From: Rusavskia elegans
Taxonomy: Eukaryota; Ascomycota; Lecanoromycetes; Teloschistales; Teloschistaceae
Reading direction: 5' to 3'
NCBI GenBank assembly: GCA_011316305.1
Contig: SAUG01000115.1
Coordinates: forward strand, 124,001 to 188,000
DNA: 64,000 nucleotides
Positions 1-64,000 of the stretch are shown piece by piece. A program made the translations under genes and the position numbers. Numbering within the stretch: the stretch's first letter is position 1; each line of letters begins with the position of its first letter. The notes beneath the pieces are model-generated. The model searched no databases and was not told the origin of the DNA. It saw only the letters and a program-made list of their open reading frames with translations.

Positions 1-2019
1 TTTAATTTTTATCTAAAATCTTTTATAGAAATAGACTTTTAAAATTAAATCTTTTTAGTCTTTTTTATAAACTAATATTCTAAACTAAATAGTATAGATA
101 GCTACTAATTTCTACTATTTTAGAACTATTAGTTTCCTATCTATTATCCTATTTTTATTATTATTTCTAAAGGTTTCTTTTATAGCTATAATAAAATTAC
201 CGAAAGTATAAAAAATCTATATTATTTTATCTTCTTTCTATTTTTCTAGATTATCGAAGTAATTTTCTATTTAGAGCTATATCTAATTAAAGATAGCTCT
301 TTCTAAATATAATATTATAAATAGGACTTTAACTACTTTATTCGAAAACTAGTTTATATATAATATAAAGTAGATATTTTTCTAAATAATCTATAGTTTT
401 AAAGATCTTTTATTTCTTTTATAGATATTTAGTATTATTACTTTAATAGTATTACTTTAATCTATAGATCGAGATAATAAGACTAATATAGTAAATTATT
501 AAAATATAATATCTCTATATATTAGAAGGCGTTATATTCGAATCTAGTTATAGTTATAAACGTAGTCCGAACTACTAAATAGTAAAAGAATTCTAGCGTA
601 GATTATTATAATTAATTTTATATAGCCGTAGAGGTACGATTATAATATTATAAGGTATTTTTAATATAAAGTAATTAAAAATAGAATAGTAGAAACGTAT
701 TTAATAATTATATTAATAACTAATAAAAGAAACTATCTATAGGAGTAATAAGCGATATATATAATAAAAGTAGCTATAAAGGCCGATAGATAGCTATCTA
801 TTAAAAGTTCTATTAGAAGGGGCGGCTATAGCGGCTATAGGCGGCTATAGATAATTAGGTTCGTTTATTTAACTAATTCTTTTAAAGAACCTCTGTGGAA
901 TCGTAGATGTAACAATTAATAAAAAAGTATTTAATAAATTTTTTAAAGATATTATAGATTCTTTTTATTCCGATAATATATTCTAGACTTTTTCTATTAA
1001 TAATTTTATCGGTAATAACTCTTTCGATAAAGATAAAATTAAAAAATTTCTCTATATTAATAAACTACTTTATATTAAAAGAAGAGGTCGGTTAAAAAAA
1101 ACTATTAAAGCCCGTTCCGTATTATATATAAAAGAAACGTTATAGAAAAAGTCTATTTAGTAAAATTTATTTTTTTTCGAATTTATAGAAATAAAAATAC
1201 GCGAGAAAAAAAAGTAATATAAAATTAAAATTCGCTTTATAAAAAGATATTATATTAAATAATAATATTTCTATTATAATAATATTCTAGCTATACGCTA
1301 TATAGCTATACGAAATATACGAAATCGAAGAGAAATAATATAAAAAAAAACTAGAAAAAAAATATAAAATCGAAATTAAAGTAGAAAAGATACTAAACTT
1401 TTTTAAATTTTTTTAAATCCTTTTATTAATAATAATAAATAATTTGTATCAGCGATTATATAAGTAACTATATAAAGTCGAAGCCGAAGTAGACAAATAT
1501 TTCGAAAAGGAAGATTACGAAATAGAGATAAAAAGATTTCTAAACGGGTATAATATTTCGATAATATAATAAATAATAATAGCGAGTATAAAGCTACTAT
1601 ACGTAATCTGGATATTACTACTAGTAATAGTAAAAGTAGTAAAATTATAGATCGATGTTAATAAATTAAAAAAAAAATCGGAAAGATAAATATAAATAAA
1701 AATAGAAAAATAATCTAATATATATTTAAAACGTTTAAATTAACTAGAATTAAAAATTTAATAATATTGAAATAAAATAGCTAATTAGCTTCTAGATAGA
1801 TAAATTAAATAAATTAGAATATAGTTAAAAAATTTAGTTAAAATAATCGTATTCTATAAAATATATAAAATAGAAAGAAATAACGGAATAGTAATTTAGT
1901 ACTCCGATTAGTTAAATTCTATTTAATAAACGTAAAGTCTTATAGTAATCTCTATAGAATATTTTAGTAATTTCTATAGAGTACTTTAGTAATACTGTGG
2001 AGTGCACGGATCAAAGCTC
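1..2019. repeat. RIP-degraded AT-rich element
   Basis: This stretch is extremely AT-rich and full of TA dinucleotides, with stop codons in every frame, which is the signature left by repeat-induced point mutation on duplicated DNA in Pezizomycotina. No protein family can be recognised. A short tandem of cggctata-type units sits near 820-850. The last 110 bases (about 1900-2019) match the right end of the element at 2558-3261 in the same orientation, so this is probably the right end of a related, larger element whose left end lies outside the window. Confidence 0.75.
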
Positions 2020-2068
2020 TATATTTGTTCTTTCTTTGTTCTCGATCATTGATATCGCTTTCCCAGAC

Positions 2069-2534
2069 ATGGCCACAGTATATATCCGACAATACGGACC
2101 AGTGCAAGTCCGTCAAACCGGAGAAAATTCTGTGGTAAGGTCTGCCCTCTGATCAAATTTATACCATACTCAACTTGACCACCCTATAGATATTCACTGC
2201 ACGCACGTTCAGCCGCACGTTCCACAGAACCGTTGGAGAAGGGCCGAACCCCAGGATGTCGTACCTAGACGCAAGCGACATCTTCCCGCTGCGACGATTG
2301 CAAATATCTATTATCGACAAGCATAAGTCCCTTTCATTAGATGGTGAAAACGGTCTTAGAGATTACGTCGATACAGCCTGCAACTTCATATCCGAATCAA
2401 ATCGTCTGCATGATAAAATGGAAGAATGGGTTGCCGAGTTGAGGTCTTTTGATGAGGAGGCTACATTTTTCGAGTTTCTGTCAAGAGCCATTAGTCGCGA
2501 GCAGGTTTGCTGGGAGCTTGTACCAATGTCTTGA
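2069..2534 (+). CDS. TFS-family small protein, copy A
   Basis: Two exons, 2069-2134 and 2190-2534, joined by a 55-nt GTAAGG...TAG intron in phase 0, give a 136-residue protein. I do not recognise a known domain. There is no signal peptide or membrane segment. Exon 2 opens IFTARTFSRTFHRTV, which aligns with the start of exon 2 in three other genes in this window (14520, 22755, 23510). A second conserved block, a basic stretch followed by W-x-x-E-L, lies near residues 100-115. The gene is GC-normal although RIP-degraded repeats flank it on both sides. The start is the first ATG in frame with the conserved splice. That it is coding rests on the paralogues sharing the same intron position; function is unknown. 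Confidence 0.6.
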
Positions 2535-2557
2535 CTTTCAAAGCAATCTTATAAGGT

Positions 2558-3261
2558 GGGACCCTGATCTGTAGGCACCACACTATTACTAAAGAATACT
2601 ATAGAAATTAAAAAAAATACTATAACTTTAGTGTTACTTTTTAGAATTTAGATATCAAAGACGACTATTTATATTATATAAATATATACGTTTCTAATTA
2701 AAAGTTTATAGTATTTATAAAATTGAAATCTTTTTATAATATAAATTTTTACTATTTTTATATTTTGAATCATTCGATTTTAATACTATAGAAATATTAT
2801 AAATTTAATATCATTTATTTGGAATTTATATATCGAATGATATTAAAAATAGATTCTATTTCTAGTAAATATCATTTTTACGTTAATCGATTCTATTATT
2901 TTACGTTAAAATCTTATATAGATTTTCTATATTCTTTTATTTCTATTACTATTATAGTTTCTTTCTATCTAATTTCTATTTTTTAATAAAACTTTTCGAA
3001 GTAAATATAATAATTTAATATAAACTTCGAAAGATATAAAATTAAACATTGTATACTATTTAAATAGAACAGCTGAATTGCTAACAAACATTCACGTGGT
3101 GAATATAAAGATAGATATAAGATAAGTGGATAGTAGTTTAGTATTGCGATCAGTTAAATTACGTTTAACAAGTATAGTATTCTATAGTAACTCCTAAGGA
3201 TATTTTTAGTAATCTCTATGGTATTATTTAGTTGTATTCTGGTGCCCACCGATCAGGACCC
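2558..3261. mobile_element. RIP-degraded TIR element (about 700 bp)
   Basis: The ends are inverted copies of each other: the left end begins GGGACCCTGATCTGTAGGC and the reverse complement of the right end begins GGGTCCTGATCGGTGGGC. The match continues with differences for about 50 bp. The interior is very AT-rich and has no usable reading frame, as expected after RIP. A third copy of this end lies at about 1900-2019. A target-site duplication is not obvious. It is probably a non-autonomous DNA transposon or MITE; the superfamily cannot be named from what is visible. Confidence 0.65.
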
Positions 3262-4925
3262 ATGGCCTTTCCGTCTTTGGCAGCAATCTAGCAAAAGCAA
3301 GGCGTCGGAGTTCACCCGACCAACTCGCTCAATTCTACTGTATCATAGTCGATCATGCTCGGAACTACCCATCTTTCACAAATGATGGCGGCGGCCTTCA
3401 AGCCAGAGTGCCGTGTAAACCCGCACCTGGACCAGCAACTAAAGCCCATGAATAAAGCATCTGCCTGCTCACACCAGGATACTTGTGGATTACACTACCC
3501 TTCTTATTTGACGTGTAACGTCCGATTATCGTGGGTTATACCGCATGTTCCTGGTAGGAGGGAAAGGCAGACCCTGGTCGCTGGCCTTCAGCAGTGTGTC
3601 ACAGATGGCCGCAATTCTCAACCTATAATTGGTCGTGATTGCAGTCACAACACTATAGACTGGCAGAGGCCTAAATAAAACACATGATTTGTCTCTTCAA
3701 GATTGTATCTCTATCTATACATTCATCGACACCCTGATGGCACGGCATTTTTTGTTCCATATCTTGCGCTTTTCGCTGGCCAAGATAGGAAGAAATCTTA
3801 TCTGGTCGTATAAGAGCTTTCGCCCTCCTTCACATCTATTTCCGACTTGTCCACTTTCGTCACGCTCGCGGCAGGTGGTCCGCTCTCGAGAATTTTCAGT
3901 GGCTTCTGAATCCCTTCGTCATCCCCCTGCACTTCCCCCTCGACCTGGCAGGTAATCCTCACATTGGTTGTTCAAAGAATCTTAGCGGGCCCGTGGATCA
4001 CGGGGATAGAGTCGCGGCAAGCTCGCTTAGAATGCGATGTCGAATCAGGGGTTCAGCAGACTGAACCGCAACGCATTTCCCACTCTGGAACAGGCGAAAG
4101 GTGCGCACCCAGTGTTATTTCCTTCGCCGGCCTTCGAAGCGAGCTGACTGCAGTTTTTCGTCGCCACAGGTTGCAGCAGTCATCCTCGGGTATGAAACCT
4201 CCGGCTACGTGTGGCACTTGGAAGTATCTTATATTAGAGGGTGACCTCGAGGTCCCTGCTTTGCAATCCTACCACATACTACAAAGTGACAGTTTTCTTA
4301 AAGACAAGCTTATTAGATAGCGCTTAAACGGCTCTTAAAAGTTATGGGCTTTCGAAGCCATAATATGTAGGCTTGCAAGGGGCTGGGAATTGGGGATAAG
4401 GCTCTTTTCTATAGGGCTACCGTTGTGCCCGGAGTGGCCCCTTACAACAAGGTTTTCTCGATTCTTATAATTTCTACGGTATAGTGGTGCGTACAGCCTG
4501 CCCTTTCGACCTACATCCTTGCACGTAGCCTTGACGTAAGTCCTATAGGGTAAATGATTGACAGGTATAACGATGGATAAGACCGATGTTAGATAGGTTG
4601 TTAAGACTGCAAACCCTACGTTGCACTCCCCGCAGGGTGGAAGCCGATCATATACCTGCTCGGCCAGCGGATACTCTTTCCCACTTTGTAGATATCAGCT
4701 GTGCGCCTTGCATTCGAATACATTGCCCATCCCCGAAATGCCGAGTTTCGCACTGACTCTCGGCGAACCCATCGAATTGCCCACCACAGCACGTCGACCC
4801 AGTCGGCTCAAGTACTACAAAGGCGGTTGCGGGCCATAAAACTCAAGTCGTCGCATACCGGAAGTTTTTCAGGAGGTGCAGCCCGATCCGTCAATTGTTT
4901 GGTTCTTGACTGAGAATCGCTTCTT
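3262..4925. other. Gap without a supported gene
   Basis: GC-normal sequence with several plus-strand frames of 70-120 codons. None shows a known motif, splice structure or compositional sign of coding. It may hold decayed genes and the 3' flank of the MFS transporter gene. Confidence 0.5.
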
Positions 4926-6385
4926 TCATGGGTCTGCCTTTCTACCATATCTAAGCACCGCAACCAAGGGCACTATCAAGCACAGAGAGCCCACTGCCAC
5001 CATTCCTCCCGCAAAACCTTGCGCTGGTGAGAAATCCGCTCGGCGTAGATCGACCAAGGCTCCCGCAATGGGCGTTCCGATAAGCACTCCCACACCCGCA
5101 AACATCCAGCTCATGCCCATGCGAGTGCCGATCACACCCATCGACGGCGAGAGCACCGGATGCGAGATGGCCGCGCTCGGTGCCGCCACCAAGACGCCCG
5201 AGAGCAGGCCGTACAGCAAGCAGAACACGACAAAGCCGGCGGTGTTCCGGACGGCCATCCATGCGAATAGCAGTGCCACGGCCGCCACTGAGGCGACAAG
5301 GTATACCTGCAGAGAGCCCAAACGTGCCGCGGCCAGCATGGGCACCGTGCGTCCGAAGAAGGAGCCCGCGCTCACAAATGCCACACAGTCGAATGCAAAC
5401 TCGCGGCTCTTGCCCAGCGCCACGGTCGCGTACACCGGAATGTAGAAGGGCGGGATGTAGAAGGCGATGTAGTCGAACAGCAGCGCGAGCGCGAAGAGGA
5501 GAAAGCTCGGATCGCGGAGGGCGCTCGCGTCAAGCAGGGAGCGCGGCCGGGTCCCGCAAGGCGGCTGGGATGGCAGTATGATGGCGAGCGCCACGGTGGC
5601 GAGGACGAGGTTGACGAACGCGATGGCTCGGACTGTCCAGGCGAAGCCGATCTCGGGGACCAGGCCACGGAGCATGAAGGTGAATATGATACCGCCGACG
5701 CTGCCGCCCGAGTTCACGCAGCCGATTGCGCACGGGCGAGTGGAGGGCGGAAAAAGTGTCGAGACGAGGGCGAGGGAGGGAACGTAGACAAGACCGGAGC
5801 CGAGACCGACGCCGAGGGCCTGCGCGAAGAAGACCTGCCAGTAGGTTCTGGCGAGTGAGAGCATGGACATGCCGAAGACGATGAGGAGACAGCCCACCGA
5901 CAGCAGAGGGCGCAAATGGCCGGCGTCGAAAAGCGGACCGGTGATGACACCGAGGACGATGACGAGGAAGGTTTGCACGCTGCCGATCCAGGAGATGGAG
6001 CTCGCGGAGCTGGTCGGGAGCAGCGAGGTGCGGTAGATTTCCTGGAAGATGCCAAAGGTTTGGGTGAGGCCCCTAGAAAACCACCGGGTTGGGAGTTAGC
6101 GTGGCTGGAGAGAGAGAGAGGACACGAGAGAGTCGCCGTGGCCCCGAGTGAATTTCCGTGTATGAAGTACCATGCACTGATGAAGATCAGAAGTGTAGCG
6201 AGCACATCTAGCCAAGCTCTGAGACCTCCGGGCGGTTCGGGCACAGGGACAGCGTTTATAGAAGTAGTGTCCCCATCAACGTCACTCGCAGCGATTCTTG
6301 CGTCGAGTTCGATCACCTCTGCGGGATTTCCGCCGTGGGATCCGGTTCGTGCGCTCCCAGTAAGAGACGAAGGAGGAGGAGCCAT
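4926..6385 (-). CDS. MFS transporter, monocarboxylate-transporter-like
   Basis: Two exons, 6171-6385 and 4926-6072, joined in phase 2 across a 98-nt GTACTT...CTAG intron, give 453 residues with about 12 hydrophobic segments. The N-terminus is cytosolic and acidic and leads into a PPGGLRAWLDVL motif; the join yields FISAWGLTQTFGIFQE, the TM1 signature of the fungal monocarboxylate-transporter-like MFS group. The family moves small organic acids or metabolites across the plasma membrane, but the substrate cannot be read from sequence. It is co-oriented with the aminotransferase and P450 upstream, so an export or uptake role for that locus is possible. The chosen start gives a usual-length N-terminus; an in-frame ATG 23 codons upstream would extend it. 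Confidence 0.88.
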
Positions 6386-7132
6386 TCGGTATGGAGCAGC
6401 GGAGTGGTTTGTATGATCCGATATGGTAGTTATCAAGCATACAAGAGCCAGCAAGAGTCTGAGGCAGGAAGAAAGTATGGCAGCGAAGACGTGAGTTGTG
6501 ACTAAAGATCAACCGCATGTTTGCATATGAAAAATAATTGATGGATGTTTGGAGCTAGACAAAATCTGCACCCTCAGTGCGACTCCATACAGTGATCTGA
6601 TAAGGTACCAGTGAATGCGGGAACCCCTCATGATCTTCCTTTCTTGTACATCAACGAGAATCTCCTTGCATACCATCTTGTCAGATTTTGGAAGCGATGC
6701 CCCGAGGTGAAAGGAGTGCCACCAGATTCCGAATGCCGTGGAATACTGTCAGCCCCCGGATCTTCTTAGGAGTAGGATCTGCGGAGTAAAGTGGAGTCTA
6801 GACTAACTAGAAAGGCTTAGCAATTGTCCAGTTGTAGTTAGCGCATACCAAATATAGTTTAGCTCCCGGTGGATCTCTTATAAAAGCTCTATTATACGAC
6901 AGATAGATTTTAATATAATAATCAATTCTTCCCCATGACCATATATATGAGCAACCTCATACCGAGACAAAGAGTAATAATTGGCACGCATCAAGAGTAG
7001 GAGTGGGTCATGTACTTCATGCACCAGCACCATTTTCCTCTCAACATCAATATTCATACAGTGAAAGATCGACCCAAGTTTCTTCCATTCCGTCACAACG
7101 CAGCGTCGCCAGCCGCAGCACAGCCACTTTTA
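6386..7132. other. Intergenic gap
   Basis: Holds the promoter of the MFS gene and the 3' flank of the aminotransferase gene. No further gene is seen. Confidence 0.5.
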
Positions 7133-8536
7133 CTATCCAGCGAGCAGGCTAGCTTCCACTTCCGTGACCTTGCTGCACCAGCCAAACCGATCCTCCAACC
7201 TCCCCTGCTGGATACCTTTCAAAAGCGACAACAGCTTGGCACAGCATGGCCCTGGCTTATCATCGAAGCTGCCCGTGTACGAGAACACGTCATGCGTCGA
7301 CTCCCTCGTGATGCTCTTGATAGGCACCAAAGTGCCCGCCGTGCCGACTGCGAGCACCTCGCTGAAGCTCGGCAGCTCTTCATAATCGACAGCGCGGCGT
7401 TCGACCCCCCAGCCCAATAATTTCAGCGCGATCTCGCAGACAGAGTCCGAGGTCACGCTTTTGATAGCCCGGGTCGGGTACGGCACAACGACTGTGTAGC
7501 TGCTGCTGTTGCCGCTGTTGCCGCCTTGGTCGTGTGTTTTGATCCCCACGAAGCCAGACATGGAGAACTCGTCCACCTCCGTCCGCGTCTTACTGTCGAG
7601 ATGAAGCAAAATTCCGTAGTCTGAGGCTCTCGCCTTCTCGATATGTCGCACCAGCGGCGAATAGTTTCCACCCACCTTGGCGGGTCCCGTGCCTTCCGGG
7701 GCCACGCGGTCGTACTCCTCCAGAATCAGGGCCCGGATCGGATCCACGCCATAGGCCACGCCGACCGGGGTGACGTACACACAGAAGGTGTAATCTTCAG
7801 GTGAAGCCATACTGAGGGTCGCCGAAGTCCCGAATATGATGGGCCGGATGTACAAGGCGGCGCTGGCGCCATGGGGAGGGACGTACTGGGTGTTCCGCGC
7901 CACGGCCATGTTGACACACCTCAAGAACTGCGCCTCGGGTACCGGAGGGATCGAGAGGAAAGCCACCGAGCGCATCATGCGGGCTGCGTTTTTGGACGGC
8001 CGGAAGATCTGCACCTCCCCGGAAGGCATGCGGTATGCTTTAAGTCCTTCAAACGCCTGCTGCGCTGCCGTGCCGTGGACGCAAGAGCTCATGTTAGCAG
8101 CAGCAGTGAAGAGAGAGAGAAATGGTAGTCTGAGATGAACAAGGAACGAAGCATCCTACGTACCGTAGTTCAGCGCGGGCGAGAGGCCATGGATGCGAAG
8201 GAGCGGATCGGTGATGAACTGCGGTTCGCTCCATCCACCGCCGCCGGCGTGCTGCTTCCGGTATTGCGATTCGACATGGCCATCGACTGGAGAGCTGAAA
8301 GTTTTTACCTGTTTACACTCGCCGGAGAAAAGGGCTTGGGGCGGACTCTGTTGTCGGAAGGTAGGGAATCACCAACCTTCGCGGACGTCGAAACCAAAGC
8401 TGTCCCAGTCTGGGGATGGGGTGATGCTGAGTTAGTGCGGCCATTGGTTTGAGCAGTCAGGTACTAGAGCGTAGGAACTCATTCTAGGAGATCTATACAG
8501 ACCGATGAAGCTTGCCGGGGCGGATGGAAACACCAT
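7133..8536 (-). CDS. Branched-chain amino acid aminotransferase-like (class IV PLP enzyme)
   Basis: Four exons (8503-8536, 8377-8409, 8164-8286, 7133-8064), all in phase 1, give 373 residues. The first junction gives ASFIDWDSFGFDVREG, the start expected of fungal BCATs, followed by VDGHVESQYR. Exon 4 has QQAFEGLKAYR, the PLP-lysine segment GPAKVGGNYSP and DEFSMSGFVGIK. The family transfers the amino group between branched-chain amino acids and 2-oxoglutarate. The DEFS-x-S form of the cofactor-site segment resembles BCATs found in secondary-metabolite loci (the TOXF type) rather than the usual EVGTMN form of housekeeping BCATs; this is from memory of the family. It lies between an MFS transporter and a P450 on the same strand. 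No clear mitochondrial presequence is visible. Confidence 0.88.
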
Positions 8537-9202
8537 GATAAGTGGTGAGGGAGAGTGGGAGAAGCGATCTGCCTGTCCTCTGCGCTAGCTGGCAAGAGCG
8601 CCCGTCTGTTGCTTGGGAGACCTCAGTTGCTGTACAGGTGTTATTGCCCTCTCTTTTGCTCTTCTCGCGGTACGGACAGTGAGAAAGTAGCCCTAGCTCC
8701 TTGGTTGCGATGAATGAAAGGAAATGGGCGTTCAACGATATTCCCAAACCACGCCCAGCTCTCTTGTCATACCACACTCTTTTTGGGGGAAAGATACCCC
8801 TCTTGTGGTTTGAGGCAGGTGCGTGCGGCAAGATGAATTATGTTGGGACCAATTAAATTGTTCCAGCCTTGGAAACATAGCTGTCGAATGGGTTTGATGC
8901 TTTTGAATCACCCGAGCACACTGATGGACATACGCTAGCGGAAATGTCCCTTAGAACCGGATTGCAGACATCCTAATTAAACGATATCAAGATCCGCCAC
9001 GACCAAAAATTGCCTCGAGAATGTGTGTGCTTCCCCATCGCGCCACCAAACGAATGCAGATCCCTCTCCGGCATGATGAGAGTGTCCTAAGCCACAAGGA
9101 CCCTAGGCTTGCTGCATAGCATAATTCTGCCCTTGACCCCTGATGAACAACATCGAAAAAAGCGAAATTTGCCGTCGAAAGCAGGCGCCCAAGGCGAGGC
9201 GT
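8537..9202. other. Intergenic gap
   Basis: Promoter of the aminotransferase gene and 3' flank of the P450 gene. No additional gene is supported; a 112-codon minus-strand frame here only overlaps the BCAT first exon in another frame. Confidence 0.5.
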
Positions 9203-10816
9203 TCACGAGGCTTGATATGGTACAGGGTTGGATTGGTCCTCATCATCGCAGTGGATATCGAAAGTCGCCTTGCTGTAGATGTTGAACCATGTAATGTCCT
9301 TAGTTTGATTGTCCGGGACCGACATCCTGCACTTGGAATTTTGGGTCAGGAAAGCGGCGATGAAGACTTTCACCATCATCACACCGGCACCCTGTCCGGG
9401 GCACCGCCGGGGCCCTTTTCCAAACGGCATGAAGCAGAAAGAGCCAACAATGTCGTTTCCATGGCGCAGGAAGCGCGTCGGGTCGAAAACGCGCAGCGGC
9501 GCCATGTCCTCGGCAACCTTCTTACTCCAGGTCGCCTCGTTCTGGTGCAGTGCATGGATGCAGGTAACGATTCTGGTGCCGGATTTGATCCGGTACTGTC
9601 GGCCACCAGTGGATGACAGGTCGAAATCCTTCACGGCCGCGTTGTTGATCAGCGAGCCCGGCGGTTCGTAGCGTAATGTCTCGTGGATGAAAGCGTTCAG
9701 TTTGGGTGCGTGTGACAGCTTCTGGTACATATCTCCCGTTTCTGCCTTCAGCTCCGTGATTTCGGCCAGGATTTGCTGTCTCCAGGTGAGATTGTCGGGT
9801 TCGAGCAGGTGAAACAGCGTGCCCATCACGGTTGACTTGATCGTATCCAGGCCTGCGATCGTAGCTGTGACCAGATCATCGCGGGTCATGCCGATCGGAA
9901 TCCCAAGCGCGTCGTTGGCCGCTTGAACGTTGGCGGCAACAGCGCCCTCCTCGGGTGTCATCATCATGTTCTCGGTTGCCTGGCGCAGAATCTTGATATT
10001 GTGATCGAGCCGACGCGATTCTTTAGTAAGGGGCAACGCTGCCAAAGGAAAACACACACGGTTCCAGAAGCGACTGGCATAGAAACGTAACTCGGTAAAG
10101 GTCTGGTTCAACGCGGTCATGAATGGAAGGAACCTCAACTGGCCCTCACAGTCAAGCACTTCCAGGGAGCGGTTGACGTTGTTCTTGCCCCAGATGTACT
10201 CGCCACTTGACTCTCGAGTCCAGTGGTTCAATAATTCTCGGATGTTGATAGTTGCACCCGAGCCGTTTGTGATCTTGAACCGTGTCAAAGCTTCCTCTGC
10301 CTGTCGGGCCACGATCTCGTACAGGCGTTGGTTGTCTTTCATGCCGCGAGTCAAGGTGACCTTCCGCTCCCTAAAGCGCCATTTGTTGATGGGAAGGAAC
10401 GTCAGGGCATAGGGGCTCAAACGGCCAAAGGAGAAGAGCGCAGGCGTATCCCGATCGACATGCTTCCCGGTTTTGGCAATGAGTTCCTCGCACAATTCTG
10501 CGCTGGTCCCATACAGCTGAACGGAGAAGCCTCGGATGGTGCCGAACAGATCCGTCGGACGCTCGGTGTAGAGCCAGTCATGGCTCTTGTTCTTGCCCTG
10601 CAGCATCGAGACTCGCATCTCTGCGCCTACCAGGGCATAGCATTTCTTTACAAACTGAATCCCTTGCTTTTCGTAGTACCGACGCAGCAGGTAAAGCCGT
10701 AAAACGAATATCCAAAGCAGCCACAGTACACCCGTCACGCTTGGAATGGCGAGAAAACACAGCCACTTGCCTGCCCTGGACATCTCATTTGGATCCACGA
10801 GCAGAGTAGCCGACAT
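9203..10816 (-). CDS. Cytochrome P450 monooxygenase
   Basis: An intronless 537-residue P450. An N-terminal anchor (GKWLCFLAIPSVTGVLWLL, about residues 16-34) would hold it in the ER membrane. The K-helix ExxR is in HETLRYEP, a PERF-like segment is FDPTRF, and the heme-binding loop is FMPFGKGPRRCPGQG with the cysteine ligand. The I-helix region reads ATIAGLDTIKST, where D-T replaces the usual E/D-T pair in an otherwise normal setting. The open frame extends 84 codons further upstream, but the ATG at 10816 puts the anchor in the normal place. It is co-directional with the BCAT and MFS genes, so a tailoring role in the same pathway is plausible. The substrate is unknown. Confidence 0.9.
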   Translation of the reverse strand: MSATLLVDPNEMSRAGKWLCFLAIPSVTGVLWLLWIFVLRLYLLRRYYEKQGIQFVKKCYALVGAEMRVSMLQGKNKSHDWLYTERPTDLFGTIRGFSVQLYGTSAELCEELIAKTGKHVDRDTPALFSFGRLSPYALTFLPINKWRFRERKVTLTRGMKDNQRLYEIVARQAEEALTRFKITNGSGATINIRELLNHWTRESSGEYIWGKNNVNRSLEVLDCEGQLRFLPFMTALNQTFTELRFYASRFWNRVCFPLAALPLTKESRRLDHNIKILRQATENMMMTPEEGAVAANVQAANDALGIPIGMTRDDLVTATIAGLDTIKSTVMGTLFHLLEPDNLTWRQQILAEITELKAETGDMYQKLSHAPKLNAFIHETLRYEPPGSLINNAAVKDFDLSSTGGRQYRIKSGTRIVTCIHALHQNEATWSKKVAEDMAPLRVFDPTRFLRHGNDIVGSFCFMPFGKGPRRCPGQGAGVMMVKVFIAAFLTQNSKCRMSVPDNQTKDITWFNIYSKATFDIHCDDEDQSNPVPYQAS

Positions 10817-12222
10817 GTGGAGGGTGGTATCTATACAAGACTCTGGCCTTGTGTTATTACAAACTAAGTCTTTCATCGTGGCGAAGAGGCGCCTAAGCTT
10901 TAGCATGCAAGACCGCCTTGTTGCTGGCTTTACACAGCTTTTCGGTATACCACGGTCCTTTACAGCTCGTATGAGGGCAGTGGGATCGTCGGCCTTAAGG
11001 TGAGCGTCAGTAAGCTTGCCTGAAGGAAATGCTCTTTCCCAAAGCCTTGTCAGATAAACGAGGTACACAGGATTCCTTTCTGAGCCGGGATATTCTAGGC
11101 ATTTTAAACCACGGAAGCTACTCGGAGGGCTAAGCTGCCCACTCTTACGTAGTTCGCGGTTGAGTTCGATTCAGCGTCTGGTCTTTTTTCTGCTTGCTCA
11201 ACGCATGGCTGCAGTCGACTCGCGTGATTCGAGTGCCTCCGTCCCACAACTCTAGTTGCTACGACCCAGTCGTTCGGTCCAGCTTGGGCACATAAAGAGC
11301 GGGGTTTCGTCGAAAGCAGACGTATGCATCGAGAAGCTCTTGGCGACTCTGCTGGCGATGCAAAGTCTTAGCGGGAAGTGGTAGAGAGTCGTCGGCTGGT
11401 GCGTCTCGGCTTCATTGTGATTTTTGGCAATTGGTGCATTTCGAATTACACAGCATCGGCTTCATGCAAGTAGCCCTTAGCACATGTTGCGAGACTTAAA
11501 CGGAAACCATCCTTCGTCGTGGTGTTCAGCCTGATACCCAATGCATCTATAACAATCTCCGTTGCTTCTGAGGGTGTGCCAGTATAACTTTGACAGAAAG
11601 GGGTGTGTCAGCTGCTTACTGACACCGACGCATGATAATGGGCTCCAGCAAGTGGGCACCATATGAACAACGCGTAGGATTCGACGGCACACACTGCAGC
11701 TTGAAGCATGCATGACTGTCAAAGACGAATCCAGTGAGCAGGTAATCATGCGTGATACTCTTTCTTTTACCCACATAAAGGAGGACTTGGATGATGGAAA
11801 CGCGGGGACACCAATCATCTGCACCATAGGATTGGATCCAAGATCGCGAATAAGTGCGGATGTATACAGGACTTCTTTGTTGTAGCCAACCATCCCACGC
11901 CTCGTTCCGACGTCTGGCATCACAACAGTGGTGATCGACATTCGAGGAGCCCATAGGAGCTCATGCATGGAGAGAATTATGCGAGCAGCAAGCAAGGCTT
12001 GATGGGAAAGGGACAGAGAGGCCACCGCGGATCTCGATCAAAGCCTCTGGCACGAGAACCTGCGGTAGTATCAGTACCACGTGATCTCCTCTCCTCAGCT
12101 TGTATAGCCAGCACAGTAGCATACAGTGACGTCCTAACGTCTGTCACTCCGTGGCGAGAGGAACAACCACTTCAGACCAAGCAGCCCAGGTATATAGGAT
12201 ACCCGTTCCTGTTGTATTCGAC
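10817..12222. other. Divergent intergenic region
   Basis: Lies between the divergent P450 and Nudix genes. Overlapping minus-strand frames of 182 and 112 codons (about 11477-12025) show no recognisable domain, and neither is favoured over the other, so no gene is called. It probably contains both promoters and possibly a decayed gene. Confidence 0.4.
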
Positions 12223-13240
12223 ATGGCAGGAGTAGAAAAGACTCTTCTAGAGCTTGCGCGAGAGTGTGACAGGTTCTTAGACAGTCAGACCCACTTCAAA
12301 TTTCGCTCCACTGACCAGAACGTGCAGTCTCCCCTATCCGGACCAAGAAGCGGAACACACTCAGATCGTGTCAGGATTTTACCGCTTTTGCTTGAAAAAG
12401 ACATGGGATGAAGAATCTGTCGACTTGATTACCGTTGGCTATATTCTTCCTTCCGTGGTCGCAAAGATGCCATGGACCGGCAAATTCCAGGTTGATGACG
12501 TTCAGAGGACAGTCACCATCGGGTATGCACCAGGCGAGTGTGTTGAGACGATGGCTATCAACGAGCAGTTGGAGAAGGCGCGTGAGAGTGATAGCTTCAA
12601 AATTCTACGAAGCTGGCGAGATGAGCTGTACCTGATACTCGGTGTTGATAGAGAAGTGCGCATGGCGCGCGGTGGTAGCGCTTTATTCGGAATTCACACC
12701 ATTGGCGTCCACATGATGGCCTTTTGCAGAAAGGACTTGGATGGCATGAAGTTATGGATCCCACGAAGGGCCGCTACCAAGCAGACGTACCCTGGGATGC
12801 TGGATAACACAGTAGGCGGAGGTATTGTTGCCGGAGAAGACCCGTTCGACTGCCTCTTGCGGGAAGCTAGAGAGGAAGCGTCGCTCCCCGAGCACTGTAT
12901 CCGAAATCACGCAAGGGCGGTGGGCACCATATCCTACTTCCACGTTCGAGACGCAAGAGCCGGGGGCGAGGTTGGCTTGCTTCAGCCAGCAACGCAGTAC
13001 CTGTATGACATGGAGTTGCCTGCGAACATGGTACCCAAGCCTTCAGATGATGAAGAAGTCCAAGAGTTCCTGCTTTGGAGCCTTGCCGAAACCATGGCCG
13101 CTCTCAAAGAAGGACAATTCAAGCCGAATAGTGCAGTCGCATTGATCGATTTCTTCATCAGACATGGATACATTACTGCGCGTAACGAGCCAGAATACCG
13201 GGAATTGATGTCAAGGATACATCGAAGGCTCCATTACTGA
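12223..13240 (+). CDS. Nudix hydrolase with DUF4743-type N-terminal domain
   Basis: Two exons (12223-12272 and 12328-13240) joined in phase 2 give 320 residues. The join yields ARECDSLPYPDQEAEHTQIV, as in the N-terminal domain of fungal Tnr3/YJR142W-like Nudix proteins, then VGYILPSVVAKMPW. The Nudix box is GGIVAGEDPFDCLLREAREE, matching G-x5-E-x7-R-E-x2-E-E, so the metal-binding residues are intact. Relatives hydrolyse thiamine diphosphate analogues or other nucleoside diphosphate derivatives; some are fused to thiamine pyrophosphokinase, but here that domain is absent. It is transcribed divergently from the P450, and co-regulation is only inferred. Confidence 0.87.
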
Positions 13241-14519
13241 CTCTGAACAACTCACCCATCTCGAAGCAAGCCTGGTGGTTGGGACGAAATGGAGAGCGCA
13301 ATGGTCGCGTAGCGTAAATGGAGGCGCAGAGTTAGCCAATTTTTGATCCATCAGCGACTGCCTGGATAAGTCTTGGCGATAATCGAGCATTTGTAATGGC
13401 AGTCCAGGAGGTCAGCGAGTGTCGATGCTAAGTTTGCCATGCCTTATTGAGCGATAAATCATACCAATGACTATAATGCTTGTAGGAGAGAAATGGGCTC
13501 AATAATTAAAGCACTATACCTGACCTTTCCGGGTATATTGGAGCACTGTGCATGAGACCGTATCTCTTGTCAGTCCGGAAGCCACATCACCGTCCTTTCA
13601 CGCTGCCCAGTACATGCAGCCCGTTTGCCCAGAACGTATAGCAGCCCCCGAATGAGATGCCGCTAGAATAAATTGCTTAGGTGGTAAGGGTGCCGGATAT
13701 CAGCCGAAAACGGGGGCCCCACGCTGGACTTGAGCGTAGTAGGTATTTGTGGCCGTATTTGGATAGTAATACACCCTCTTACCTGGAAGACGATTATTCG
13801 GATCGGTCGAGGTAGAGGACTTAAAGCTAAGACATAATTAATTAGTTAAGAGTAGCTAGTACTAACGTAGGATTTCAACGCGGGTACTAACGCTGGTTAG
13901 GATAACGCGGGTACTAATTCCAGTTTATAGCCGAAAGGACTAACGTTATGATTTAATTAAAGTTATAGAAAACTTAGCGCTATCGATATATAAAATAATC
14001 GGCTTAGCGTCGCCGACCTTCAAATTTATCTATAGTATAGAGGTTCAACGATACCGGGTTTATAACTGTTAGCCTAAAACGGGAACCCTACGCTGGACTT
14101 GAACGTATCGCTATTTCCACTTATGAAGCTGACTACGGAAGACAATTACGAGCCGTAAAGGAAGTCATCTGGCTGGATAATCTTCTTGACCAACTCTAGG
14201 GAGATGCTAAGTGTTACGTAGTCAATACCGACGTTGACAAACGAGGAGCCATATCCCTGGCAAAGAACCCCCAAGTTCTAAAAGATTATCCTGAGCTTCT
14301 AGCTTTAAGTAAGGTACCTAGTTTACTTTCATTTGAAAGAAGAATGGCTCAAAGGATGATTGTGGTTTACGTACCCAAAAGCAGTTTTTCAACGCTGAAA
14401 CACAAGAATCTGTATTTACCTTGTTTGCATCTTTTTGAAGCACTTTACTTGTCAATAGTTGTCATCCAGACAACACAGAGGCCAGCAGTATCCTTTGTTT
14501 GACATGACATAAGTATCGA
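13241..14519. other. Gap with decayed repeat
   Basis: No gene is supported. The middle part (about 13820-14060) is AT-rich and is framed by a pair of direct repeats described separately. Confidence 0.5.
13701..14108. repeat. Direct-repeat pair around an AT-rich core
   Basis: A unit of about 36 bp containing ACGCTGGACTTGAGCGTA occurs at about 13701-13738 and, with C-to-T and G-to-A changes, at about 14071-14108 in the same orientation. Between them lies AT-rich DNA with a doubled aacgcgggtactaa motif (13879-13925). The pattern fits a small RIP-mutated insertion, for example a degraded solo LTR or MITE; the class is uncertain. Confidence 0.45.
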
Positions 14520-15037
14520 ATGGCCAGCCGTGCAAATCTCTCTATCATCATGGCATCCGACGCGTCCAACAACATGGCTCCTATGTGGGTGGAAATCAAG
14601 CAGACCGAGCCAGACAAGATTGTAAGGGAGATCGTCTTCCTCACAGATCCACGCTGATAATATTCGAGACACTCAATTCGAAGACGTTTAGCTACACCGT
14701 TCCCATCCGATCGGGAGTCGTAGACGACAAGATATGCGACCGGTTCCAAGAGTACAGGATCAGGATTGCCAAGCTATACCACCTTATGAACGATCGGGTT
14801 CACCTAATCAAATGGATAGTCGACAATAAGGCTTGGTTCTGGTTCTCTGCATGGACTTTCAGTGCAAAAGTGAAAGGGTTACAGCTGAAGATTCGAAACT
14901 GTTTAGCCGAGCGCGAAAGCATTGAAGACATTCTCGGGGCATTACCACGACTGAAAAGAAGCGTCAAGCTACACGGTCTGACTGTGGCTGGCTGTGGGGG
15001 AGAAATAGCGGCCTCCATAACTCAGCCAAAGAAATGA
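14520..15037 (+). CDS. TFS-family small protein, copy B
   Basis: Two exons (14520-14621 and 14669-15037) joined in phase 0 across a 47-nt intron (GTAAGG...CGAG) give 156 residues. Exon 2 begins TLNSKTFSYTVP, matching copies A, C and D at the same distance from the splice. A later basic block (KGLQLKIRNCLAERE) aligns with the W-x-x-E region of the others. There is no signal peptide. ATGs at 14550 and 14574 are alternative starts. The acceptor GAG is unusual but is the one that keeps the family register. Function is unknown. Confidence 0.55.
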
Positions 15038-15914
15038 GAGGGATGAAGCCAGGTTTGTCTGCTTTCTGTTCTTCTCGCAACGAGAGCGATACCTTACTGG
15101 AAAGTAGTTACGGACTTTGTAATCTGTACGGGATCATCGTTCAGGGTGTTGAAGGGGTGGCAACCTATTGAATACGGCGGACCGCGGAGCGATGATAGTC
15201 ACTCGAGATATGTGAATACACAGGTGTATCGAGACCTCTGAGATTGAGCTGGATTGTGCTGATCTGTCATCGACGTCAGGAGTTTGTGCTAGACCTGGCC
15301 CGTTTCTGATGCTCGATACGCTCGACTTGGCTGGTATCGTGGCTCCATCTTCTCTGTTAAGCTCCTCTCAAACCTCAAGATCGGATCTCAACGATACATA
15401 CCGTCATCAAGATATGACCGAGGAACAAGATACTACCATCTGTCCTGGCAAGACCTTCACATGAGCGTATGAGTGGATTGAGCAGCAAGATAGCATTCCC
15501 ATTGGCCACATTCGCGATATTACCTGTTTGCTTTTCCGCGCCTCGATGGCCCTGATTCAAGAGTCCTCCTTACTCTCTCAAATGGAGACCACACCAAAAG
15601 CGCTTGAGATGTAATACTTCTTTCCATCCCACCTATTGCTCGGATAAAAGGCGAATTTCCGCAATGACCGGCACCGCATGCAAGATCAGTACCGTCTCCA
15701 CAACCTCGAGTACAACGTGGGAAACAATTTCCCAGTTGCTCCAAACTTATGCCTACTCGTGCCGTCCCGCACTACTGCCCCTCATTTTTGTCCCTCATTT
15801 CTGTCCCTCCCACGGCCGTAACTCTCATGCGCCGGATCAACAGCATACGTACTCCCATCAACCTCAAACTGGAGCCAACCCCCTGACTTGCTTTCCTCTC
15901 CACCGGACAACTCT
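15038..15914. other. Gap without a supported gene
   Basis: GC-normal and without recognisable motifs. The two short minus-strand frames near 15375-15744 overlap each other and are not supported. Confidence 0.45.
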
Positions 15915-16352
15915 TCAAAACAATCTCTCAATCGGCCACTTGAACTGGCTGTAGCTCGCGTGTGTCTTCCTCTGCAAATGCGTATCGTACCACACCACGC
16001 CCTCAGACGGCGGCCAGCCCTTACCCCAGATCGAACCGTTTCGGTAATATTGGTGAGGATAAGATCCGTTGGCAGAAGATTCGTATGAGAAGCTCGTAGC
16101 GTTGTTAAGCTGAGAGTAGCCGCAGATGGCGCGGGTGGTGAGGTCGCTTCCAATGATGCCGGCGCTCATCCAGGTTCCGGTAACAAAGCAGTGGAGGGTG
16201 CCTCTGTGGTTCGGGTTTTGGTCCCATCCGTATGTAAAGGTTCCGCTGCCATGGCGAACGAAAAGGGCGGATGGTAGGGCGAGTACATGGAAAGGGAAGA
16301 TGCCTAGGGACGGAGTGAGGGCGAGCAGCAGCGATTTTACTGTGCGGTCCAT
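15915..16352 (-). CDS. Small secreted protein, effector-like
   Basis: A single-exon 145-residue protein. The N-terminus MDRTVKSLLLAL, then a hydrophobic stretch to about residue 26, looks like a signal peptide. The mature part is rich in G, S, Y, N and W, has only two cysteines (in TLHCFVTG and RAICGYS) and several N-x-S/T sites, including NATS and NGS. No known domain is recognised. It sits 440 bp from a MITE in a gene-poor accessory stretch, which is where candidate effectors often lie, but an effector role is inference from size and secretion alone. Confidence 0.6.
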   Translation of the reverse strand: MDRTVKSLLLALTPSLGIFPFHVLALPSALFVRHGSGTFTYGWDQNPNHRGTLHCFVTGTWMSAGIIGSDLTTRAICGYSQLNNATSFSYESSANGSYPHQYYRNGSIWGKGWPPSEGVVWYDTHLQRKTHASYSQFKWPIERLF

Positions 16353-16785
16353 ATTAGCTCATTGACTTGGCAGCCATATGGGAGGCTCTCTTACAGTACA
16401 TGACAGGAGCTTTTTTTTAAAAAAAAAAAAAAATAAAGAGAGCCGATCCTCCGGGATTCGGAAGGCCTTTTCAGTCAACAACGAGAAACCTCCCTGATCA
16501 AATCCATTGATTCATCGCACCACCTGCGCTTTCGATTGGCGACTCGCTCCTTGGCATGTTCTCAACAGTGTACACATGTCAATGCACACCAATCGCAAAT
16601 TCTTTAGATGAAATTGCCTATGACATTTCCTGCCGGCAACAGACGATTGCAAACTCTTCTAAGAAGTCTAGCATCGATACTTTGGATATTGCAATCAACA
16701 TCGTGATAATGAGTAGTACCGAGAAGAGGTAAAGACATTGACGGAAAGAAAAGCAATGCAGTCACCGGCATTACTGACGAAGCAG
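16353..16785. other. Upstream flank of the secreted protein gene
   Basis: Contains an A-rich homopolymer near 16413-16433. No gene is supported. Confidence 0.4.
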
Positions 16786-16794
16786 CCAGAAAAG

Positions 16795-17272
16795 CGTCAT
16801 GTCTTCCGGGCGCAAGGACCCATCGCAAGACCTTAGCGGCCGCAAGAATTCCCTATATTTACATAGATAAAATACCACCAACTCTAGGGATTTAAAATTT
16901 TTAAAAGACTGTATCGTATAGAGCTTAGTCTACTCTATAGTTCTGCCTCTTTAGAATTATTAATCCTAATATTGATTACTGTTAGGCTCTAGTACTAAAG
17001 CGAGCTCGAAAACCTTAGCTGTTTTTACGGCTCTGCAGCGCTAAGCGACGCTAAAACTATCTAGAGAATAATCTTTAACTATTTAGTAGCGACTGACTTG
17101 GCGTATTCTATAGATATTAGTACTATAGAATATCTTCTTTAGACTCTAAAGATTGCACTTACTAGAATCTTTATTAAAGTTGGTATCAGTGGTTTCCCGT
17201 ATAGTAGGTGGTAAGGGATTCTTGCGGCCGCTAAGGTCTTGCGATAGGTTCTTGCGCCCCGAAGACATGACG
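16795..17272. mobile_element. MULE-like MITE with 9-bp target duplication
   Basis: The two ends are inverted copies over about 55 bp. The left end starts CGTCATGTCTTCCGGGCGC, and the reverse complement of the right end starts CGTCATGTCTTCGGGGCGC; both then share GCAAGACCTTAGCGGCCGC. The 9-bp sequence CCAGAAAAG is present immediately outside both ends (16786-16794 and 17273-17281) as a perfect target-site duplication. The 478-bp element has an AT-rich interior and no coding capacity. Long terminal inverted repeats with a 9-bp duplication point to a Mutator-like (MULE) non-autonomous element. The near-identical ends and intact duplication suggest a fairly recent insertion. Confidence 0.88.
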
Positions 17273-17281
17273 CCAGAAAAG

Positions 17282-17674
17282 GGGCACTCCTCTAGCGAGG
17301 CGGAATCGTACTCGTATTGGTGCCGCTCGGCTGGGGACGGATGATCGACAGCTTAGGCGGCAGCTTGCCTGATAGAGCATAGTGTTCTCGGATGCTTTGC
17401 ACAGCCTTTTCTTGTCTCAGACCACCGACCAGTCGATCAGCCGGATTCCCACACTATGGCCGCCACTGTGTCACCCCGGCACTCTCTTCGGAGTCTTCTC
17501 AGCTTGCTGTCAGCCTTCACCATCTATGCTGTCAGAGGGCGCCGTTGCTCCAGTATGGCTGCGACGTACGCAAAAGCAATTTGGACTCGGCAAAAGGTCT
17601 GCCTCTTGCCAGCGTCAGCATTTGTACATTGAGACTGCAATCGGTGTGGCGAGAGGCAGACAGAGCTGCGTAAG
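17282..17674. other. 5' flank of the CorA-like gene
   Basis: No independent gene is supported; probably promoter and 5' UTR of the gene starting at 17675. Confidence 0.4.
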
Positions 17675-20116
17675 ATGACAGAGTTGCCAGAGCAGCAGAA
17701 TGTTTTCAATGGCATACTACAGGTGCTACAACGGATCGAGGCCAGGTTGGAGACCCACGAGGTTCACGTCAAACACGTCGAGGATCTGATCCGCACCCAT
17801 GGTTCCGAGTCCACCGAATCGCAAGACATCTCCAGCAGCAGCTCCAAAGCATCTTCAGCTACTTCATGGCATCAAAGCCTCGACACTGGGCCTATCTTTC
17901 GTACTCGCAATTCGAATCCGATCTGCAATGCCACGTTCGATGCCAAAGACCACCGTGACAAGGAGGGAGAGGCTTTCTCGACATACAGCAGAGCAGGGCC
18001 AAGGTTTAAATACACTTTATGGCGGTCTGACCAGGGCAACGACGACCCAACCGACATGCTGGACGAAAGCCATCGAGGCTTGTTGAGGAATTACCTAGGA
18101 AGCTGTTCCGTCATGCCAGACGACGGTCGGCTACCTCTGAGCTTTTCATGGAGTATCAGCAATGTCAGGCGACGCTCAATTACCCTGGAGAACCCTCTGG
18201 ACCACCAGAACGCCGCACCTAGAACCATCCAGCTCGTGGACAATCTCGCAGAGGCTCGAAGGCTTGAAGCCCTGCGTACCTTCGACACTGATCTCAGATC
18301 CCTTCCGGGCAACGACTTCCTCGTGGTCGACGTCGACAGCTCCAATAGCTCAAGGCTTTACCGCATCGGGCAGGACGCTATAGGAGGCGAGCTCATGGTG
18401 AGATCCGAGCCGAGTCATGACGCACCGTGGTCGCGACTTATGTACGAACACGGCTCTCTTAATCCCTGTATGGAATATCTGACGGTGGCGCAGTCTCTAC
18501 CAAGGCATGACTACCGGAAACAGTATCAAGCCCGAGTTCGACAGTGGTTTTGCAGATCCAATCCCATATTTCAAACGCGCAGATACCAGCACTGGACTTT
18601 GGAATCATATCTTCTCTCATCTGCAACTCAAACGTCGCTCTGCCTCTTCGAACCCCTACGCCATGGGTCATCTTGGGTTTCACACTACGTTCTACGACGT
18701 CAGAGAAACAAAAGATCTCGAAGCCAAGGAGATGTGGAAGCATGGACCTCTGTATGATCACCATCTTGGATGGCATTTTCGCAAATGCGCCTACACTGTA
18801 AGCACATCGGGCTATGTGGGAGGAAATAGCTAAACATGTTGATCAGCTCTATTGCCCCGTTCCAATGGATGAAGATGGGGATACGGAAAGAAATTTCGAG
18901 ATGACAAGGCCACACTGGACTATGCTCGTTCTTGCCCCTGGTGGGTTCTTCGACGAACACAACACCTCATTCCCAATGAAGTCGATACCGAAAGGGCGAG
19001 CTCAAGCTTTAGGCCACTGTCTTGGTCGACTCACTCGTGCTGGCGCAGAGCTCAATCTCATTGCTCAAGGCTTGGCTAGGATAAGTGAGAGGTGGGCGTA
19101 TTTCGAAAGTTTTTTCGACTACATCCTCGATAGTGGAGACTCGCTTATGCAACCGAACGGACACGACAATCTTTTATTCGATGACGGCTCATTTTCTAGA
19201 TCTAGACGGTACTTCTGGGCAATTGATTGCTTATCGGAGTTTGATACTACCATTACCGACAACATCAATCAGTGGGAGCTTTACAAGGCTGCTCTACCGG
19301 TCTTAGACAATGAGCTGGACAACTCTCAACTTAGGAATGCCGAGCGGCAGTGCCGCATACTGCAGAACCAACGTGAACATTTCAGACAGAAGCTTGCTTC
19401 TACTCGAGCTCTCAGAGATGCTGTAAGCGTTGAGCCTGATTAAAGTGGTGCCATTTGCTAACAGGTCCTCAGCTATTCAGCGCCAGTGCTGTCATTGAGA
19501 GCCGAGCCTCGACGAGGCTCGGTGAAAATGTAAAATTACTAACCTTTGTCAGCGTTTTCTTTATCCCATTATCCTTTTGCACAGTGAGTGTCCCTTTACT
19601 TGAGTAAATGAGAGTCGTAAGTGAGAGACTGACCTCGTGGCTGAACAGTCACTATGGAGCGTAAACGACATGTTCTCTATGAACTCTTTGATCGCAGTAA
19701 TCGTCATCGTTGCTCTCCTAACATACACAACGGTCCTCAACATCAACAGCATTGTCACAACAGTCGGTTTGCTCTACGATACAAAGAAACGCCGTGTCGT
19801 CAACGCCATGAAGCGCGATAGTCGCGATTCTTGGAAAAACTGCGGGCAACGCTTCGAATCCTTCCGTCCCAAGCATGAGAACCCAAAGCCATCCGAATGG
19901 TACATTACCTTGTATGCGCTGCTGAATCCGATGGCTATTTTGGGATTACCGCGACGAAAGACATATGTCAGCCGGGAGGACCAGCCCAAAGGCAAATCGA
20001 CCGAACGATTCTTCGGGATTCCAAACCGCATTTGGCGAAGACGTATGGACCAAGCCGAAGAAACCGAGCAGCCAGAGGAAGCATGGGTGGTCGGATACCG
20101 TCCAAATGCTGTCTGA
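17675..20116 (+). CDS. CorA-like Mg2+ transporter family membrane protein
   Basis: Proposed exons are 17675-18467, 18505-18797, 18847-19422, 19473-19583 and 19649-20116, giving about 746 residues. The C-terminal third has IESRASTRLGENVKLLTF followed by two membrane segments (FVSVFFIPLSFCTSLWSV and LIAVIVIVALLTYTTVLNI), the layout of fungal CorA-like proteins. The N-terminus may form a coiled coil, and the large middle region is soluble. The GMN loop of true CorA channels is not seen, so Mg2+ transport is not assured. The last three introns are canonical and keep frame. The first (18468-18504, 37 nt) is unusually short and is chosen only because the frame must shift there; it could be wrong or mark a frameshift. 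Confidence 0.75.
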
Positions 20117-20411
20117 AGCCTCGGATTCCCAATGATATTTCACTACGATCTATTTAGCGCCTATGTTGTTTTGTTTCGAATTCATGAATCTACGAAAACT
20201 ACTGGTGCATTCGGGTACGGAGAAAGTCTCGTAATTAAATATTCAATTCTGTTTTTACCGCTGGCCTTTTCGGCATCGAACTATCCGCTTAACCGTCAAA
20301 ATACCAAATGATCTCGACGAAATGGTCCACGCCATCAGCCCAAAAGCTGTGATCAGTGATCTTTGCTCTCCAACCCAATCAACAACACCCCTAAAGCCAA
20401 ACACCCACAAA

Positions 20412-22409
20412 TCAAAGCCAAGGACTCGACCTATCCCTAAACCCCCGCTCCCGACGAACCGTACTCTCATCTCCATCATCCTCCCCCATCCCCAACGGCA
20501 GCACGGTCGTATTCTCCATCGGCCTCTCAGGCAACGTATTCAAATAATCCACCGTCCGAGGCACCCCATCGCGATCCATACCCTGTGCCATTCTCAGCAA
20601 CGCTTCATGCTCATCGAGATAGCGTTGACGGATCTCCTCTTCGTCTTCGTCGCCTTCGTAGTCGGAGTGTGAGACCTCACTGTTTTCTATTTCGTTGTTG
20701 TTTTCGTTGTTATCGTTATTGTTGTTGTGATCTCTAAGATTCCGCCGGCTAAGAGAAGGAACCACGACTTTTTCGTCCTCAGAGTCCGAGTACCCCGTGT
20801 CCCACCATTGATATTTGCCGTCGGCGATTTTCTGGCCGATGGCGAGCATGGTTTTTGTGCCGCGGGGTGCGGAGGCGGGACGCTGCGTGGTGGGATTATC
20901 GCGGTGAGATGTTGATGGCGATGGTGCAGGTTTGTTGGAGGTTGTGGGGGGGCCAGGTACGTTGGAGCGGTTGAAGTCGGACCAGCGGGTTTGCTGCGTT
21001 GAATGGATGCGGGGACGGGTTTCTTTTTCTCGGGAGTCGGATTTTGTGGGGTTTTGAGGCTTGATGGTGTTTTGCGAGTGGAGGATGTTCTTTGGTTGGG
21101 CGGATTGTATGCCTTGGGTCCGTGAGTAGATTGAGGAGGGTGGTGGGACTGGATGGGCGTCGCTTGCGGCCCTTGAGCGATGTTGGGTCGCGTCAGTCGC
21201 CCTCGAGGATGGTGGTGATGCTGCTGATGGAGCGGGCTGGTGAGGATGTCTCATGGACGTACGTCGATTCTGGGGAGAGCCGACGATCGTCGTGGCGGTA
21301 CTCAAGGTCTTCCTCCCACGGTCCTTGTTCTCGTCGTTCGGAATGGGAACGGGCTTTCGCTTGATCGTTCGCCCGTCTTCCTTCGACGTCCGTGTCCATT
21401 GCACCCTATCTTCCTGCTGGCCCAACATCGACAATGTCAGCCCTTTCGGTCGATCCGGTCTTACTGGTGGCGCAACATACGCTGACTTTTCAACTCGCAC
21501 CGAATGCCGTCGGGACTGTGCCGGTTTTTCAGCCTGCGACGCTCCACGGGAACGCATCGAATGCCCCTTCGACAGTCTCGATCTCTCACCCTTCGACGTC
21601 CCATGCGAAAGTACAAACCCCTTCTTCTCCCTCCACTCCACCTCCCCCTTCACCCTCCAAGATCTCCCACCTCTCCACTCCGCATTCATATTATCCCCCT
21701 TCGCCTTCCTCCTATCGGCCCTCGCCTCACTAACCCCCCACGACCCGTTCCCCCACGAACCCACCCACCCCTCATCCACCAACTGCACTATCCCCGCCTT
21801 CCCCCGTCTCCCACTCTTCGCAACCACACTCAACGCCTCCACTGCCTGGAAATCCTGATACAATCTGCCCAACTCACACGCCAAACACCCCTCTACTTTC
21901 GTCCCGGGCTCGCAGAACCGGCGTTCCCGCCACGGATGCAGTTTCTGTAACACGTCATTCGTAATGGGACTCCGCTGAGCGGGATGCATATTTGTTAAAG
22001 ACTGCAAGTGCGTGTACATTTCGTACCCGACCAGTCCCATCAGATGCACCAAAGGCGCCTCTAATAACCGTTCGTGCAGGGGACAGAGTTCGCATCTTTC
22101 TGCGTCGGAGAGTTTGAGACGGGAACGCTCGAGGAAATAGCGGAAGATCGGGGTGGAGTGGAGGAATGCGGGGATGAAGGATTTACGGAAGGGTTTTTTG
22201 AGGAGGGCGGGGGGAAGGGTGGAGAGGGTAGGGTGGAGGAGGGAGGAGGAAGGGGGAAGGGAAAGGAGGCGTTGGTAGGAGGTTATTGTGGTAGGGGGAA
22301 GGAGGATGCTGGTTTTGGGGCGGGTGAGGGGAATGCGGGGGTTTTCGTTGTAGGAGGAGTGAGAAGGGTGGTGGTGGGTGGATGGTCGGGTGGATTGGCT
22401 TCGTTGCAT
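20412..22409 (-). CDS. Uncharacterised disordered protein with Cys pairs
   Basis: A long intronless frame of 665 residues that I cannot assign to a known family. Residues about 60-200 look folded and contain CELC and, further on, CEPGTKVEGCLACELG, which could bind zinc. The remainder is low-complexity, rich in S, P, R, K and T, with an acidic stretch and an asparagine run near the C-terminus. There is no signal peptide or membrane segment. It is convergent with the CorA-like gene, 295 bp away. The length of the uninterrupted frame and its codon-like composition argue that it is real. Confidence 0.7.
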   Translation of the reverse strand: MQRSQSTRPSTHHHPSHSSYNENPRIPLTRPKTSILLPPTTITSYQRLLSLPPSSSLLHPTLSTLPPALLKKPFRKSFIPAFLHSTPIFRYFLERSRLKLSDAERCELCPLHERLLEAPLVHLMGLVGYEMYTHLQSLTNMHPAQRSPITNDVLQKLHPWRERRFCEPGTKVEGCLACELGRLYQDFQAVEALSVVAKSGRRGKAGIVQLVDEGWVGSWGNGSWGVSEARADRRKAKGDNMNAEWRGGRSWRVKGEVEWREKKGFVLSHGTSKGERSRLSKGHSMRSRGASQAEKPAQSRRHSVRVEKSAYVAPPVRPDRPKGLTLSMLGQQEDRVQWTRTSKEDGRTIKRKPVPIPNDENKDRGRKTLSTATTIVGSPQNRRTSMRHPHQPAPSAASPPSSRATDATQHRSRAASDAHPVPPPSSIYSRTQGIQSAQPKNILHSQNTIKPQNPTKSDSREKETRPRIHSTQQTRWSDFNRSNVPGPPTTSNKPAPSPSTSHRDNPTTQRPASAPRGTKTMLAIGQKIADGKYQWWDTGYSDSEDEKVVVPSLSRRNLRDHNNNNDNNENNNEIENSEVSHSDYEGDEDEEEIRQRYLDEHEALLRMAQGMDRDGVPRTVDYLNTLPERPMENTTVLPLGMGEDDGDESTVRRERGFRDRSSPWL

Positions 22410-22754
22410 TTTTGAGGTTGATGGGTAGGAATGGAGCTGAGTTCCTGGGTTAGTTAGGGGGTTTTTTGAATTCTGTGGTGGGTTTGCTGAGAGGGAGCTG
22501 GATACACGGTGAAGTGTGTGTAGAGGGATGGATTGCTGGGCGAGGTCAGTGTGTCGGTGTCAGCCAGCGGAGAAGACAGCGATGAAGAGGAATGGTCAAA
22601 GTTGGTCACCAGAGCTTTAGAGGAACCGGGTGTGTTGTGACAAGTCGATTGTTATGCCCTTTGTTCGAATATGAACCTCAGATAAAGGTATTGTCCATTT
22701 CCTTTCTCTTGGTTGTGTTGTCGAATACACCTTTGTATCGCCCCTCAACCTTCC
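22410..22754. other. Short gap
   Basis: Promoter of the gene ending at 20412 and the 3' flank of TFS copy C. Nothing else is seen. Confidence 0.4.
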
Positions 22755-23185
22755 TCAATCACAGTTGGCTAGCTTCTTGACTGCATTGCGGTGGATGTCC
22801 TCCAGCTCGGATTCCCAGCCCTTCATCTTGGGTTTCAACACATTCAGGTTCTTCACGAACTGTGAACAAGCTTTCCAAGTTTTGGCTTGGCTTCTTGCGA
22901 GCTCCGACTGGTGATTCATCAAAGCCAGAAGGCCGCTGAGTTCGAGCTGACCGTCGCTGAAGCGCAAGTAGCTGGCGTGGCAGATCCTGCCCTGAGGATG
23001 ATGCTTGCTGACGGTGTAAGGGAAGGTGTAACTGAACGTCTTGGTGGTTAGGTTCTTCCAAATGCATGAGATCCCATTGCATGTATGAATGATAGGCAGA
23101 GTCATACCATCACGCATCCCATGGTTCCGTCCATCCCGAAAGAGACAGATGTTGTATTGCGGTTTGTACGACGACTGGACGGCAT
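22755..23185 (-). CDS. TFS-family small protein, copy C
   Basis: Two exons (23108-23185 and 22755-23054) joined in phase 0 across a 53-nt GTATGA...GAAG intron give 125 residues. Exon 2 begins NLTTKTFSYTFPYTV, closely matching copies A and B, and ends with VLKPKMKGWESELED, which aligns with RLHDKMEEWVAELRS of copy A. An ATG at 23134 is an alternative start. Without the intron, a frame from 23117 also covers exon 2, so the first exon depends on the conserved splice position. There is no signal peptide and the function is unknown. Copy D lies in tandem 325 bp upstream. Confidence 0.58.
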
Positions 23186-23509
23186 CTTGCGGGTTGTATG
23201 GCTGCCAGTGTAGTTAAGCTCGTAGCTGACCGATGATAAGCATGTAACGAAACATAAAACAAGTCCTGCACCATAACGTACCTGGTGTTTTCGTAGTTGC
23301 GTGGGACTATCCAGAGTATCGATTGCGGTATTGGCGTGGGTGGAAGGATGTTGGAAGGAAAGTGATACGACTGAGGTAATCAGAAGGCAACAATAGTCCG
23401 TGCAGATGCATTCGGCATTCGAGTACTCGGTCTGGGTAAGATCGAGTTGTCGAATACTCAGCTTGGCAAGCGAAGAGGTCGATCGGTGAAAGAATTTCGA
23501 CGTGTGACT

Positions 23510-24076
23510 TCAAGGACGATGAATATCTTGGGTTTCTAACTTGCCTTTGTGAGAGTATCGATATGCTACTTGACGGGTGTCCCTTATTAGAGAGCAGAAT
23601 ACCGTGGTCTTGGGCTTTCCCACTACTCGTGCCCATCTACAACTACCTCCCCAGTCTTTTCCAGTGGTAACGAGCTGTACTCTGTACTCGGTGCAGAGGA
23701 GGCTGTTCTCAACCAGCCAACCGCGGGCTTTAGTTGACAGCCCTTTGAGCTCCAAGGCGAGCGCCAAATGAGCGCCACGGCTGTCATGATGGCCAGCTGT
23801 GGATATAATAATCTCCAGCTGGCTATGAATGAGGAGCCCCAAGTCGACGAGATCTTGTCGGTCTTTGCAAATCAGAAGGAATCTACTGATGCCTACTTTG
23901 TCATCCCGGTGAAAATCGGCGCGCTTTGACAATAGGTAGCTGAAGGTCTTTCCGGTGATCTTCTATTTATGACATTGCTGTTACTCGGCGGCTTGATGGC
24001 AAGGATTTCCGAGAAGGACACTTACGACGATCTCTTCTTGGGACGCTGTACCGTCTTGCTCGGCGACAGGTGCCAT
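23510..24076 (-). CDS. TFS-family small protein, copy D
   Basis: Two exons (24026-24076 and 23510-23962) joined in phase 0 across a 63-nt GTAAGT...ATAG intron give 167 residues. Exon 2 opens KITGKTFSYLLSKRADF, with the motif at the same offset as in copies A-C. A later block LKGLSTKARGWLVEN aligns with the W-x-x-E segment of the others. The splice donor and acceptor are good, making this the best supported intron of the family. The C-terminal 50 residues have no counterpart in copy C. There is no signal peptide and no known domain. Confidence 0.6.
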
Positions 24077-24474
24077 CTTTGATGTGTTTTGAATTGTAGG
24101 CCGGTGGCAACTGAGAATGAACGTTAGCATAGCATCGAAATATGGCAAAAAGACAACTTGCCGCCGGTGAGTGGTCGCGAGGTGTTCGGAAAGGCGGTAT
24201 GCTCAATGCGCAAGGACAAAGGATGAAGGAATCACGGGAATCGTCATGGAATAGACGTCAGAATTGACCAGGCTGGAAGGGCCGATCCACGAATCGTTCG
24301 ATTATGGGTGGCCAGGAAAAGAATGCTGCAAGTCTGGTAGCCAACGTGATGAGATAATCATACCTTCGTCTCGATCCTGCTTGTTCCTTTCATATACATT
24401 ACACACAATACATACATACATGCCGCTCTTCTCCATCCTGTTTCCTGGTGATATACTCACAATCTCGCACTTGG
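24077..24474. other. Short gap
   Basis: Promoter of TFS copy D and 3' flank of the alcohol oxidase gene; no gene is seen. Confidence 0.4.
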
Positions 24475-26816
24475 TCACCTCATCTCCTCCTTCAACCCCC
24501 TCGCCACCCCCCTACTGATCATATCACTAATCGCCATATTCGTTATCATCGGATTCACCCCACTCGCACTCGGAAAGACGCTCGCATCCGCCACATACAA
24601 ACCCTCAGCTCCCCATACTTCCCCTCTAGGATCCACCACCCCTTTCGTCTCGCTGGCTGCCATCCTACACGTCCCCATCTGATGGGCACTTCCCCAGCTC
24701 GTCTCAGGGTGCGGTAGTCCTCTCTTCCTCAAATTTGCAAGCCAGGCCTGGAAACTGGCATCGTTGATGCCCACGCTCTCTTTCGCGTCCGGATTGCGTG
24801 TGAAAACGGGTACGCCGTTCTGTGATACCATAATCTCCTCGGCTCCCATCACATACATCATCTTGCACATGCCCAGTATGCACTCCAGCGCGTGGCCTTT
24901 GTCAAACGCGCTAGGCGAATACCTGATCCTGCACCTCCCATCCACCGGATCGGGGTATACCTGTCCGGTATCCCGGTCGCGGACGACGGTACAGTGTGCG
25001 CACATGCGCGATAGTTTCGAAGCGAGCAGTTTGAAGTCGAGGCCGCCAGTCCAGGGCATAAAGGGGAGGACCCACGAGGGAATCATCGTCATGGCATTGA
25101 TCTTGGCCCCGTGGCCTTTGGTGTCTTGGTTAGAGAATTCGTCGCATATGGTGGTGAGGATGCCGCCTTCCCAAGGTCGGATCTCTTGGGGGAAAACTCC
25201 AGCGACAAGGCTTGCTGGCAGGGCAGATTAGTATACACGACAAGGGGTTGGGTGCGGTTTGGCAATGAGGTTGCACTTACCTGGGTGACAGTGTAGGTTT
25301 CGACCGATCTGTGGATTCGTGAGGTCGCTGCGAAGCAAGAGCAATGGACTATGCAGGGTTCCGCACGAGACGATGACACGTTTTGCTTTGATCAAGACCT
25401 TTCGCTTAGTCTTATTTGAACCACTAACACCTCCAGTCTCATCCCTCGAGGTCCAAGTGCCTTCCACCCCCGTCGTGATTCTCCTTCCACTGGCAAAATC
25501 GAAAACTATCTTCTCGGCCTCGAAACCTTCCAAGAATTGAGCACCTGCATTCGCAGCATCCGGAAGCCATGACACTACCGGCCCCTGCTTCTCGGCCGCA
25601 CCACACCCAAGAGTACAGTATCCGCAGTAATGTTTGTTACCACCCGTGTTCTGGGGAACTTCTTTGGCGCTGAAGCCCAATTTCCTCGCGCCCTCGATCA
25701 GGACCCTATTGTTTTCATTGTGCTCGATGTACTTGGTGGATACGCCCATACGCTGGTATACGCGGTCGAGACAATCCTGGTACTCGGAAGAGGTGAAGAA
25801 TGAAAGGCCTTCGTCGGCCCATTCCTGGCGTACGAAACCCTGAGTCTGCAACGAAGCAGACCAATTGATCGTCCCTCCACCACCCCACGCCTGACCGGCA
25901 AGGAAGGCTACGCTGTTGTCATCCGAGGTATCGATACCACCATTGTGGAACAGATGTATGCCAGCGTCTGTCGAGGACATCGGTAGATGTTTTGCAGGAA
26001 AGTGGTATGCTCGGTCCGTGACAAGCACGCGGTGGCCGGCCTCTGCCAGATTCTTTGCGCACACTCCACCACCGCAGCCAGATCCAATGATGACCACATC
26101 GGTCTCAACCACCTCTTGGTCTTCTCCCGGTGGTATTTCCAAGAAGTTGTAATCGAACCCTTTCCCAGGCTTCCCATGGACTGGCGCTCGCGGAAAACCA
26201 AGTACAGGATTGATGGCGCTGCTCTGCTTGACCCAGGTGGCTATGCTGATGGCAGCGAAGGATTTGGCCATCTGACGTAATTGAGGGAAGTATGACCGGG
26301 ACCAACCCTGGAGGATTTGCTGTCGAATGTTTACGGGTTGGAGGCAGAAGGAGGTGGAGTAACCGGTCAAGAGATAACAACCGACACGGGTGCTGCACAT
26401 GTCAGTCTCATCGATTCGAGATAAGAAAGACTCGTGGGAACTTACTCCAGTGCAGACAGGACGACGCGGATACCTTTCAAGGCATCGTCTCTCATGTAGT
26501 CACCGAATGTTCTGTGTATCAAGTCCTTGAAGGCTGGAGTCGAGCTGGCCTTATCTCTCATGTACTTCTGCACTGCATCTGAGGTCGCGTCTGCTGGAAC
26601 GGCCTGTTGGATCTTCTGGATCGCGTTGTTATAATCGGGAAGCTGGACAATCAAGTCATCAATGGACTGCGTCGAAGGACCGGCAATGGCAGGTACAATG
26701 GTGTCGGCAATTGCCAAGAATGTAATCCATTGCGAAGGAGTGAGGACCTCCCCCACGGGTACCGGAGGCAACGGGGCGTCGAGGGGAGCGATCATGTCGA
26801 GCTCGGCACTGGTCAT
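24475..26816 (-). CDS. Long-chain fatty alcohol oxidase (GMC oxidoreductase)
   Basis: Three exons (26446-26816, 25281-26392, 24475-25214) join in phases 2 and 1 to give 740 residues, normal for fungal FAO. The N-terminal region before the FAD fold is the FAO-specific extension (LTPSQWITFLAIADTIVP). The FAD-binding motif is VVIIGSGCGGGVCAKNLAEAG. The central part has AWGGGGTINWSASLQTQ, the third exon starts with AGVFPQEIRPWEGGILTT, and the C-terminal GMC signature includes SAHQMGTCRM and VNPMITNMAISDM. The enzyme oxidises long-chain alcohols to aldehydes with release of H2O2, feeding alkane and fatty alcohol use, usually in microsomes or peroxisomes. No C-terminal SKL-type signal is present. 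An in-frame ATG 17 codons upstream is an alternative start. Confidence 0.93.
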
Positions 26817-29254
26817 GGTGACTGCTGATGGTTGGTAGGGCCAACTGTCAAAGGTGAAGACGGTCAAGCGGTGAGCTCAGGAAGCAACGGATGTCGAATT
26901 TAGGGTCGTCAAGGTAAGGTATGCACGACATGATGCATAAGACACCCTCGATGGAGTAGTGCTGAAGGAGTGCGGGGGCGCCACCCAGAGACCCACGGCG
27001 GCCCCAATCATGTCTTCGTTCGGCCTGCTTCATCACGCCGGGGTGGACAGGGTCCGGTCAGCTGCTAGGTTGGAAAATGTGGTGTGAAGTTCTGATTCAA
27101 AAGCTCTTCGCCGAGGGAAGAACTCTGCTTAGTTAGAGCAGCGGTGAGCCGAGGCATCAAGCCCGGGATGTAATCTCTGTTCACCGCCACACGCCACAAC
27201 TGGCTGCCCCTATTCCCTCTACAGAGTCAAGTCAGTAATGTTGTGAGTCATGATACATCATTTTACTGTAGAAAACCATAGTTGCTTCAGGACACCGGAG
27301 GTGACAACACGACGACAAAGCTGGTCAGACATTGTATACCTATCACAGCAGTGGCCTTCTACAATATTTCTGCCAAATATAGGCCGAAAAGATCCCTCGT
27401 TGTTGGTTGACTCACTACTATACCCCTAAAGTACCGACGGCTTTAGCAGCCTCGATCTCTTTTCTCGATACTTAGACCCGAGAAGCAACGCTGGTAAACC
27501 CAGAGATCTTACTGCAGACCGATCACAAGAGAGGGACCCAGAGAGCAGGATGGTCAGGCCCTCGAACATATCGTTTCATTAGTCTATTAGCTGGAGAAGT
27601 CACAGCGGTCTGTGTGATGGGCGCCGAGAAAGGGATCCCGGGTAACTCGCATGTAAGTGCCTGGCTAATCAAATTTAGATGGGAAGGCAGCAGAATGACA
27701 TTGAACGTAGAGCCGGCGGAGATGTAAAGGCCGAGTCGTCCCTGCCCGACTGGACAGTCGTGGTGACTGGGGATCTGAGAAGCTGTGGATCATTATCTGC
27801 TCTAATACAAATTGACAGGTGGTTAGGAGCAATTGCTGGAATTGGCGGTGAACAACTTTGGATGCTGTGGATTCGTCGTAACTGGGATGTAGGAACACGA
27901 TATCGTCCAGCTTGTTGCAAATGCACGGTTAAGGAGCTGTCTGTACAACATGGAAAACCCCAAGGCCGTCCGCAAAGTCCACCTGGGACATTCACCTGAA
28001 GTCTTGCTTGGCTAGATCCATAGCAATAGTGACGTTCGAGTACCATTGAGAAGCTGTCCCCACGATCGTAAGGATGCCAATGAGCGTCAGAAATTCTCCG
28101 GTGTCGAAGATCCAGAGTTTGCGTCTGTGCTCAATAGGGTTACGTGCAGGACTCCACAGCTGCAGGTGCGTAGATCAGGGTCGTCTCGAGCTTCCTGTCA
28201 CAATTTCAAATCAGCTTGCGATGTTCGAAGTTTCCATCTCGGAAGCTCGGAATGTGCTTTATGCCAGGTACGGGTCCTTGTGCTAGCTGGTTTTGTGGAC
28301 CTATGCGTCCATAGTGCATCCATCGGCCACGACCCTGTCGAATCAGATGGATAGACGTTGATTCTGCATTCCCATTATTGTGGGGATGATGTCTCACGGT
28401 ATGTGGGGCTTGCACCGCCCTCATGAAGAGCTGCATGGTGATCTGATATGGCGCCAGGGAGTGTAGACATCATCAAACATGCCTAGCCATCGTGGAATAC
28501 GGCGCGTATTGTACCGCAATGCGATACGGTGCAATGACTTGAAGGCTACCTCAAGTTGCTGCAGCTATACTTCGCGGAGTTGCATATGCTGACAAGCCTC
28601 CTCTGGAGGATACTCCATCAACTTGGTCGCTGGTATCGGGTCATCTGCAAGAAATAGCCCCAGCTTTCGGAGCGTCCAATGGCAAGCCAGATGACTCTCG
28701 AGGCTGGGCTTGGAGCACGCAGCTAGGTTCCGATGAACACCTCCTGAGTCAGATTGGCTGGGAATTTGGGCCTTTCGATAACCGGGGTGGTGGGTAGTCA
28801 TGTACTATGTACCCCATGTGCTGCACGACCAGGAGCAGCATTTCAAATATACGCTGTTAGAGAAGGACCCACCAAGGTGCATTTTCTGATGGAAGATTCG
28901 ATATGGATTTTTGTACTCGTGCAACTCGAAGCATCTGAGGATCTATGGAGAAATGGAGGTTAGCCAAAGCAACTGAAACCTTCCCGAGGACACATTCCAT
29001 TCTCTCTTGGGTCGCGCTCTATTGCAGATGCCCAGCCGTGCGGGTTTTTGCCAATGATATATGGCTCCCTGGTCTGGCATAGACAATTCTTCCTAGATGG
29101 GGTGGCATTCGTCTCTTTGTCAATCGCAGCGTTTTCCCACACACCGACGCCAATGTAGTCGTCAGCGCGAGGCTGATTCCATTTTGAAGCAACAGTGTAT
29201 ATTGTCCATTTGCCGCGCAGCACAAAGCCCAAGTTTTGAGGAACATTGTTCACA
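26817..29254. other. Large gap without a supported gene
   Basis: About 2.4 kb of GC-normal sequence. Several frames of 70-125 codons overlap on both strands and show no motif or consistent splicing. It includes the promoters of the alcohol oxidase and C2H2 genes. A long non-coding leader for the developmental regulator downstream is possible but not shown. Confidence 0.45.
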
Positions 29255-30718
29255 ATGCAGATTCTCACTCTTGATCCGCATTATTCCGATTCGTACTCCG
29301 AGTGCAGCTCGTCGAATTCGAGCTTCTCTAATGGGGTTCTTACTCCGGCATCATCGATTCAGTTTTCGGCGGCACCATCGCGGCGTCAGTCTATTGTTTC
29401 CGAAGGCCAATCATGCAACGAGAATGCCTTTGACCGGGTGCCGAACTACTCCAGCGATGGGACAATGACACCACTGAAGACGCCGCCCCCGTTCCGTCAA
29501 AGTTTTCACCCTGTGACTTATCCGTTGGGGACCCAAGGCTGTGATGCAGACTTCTCACCAATGGACTCCCAGCAACACCGAAGGTTTGAAGTCTCGTCGA
29601 TGCCCACTGGTACTCAGCTCCAAGACGCCTTCATACCTCATAGTCTCACTTTCGACGCATCTGGAGTATCTGGATTCGATGGCGACATCTATGATCAGAG
29701 CCAGCAGAATGAAGGCATCGAAAGGGGCCTGAGGCCTACGGAGAGGCCAGAGATGGACTGGTCGACGAATTTCAATCTCCAGACGTACTATCAGTCCGAG
29801 TCAGTACAGAACATCGCGACATTCGACTTTGACTCAGCGGGAAGACTCAATGTCAGCGACATCCATCATAGCCAGACGTCATCAAGCTTCACCGACTTCA
29901 GTCCATTCGATGAATTTTCAACAGCGGCAAATCTGCCTCAGACTATTGCGCCGCAACAGACAGTTGTGTACCCTCACGCATCCTATACACCGGGAGTCTC
30001 GAACTATCCACCACTACAATCTTCTACTCACAGCCCTGAAACAAAGTTGGAGGATAACGTTTGTAGTTCGCCAGCAGCTAGCACAATCGGCCTTTCCACT
30101 CCCAAAATTGAACTGGAAAGTCCCAAGAGAGGTGGACGTCGCGTCTTGAAGCATGAAGAGCTGGAGGACGATCTTGCGCACATACCGTTGAAAAGAACTT
30201 GGAGACGCAGAAGGTCTCGAGAACCGACCCCTCGGTGGAGAGCGAAGTGCAAATCTCGCAAAGTCGGTTCTATCACAGTGCACGATCCCGTGGAGGTGCC
30301 GCGCTCAACAACCAAACCGCACTTTTGCGAAGAATGCGAGATAAGGTTTGACCGGCCAGAACACTGTAAGCGGCACATGGCTTCAGAAACGCACAACAAA
30401 CGGCGCAGAGCGTTGGGCCTTACAGTCGAAGTGAAGGACACATTTAAATGCAAGGTACCAGGTTGCAGAATCAAGATTGATGGGGTAACGAGAAGAGACA
30501 ACCTCAAGCCCCATTACCAGAAGACGCACTTCTTCCCGAACCCGAAGAAAGACGGCACCGAGAACAGGAAACGGAATCTGTATGTCAGCAGCCAGTACGC
30601 AGATGAAGTCTTGGGCCTCGGCGAATGGGATCCCCGGACACCAGAAGGAAGAGCTGCGTTGAAGATTAACAAACTCCCGCGCATCGACCCATGCAACTAT
30701 GATGACATGCCAGAGTGA
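29255..30718 (+). CDS. C2H2 zinc-finger transcription factor, BrlA/FlbC-like
   Basis: A single-exon 487-residue protein starting MQILTLDPHYSDSYS. The N-terminal 330 residues are disordered and rich in S, T, P and Q, as in activation regions. A basic segment (KRTWRRRRSREPTPRWR) precedes two zinc fingers: CEECEIRFDRPEHCKRHM with a second histidine six residues on, and CKVPGCRIKIDGVTRRDNL ending HYQKTH. The tail with TPEGRAALKI resembles the end of BrlA, the conidiation regulator, and FlbC-like proteins. A role in development is therefore likely but not proven; the gene could be another C2H2 regulator of the same superfamily. Confidence 0.83.
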   Translation: MQILTLDPHYSDSYSECSSSNSSFSNGVLTPASSIQFSAAPSRRQSIVSEGQSCNENAFDRVPNYSSDGTMTPLKTPPPFRQSFHPVTYPLGTQGCDADFSPMDSQQHRRFEVSSMPTGTQLQDAFIPHSLTFDASGVSGFDGDIYDQSQQNEGIERGLRPTERPEMDWSTNFNLQTYYQSESVQNIATFDFDSAGRLNVSDIHHSQTSSSFTDFSPFDEFSTAANLPQTIAPQQTVVYPHASYTPGVSNYPPLQSSTHSPETKLEDNVCSSPAASTIGLSTPKIELESPKRGGRRVLKHEELEDDLAHIPLKRTWRRRRSREPTPRWRAKCKSRKVGSITVHDPVEVPRSTTKPHFCEECEIRFDRPEHCKRHMASETHNKRRRALGLTVEVKDTFKCKVPGCRIKIDGVTRRDNLKPHYQKTHFFPNPKKDGTENRKRNLYVSSQYADEVLGLGEWDPRTPEGRAALKINKLPRIDPCNYDDMPE

Positions 30719-30856
30719 TGAATGGATGTAAGAAGCACGATTGGATTGGATGAGAACACGATTGTCATGAGGTACCATCAGAGACGACGGATGTGAGAAT
30801 TTCGGATCACCCTGATATCACGCTAGGCTAATTCTGATGTATTGATATATCGACGG

Positions 30857-31565
30857 CTACTGCTTGTCTGTCTTCGCCTTCTTCCGCCAAAATAACATCT
30901 TTGCCTTTTGCCTGACTGATGTCCATGATCCTCGTCTTTTCATGCTCGCTGCCTCGCCTTCTCTGGAGGGCGAATCGACGCCCTGAGGATCCCCATTCGC
31001 AGTGGCATCAAGGTCGCCCGTTGGTTCCGAAAGCCCACTACCACTGCCGCGTGTTGCCATCGTCTGGTCCGTCGAGAGCTGGAAATTGACTTTCCGGACG
31101 AATGTGGGTGTCGCTACTGCTATCTTGGCCCGCCTGTCTTCGAGTCCAATGAACCGGGGATCTGATTCTGTCGGGCGAGATACCATGGGTGTTGATGCAG
31201 CGCCTCTGAATGTTGATGACGGACGTCCGCGGCCGCTATGATTTATGGGAGGAAGCTGTAGGTGGTTCGAGGTATCTATATCAACGTGTTAGCCATGAGG
31301 ACGTATGTAGATTGCTGTCTCAATCATGACCTTGAGCTTGCGGTTGGTCAGGCCTCAGACGAGTCAAACTCTTTGGCCTGGCTTGCCTAGGGATGCGGTT
31401 CAAGCCAAAGTACCGGGATAGCCGGGTTCGAAGGTTCGGTTGAGCGTCTGCAACAGGATGAACAGCGAGGGATGCTATGTTAGGATCGCCTGTCGCCGAC
31501 AGGTCTGGTGAGTGAGTGGTAGGTGTGTAGTTGGGGGTAAGTTGCTGAGGGTTGCGATCCTCCAT
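30857..31565 (-). CDS. Uncharacterised basic protein
   Basis: Two exons (31331-31565 and 30857-31275) join in phase 1 across a 55-nt intron (GTCATG...ATAG) to give 217 residues. No known domain is recognised. It is rich in R, S, P and T, has no signal peptide or membrane segment, and ends in a very basic tail (KMLFWRKKAKTDKQ). The donor GTCATG is weak, but the join gives one continuous frame. The gene converges with the C2H2 factor, 138 bp away. Confidence 0.55.
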
Positions 31566-32339
31566 CTCAACATATCAAAGATCCATTGTCGACGGATTAC
31601 GAGATAGTTGGAATCGCTTGACTGGCAGCTTTTACTCCAGGACTACCCCATGCAATTGACCAAGGTAGCGACCCCTCGATTGCTGCAAATCGCGAGATCA
31701 GTCAAGGCTTGGTAGACTCGACTGTGTCTCTGGAGAGATGCTAATCCGTTCCCGTTCCTCACTTGTTCAATTATGACGAGCACCGAGACCATGCAGGACC
31801 GCCCGTTCCCGCAGATAATCAAGCCTAAGCAAGTCCAACTCACCCAATAGTCCCCGCTTGCACCACGGACGTATCAAGATTCTTTTGACAGCGATCCAGA
31901 AGTCTGATCCAGCAAAGCCTTAAAAGGGCTGCAGATAATGCCTGAAGACTGCCGACTGCTCAAGATCGAGAAAAATCAAAGCAAAGTCCAATTATCCGCA
32001 AGAAATGAGCACAGCACCGGTTTGCTCACCAGTGACAAGGCGCAAAGACGACACAACAAGAAAAAAAAAAACATAGAAACAGGACTGCCTAGGCCGCTTG
32101 AAGATTGGCGAGAACAGATTTTGGGAAACACCAGTCGGGCAGCTCCGAAGATTGCTAGAAACGCAGTGACGATCTACCAACCTCCATGGTACCTTCCTCT
32201 GAAGGGGGTTTCAAGAAGCATGCAGCGTTTTGGAATCAGTCATGCTACTCCGGTCATACACTAAATCAGAAGTTAACTGGGAGCAATTCTGTCGGAGGAC
32301 CCGCCGTCGTGCAGAGCAGCTTCCTGGATAATCGGCTCT
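31566..32339. other. Gap without a supported gene
   Basis: Promoter of the gene at 31565 and the 3' flank of SWC5. A plus-strand 108-codon frame (31938-32264) shows no motif. Confidence 0.45.
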
Positions 32340-33387
32340 TCATTTCTTCTTAGAATTTTTCCGCTCCTCCTCCCTCTTCGCCTCCGACCTCCCCAAGAAG
32401 TCCATTCTCCCCATATACCCATCCTTCGCCTTTTCCGCCACGTCCAACTCATCTTTTAACCCCTGTTTGTCCACATGGGACGCCCAATCCAACTTCGACT
32501 TCTCGACCACATTCAACTTGGGTCCTTTGCTTTGGGTAGGTGCAAGTCCCTTGACGATGCCTTCTGGATTCGGCTCGAACATCGAAGGTCGCTTCTTCGG
32601 TCTTCGTAGAGGCTTGCCTCCTATAGGCGAGATGGGGCTTGCAGGTGCAGCCTGCGATTGGAGGTACAGGCGTGCTTCTGCAGAGGATTTGGGAACGGTC
32701 TTCTCCTCTGTGATCGTTTCTCCAGCGAAGACGTATGTACGCTTGATGACTATGCTATCTTCTGTCGGTGGCTGTGAAAGCATACTTTGGTCCCCTCCGT
32801 TGAGTCCCGTGGAACGATTGGGTAATAGTGCTTCTGACTGTAGACCATCCTTTGAAGGATCTTGTTCGTCGTTCTTGGTGCCGTTCGTATGCGGTGAGGA
32901 GAGAGTTTTCGAAGGAGCAGCAGCTGTGTTCAATTTCGCCCACAGCGCATCGACATCGACAGTCGCGCCTTCAGAGCTTGCTAATGGTTTCTTCTCTTGA
33001 TCCCTATATGCCCAAGGACATCAGACCACTCTGAATGACAAGACCTTAGCCTCTCTCTGGGACGGGCGCAACTTAGACTCACGCTGCTCGTCCCAACTTC
33101 CGCTCTCTAACGCGCATGCCTATGGCGCTCTCATCAAGGCCAGCCTCCTCTTTCGGGGCGGACTTGTCCTTCTTCCTTCGCTTCTTCTTGCCTTCGTTGA
33201 CCACACCCTCATCGCCTGAGTCCTCTACCGATCGTTTTCTGTGGCTTCTGGACTTTGCACCCTTGGTTCCTTCGGCTTCGGAAGCGGATGACTCGTCACC
33301 TGAGGAGGGCGACAGAGAGCCACCGAAGTCGCTGTCAGCGGCAGAGTCGTAGTCTTCATCTCCTGGAACGGGGACAGCGGGTGGCAT
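32340..33387 (-). CDS. SWC5: SWR1 complex subunit Swc5 (BCNT/CFDP1 family)
   Basis: Two exons (33083-33387 and 32340-33003) join in phase 2 (GTGAGT...ATAG) to give 322 residues. The N-terminal half is acidic (GDEDYDSAADSDFGG) then lysine-rich, and the first exon ends RVRERKLGRAA. The C-terminus carries the BCNT domain, KLDWASHVDKQGLKDELDVA followed by GYMGRMDFLGRSE, which is diagnostic. The protein is a nuclear subunit of the SWR1 chromatin remodeller that exchanges H2A for H2A.Z; the acidic part binds H2A-H2B and the BCNT domain drives ATPase-dependent exchange. It is divergent from the POA1 homologue over a 262-bp gap. Confidence 0.93.
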
Positions 33388-33649
33388 AATCAGAGGTATG
33401 GATGTTGGTATGACTATTGCATCGAAACTCAACGTATGTGGTATTGTAAATATCAACACACCAGATACGATTGGCTGGAGGGGGATCTCCGCCACAAAAA
33501 CCTCCGCCAAGCAAATCACGACTTCACGATCAACACATCGCCCCACAAGATGTAACGTCACATTGTGAAGAGAGCTACTGTTCTCTGTTGCCAGTACACT
33601 ATCCATAACATCCTTCCTACATCGCTGGTCTCTTTCAATCTTCTCCGCA
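33388..33649. promoter_or_regulatory. Shared divergent promoter SWC5 / POA1
   Basis: Only 262 bp separate the two divergent start codons, so both promoters must lie here or overlap the 5' UTRs. No specific factor site is claimed. Confidence 0.6.
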
Positions 33650-34603
33650 ATGACGCAAATCACAGAGCGCGTCGGCGATATCTTCGACTCCCCACCCAAC
33701 AGCATCCTCATTCGTACGCCTTCCCCACCCGCCTCTTTCACTCCCTCACTAACCTCTTCCACAGACGCCTGCAACACAAAAGGCTCCTGGGGCGCCGGCG
33801 TCGCTGCCGCCTTCAAAAAATACGTACACATCCCTCTTTCCCCCCATCCTCCAAAACACCTCAACTTACTCACCCCACAGTCACCCGCCGCATTCCACCA
33901 CCAAAGAACCCACTGCACCACGCCCTCCTCCCCTACAACCTCCCAGGCAATTCACCAAAAATCCCTCGTAGGCACATGCTTCCTCATCCCGCCCTTTCCC
34001 ATCATCAAAACCCAACCCGGCAAACCGTCCCCCCCGCCATCAAAACCAACACCGCAGCAAGAGGAGAAGAAATTCTGGATCGCGTGTTTGTTCACGAGTA
34101 GCGGGTATGGCAAGAATGTGGATACACCGAGTGCTATACTGCGCGCGACCGAAAGTGCGGTGGGGGATTTGGGGAGGCAGATTAGGGGAGGAAAAGAAGA
34201 GGGAGCCGAGATGGGGGAGTGTTATAGTGTGAGGATTAATAGTGGGCTTTTTGGTGTGCCGTGGGGGGATACGAAGAGGGTGTTGAGGAAGGGCGGAGTG
34301 GATATGGTTGTTGTGCGCCCGGATAGTCAGAAGGATGAGGTGGTTGAGAGCGATGGGGAAGGAGAGGTGGAAGTGGAGGAAGCTCAGCTAGAGAGCAATA
34401 GTGGCGTGCGGGGAGTGGATGGTGCGTCTGATAGCAAAGAAGAGAAGGTAGCTCAGGGGGGGAAACCGGGCGCGGAGAAGACTGACAAGGGGAACATGAC
34501 TCAGGGGCTGAAGAGGAAGAATGCCGAAGATGGTAGGGACGAGGAGAATCGTAAGAAGGGGGGAGGGAGGCAGACAAAGCTGAACTTTGGGAAGAGCAAA
34601 TAG
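33650..34603 (+). CDS. POA1: ADP-ribose 1''-phosphate phosphatase, macro domain
   Basis: Three exons (33650-33713, 33765-33823, 33881-34603) join to 281 residues. The joins give GDIFDSPPNSILIHACNTKG then SWGAGVAAAFKKYSPAAF, the ADP-ribose binding loop of Poa1-type macro domains, followed by VGTCFLIPP, WIACLFTSSGYGKNVDTP and SGLFGVPWGDT. The family removes the phosphate from ADP-ribose 1''-phosphate formed in tRNA splicing. After residue about 190 comes an acidic, disordered extension longer than in yeast Poa1, ending GGGRQTKLNFGKSK, which loosely resembles a PCNA-binding motif but lacks the paired aromatics. Confidence 0.9.
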   Translation: MTQITERVGDIFDSPPNSILIRTPSPPASFTPSLTSSTDACNTKGSWGAGVAAAFKKYVHIPLSPHPPKHLNLLTPQSPAAFHHQRTHCTTPSSPTTSQAIHQKSLVGTCFLIPPFPIIKTQPGKPSPPPSKPTPQQEEKKFWIACLFTSSGYGKNVDTPSAILRATESAVGDLGRQIRGGKEEGAEMGECYSVRINSGLFGVPWGDTKRVLRKGGVDMVVVRPDSQKDEVVESDGEGEVEVEEAQLESNSGVRGVDGASDSKEEKVAQGGKPGAEKTDKGNMTQGLKRKNAEDGRDEENRKKGGGRQTKLNFGKSK

Positions 34604-34753
34604 CAAGATCTGTTGTGGAATTCCGTTGGCATTGGTAGCAAGATACCCCCAAGGCGAATATTCACGCAAGGAGTTACAATGTCATAAACTTCATCACCTT
34701 TCCCATACCCCCTACCGTGAATGCCTGGTCCCCAACCGCCAACGCCCGCCAGC

Positions 34754-35868
34754 CTACTCCTCCATCCTCTCTCCAACCATCTCCCCAACCACCCCTTCCA
34801 AATCCCTCACCTCCTCCCTCCCCACCTTGACACCCCCAACCTCATCCCCTCGTCCAGCCTCACAGACAATCTTCCTGACCCGCCCCTCGATATACGCCCT
34901 CCGTTCTTCCCTACGGCTCTCCCAATCCACATCCCCAATCTTCTCTGGTAATGTCTTGAGCCTTGGTTTCAACTCCTCCAGCGCTTGTCGTAGAGCTGGC
35001 AATTGAGAAGCGAAGAACTGAGTATTGTCTGAAAGAGGAGCTTGAGCTTTTGCGCCGTCTTGTTTACCGTTGGGGCGCTGGGCAAGAGAGAGGCCCAGCT
35101 TGATGGCTGCAGGGTTGGAAGTAAGGAAACCAAGAGATGATGTCGCGTCGGCGAATGATGAAGGCGGCGAGGTTTCTGAGTTTGGCTGGGCTGCTGGAGA
35201 GAGGATTGAGTGAAGTTGGCGGATTGTGGCTGCGTTGTTCGCGTGGGTGTTTCGCAGGGCGAGGTTCAGTCTGCGGGTTTCTTGGACTTTGCGGCGAAGG
35301 GCGAGGATTGATTCGGGCGTTGGGGTGTTGGTGGGAAGGGGGAGTGTGAGGCCCTGTAGTGTTGCGGTCAGTATCAATGGTACTGTTGCGTGTGTTTGTG
35401 GTAGCGACGAAAGGTCAAGGCAAGGACTGCGTAGAGTGATATACCTCATAATGCCCCAATCGCATCCACGGTGCCAACTCATCTGGTACCGTCAGGATAT
35501 TCCGGAGCGTGTAGATCTCGAATTTGTCGAATGTCTTGTCCACGGTTGCCTCAAGCAACGTTTCTAATTGATGCACCCCATTCTCAATCTCATCTTTGGC
35601 TTCCGGATGTTCCGGGTCAGACATTGACGTCTCCTTCCCTGATGCATCTTTGTCGGGGCTATAGCCAAGTTGTTGCGGAGGAATGGAGAACAGGCCGTTT
35701 TCTATAGCTTCGACGGCGCGGTAGATGATGGTGTTTACAGTGTTGATGATATCGTCGATAAGGGACTGTCTGGTGTAAGTGAAGAAGACAAAGACAGCGC
35801 GAGGGCGGAAGTACCAAAGGAGTATATCGAAAGTGCTCTGTGAGCAATGCTTCGACTTGTTGCGTCAT
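34754..35868 (-). CDS. MIS12: Kinetochore protein Mis12/Mtw1
   Basis: Three exons (35815-35868, 35445-35765, 34754-35353), all in phase 0, give 324 residues. The first join gives LLTEHFRYTPLSLIDDIINTVN, the N-terminal signature of Mis12. FDKFEIYTLRNILTVPDEL and APWMRLGHYEGLTLP follow, then a helical region (LALRRKVQETRRLNLALRN) and a coiled-coil C-terminus. Mis12/Mtw1 is the core of the MIND complex, which links inner centromere chromatin to the Ndc80 complex. The gene converges with POA1, 150 bp away. Confidence 0.92.
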
Positions 35869-36219
35869 TATGGGCTGCTTCTCCGATCAAACTCGCTTTC
35901 ATTCGCGGCAAGACGTGTGTGCAGTGTTTACGCCAAGCCGAGGTCTTGGCATGGATATCCATCGCCAAGGATTTTATGGGCCCAGACAGCACCATCTAAC
36001 TCGGAATCTTCACAAGTCTACAACCGAATTCAGCTTGTTCGCAGTATGCCAACATATGGTCTATTCGACATGGCTATGTACAATTTTCAACAGACGGGAC
36101 AAGATGCTGCCGAGGATGGTATCGGGAAGCTTAATCGATTTTCCTCCAATGCCCCAAACGCCCTGGATGGTTCTTTTCTTTGCTTCAACGCAAGTGTGAT
36201 TTAAGCCGCCCGAAATATC
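35869..36219. other. MIS12 promoter region
   Basis: Upstream of MIS12 and downstream of the cupredoxin gene. Overlapping plus-strand frames here are not supported. Confidence 0.45.
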
Positions 36220-37311
36220 CTACAAGAATGCAATAATGACAAACCCAAGAACTCCTGTAAGGCCCACGCTTGTAAAGACATTCGAATTGAGGCCAACAGC
36301 ACCGCCCGTGAATGGAACAGGTGCTTGACCGCCGGCGCCACCGCTTGGTGTAACTGCACCATCGAAAGCAGTCGAGGAGTTTGTACCCGATAGTGGCGTG
36401 GTGACTGTGCCGCTGGATGTGCTGTCAGATGCTGCCGGTGCGGCCGCGCTCGAGCTGGATGAGCCGGATCCTGACGAGCCATAACCGCCTGAACCATAGT
36501 TGCCCGAGCCAGAGCCGCTTGAGCTGGAGCTGCTGGGCGAGTATGATGAAGAGGTTCCGGAAGAGGATTGGCCTGGACTCAGATTCTGCGTCGCCTTACT
36601 GGCCAATTCTCCGAACGATTCAATCGTGCGAGACTTGTTTGCTGCAGGTCTATTTCGTGACGAGCGTCAGCTAAGCATTTCCATGTGGGTTGACATAGGG
36701 ACACTTACGGGTTGATGACACCAACCATCTTTTGCTGACAATGTTTGCCCTGGCTGCAGTAGTACCAGATGGGTTTGGTATCGTTGACCATGATGGTGTA
36801 AGAAGGCATCATGGCAGCATCCGGTTTGACGGGCATGAAGCCTGAGAAGAAACCCGGCACGGATGCGTTGTTGTTATTGATGGGCTCACATGGCTGGTCA
36901 AATGTAGATTGGACGACGCTGTGATTCTGTGCGGCCGACGGATTTAGTCTGCGCACCTCGGAGAGATGATTACTTCCACGCGCTTACCTTGGGATAGAAA
37001 TGGAATTGCACCATATGTCCCGCAGGTACTTGAAGATTGTTGGGCTCAAAGGTAAGATCTCCCTTCTTGTTCGAGACCTTCACAACATGCACCATAACCT
37101 GTCCAGAAGGAGACGCTGCCCCGGCTGCAGCGGGAGAGGCTGCCTCCGAACCAGTCTTGGACATCGACTTGGACGTGCTACCACTATCACCGGAGGATCC
37201 ACCGCTCTGACTGCTACCCGAGCCACTGTCATAGTTGTAACCTCCTCCATACTGTGCGAGGACGTTACTGGCAAGAAGGACCGTAGATGCGAGAGAGAGT
37301 GAGAAGAACAT
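36220..37311 (-). CDS. GPI-anchored, serine-rich cupredoxin
   Basis: Three exons (36988-37311, 36709-36926, 36220-36649) join in phases 0 and 2 to give 323 residues. The N-terminus MFFSLSLASTVLLASNVLAQ is a signal peptide. A low-complexity S/G/P region precedes the cupredoxin fold: VHVVKVSNKKGDLTFEPNNL, QFHFYPKNHSVVQSTFDQPC, and WYYCSQGKHCQQKMVGVINP. The histidine in NHSV, the cysteine in YYCSQ and the histidine in GKHC are the usual type-1 copper ligands, with a methionine close by. A Ser/Gly-rich stalk leads to a hydrophobic C-terminus (GLTGVLGFVIIAFL), typical of GPI attachment. Such proteins are exported to the cell surface; their function is poorly known. Confidence 0.9.
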
Positions 37312-38114
37312 GTTGATGATGCTGATGTTTGAGAAATATTAGATGATTAATGGAGCGTCCGGCGCAAGAGAGAAGCGAATGATTTGAAAGGTTAAGGAAA
37401 CACTACAATGAATCAATCTAGCAATGAACGAATGCAGACGAAAATACAGTGAAGAAAGCAAGAAAAGAAAGGGAAAGGGATGCATGATATGGAGAATGAG
37501 TGTCATGCCTAATGGGAGGCTGTAGCCATGGCTTTGGTCATGCGAGGTAGTCCCGTAAATAGTTCAGTGGCAACGACAGGCGGCAGACCTTCGTCTCTCG
37601 AACAGTATGAGTTTCATCATGGCTGTAGGCTAACAAAAGGCTCCTGCTCTAGACGCCGGCTTATGTCAGATTGCTTTGAGTCTCGAAATAGCGAATAGCC
37701 CAGGGCCTTCTCCCACAAAGCCGCCTGTTTCCTAGCTGAGTCGGAGATGGGATGTCAGCCTTGCGATTTGTGTTTTTCCAGATTTGCTACAGGCGAACGT
37801 GGTTGCCTTGCGAGGGTCAGCATCGTGAAGATTGTGACAGTAGGGTCCAGAGTCGGACGGCTTGCATTGATCAGCTGAAGTTAGAGTGTGGTCGAAGCGC
37901 TTAAGTTTGGGGGGTTTTGTCGCAGGATTTGGTGCATCGCGTTTCAGATTTCCACCATTCGTTCATGCCTTGGCAGCCACACTAGCACACTCATGAGCCT
38001 GGTCCTTTCCCAGTCACAGGCAACGTGCTGGCAGATACTTGGGGTGCTGCATGGGGTTGGGGATAATGAGCAGATAGAGTTTTCGCTTTCGTAGAATTCA
38101 CGGTGCCCAAGGAT
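37312..38114. other. Intergenic gap
   Basis: Promoter of the cupredoxin gene and 3' flank of the MHF2 gene; no gene is seen. Confidence 0.45.
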
Positions 38115-38680
38115 TCAGAAGTCCAACAGCAACTGCGGCACAAGCTTTTCCAGATCCTCCACCTGTATCGCATGTCAGCATCCCTCCGAGAGGCTTAGGA
38201 AATTGCTATAATAAACCCGACCTCGAGGAATCCGTCTCCAGTCCCTGTAGCCTCGTCGGCCTGGTTCCTCTCAAATGCCGCTCTGGCAATGGCTTCCCTC
38301 ACAAAGGTGTCCAAGTATTTGCCCACTAATGTATTCGCCTCTGTACCGATCTTCATTGTGTCCCCCTCGTCCTTCTCCAGATGATGGTAAAGGGTTCTGG
38401 TGATCAGTTTTGGTGGGATCATAGGCGGAGGATCTTGCGTGTTTGAGGGCCCTGCTGCAGTTGCAGAAGAGGATCCAACGTCAATCTCGGAGTCCGTCGA
38501 CTTCGCTGCGGCGTGCGAAGCAATCTCGTCGTCAGATCCAGATGATAACTCGATGTTTGTGGCAGAGGCGGACTTTCGCTTAGGGAGAGGTTTCGATCTC
38601 GCAGGTTTGCTGCTGGGAGGCGGCGGTGGCTTGAAGGCAGGGTGGCCGCGTTTGACCGGAGCTTTTGAGGCAGTGAGCAT
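38115..38680 (-). CDS. MHF2: CENP-X / MHF2 histone-fold protein
   Basis: Two exons (38222-38680 and 38115-38162) join in phase 0 to give 168 residues. The N-terminal 90 residues are disordered and basic/serine-rich. The C-terminus is the CENP-X histone fold: PPKLITRTLYHHLEKDEGDT, TEANTLVGKYLDTFVREAIA, then LEVEDLEKLVPQLLLDF completed by the small last exon. MHF2 pairs with MHF1 (CENP-S) in DNA repair with FANCM-type helicases and at the kinetochore. The donor GTCGGG is non-consensus, but the short second exon fits the family end exactly. An open frame upstream of the chosen ATG is not needed. Confidence 0.9.
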
Positions 38681-39009
38681 GTTGAGAGGTTCTCCTGTTG
38701 AATTACATGGTAGGGATAGCCGTGATCGTGAGGTTGGACTTGCAGGCAGCCAGGGGGTGTAAACAAAGGATAGATTAGAGGTGTGAACAAGTATGAGGCG
38801 GATTGAAATGATCACAACCTCACGTCTCCTCGCTACTTCTACTGAGCAGTAACCAGCGGACTGCTCGTTGGCGATCAACTTTTAAGTGCATTTTGCATGG
38901 TCTTAACATGAAAAGTTGCGTCTCTGAAAGTGCTTTGAAGCTTCGTGGCTGTTTGGTTCATAATACCACGATGATACTGATACGACTCGAAACACCTATA
39001 CAACCTCTC
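38681..39009. other. Short gap
   Basis: MHF2 promoter and 3' flank of the next gene; nothing else is seen. Confidence 0.4.
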
Positions 39010-39433
39010 CTACGCTTTCTTATTCGCCAGATTCTCCTGCACCATTCCACCGATCTTGCCATCGGCGTTGAAGTGTGAGCCAACAGCACCCTCCTTGTCG
39101 AACGGTCCTCCAATTTTCTGAGCGGTGCCTCCTATTGCGCCGTCGGCTAAGTTTGGTTGTCAGCCTGTGTTCGCGTGCATGGTGCTTGGATTATCCATAC
39201 CGTTGAACATCTTGCCGACCGCACCGTCCTTGGAGAACATGCTTGTGCCGGTGCCTTGAGTCTTGTCACCAGCAGCGGGCTGGGACTCGTTAGCATAAGC
39301 ATATACGGTTAGGAGAGCTTGGAGATGTTACCACTTGATTGACCGACTCGTGGATTCCACTCGTCAAGTCTTGGTCCTTCTGGGCTGAGTTTGCACCTTG
39401 CTCGAAGGTCTTGGCTGCATGATCACCGTCCAT
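39010..39433 (-). CDS. Small protein with DGAIGG repeats
   Basis: Three exons (39332-39433, 39201-39279, 39010-39146) join in phases 0 and 1 to give 105 residues. The second half is an imperfect repeat of about 22 residues: MFSKDGAVGKMFNADGAIGG, then PFDKEGAVGSHFNADGKIGG. The protein is hydrophilic, without a signal peptide or membrane segment. Similar small glycine- and aspartate-patterned proteins are widespread in filamentous fungi, from memory, but I know no assigned function. All three splice sites are canonical, and the repeat runs across the second junction, which supports the model. An in-frame ATG 30 codons upstream is an alternative start. Confidence 0.8.
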
Positions 39434-41059
39434 CGTGAAGGTGGTGGAGGGACTGAGATAGGACGGTGCTGTTTCGGAAGTCTTTACTGTGGAGGTAGCT
39501 GATAGTAATCGTCCTCGAGACAAATTCTTAGGAGATCTTTACCTGGAAAAGCATCGTAGGCGTCATAACCCCACGGTTTGACGTCAGGATCTGGACAAAG
39601 ACTTGGCCCGCATAATTCCGCCCTTCCGCATTCAGCCGCATGAATACTTTTCGACCGAGGGATCAAGTGAGAAGTGCGAGAAAAGATGGACCATGGAAAA
39701 GAGTATGAACTTCTCAACCAAAGCCAAGCGGAGCTATGAGTGTCACCCGAACATGGCAGCTATAGCCGTCGACCGAGATGCAGACCATCACTCGATGAAA
39801 CAATATCTCACGTAATGGGCCTGCATCTTCCCCACATAGGTACCACTCGGCTGTCAGTAGCTGGCAGATGTTGAGGTTACTCAGCGTTTGGTCGATCGGA
39901 CGAGATCAGGTCTTTTGGGCCCTGTGTCGCCGATTACTGGACAGTTGGCATACGCCTCAACGGCCTGACGCATGCAAACAATTGCGAGGATTCGTTTTTC
40001 GGAGACCAAGGTGTCTGTGTGACTGGTTCTTCCACACACACTCCTCGACGCTGTGGTACTCATTTCCACATGGCTCTTGGACTGGGCAGGGGGAAGATGA
40101 GGCTGTACTCGCAGTCCAACATGAGCCGTGGTCGTTGTTGCACACAAAGCCGGGATATAATTTCGAGGAATTGAACACAAGCAAACGATTTGATTGGAAG
40201 GTCAGCCAAGGGCGATGTGAATAGTCCGAGCGTCACTTCTTTGTACGTCGACCGGCCGAGCCCCTGCATGGTCGATCTTTCCACCATTGCTGAGGTGTCC
40301 AGCAGTACGTGTCATCGAACCATCGCTGATCTGGTGAGCAGGCAGCATTGACAGGACAACGATAGACAGAACGGAGTGCGTGTCGAATAAGTAGAAGTAC
40401 GTCCTCTGCAGACGTCGACGAGCCCGGGATGATGCGGCCAAAGATAGAAATCTGCTCTGCCCACTGGGCCAGAACCGTCAAGCTATCAGGCGGATAAGAG
40501 ATAGGAGCTGCGGGAGGATCGACTAGGCATCGAGGAATCAAACTCAATGAGGTTAATCTGGGGCAAATGTAGCTATCGAGCAGCTCTCTAGCCAATTAAC
40601 CTTGTATCCAGATCCCCCTCCGACCTCCATGTCACCAATCCGGCAAAACCCTCTATCGTGGCTTCCAAACCACCACTTCACCCAGGCTGGAAACGACGGT
40701 TGGAACCATGGCTACCACTTTATTCTCCCACTGGTCGCGCTCTCTCTCACTTCCTCCACTTTCCCTTTTGTCCGCTCTGCGACCCCAGCCCTCGTTAACA
40801 CCTCCAACCCGCTCTCGTGACCTATTTCCCCTAAGCGCTTCGCAGCTTATTTACTCCCACCACCTCGACAGCATTCCTCACCTGGTCTGTGCATTCAGTA
40901 CAGGCATTGCTGCACCACACGCCGGCATTTCAGATTGACAGTACACCACTTCGGATTTTCTCGCTGCATACAGACCATCCTCGATCCGAATCCTTGAACT
41001 TCCCGTGCTCGTGCTCAATCTCAGATACAACTCTTAAGCCCCCGTTTCGCCAGCCCTTC
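39434..41059. other. Gap with possible decayed cysteine-rich ORFs
   Basis: No confident gene. Two minus-strand frames (40233-40595 and 39957-40184) are rich in C, W, P and N and read like pieces of one cysteine-rich protein, but no splice joins them. A pyrimidine-rich leader precedes the MIF-like gene. Confidence 0.4.
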
Positions 41060-42131
41060 ATGATGCCTACCCCTCCCAGATCCGGCCTGTCTTCCCGCAA
41101 TTCCTTCGACTATTCCACCAAGATCTCAAGGCGGGACAATGGTCTGATCTCACCGGCTAAATCCACCTTTTCTTTCGCTGACGGAGCCGACTCAATACCA
41201 ATTCCCTCAGCTGTTTCAAACAAGCCGGACATGATCGACGAGACGCAAATATCAGGACCCTATGGCCGAGGCAGTCCTGGGGATGCTGCCCTAATAGCCA
41301 TGGTCAACAAGGATCGAACAAGCACCGACCTGTCCCGACGGAAGAGCCAGTTCTACAGCGAAGTCTTTGCCTACCGAGAGCCCAATCTGACGGCAAGAGA
41401 TCGAGTCCACCGTTACTCCGTCATCACCGCAGAGGTAAAGACCAACGTGATTGTGAGTACATCTCGACCCCTCCGTTCCCATTTGTTGGCTCCAGGCTGA
41501 CAGTCGTCATATCTAGGTCAAAGATGAATATATCTTCCTGCAAGACCTCTCCCAGCATCTTTCGCAACGATATCAAAGACCCGTCTCCTCCATCTTCATA
41601 ACCCTCAACCACTCGGAGTGCCTACTCTACGCCGGCACCTTCGACTCCGCCTACATAATGACCATCACCGCTCTCCCATCCCAAATCCAGCCCACCACCA
41701 ACAAACGGAACGCCGTGATGATGCAGACGTTCATGGCAGACTCGCTCGGGGTAACACCAGAGAGAGGTGTTATCCGCTTCGTCGGCATTGCCGAGGAATA
41801 CCTGGCCACCAACGGCAATACGGTCTTGGGCGAGATCGAAAACCTCAGCAAAGAATCCAGTGAAGATGGTGCAAATGGGGCACAGCGGTCAGGCACTGTA
41901 CGCCGTGGACGGAGTCGAAGATCATCGAAAGCAGAGAAGTTGCAAATCCCACTCACTCGGCCCGCAACGGGTGACAGCAAGGTCATCAGTCCGCCAATGA
42001 AGAGCCCCTCAATTCCCACAACGGAAGAATCAAGTCCGCTGGACATGAAAGCCGCGAAGGTGCAGAGGATGGGCAGGAGGAAGAGTTTTCTCGCAATGTT
42101 TGCTGGTAATAGAAGCAAAGTCGCGCTATAA
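41060..42131 (+). CDS. MIF-like tautomerase-fold protein with N-terminal extension
   Basis: Two exons (41060-41452 and 41517-42131) join in phase 0 to give 335 residues. After a serine-rich extension, residues about 120-245 match the macrophage migration inhibitory factor fold: AEVKTNVIVKDEYIFLQDLS, RYQRPVSSIFITLNHSECLL and ADSLGVTPERGVIRFVGIAE. A basic serine-rich tail follows (RRGRSRRSS; MGRRKSFLAMF). The catalytic N-terminal proline of MIF cannot be present because the domain is internal and the matching position is not a free terminus, so classical tautomerase activity is unlikely. The conserved splice lies inside the first beta strand. The open frame extends 57 codons upstream of the ATG pair chosen here. 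Confidence 0.85.
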
Positions 42132-42795
42132 AAATCATGTAAGGAGCAGTACACACTGACGTAGCATATCATCTCGGTCCCGGCATTTCCTTGGATACCT
42201 GCATTTTTGGATCAGCCTATGAGCACTGGTGCTCTAAGGATGTTTGGAAGCCGTTGCATTTTCTTGGGTCACATACGGGGGCGAAGCTTGGATAGCAAAG
42301 AGCGAAGGAACTACGAGGAATGGTTGAGGGGGAATAGCCACAGAAAATTTAATATCAGGTCGCCGAAGCCCGGCGTTTTCCGAGGTGTCTCGTCCTCTGG
42401 CGCTGTTCAGTTAGGAGGGTGTCGTCCGGCAAGTCGTCCTTTCGATGTTGCTATCAAGCGATATATATCATAAATATAGCGATGAAGATGTTCCAAGCCC
42501 ACTGGGGCTGGTGTAATACATGACATCGTCTCGAACATTCTGTTTAAAATTCGAGGTTTGAATGGCGGCGACAAGTAGGAACAGATTCCTTGACATAACC
42601 TTCTAGCGAAAGCTGGACATCTCAAGACGTTCGAAAAACGCACTGCTTCTATGACGGATACGCTAAACCTGTATCCAAGGTTTATGTCCTAAGCCCCCCG
42701 AACGCCTTGACGCACTTACTCAAGCAAGATATTCCAGTTGGATTTCCTCTCCCATCCCAAGCTACCATTTTCCACCCACGAAAACCTTAAACCCC
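42132..42795. other. Convergent intergenic gap
   Basis: 3' flanks of the MIF-like and CFEM genes; no gene is seen. Confidence 0.45.
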
Positions 42796-43458
42796 TTACA
42801 GAACCATAACAGCCCCCATTACCACCACGCCCAAGACTCCCGCATTCTTGGCCAAACCGACCAATCCAGCAACACCGGAATCGGGCGCCGGTTGCGGGGT
42901 GGGATCTGGCGACTGCGGTGCGCCTCCCTCGGTGCTATTACCCGGAGTCATGGTGCCGTTGCTGGCAGTAGCGGAGGACGCGGCAACGGTAGATGGGGTT
43001 GTAGAATCAGTCGCGGTAGGTGAAGCGGCGGAAGTAGTGGGAATTGCGATGTCGACGCCGGCGTTGGCGCAAAATTGTCGTGTGAAATCTACTGTCCCTG
43101 TTGTGGATTGCCGTTAGTTCCTTGTCATTTGTCTGGTTTCTTTCGAGGTTGGGAGAAGTGAGTCCTACTCTGGAACTCTTCGGGTGAACAGGCTTCTCTG
43201 ACCACGGGTAGGAGGGAGTCGAGGAAGTTTTGATTCCTGCAGATGCAGGCAGGGTCGGAGATGGCGCAGCCGGAACTGGTGAAGGATTTGAGGGCGGCTT
43301 GGGACTGTGAGGGTTGGTGTTAGTTTGGGGTTTGGAGATGGATATACTGGGGAGGAGGAGGGATGTCTTACTGCACATCCGGGGACGTCGTTGAGGGATT
43401 GGGCAGCGGAGGTTGAGAGGAGGGTGAGGAGGGAGATGGCGGTCGCTGTGTACTTCAT
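42796..43458 (-). CDS. CFEM-domain GPI-anchored protein
   Basis: Three exons (43372-43458, 43169-43304, 42796-43097) join in phases 0 and 1 to give 174 residues. A signal peptide (MKYTATAISLLTLLSTSAAQ) is followed by a CFEM-like module: DVPGCAQ... is not the usual form, since the join reads DVPGCASQAALKSF, then SSGCAISDPACICRNQNFL, VREACSPEEF and FTRQFCANAGVDI. Six cysteines are present instead of the canonical eight. A Thr/Ser-rich stalk leads to a hydrophobic C-terminus suited to GPI attachment. CFEM proteins sit at the cell surface or are secreted, some binding haem; the aspartate before CIC that ligates haem iron in relatives is present (SDPAC). Confidence 0.88.
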
Positions 43459-44881
43459 TGTTGCTGGTATCTGCGGGACAAGCAGGGACGAGGGTCGAGA
43501 AAGGGGAACTAAGAGACTGGATTGGTGTAGCTTGGTTTAAGAGGAGGAAAGGGACCGAAGAATAAGAAAGCAGAAGGCAAGGACAAAAGGGAAAGGAGTG
43601 TGTGTTTTGGGGTAGGTACGTGAGAAGAGATGGAGCAGCCAATGGGCTGTGCCACAGGGGGGTCGGCGGAGTAAACGTAAATGTTTCTATTCGAGGCACA
43701 GCATTATTCCCAAACATAGAATGCTGACACAGTCCCGAGGCGGTGGATCCTTCGGAGAAGGATGCCTTGTAAGGTCGCACTTCTCATCCAGACGGCGACG
43801 GTAAGAGCCGCAGGATCGAAAGCACTGATGGAGCGATTGCCTTCAGCCATACAAACTAGATGGATGCTTTCCACTAGAGGGCACAGGTCTTGTCTCTTCC
43901 GCGTAGTGAGAAGCGAGAAAGACAGAAGGCAAGAAGGCAAAGGATGTGAGATGCATCAGGGAGACGGCTGTGCCTGTAAGCAGGTGGAACGTGCCATTCT
44001 TTTGAGACCCACGACACGCGGCACGGTCCGTCAGCATGACCGTCATCAAGGACCAGAGCTGACTCGAAGGATTCGTGGCATGCTGCTCCAAGGAGGGAAC
44101 CTCTGTCCCTCCACCAAAAGGGTATCTGGCTTTTCATAGGAATCTTCGCGACAATAGAGGACAGAATGATGGAATCGAGATGGACCTCGGTAGATGCGAT
44201 CACAGACTCGGATGGAAGGTAAGGAAGGCCGAGGGGGCTACCTTACTCGTAGTACTAGTGTGTGGAGTAAAAGGCTGCTTACTCATCGTGCGGCTGAAGT
44301 TTCATCGTTCTCCGTGCTCGGCACTCGGCACTTGGCATTCTCTTTACTACTGTTGTATGAACCACACATCAAGCAGACCTATTTTCGTGCCACTGCTGTA
44401 CCTATGAGTTCGCCTGCTCGACTCACCAACGCCATGCTTAAACAAGGCCACTGCATGTCCGACAGATCCTTCGGTGTCGCCCTTTCGTTCGGCTTACCTT
44501 GTTTGAGCATAATCTCCTGCAGCTCTACGGCGATATCTATCCTATGATGTGCGTCAAACCTTACCCTCCAGCCTGTAAGATTGGAGTTGGAGTGTTTGTC
44601 GTCCACTGCGCCGACAATCTCGACCATACCAGAAGGAACATCTGCTTGGCCCTCGCTTTAAGCTACTTCCATACCTTGAAAGACGAGAGTCATGGGTCCA
44701 ATCCGAGCCTTTCGTCCGCCCTTTTCACTTTCCGTATATGAGTCTCGTGTGGCAGCCACGCCCCATCAGCATGAAGTGCAGCTGTCCACTCAACCACAGA
44801 TAATCCATACGTTCCATGTCCTTTTCCTCTTCCTTCCTTCTTCCACACTGTTTGGTAATTTGAGTACAAATTGCTGTGACA
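43459..44881. other. Gap without a supported gene
   Basis: Divergent promoters of the CFEM and PTH11-like genes lie here. Overlapping frames of 80-125 codons on both strands have no motif. Confidence 0.45.
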
Positions 44882-46556
44882 ATGGGGTCGCTTGGTGAAG
44901 TGGACTTCAATTCTCCTTTCTTCGAAAGTTTCCCTGCCTTGCCACCTCCGCCTGGTGTCCAATCGAATTTCGACAATCCTCTCACGCGAGGCCCAGATGT
45001 CGTCATAGCTTCGTCGATATGTCTGACCTTGATGTTGTCGCTGGTTGTGATGCGTTTCTATACCAAGATTGCTATCAAGCGCAAATTCGGTTGGGATGAC
45101 TGTGGGTGTAGCCAGTCCAAACCGTCGACGATATTACTGATCTCCGTAGGGCTCTGCATACCCGCCACAGTACGATGGATACTTCTGTTACCGTTTCATG
45201 CTTCATCTGAAATTGAGTAGGCCGGTGCAATAGGGTTTGCTGCAGTCTCCATCACCTGTACGTTAATCACATACCTTGGTTGACTGTCTTTTCATTCGCT
45301 AACCTCCATCGTAGTGGTTCATCAGGCTGTCGGCCCACACCAGTGGAACGTGCCAGTATCTCATTTCACAAAGGATGTACTGAGAGTAAGACAGTATCCG
45401 GATTCCTGAATTCTGTGTGGTAGACTGAATCTTCACATAGAAATTTATCGTTGTGGACGTCATCTACTCGCCTACTATCCTCATGGCTAAGCTATCGCTT
45501 CTGTCGCTTTACCTCCAGGTATTCCGTCCAAATTTGAGGCTGAGGTATGCCATTTACTTTGGCATGGTCTTTGTGACCCTGTTCTACACCGGCATCTTCA
45601 TTGCATTCTGTGTTCTAGCCATTCCAAGGCCAGGGGAGAGTCTGATTGGCACCATCCTGTCGAATGACGTTGCTTCACTTATCCCCATCAGCGTTGGTCT
45701 GGGAGGTGTCAACGTAGCCAGCGACTTCTACATCTTTCTCTTGCCCATTCCGGGCGTCGTACAGCTTCATATGCCGACGAAGAAGAAGATTGGTGTCTGC
45801 GCAATCTTTGCGACTGGGTCATTGTGAGTAAACCCGGTCGTGATGAAGACTCTGGATACTCATCTTGTCCAGGGCTTGCCTTGCTAGTATCATGGGGCTT
45901 TACTACCGAACCCGGCTCAATCGCCACTCGGATGTGACGTGGTCTTTGGTGGATATCCTGATCTGGGTGTGAGTCATTACGAAGTCATCACGACTCTCAC
46001 AGACTAAGCAAGCATTAGAGTCGTCGAGCTGCACGTCGGCGTCATGTGCGGCTGTATGCCTGCCCTCGCCGGATTCTTCAATTACTACCTTCCTATGCTG
46101 CGTTCGTTTGGATCTTTCTTCAGCTCACGGGTCAAGGGCTTCAGCCTCTTGAAGATTCCAAGCAGACCCTCTAGCTCGGAAAGCTCTTCGAAGAGGCTTG
46201 CGACCAAGGATATTCATATGACGCTCGGATCCAGGGTAGATGGTCAAGGTCATTTCCTTAATCCAACAAGCGTCTTCGCCAGAGAAGAGGATTGGTTGAA
46301 GCTAGGAGAAGTAGCTCATAATCCACCCAGCCTCGCACGCAAGCCAAGCGGAACTCGCCGAGAGTGGCACGAGAGTCTGGCAGAGCTCAAAAGACAGTCA
46401 CTATCTGCGCATCCTCCGATGATAATAACTAAGCCCTCAGCCCAATCACGGACTCGAAGCTTAACCACCCACGACGAGGAGATGGGGACGCCAATTTATG
46501 GGATTCCTTCGGGCGAGATTTATGATAATCCACATCATCGTAGTGGCTACTTTTGA
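44882..46556 (+). CDS. PTH11-like (fungal rhodopsin-type) membrane receptor
   Basis: Seven proposed exons (44882-45101, 45150-45169, 45221-45257, 45315-45385, 45441-45823, 45873-45968, 46019-46556) keep frame throughout and give 454 residues. Seven hydrophobic segments are seen. Family features are KIAIKRKFGWDDW at the end of TM1, GPHQWN in an outer loop, SPTILMAKLSLLSLYLQVF in the third segment, and a cytosolic serine-rich tail. No CFEM domain precedes the membrane part. Such receptor-like proteins sense surface or chemical cues in Pezizomycotina; the ligand is unknown. The 20-nt second exon and its flanking introns are the least certain part. Confidence 0.82.
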
Positions 46557-48225
46557 AACCCCGGTTTCACATCTTTTGAAAAGTTCGATATGCCCACCCA
46601 AACAATCCCGCATTAGAAACAGAGCAGGAAATATACCGACCACAAAGTCACGTGCTTCAACAACGTCCTCCGATGTGCCTGCTCTCTGCATCGCTGGTAG
46701 GGTCACACCCTGTACCTAGAACACCAGCGACGCGGAAGCCTTCGACGCATCTCCCGGGCTGCTGTGCCTCAGCCAATTGGCTTTATCGTGAAGGACGCGT
46801 ATCGACTTATCGGGGGTTATAGAAGTACATTTGCTGTTGTTCAACCCACTTCCATCAACAATCAACACACACGGCGACAGAAGAAATTCTCGACATGCAG
46901 ATCAACCTAAGAACTCGGAAACCTTTGACCTGTTGCAGTTTTACAAGGAGCACACTTCAACCTCGGGCCTTTCCTCAATCGTGCCGGCGAAGGCGACTCT
47001 GTCCGGCAGGGCTGATCGGCCTGGTTTTGGATCCGCAACATGAGTGCCAAGGCAGAAGAGCCAATAGCGAAGACAAAACGATGTAGCGGCTGAATGCAAG
47101 ATCTCCAATCAGAGTGTGAATGGTCTGTTTATGGAATGTGGTCGAAGTCGGGTAGGAAACAGGTCGGGTTATAATAATTTTCCGAGCTTTTATGTAGATA
47201 CATGAGCAGATGTACATACGGTGTTTGTGTCCTGCCAGACCGTGGGAGATATTGCCTTTCAGATCAGAAGTCACTATCGTACATGTTCCCTCTGCCAATG
47301 TTAGCTGTTGTTTAATCGCACATCTTCTCATTGGTAAAGCTACCGAATCCCGAATGCAGATATTGATAAGGAAATTAGCGACGTTCGAAACAGAAAAGAC
47401 TCCACATTAGAAATCCAAACACCAACCTCACCATATCTACCCGCAACCTCGATTTCATTCGCTATAGACGTGTGTGGGAGAGTAGATGTAAAGCCCGTAA
47501 AAGTCTCTGGTAGTATTACTGAAACTCCGATATAATGAACACGTCTTTCCTAGCGATATCTTCAATCAATAGCTCGAAGGGAGAACTATTCTCGTACCAT
47601 GATTCTACCACGTTGTTACTCCAAGGAGGGAGGCTCCTCGGTCTACGCCTATATCCATCTGAGTCCTTCGGATTCTCGAATTTGGATCGACAGTCTTATG
47701 GGCTATCGGATAGATAAATATACGGCGGGGGAGAAGAGTTTAAATGCAGAAAGTTGGATTAACATATATAGCAGTCTGCTGCTCCCGAATGTATCGGTAT
47801 GCTTTTTCTGGATCTGACATCTGACATCTGATGCTTCGAAGTCTTCTTCGTCCTGTATATCAGGGCGAGAGGTCCCGTTGCCATTGCAAGAACATTCTTC
47901 TACAGTACTGCATCGTCAAGACGAATAAATAGAGAAGTCATCGAGCACCATAGTTATGATTCTCTCTATCCGTCGATCTTTTATTCATTATCAGACCTTC
48001 GTTCTATATTACATCCCATTTGCCCCATCTATTCCGCGGCTTACCCCTGAATTCTAGAAGACAAACAAGAAATAAAAGTCTCTCACTGAGGATTAGATTC
48101 CACCCCTCTTCCTTCATGTGAAGGGCCAGCGTCTCGCTGTCCAAACCTTTCCAGTAATTCCAAGGGTGGTCCTCGAACCTTGTAATACATTCAAGATAAT
48201 TACCCCTTCCGCCTCCAAATTGGAA
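46557..48225. other. Gap without a supported gene
   Basis: About 1.7 kb, slightly AT-rich towards 47-48 kb. Only short unsupported frames. Confidence 0.5.
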
Positions 48226-51200
48226 TTATTTTTTTCCACCGTCACCATCACCAAGACCCAGGTCCCCATGTTTCCCGAACTCGTCTTCCTTTGGGGGCTT
48301 GTCCTGGGGCTTGTCCTTGGGCTTGTCCTTGGGCTTGTCCTTGGGCTTGTCCTTGGGCTTGTCCTTGGGCTTGTCCTTGGGCTTTGGGTTATTAGGATCA
48401 GGATACCGAGGATCAGGGGCAGCCACGACGAAGAAGACATTCCCAAGTATACACCTCCCACCCCACAGATCTTCCGCGTCTTTGTCTTTGGTTGTATTGC
48501 CTATTCGTCGAGAAGAAGAGAAGAACCCAACGGTCAGCAAAACAAGGCTCTAATTGTCCATTTAAAGAGGCGGCAGCAGCAGCGGCAGCAACTTACAATG
48601 ATCAACCGCGGCCTCCAACCCCTTGATACAGAATGCCTTGTCGAATCCCTTGACGTTCTTCCCTTCAACAGACCCGACTCGGAATCTCACAATTGGTTTG
48701 TTGGTTGGATCGTCGGCGAACCGTGTGAAGTCTATGATGGATGTACTGGATGTATCGGTGCCTTCGCAGAACTCGCGGATCCAGTTGTCCACCGCTGAGC
48801 GTTTGAAGGGTTGGTTAACTAAGGGTGGGCATTGGCAATCCTTGGGGTCTGCGTTGGTCGTGGTAGCGGAGACGTCGAAGGTGACATCGTCGATTTTGAC
48901 AGAGCCGCCATAGTGGAAGATGGTGCCTTTGTCGCCTGTTCGTTGGAATTAGCAAGGGGAGAGATGGGTGGATGTGAAGGGGAGCGTGGGAGGGCGGTGG
49001 TGGTGGACAGGTTTGGACTTACAGCTATCGACGGCGGTGGTAAAGCCGTTGATACATGCAAGCGAATTCCACGGGTCTTTCTTCCCCTTGCCGGAGGATC
49101 GCAATTGCAGGGTTATTTCACCGTTTCCCACGATCGAGAAGGCTTCCACCTTTCGATCTGTCTGGTGGCTTTCGCATGTTTTGTTGATAAATGCATACAT
49201 GTCGGCTGGCGCGAAAGTCGCGAATTTATTATGAGTTGCAGCATGGCAAACGATATCCTTGGATGGGGGGGAGAATTGGGGCGGAGGTTTCCATGGAGCT
49301 GGTGGCGGTCCTTTGGTTGGAGGTGCGGGTGCTGGAGAAGGTTCGGGCGCTTTGGAAGTGGACTTGGGCGGTACGAAGACTTTGCTGGCGTAAACAAAGT
49401 AGTGAACGTCTCCAACTTGGAGGTCGCCACCGAATTTCTTGTCGGGTTGCTCGTCATCGCCTAAGGGGTACATGTTAGTCTTGAACACAGGTCTTCTTGG
49501 AAAATCGACGATGAGCGGAATATCGGGAAGCCGAAATACACGTACAATTATTCAAGGCGAGGTAGAAACCAGTCATGCAGTCTTCCTTTTTGAACTCTAC
49601 GGGTTTGGAGACATTAACCGCTATCAACCAGAGGTCGACGTCCTTGTCACTTTTGGCGTGTCTCTGTTGGTTGCTCGGAAATGACTTGAGGGTAGTACAA
49701 GAGTCGTTGATGAACAAAGCCATATCCGATTCATGGAAGCTTATGGTTGCGCCTTTGAACTTAGGGTCAGAGTAGCAGGTTTCGTTGGTGATTGGGAGCG
49801 ATGTATCTGGTTGGTATATTGGCTGATAGCCCCCAGGCAGTTTGCAAGTAAACTAAGTTCCCCGGACCGAACATCAGTATATCAGCTGCATTAGGTGCGA
49901 CTCCCTCGCGCCGAAGTAAGGGTAACCCATGTCACTGAGAGGGTTTACCTGGTTGGAGTACTTAGGATCTGTAAGATGACCATTTTCGAATATCAACGTC
50001 TCGCGAGCCTCCCCTTGGCGCTTGAAGACGCCCTCGATGAGGTTCGAGATACTTGCCGGGTTGACAGTCCATCTTCGTCCCAGCGGTCCTCCTGGCGGTC
50101 GTACCGGCTGTTGCGGTCTCGATGGATCCAAGTGGTCCCCCTCATTCTCTGGTGGATATACGTTGGAACCAGGTCCGCACATCTGAAGATTGTCATAGGC
50201 GTTATTGGAAGCTACGTCATGGCCGTCCGGAGAACGGGGCGGCTGCCGCCTACTAGATTTGATAAAGCCCTTGACCAAATAGGCAGCGACACCTACCGGC
50301 CATGTATGGCCAGGAAGTGTCAGGAAGTAAGCTGCAAGTCCAGCGATCTGCGGGACGGTAAGGGCACTACCTGTGGCCGTTGCATATCGTCCGTGGGGAG
50401 CTGATGTATCGATTATGTCAACTGTTTCTCCAAGCGCGTAGACTGTGTATTCCCCAATGAGATTCGGATCGTTGGCGCTGCCGGCTCCAACAAGACGATT
50501 TCTAACATAATTAGCACGTCCCGTAGCTCCCCCCTTACTCCCGCCTATGCTGACCGACCCAACGACAATTATGGGATTTCCCGCATTGGCAAAGCGTTGG
50601 GGACTCCAGAAGCCCAGGGATTTTCGGTATTGATCCGGTCGTCGTCCGAAAGGAATTTCTCCTCCTCCAAAAACAGTAACGATGTCCGCATTCCAGCAAT
50701 CTACAAGTAGCGGAAGAAAGAAATCTCCTTGGTCTGGCTGTTGGATATCCCACGCGCCATAGTCAACGTGATGATTGTTCCCCAAGGTTTCGAGGTACTC
50801 CCATGCTGTAAAGGGCCAGGGTCAGTCTAAGGGACTGGAGTATGACGGGGCTGGGTTCTTACCGCCGCTGTAACTCGTGACTGCGTTGCCCATCAGATTT
50901 TTGGAATACACGTCCGATATAATCCATCTCCAATACTCGTACGCTTGAGCGAGAGTTTCTAACCCATTCTGATCTGTGGTCTTGACTCCGATAAGAGTAG
51001 CTTTGTTGGCAGCACCAAGCGTGTTACCAATCGCCAAAGCAGCAAATACATCGCCTTCCTCGTTGTCGGGCGGTTGTGCGGGAGCTGATGGATCGAAGGC
51101 AGGCGCATGAACTTCATATTGTCCATTGGGTCCGTTCTCAACACCCTCCCGAACGAACTCCTGTCACAATCGTTAAATGTGCCACAACAATCCTGCGCAA

Positions 51201-54200
51201 GATGCCACACTAAAACTACTTGAACTCACCTCATGTGACAAAGTAAAGCCTTTCCCCAGAACGTAGATAGTAGCGCCCCTACCCGAGGTTCTCTCATGTA
51301 AGTAATAATTACGCGGAGACCATCGTACCTGCGGATGCGAAAGCTGCCTAATGAGTCTGTCAGGCCTGAAGGACAACATCTGCAGCTGGAAGGCCCTAGG
51401 AGCTCTCCTCTCCAAGTACCAAGGTCCTTCTGGAGTTTGACGCTTTGGTATCGTTCCGTTCGATCTCTGATCAGAGCGCGATAGCATGCGCCCCTTTGCG
51501 GTAGGTTTCGATTCTTTTGTTATGGGCTCACTGACTACTCTCATCCTATTGGGGCCAATCACCGCAACGATACGATCTTTATTCACAGCTTCGGCTTCTT
51601 GTCTCGTCATCCTCCCAAGGTATGTCTGATACTGCCTGGGCCAGTCGTAAAGTCGCTGAGGTCCAACCCCCTTGTCGGGTAAGTTCCGGATGAAGTCGTG
51701 GAAAGCTTTCACTGTCGTATTTGGCACAGTGACCAGGAAGTAGTCGTCCCTACCCTTTTTTGCCCCTACAGCATTCCAAGGTAGGGCACCGATCGAACCC
51801 CCATTCGACTGGGAGAGCAACGCTAAAACCGTGCCGCCCGCCACGTATGCAGGAGAGTGTTTCTTCAAAAGTTGGAGCGCTTGTGGTGGGTTAGTGATGA
51901 TGCGACCAAGGTCGCCCAAGGTTCCCCTGAGTAGGTCGAAGAGGTTGCGATTCGCGTTCTGAACTGATACGACGCGACTGATGTCAGCAGGGGGAAACGT
52001 ATCCAGTTCGATGGCATCAAGACCGACGCCGAGCCCGCCAACATCTGCGCGCTATCAGTATCGAGTTGTTCATGCGATGTACAGGTGTACTGACCTTCAG
52101 TAGCCGATATAAGCTGGCTGACGGCATCGTACAGCTTCGGGAAACTGATAGGACACGAAAACTCATCTCGTCGGCAAAGATTGGACAGGCTGTTAACGGC
52201 ATCTACTGCACCGCGCACAGCACCTTCTGCTTGCTTGGCAAGGTCTAGAAGACCTGATAGCAAGCCTCCGCCGCCGCCTCCGCCTCCGCCTCCCCCTCCC
52301 CCTCCCCCTCCTCCTCCTCCTCCTCCTCCTCCTCCACCTCCTCCTCCTCCCCCTGCCCCTCCTCCTCCGCCGCCGCCTCCGCCTCCTCCTCCTCCCCCAC
52401 CCCCTCCTGCTGCTGCTCCTGCTGTCCCGCCGCCGCCGCCAGGTAATAGCAGAGCAGCGTCCCATGGGATGGATGGGCTGGGAACAGTGAGTGTCCCTGG
52501 GATAACCGTGCCTTTCCAACTGTCACCTAGTACAGGGCTTGGCAGCGTCAATATCCCGGGCAAGACGATATCGTTAACACCCTTCGGAAGTTTCCAATCG
52601 ACCAGCGGTTTGATATTTGGTGAGACCTGTTTAGTGACGGAGCCTTGTTCGCCCATGAGTAGGTCCGCCTTCTTAAGATCGTCTTTATTCACCTTTGCTG
52701 GATCTTTGATTGAGTCCGTCAAGTGGGTTATCGTATCTTTAGTCCCAGTGAGGATCGAGGGCAGTGAGGTCTTGAACTTCTCAATGACCTGTTTGACATC
52801 ACCTGGGAGAGAATTGATATCGAGCATTGTGGCTTCCTTGCCGAGGATTTGTATGGAAGCGTACGCGGCTGCCAGGATTCCAAGAGCCTCCATGACGTCG
52901 TCGGACTTGGGTGAACTCGATTTGGCGAGGTTCGTCGTGGCTTTCTGGCCTTCCGAAAGGCCTTTTTGAACTGCTACCCCTAAAGGTACTAGCCCTGACA
53001 CAGCAACTGCGCCGACAACAATCATTGAATCGGGAGCTATTGTGGGGCTCGGTATTGTCGCGATACCAGGAATAACGAGGGCTGCTGCCGGCGTTTGACC
53101 GGCCACTACTGATGTAACGGAACTGCTTGAAGAAGTGGGTTTAGATGACTGAGTGGATGCAGCTTGAGTCTTAGACCCAGAAGATTGAGAAAGGCTTTGT
53201 GACCTAGGTTTGGTGGAAGTACGCCCAGGTGTACTGGCAGGTATACGCCCAGGTGTACTGGCAGGTGTACTGGCAGGTGTACTGGCAGGTATACGCCCAG
53301 GTGTACTGGCAGGTGTACTGGCAGGTGTACTGGCAGGTATACTGGCAGGTGTACTGGCAGGTGTACTGGCAGGTGTACTGGCAGGTGTACTGGCAGGTGC
53401 TGTAGATTTACCGGGAGCAGGTACGATGGGTATTACGGGCACAGTTGGTTGTCCAGATTTAGTAGACGAAGTGGCCGATGTACCGCCGTCCGGCTTGCTG
53501 CCACTAAAAGAATGTGTTCAGTGAAAGGAACCATCTAAGCAGCTAACCAAAGCACCGTAACTTACCTGCCTTCCCCCGAGTCCATATCGAGACTCCAGAG
53601 CGTCGTCCCACCAAAGCAATTCTCGGCAGCCCAGTCGGTTTTCATACCAAGAGTCTCATCATCATCATAGCCTATCCACTGGTCATCCCATGAGACTTCT
53701 TTAGACATTGAGTTTGGGACAAGCTGTGCTTTCAGGTGTTTATCCTGGATGAGATCATTGATCTCGACGTTCGCTAAAAGGCCGGCTTCACCCGTGCATG
53801 GACCTGGCTTGCTTGGGCCAGTAACCTTACAGTCGGAGTGTGAACATTTTGGATCCGATAGAGTATACCCGCGACCAGCTTTTGACAATCCCAGGTTGAC
53901 TTTCTTGGAATCCACTCGGGCTGTCCACAAGGCCGCAGCAGCCTTCTCGATCTTGCGGACGTCAGTATGCGAACTTACCGTTGTATCAGCATTTGGTGGT
54001 GCACGCAAGTCGTAAGAGAGGTAATTGAAGAAGTCGACAAACGGCTCCATACCCTTGGGGTCAAAGCCAGAAAGATACGAGTCCGGTGGTAGTGTGACAC
54101 TGATACCGTAGTTCTTGGCCCATGCAGCTCGCATCTCTCGGACAAGAGCGACATAATTAGCGGCATCATTAATGGACCCACCGCGATCAACTGCTGATGG

Positions 54201-55073
54201 ATACTCCCAGTCGAGATCGACACCCTGGAAGCCGTTCTTTTTCATGAAATTACCAAGAGATGTGATGAACCCTTTGCGCGCATCGACCCGAGATGTCATC
54301 AGCTTCCACGTCTCACGGGTTGCACTCCCCGCGGCGCCAAACTGGAAGCCACCAATAGCGATCCAAGTTTGCATGGATGAGCTTTTACGGGCAGTAAACT
54401 GACCGTATAAACCCACATCGTCAGGGTGAGCTGGAACGATATCGAAAGTCTTCGGATCGATGCTCGCAAACGCGAGGTATAGATGACTTAGCCCGGCAGT
54501 AATGATCTGCGAGGGCGAAATGCGGTGACATCGGCGCTTCCGTAGATTATCTCTAAGTAAGGTTAGCGATGAGGATCAATCGATAGCTCGTAGCATTGTT
54601 GCGGCGATGCGTGGGCGGAGAAGCACTTACACTTGGTAATACCCTATTTTCCTGGGCAGTGGAGATTTGGGGCATTTCGCCCTCGGCACAATATGTTCTC
54701 GATGAGATCTATGCGAAAAATGATGAGTACCAGGAGAATGTCTAGTGCCAAGCGAAAGATGACGTTGAGTGCTGACGGATGATGCAGCAGGATCAGTGGG
54801 TAGGCTGGATCGCATAGAATAATCATCGATAATACTCGAGGGTGTAGAGGGTACATGTGCAGTGTTTTGACCTGCAGGATGGCCTTCAGCTGTGGATATC
54901 GAGACAAGAGGATGGATAGAATTATCACCAGTGCTGCCATTTGTAATGACAGTACTTGACTGGATCGAAGAGCCATTGCTACCATGATTTATGATGGAAT
55001 TTTCCGATTGAGATTTAAATACAAGCAGTGCCAGCCAAAGGAATGTAAGACGAAGACACATGGCGAACGCCAT
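48226..55073 (-). CDS. Giant secreted GH18 chitinase fused to a degenerate subtilase and Cys-rich repeats
   Basis: Ten exons (54631-55073, 53566-54552, 52095-53503, 51230-52044, 50863-51160, 49949-50805, 49546-49852, 49023-49460, 48597-48935, 48226-48500) join without any frame conflict into 2,055 residues. The start MAFAMCLRLTFLWLALLVF is a signal peptide. GH18 (about 144-475) has WIAIGGFQFG and GFQGVDLDWEYP, whose glutamate near 264 is the general acid, and ends TTLWSLDMDSGEGSGS as in killer-toxin-like subgroup C chitinases. Then come an STPA linker (about 500-560), a hydrophobic region with polyglycine (about 830-890), a subtilisin fold (about 1195-1510) whose catalytic D, H and S are replaced, three cysteine-rich repeats (about 1610-2000) and a DKPK tail. 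No LysM or chitin-binding cysteine module is seen. It should act outside the cell on chitin; the role of the rest is unknown. Two fused predictions is the alternative, but no stop or start separates the parts. Confidence 0.85.
48297..48386. repeat. 12-bp coding minisatellite (DKPK)
   Basis: About seven tandem copies of the 12-bp unit cttgtccttggg, read on the minus strand as DKPK, near the C-terminus of the giant chitinase gene. Confidence 0.95.
52258..52443. repeat. Polyglycine codon tract
   Basis: Nearly pure cct/ccg/ccc triplets on the plus strand, read as glycine on the minus strand in the giant chitinase gene, interrupted by a few alanines. Plus- and minus-strand frames here other than the glycine frame are artefacts of the low complexity. 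Confidence 0.95.
53218..53399. repeat. 12-bp coding minisatellite (STPA)
   Basis: About fifteen tandem copies of ggtgtactggca with the variant ggtatacgccca, read on the minus strand as STPA and GRIPAS, forming the linker after the GH18 domain. Copy number is likely to vary between strains. Confidence 0.95.
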
Positions 55074-56480
55074 GTTCAGGCAAAGAGGAGCTAAGAGAGA
55101 AACGCGATCTACCTTGAGTGTACGCAATGGAAGTATTGGTAGTTCTGTTTAAATTGTAATACTGAAGCATACGGTTCCGAGGGGAAAATGGCTGTCAAAG
55201 ATGATTTGGGTTGAACAGACAGAAAGCTGATTCTGTATGATAACAAGAGGCTATGCTACAGGACATACTGGAGTGAATGGGCAGTTGAATATGATAGTTC
55301 GTACATGATGAATGCTGCTTCGATTCAGTCATGGAATGAATCCCGATTATAACCGCATTAAGAAGGACTGCAACAGAAGTCAAGGTATACGTGAAGAAGT
55401 GATGTGGTCTGTTAGACTCATTCCAGCTAAGCCAAAATAGGGCTTTATCATTGGGACTGAATGGACTTTAGTAGATGAAGGTATGAGGCGCATTCTTTTC
55501 AAGAGACAGTGAAGCCGAGATCAAGCATATGGAAATGATGTCACTTGCGGATCAAGTCAGGTCAAGACTATGATCAAGAGGTACCTTCCGACACCAGTCT
55601 TGAAGGCGATGAATGTCCCTTACATGCTCCACAGTGAATACGTGAACAAGATGACTGCCACGGAAGTCTTCTTGGTATTCCAATTGTGCATGTCATTGGT
55701 TCGACACACCACCTGTTCGACATGTGACCGTGGTGTCGATCATAGCCCAATGGCTAGCCACCATTGTCGACGAAGTCACTGTGGGGTCAAACAGAGAATC
55801 CGTGTTCCGGTAGCCGTCAGCTGAATAGATGACGAGCACCGCTGAGTAACTCTAGAAAACAGCAATAGTTCTTTATCTGCATGATCTCTGACAAGTACGG
55901 AAGGCGTGGTAGTGATGGATATGAACAGGTGCTTCTAGAAAGCCAACCAAAGAAATCTTGAGTCTCGCTCACTATTTGGCACTGTAGAATGCTTCTGGCC
56001 CATTGGATAGTAAGGGTCGTGGAGCGAATTGGTATGGAGGTAGATGGTAAAAAGATACGTACCTTCACCATAAGAGAATTAAAGAAGATACTAACCACTT
56101 TGATAATTGTTGATAAAGCCCTGATGTAATCAATTGATCGATGAAGAACAGGGAAAACCCGCGAGGAAGTCCAATTAAGGCCGGGACTAAAACTTGATCA
56201 ATTGGGTTAGAACGTTTGTGATGCACGTCATCGGTCGACCCTCATCACGATACAGTACCTATGTCGTTTGAAGCTCGTCGGGTAGGTCAGTCATCTGCGA
56301 CCCTGTCAAGGATACAGACTGCCGTGCGTACAACGAGAGATCGGTTCTCACCTTCCGTACTGTTGTAAATGCCATGACATCATGTCTTCAGATGACAAAT
56401 CAATCATGACATGATGCCATTCCACTACTGGTCGTCCATCATAGCTGGATCCTCAACGAACCTCCGTCCGTAAACTCTGC
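55074..56480. other. Gap upstream of the giant chitinase gene
   Basis: No gene is supported. A 93-codon minus-strand frame near 55817-56098 has no motif. This interval must contain both the chitinase and the glutathione transferase promoters. Confidence 0.5.
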
Positions 56481-56525
56481 ATGTTGCGTCGTGTTAGCCA
56501 ATTGGGAAACCACATCAACCCAACA

Positions 56526-57349
56526 ATGGCTGTTGTCTCGTCTTCGAAGAACCCAGACATAACGCTCTACACAGGTCAGACGCCAAATGGCATCAAGATC
56601 TCCATCACGTTGGAAGAACTGGGGTAAGTCACCACTTGCAGTGCCCCGCGACCTGCCAATAATCCCGGTCGAACAGGATCCCGTACAAGACCCATGCGAT
56701 CGACATCACCAAAGACACGCAGAAAGAACCGTGGTTCCTCGAGATCAATCCCAATGGAAAAATCCCGGCTCTGACAGACACATTCACTGACGGACAAACA
56801 CTTCGTCTTTTCGAGTCCGGTAGCATCATGCAGTATCTGGTTGAGCAGTACGACACGGAGCACAAGATCTCCTATCCAAAAGGCTCGCGGGAAAGCTACG
56901 AAGTCAACAACTGGCTCTTCTTCCTGAATGCTGGGGTCGGACCTATGCAAGGACAAGCAAACCACTTCTTCCGATACGCACCCGAGAAGATTCCGTACGG
57001 CATCAGCCGGTACCAAAACGAGACCAGGAGGCTTTATAGGGTCCTGGACAAACACCTCAAAGACGCCGGCACCGAGTACCTCGTGGGTAACAAGTGCACC
57101 ATGGCCGATATCGCTCATTGGGGTTGGATCACGGCGGCGGGATGGGCCGGGGTGGATATTGATGAGTTCCCCATCCTGAAGGCATGGGATGAGCGTATGC
57201 TAGGGAGGCCGGGCGTGGAGAAGGGAAGACATGTGCCGACTCCACATCGGATGAAGGAAATCCTCAAGGACAAGGAAGCGATGGACCGGGCTGCCAAGCA
57301 AGCTTCGGAATGGATTGTCAGGGGGCAGAAGGAGGATGCACAAAAATGA
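56526..57349 (+). CDS. Glutathione S-transferase, Ure2-like
   Basis: Two exons (56526-56623 and 56677-57349) join in phase 2 (GTAAGT...ACAG) to give 256 residues. The thioredoxin-fold half reads ITLYTGQTPNGIKISITLEE then LGIPYKTHAIDITKDTQKEP, NPNGKIPALTD and LFESGSIMQYL, the E-S pair that binds glutathione. The helical half has YLVGNKCTMADIAHWGW. The family conjugates or reduces glutathione-linked substrates in the cytosol. An in-frame ATG at 56481 would add 15 residues (MLRRVSQLGNHINPT) that could be a mitochondrial presequence. The chosen start gives the usual family N-terminus. Confidence 0.92.
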
Positions 57350-58578
57350 AGCGAGAAAAACAGGGCATCATGCCATATGGACGATGACCGTCTTTCAATA
57401 CAAACTCTCCATTTGCCTTGACTTAACTGCGAAGTCATCAGATAGAGCGGGGTCCAAAACTGGCACGGGAGGCCCATGTCCAGTCTCGGGGGGAAATGAC
57501 TTCATACCAGGTCTTCGATACGACGGCTGTATCATCGCCTAGCAATCCTGCTAATAAGGACTGTCCTGTTAGTTCTTGTACCAGCTTGGACAAGCTCATT
57601 TGAGAAGTCGTCTCCCGGTTCTCGGCAACATAGGGCAGAAAAATGTCTCCGAGAAGTCTCCAGTGAACCCATGCTCGCGGTGAGCAGAAGAATCGTCGTC
57701 ACATGCATTGATAGGGCACTTGATTTGGCTGGCAGTCGAGGGATGGAATGCCCACTCGGCCAAGTCGAAGGGATCCGCGAGTGTCCGAACGATTTCGCTC
57801 ACCGCGAGCCATCTCGCTTTGGTACACTTAGAGAACAACGTTGGCAAGGATGGAGGCCTGGAGTACTCGTACGTCTTATCCAGGACTGCGGCTAATGCGT
57901 CGTAATGAACCAGGTGGCTTCCATTGGGCCTTGGAGACAGCCCTGCACTGTTCAGCGTAAACGAGGACGAATACGGCGGACGAACGTTAGCTTAGGTTTG
58001 TCTACTAGTACTAACGTAGACTGGTAATACTTCAAGTACCTTAATTAGCTCGTCATTGGAGTCATCTGTTAAACTCTAATGAATGGCAATCTTCATGACG
58101 GGGCGCAGTGAGCATTTGTCATCTCGACAATCGTTCGCGATTGGCTTCTTCGTATGAATCATCCCGCAAGCTCGCGACGTGGTGAATGCTGTACGGCTCG
58201 GTCCGGACTTAATTCGCGCGTATTGCTTCTCAAGTCCCCCTATGGCCTTCGCAACGGTCGGGTTGTGGGTTAACCCATTGACTTTCATCACTCTTATCTT
58301 GATCCCTGGCGTATTCGAGTGACGCTGTCGCATCCCAGGAACAGGCTAAGTCCCAAAGCTGACCGCTGCACCACTCTTCGTGGGTATTTCCCAATATGGG
58401 CAAGGATGCGGGTACAAATGTCGTTGCCTTGGGTCATACATAGCTGACCGCCCTGAGATATAATCCTGGGATCCACTTTCCTTCCCCAGCTCTACATTGA
58501 TATTGTTGTTCTCATATACATCTTCGTCTCCATTCTCCTATCAGTCATTGCCAAACACCAATCTCATTACTCTTCATC
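57350..58578. other. Gap without a supported gene
   Basis: Short frames only. About 57960-58060 is a little AT-rich and may be an old repeat remnant. Confidence 0.45.
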
Positions 58579-59655
58579 ATGTCTGAGCCTCACGTCAAAA
58601 AAGATCCCGAGAAAAAGAACCCAATGGCTCAGAATGATAAACCAAAACCTCACATTCGAGCCTGCGAATCCTGCAGAACAAGAAAGATCAGGTGTCTACC
58701 CCAGGAATCGTCAAAGGATGCCAAATGTCAACGCTGTGCCAAGTCCGGCCGAGAATGTATCTACAACTCGCCCGAGAAACGGAAACGACGGAAGCGTACC
58801 GACGCTCGAGTCGCCGACCTGGAGCATATGGTGCAAATGCTGGCAGCCAGACTGGAGCAGGAGCAACGTGCTCGACTCGATCATGAACGGGATCGGGACC
58901 ACCAACAGCCCCGCGAAGACAATCTTGTCGTCCACCAACATGCCTCGCAGAATCCAAGTATCCTCAGCCCTCCACCAAGCCCGAACGAGTACCCTCAGCC
59001 AGACAATCTCCTCAATCAAGCCTACAGCCAATCTCGTCTTCAGAGCCCTATCGTGGCCAGAAAACCAACCCTAGCTCGAGAGCACTCCAATCCAAAACCA
59101 ACGACCCACACCATCCAATCAGCACAAAAAAGTCCAAGTCCATTACCCGCAATGTCAGCGCTATCCCCCACCCCCATCGTCCAGGAGCCAATGCACTCAC
59201 CACTCTCCCAACCACGCATCCCCAACCAGCAATACACCGCCTGGCCATCTTTCCACCCTTCCCTCGACCCCGAGCCCCACCATCAGCATATCCCCACCAC
59301 CACCACCGAAGACGTCTACAGCCCCTGCCCCTCTCATTCCTCAACCCTCACCCACTCAGACACCTGCTCCTCCGAAATCTCACAAAGCACCATCCTCGAC
59401 ATCCCCCCACTCGACAACAGCACGGTGTTCGACCTCCCCACCGCCTCGAGCGCGGGCTCAGGTGCGGACTTCAACGCCATGGACGCCGCCATCTCCGCCC
59501 AGCTCAATATGCCCTGCCACGATCACGGAGTTTGGTGGCCACAGTCGAATATCATGGGGAACGAATTCGCGAGTGATGCTGCTGCGACAATGCCGACGGG
59601 GAATTGGATGCCCGGGGAGGATGTGTTTAGTTGGCAAACGACGCAGTGGGCTTGA
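58579..59655 (+). CDS. Zn(II)2Cys6 transcription factor, DNA-binding domain only
   Basis: A single-exon protein of 358 residues. The zinc cluster is ACESCRTRKIRCLPQ then CQRCAKSGRECIY (about residues 28-62), with all six cysteines. A basic linker (KRKRRKRTDARVADLE) leads to a leucine/glutamine-rich segment (MVQMLAARLEQEQRA) that may dimerise. The rest is disordered, rich in P, S, T and Q, and ends in an acidic/hydrophobic stretch suitable for activation. There is no fungal-specific middle homology domain. It lies 656 bp from the CYP51 gene and faces it, so pathway-specific regulation of that locus is possible but only inferred. Confidence 0.9.
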   Translation: MSEPHVKKDPEKKNPMAQNDKPKPHIRACESCRTRKIRCLPQESSKDAKCQRCAKSGRECIYNSPEKRKRRKRTDARVADLEHMVQMLAARLEQEQRARLDHERDRDHQQPREDNLVVHQHASQNPSILSPPPSPNEYPQPDNLLNQAYSQSRLQSPIVARKPTLAREHSNPKPTTHTIQSAQKSPSPLPAMSALSPTPIVQEPMHSPLSQPRIPNQQYTAWPSFHPSLDPEPHHQHIPTTTTEDVYSPCPSHSSTLTHSDTCSSEISQSTILDIPPLDNSTVFDLPTASSAGSGADFNAMDAAISAQLNMPCHDHGVWWPQSNIMGNEFASDAAATMPTGNWMPGEDVFSWQTTQWA

Positions 59656-60310
59656 GGCAACGGGATTGGATTGTGGAGAGGGGATGCGTGGTAATGAGTT
59701 TATGATGGTAATTATATGGTATTAAGGCGTTTTACGGGAATGGGATGGGAGTGGGAATGGATGGGGGTATTGTTGATTTTGGAAGACGGATGGAAAGAGA
59801 CCTCTACTTATATCATTGTGTATGAATAAGAAACTATTTTAGAGTAATGAAAGCCATTTCTACTTGATATTGCTTACAGGTCCTTTGCATCGATTCAGTG
59901 ACGACGGTCCTGGAAATATGTATCAGATATGACCCCAACGTCGGCACTTCCCAGCTCAAGCCTATCCAGTCGATTCCTCGTTCTCGAGGATCATACAGGT
60001 AGTCCTATTCGTTGCGGCATATGTGGACCGAAGATGCTGTAAAAGGCACAGATATAACGCAGGAGGACGGGGGGCCTTGGGCTGATGTTGCATTCGGATC
60101 TACGCAAGATAGCTTTTTCGGAGAATATCCCCATGATACCGAGTGTCCGATCAAGCGCACTCCATCATCCAGGCTACGTCAATCGATCGCCAGCTTTCCA
60201 TCCAGCGAATGCTCGCCCAGAACATCATGTCTTCACCTCCTCACGGCGTTCCCATTGAATCAAGGCAGGCTCCAAAGGCCGCGAAAACATAGACTATCAC
60301 CACATCATCG
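59656..60310. other. Convergent intergenic gap
   Basis: 3' flanks of the Zn2Cys6 and CYP51 genes; no gene is supported. Confidence 0.5.
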
Positions 60311-61999
<1,689 letters not shown>

Positions 62000-62390
62000 G
62001 CTCGTAGGTTGGATCGATTGAACGCGTGAAGATGTTTTTCGAGAACGGCGGTTTGAGCATCCATCAAGAAGGGACCGTCAGCCGCAAGCTTGCAGATTCC
62101 ACGCCGTACCCCATGCTCGCCATGGACACAGCCTTCGCAAGCTATAGCGAACAAGCTAACATTAAGAATGGGCATTTTGAATCGATCTGATTGATGATGA
62201 TGATATCGTGAAGTCGATTTATCGTCATTCGAAACGTCGATTGCTGGAGCAGAGGCTGGTCTTGGCAGGCTCGGAGCGGGATGGAAGCACGCCAGGAGGA
62301 GCCAGCGTAAACACTTCACATTCAACTCAACTGGCAAGATCATAGACAAGTCAAATGTTTTTGTAGATGGTCAAAGACGTTCTCAAATAG
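62000..62390. other. CYP51 promoter region
   Basis: Upstream of CYP51 and downstream of the edge P450. No gene is seen. Confidence 0.45.
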
Positions 62391-64000
62391 TCAGGGTAGA
62401 GTTTCCCAAACAAGCGCCACCTTTCTGGGCTGGTTCATCTGCAACGTAATGGCAAAAATCGCACTATCGTCAACCATTTCAAGCAAAGCTTTCCTCCCGT
62501 CTTCTTCAGTCTGGCCTGTTTCGAGCACTGGCTTGACGCGGTATTTTCCCAACAAGGTGGCTACGACGGCTACGAACTCTACCTGAGCGAACTTTTGTCC
62601 AGGACAGACGCGTGGACCGTCCGCCCAGGGGATGAAGCTGCCCTTTGGCAGAGAGATAAATGTCTGACTTTCGGTCTTCTTCACCGAAGGCGTTCCACGA
62701 CTGGAATCAGTCAACCACCGCGAGGGTCGCCAGCTTAGACTATCAGAACCCCATGTCTTGGGGTCCGTATGGAGAGCCTGCACGTTAAGGTTTACAGACG
62801 TCGATGGCGGGAGCACGAAGTCGTCGCCATTCCGATTGACTAGCTCTTGGCTTTCGTGGCTAGCAGCACGAGGGATGAACACTATGGAGCCGTAGAGGCG
62901 GAGTGTTTCATACTGGCAGGTTCAGTGCCCTGTTGGACAACGACCCGAGGAGGCTGACTTACCATGACAGCAAGGCACCTCTGTAGACGAGGGAAACTGG
63001 AGTTGTATTCTCCTGCTGATGTGTCTTGTACCTGCATGATTTCTTCTCGAATCCAATCCTGATACTGCGGATGAGCGGCAAGTAGCACCAGAGCATAAGC
63101 TACAGTATTCGCTGTCGTTTCGTGGCCGGCTAAATTATAAGCAAAGATGTTGCTTGCAGTAGATTTCGGCGTCAGCATGCCTGCGATACAACTGTCTTGG
63201 GAGTACAAACGAGATTTTATGTCATATCGTATGGCATAGCAGTGTATCCGAGACCTCGACTGGTGCAAGTCGAGGTCTCGGATGCCTCTCTTGCCAGGGA
63301 TAGCACCAAAGTCAGGTGGCATTGGGGGTAGAGTAGGTCCGAAAACTGCTTACCCGAAGATTTCCTCGTCGGTGAGCCCAAGCTTAGAGGAATGCTGCCC
63401 GCTGTCTTTCGCTTGAGCATCCTCATCCGACGCTCGGACCAGAGCGCTCATGAGGTTTGGTGTCTCCGATTTCCCCTTAGCTCCTGAGCTTCGTTCTCTA
63501 GCAAGCATCTCTTCCATGTACTGCTGGAACTCCTGCACTGCTTGGCCAAGCTTTCGTAACCTGTGAGGTAAGAAAGACAAGGATAAATACCGCTTGGGGA
63601 TGATGGCGAAGGTGATAATATTGGATAGGCAAAGTGAAAGGGAGTCTCGATAGGTCATTTCATGGCCTTCTGCGACCTTGCGAACCCCTGCATTGAAGGG
63701 GTAAGACTCCCCAAATCCTGCACAGGTCAAGACGTGTAAGGCCAGTGTTGCAGTATCCGCCACAACTTCTGTGGTGCCTTGAGGTCCTTGTTGGGACCAA
63801 GAAGACGCCATATCGTGCGCTTGAAGTCTAGCCTCTTCCCATACTAGGGAGCTTGTCTTTTCATTAAAACTCGGAGCAGTCAGTCTACGATGGCGTTGCC
63901 AATCTTCTCCTTCTACCTAGGTAATGATGAGAAATGACGGAGTGACAAGTCAAACCGGAGAGCAGACGTACTGTGTTCAGGTTACGTCCAAAAACATTGA
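62391..64000 (-). CDS. Cytochrome P450, C-terminal part (cut by window edge)
   Basis: Exons are 63972-64000 (incomplete), 63354-63916, 62963-63152 and 62391-62912, in consistent phase. About 434 residues are visible and the N-terminal part lies beyond 64000. Visible features are NVFGRNLNT then VEGEDWQRHRRLTAPSFNEK (the C-helix W-x3-R), the I-helix YNLAGHETTANT with the normal acid-threonine pair, the ExxR in YETLRLYGSIVF, and the heme loop FIPWADGPRVCPGQKFAQVE. It is a secondary-metabolism or xenobiotic-type P450 rather than CYP51; the substrate is unknown. The third intron (63153-63353, 201 nt) is long for this window and holds a perfect hairpin. Confidence 0.9.
63246..63283. repeat. Perfect 16-bp hairpin inside an intron
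   Basis: The arm ATCCGAGACCTCGACT (63246-63261) and its exact reverse complement (63268-63283) are separated by a 6-nt loop, GGTGCA. It lies inside the 201-nt intron of the edge P450 gene. Confidence 0.95.

Follow-up and report, generated by a model that had tools for sequence, protein, structure and literature searches.

A Teloschistaceae gene predicted to join a GH18 chitinase, a degenerate subtilase and lectin-like repeats in one secreted protein

The 64,000-nucleotide stretch of Rusavskia elegans DNA analysed here (the window) very likely contains, as a single gene, the coding sequences of a GH18 chitinase domain, a subtilase-type domain and three lectin-like repeats. We propose that the product is a secreted multi-module protein conserved in Teloschistaceae, in which a chitinase, a pseudo-subtilase scaffold and lectin arms would serve adhesion or antagonism, a role to which we give an even chance of being right. 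Searches of open-licence literature brought up no paper describing a single chain that contains a chitinase, a subtilisin fold and lectin-like repeats, and the passages that a term search gave from two surveys of fungal serine proteases (PMC5567314 and PMC5371821) named no GH18-subtilase fusion.

The gene was rebuilt from the sequence by rejoining its exons, which are separated by nine introns of 50-96 nt, all nine with GT..AG borders. The joined coding length was 6,168 nt, a multiple of three, with the sole stop codon at the terminus, and the ten exons, their coordinates and the 2,055 residues given in the earlier note were reproduced exactly. The features of the gene are collected in Table 1. 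Parts that the earlier note did not have, all located between GH18 and the subtilase, are a Ser/Thr/Pro repeat, two helix-rich stretches flanking a poly-glycine run, and a prodomain. The first helix-rich stretch matched no family in the Pfam scan, and the model of the homologue P0018, which covers the GH18 part and the helical middle, is of low confidence (mean pLDDT 47.0, pTM 0.25).

Table 1. Features of the GH18-subtilase gene, in window coordinates
Feature	Position	Strand	Basis or remark
Whole gene, 10 exons, 2,055 aa	48226..55073	-	rebuilt from sequence
Exons 1-4	54631-55073, 53566-54552, 52095-53503, 51230-52044	-	
Exons 5-7	50863-51160, 49949-50805, 49546-49852	-	
Exons 8-10	49023-49460, 48597-48935, 48226-48500	-	
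Likely signal peptide, residues 1-23	55005..55073	-	by eye, hydrophobic core LRLTFLWLALLVF
GH18 chitinase domain, residues 143-472	53580..54647	-	Pfam and alignment; motif GFQGVDLDWEYP intact
Glu264 codon (catalytic, GH18 motif GFQGVDLDWEYP)	54204-54206	-	
STPA-type 12-nt tandem repeat, Ser/Thr/Pro linker	53224..53400	-	TRF 53226-53399
Helix-rich stretch 1, residues 637-781	52591..53025	-	kept in homologues; low-confidence model of P0018
Poly-glycine run, residues 832-889	52267..52440	-	TRF 52265-52420, period 3
Helix-rich stretch 2, residues 891-1025, with dibasic pair 921-922	51809..52263	-	
Subtilisin-type prodomain (inhibitor I9-like fold), residues 1046-1120	51524..51748	-	P0015 fold and conservation
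Dibasic pairs 1147-1148 and 1159-1160			C-terminal to the prodomain
Pseudo-subtilase, residues 1201-1500	50258..51283	-	
Dibasic KR 1579-1580 before Gln, candidate Kex2-type site	50018..50023	-	subtilase/lectin border
Lectin-like repeat 1, residues 1623-1732	49381..49795	-	
Lectin-like repeat 2, residues 1772-1877	48859..49263	-	
Lectin-like repeat 3, residues 1882-1993	48415..48846	-	
KPKD tandem repeat tail	48292..48384	-	TRF 48295-48384, 12 nt x 7.5

Relatives were collected by two protein searches, which scored the 7,994 and 7,989 candidates sharing the most words and gave P0001-P0019, and by a third search with region 731-1010 of P0008 as the query, which added P0020. The third search returned P0008, P0018 and P0020 only and missed known family members, so its silence on other fungi is uninformative. 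The homologue sequences are automatic gene predictions from metagenome-assembled genomes, in which single odd residues need care. Precomputed Pfam matches place GH18 in 15 of the 18 relatives counted; P0019, with FG-GAP repeats as its front end instead of GH18, was left out of the count. Each of these 15 could be aligned along the prodomain and along some or all of the subtilase; the sequence of P0018 stops short within the subtilase region. GH18 is lacking from P0009, P0015 and P0013, of which the first two carry a partial label and P0013 does not, while P0020 is a partial protein containing the subtilase only. P0001-P0020 represent 12 genera, all of the Teloschistaceae (Lecanoromycetes), and the fusion members include proteins of Flavoplaca citrina (P0011), a Variospora (P0007) and R. 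elegans (P0012); the restriction of the fusion to Teloschistaceae is what word-limited searches found and not a proven limit. Residues 940-2000 of the window protein match P0001, a prediction from another species, with 55% identity across 99% of that segment, more than chance would produce.

The genome (44.16 Mb in 217 contigs, the window being part of contig C20) was also scanned for paralogues. A second full-length copy with the GH18-subtilase-lectin order on one strand was located in contig C72 (G000:C72:73500-83400, gene at about 1748-8717). Its open frames show the Asp, His, Ser triad and the GH18 Glu, and in the tree it is nearest to P0012 of R. elegans (end branches 0.012 and 0.026), a placement that by itself would make the fungus of the window a probable close relative of Rusavskia. 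Seven of the nine window introns have a counterpart in C72 that matches in place and phase. In this comparison, junction 3 of C72 allowed three splice choices, all in one phase and one yielding the window peptide, junction 8 allowed two, one of them in the phase of the window, junction 5 yielded no candidate, and at junction 9 the script did not locate the right-hand side.

These data bear on the possibility that two or three neighbouring genes were wrongly joined, with a GH18 enzyme ending at about 53.56 kb and the remainder belonging to another gene, which we consider very unlikely. Retention of intron 2 would indeed place a stop right after SGEGR (open reading frame 53562-54575) and yield a free chitinase, and three of the 18 relatives are without GH18, including P0013, but the fused order in the other 15, the C72 intron equivalent to intron 2 in place and phase together with those at six other junctions, and a peptide, SG..P, kept over the exit from GH18 in 11 of 16 GH18-bearing rows (window counted) all argue against separate genes. 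The one-gene claim of the earlier note was thereby upheld by the relatives and the paralogue introns, and one of the cases it had named against itself, homologues that invariably have GH18 and subtilase as separate genes, is at odds with the 18 relatives. As a separate observation, the stop at window 53562-53566 would release a free chitinase on retention of intron 2, and the C72 copy has the same phase there.

The GH18 domain matched Pfam PF00704 with 157.1 bits (cut-off 29.6) and contains the DxxDxDxE-type motif with the catalytic Glu264. Among the 15 rows in which the whole motif is present, this Glu is kept in ten, the window among them, and replaced in five while the fusion persists: by Asn in P0004, by Gln in P0005, P0010 and P0014, and by Leu in P0006. 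P0017, a prediction without most of the motif, stands outside this count; its aligned residue is Glu. The GH18 domain of the window showed 58% identity to that of C72 and 53% to that of C180, another locus of the same genome, where GH18 sits amid Chitin_bind_1 matches. Identities to other loci were 22.7% for L001 and about 20% over longer stretches for L003 and L006, and L007 gave a short chance match only. PMC2614207 describes a chitin-binding domain as typical of GH18 group C-I, and groups C-I and C-II as akin to the alpha subunit of a yeast killer toxin. As the window domain is 53% identical to that of C180, and C180 lies amid Chitin_bind_1 matches, its assignment in the earlier note to the killer-toxin-like kind is supported by kinship. 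The usual companion domains are absent: the group C-I/C-II chitinases of filamentous ascomycetes share with the window protein, via C180, a related GH18 domain and are marked by LysM and/or Chitin_bind_1 domains, but the Pfam scan of the window protein detected neither of these two, and a prodomain, the pseudo-subtilase and the lectin-like repeats stand in their place.

The degeneracy of the subtilase, claimed in the earlier note, was confirmed at the level of the active site. In the alignment, all four catalytic and oxyanion positions are changed in the window, by the substitutions Asp to Gly at 1210, His to Glu at 1253, Ser to Ala at 1465 and, for the oxyanion Asn, Glu at 1367; in the adjacent column, at residue 1366, 18 of the 19 readable rows have Gly. 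Peptidase_S8 (PF00082) was not listed in the whole-protein Pfam scan, and the excised residues 1201-1500 scored 17.8 bits, below the cut-off of 21.8, as would be expected of a degenerate copy. The homologues P0013 and P0016, in which the triad is intact, scored 69.1 and 67.6 bits and align with the window protein along the domain. A subtilisin fold is present in the model of the homologue P0015, and the window protein can be aligned and placed in one tree with intact members. Residues 97-583 of the P0015 model align to residues 6-365 of 3whi, with the prodomain fold ahead of the catalytic fold, although the part of the model bearing the Asp motif (about residues 210-310) has a low pLDDT of 40-79; the Pfam search for inhibitor I9 gave no match to the prodomain.

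Asp, His and Ser are all kept in 12 of 20 rows, and the dead subtilase marks a four-member clade including the window, with tree support of 100/100. As the triad is kept in these rows and in C72, the ancestor was probably an active protease. That the window protein is itself a bifunctional chitinase and protease, its subtilase still active through another mechanism, is a reading that the intact relatives and the C72 open frames might suggest, but the joint loss of Asp, His, the oxyanion Asn and Ser makes it extremely improbable. The window and its clade differ from proteinase K-type fungal subtilases with a prodomain, such as the alkaline protease of Aspergillus fumigatus, in the loss of the triad, and the subtilase of the window also in being fused to other modules. 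PCSK9 is a human subtilase that acts through receptor binding and cleaves itself once; it offers a functional analogy only, being human and not fungal, and the window protein is without the triad.

The three Cys-rich repeats reported in the earlier note are present. The excised three-repeat stretch matched PF18647 with 32.5 bits (cut-off 26.5), whereas the whole protein scored 22.8 bits and repeat 1 alone 19.0. Single repeats are weak: in a set of 15, three from the window and 12 from seven homologues, seven matched PF18647 at E ≤ 0.1, the best with 0.00022. Across the 15 aligned repeats, three Cys and a GG are invariant and a fourth Cys is kept in at least 90%. P0016 has PF18647 among its precomputed Pfam matches and scored 25.8 bits on rescoring, just below the cut-off. 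The motif search detected lectin repeats, one or more per row, in 12 of 20 rows, window counted, and none in P0002, P0006, P0007, P0008, P0010, P0014, P0018 and P0019, some of these rows being truncated. Repeat 1 of the P0015 model is built of five strands and two helices (residues 712-803), preceded by a short extra strand (699-701); confidence there is moderate, with block means of pLDDT between about 41 and 83. The Lyophyllum decastes lectin, a free 10-kDa lectin, likewise has five strands and two helices according to PMC8350385. The repeats are thus likely to be lectin-like, of the L. decastes type (PF18647/PF21691), with sugar binding predicted, on the basis of the score of the three together and the agreement in strand and helix layout; they differ in forming a tandem of three at the C-terminus of a giant protein and in their weakness as single units. 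The L. decastes lectin (4NDV) was not among the matches listed in the structure search with P0015, all of which were taken by the subtilase domain, and a search of PDB sequences with the repeat profile found no lectin, the only match being syntaxin-binding protein 3 at chance level (E 0.28). Hce2/Ecp2 effector domains, which the Cys repeats resemble, were dropped as a candidate identity, since Pfam lists PF18647 and no Hce2. The binding scaffold suggested in the earlier note is retained in refined form, as one that probably ends in lectin repeats.

Nine dibasic pairs are present in the window protein, and those at 921, 1147 and 1159 lie close to module borders. The [KR]R pair following the subtilase was found in 15 of 17 readable rows and is missing in P0001 and P0003. 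Kex2-type cleavage of the protein is probable. In the proposed mechanism, the protein would enter the secretory path, and Kex2-like cleavage could trim or separate its modules. The chitinase domain would then act on, or grip, chitin, the pseudo-subtilase would be a binding scaffold and not a protease, and the lectin arms would hold galactose-bearing glycans on the surface of a partner or rival. Its job might be to touch the wall of another cell in a targeted way or to open that wall locally, the candidate walls being those of an alga, a bacterium, a rival fungus or the fungus's own hypha. In P0005 and P0006, catalytic residues are lost in both GH18 and the subtilase while the fusion is kept, suggesting selection for binding and arrangement more than for catalysis; binding seems to outlast catalysis in this family.

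GH18 enzymes often act in growth and remodelling, and the tree shows several ancient copies of the family, which is spread widely through Teloschistaceae. These points would fit a remodeller of the fungus's own wall, with lectin and chitinase arms that work on the hyphae of the fungus itself as it grows or builds its thallus, a role we regard as rather unlikely; the loss of the Glu in five of 15 whole-motif rows would be odd for a purely remodelling enzyme. Delivery in the manner of a killer toxin, the chitinase opening the wall of a rival and the helical middle and lectins carrying the attack, is an unlikely alternative drawn from zymocin of Kluyveromyces lactis, whose alpha and beta subunits come from one precursor. 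The kinship of the GH18 domain, the dibasic pairs near module borders and the conserved, helix-rich middle are consistent with it, but neither LysM nor Chitin_bind_1 nor a toxin-like domain appears in the Pfam listing, the model of the middle is of low confidence, and zymocin is not known to have a counterpart of the subtilase or the lectin. The roles of the two zymocin subunits are described in PMC2614207.

Lichen fungi of one family have retained the fusion although one or the other active site has decayed, which would make it a naturally occurring example of enzymes converted to binding modules. As its carriers are lichen formers and its predicted lectin repeats are of galactose type, the fusion points to specific genes through which partner recognition or defence in lichens can be studied, a question so far approached largely through purified binding proteins. 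An algal-binding protein was reported in 1980 from Xanthoria parietina, Variospora aurantia and Flavoplaca citrina, and later work named a secreted arginase as a lectin of Xanthoria, as given in PMC8126723. The fusion occurs in the same lichen family, including the F. citrina and Variospora members. It is nevertheless highly doubtful that the GH18-subtilase-lectin family is the molecular identity of the 'Xanthoria-protein', and nothing ties the window gene to the algal-binding protein or to the arginase. If it were so, the lectin repeats would read galactose on the algal wall, and the chitinase and pseudo-subtilase would form the anchor and scaffold on the fungal side.

Differing front ends, GH18 or FG-GAP-like, seem to have been attached to the subtilase module. 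P0019 matched FG-GAP_3 and Peptidase_S8 in Pfam and showed no lectin repeat in the motif search. Three further genes of the genome, in contigs C31, C61 and C51, end in the prodomain-subtilase unit, which follows stretches rich in helix and Gly and repeats that by eye are FG-GAP-like. These FG-GAP-subtilase proteins, P0019 included, share with the window protein the prodomain-subtilase end and the preceding helix-rich stretch, but have FG-GAP-like repeats where the window has GH18. A separate PF18647-type lectin domain, scoring 44.2 bits and thus over the cut-off, was located in contig C14 (G000:C14:24000-31500, about 3341-4404, minus strand), where the GH18 profile search of the genome gave no match. 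It was the sole PF18647 match in the exon-by-exon genome scan, a type of scan that the repeats of the window gene and of C72 escape. In the window itself, a plus-strand open frame at 56663-57349, glutathione S-transferase-like by eye, lies divergent from the GH18-subtilase gene.
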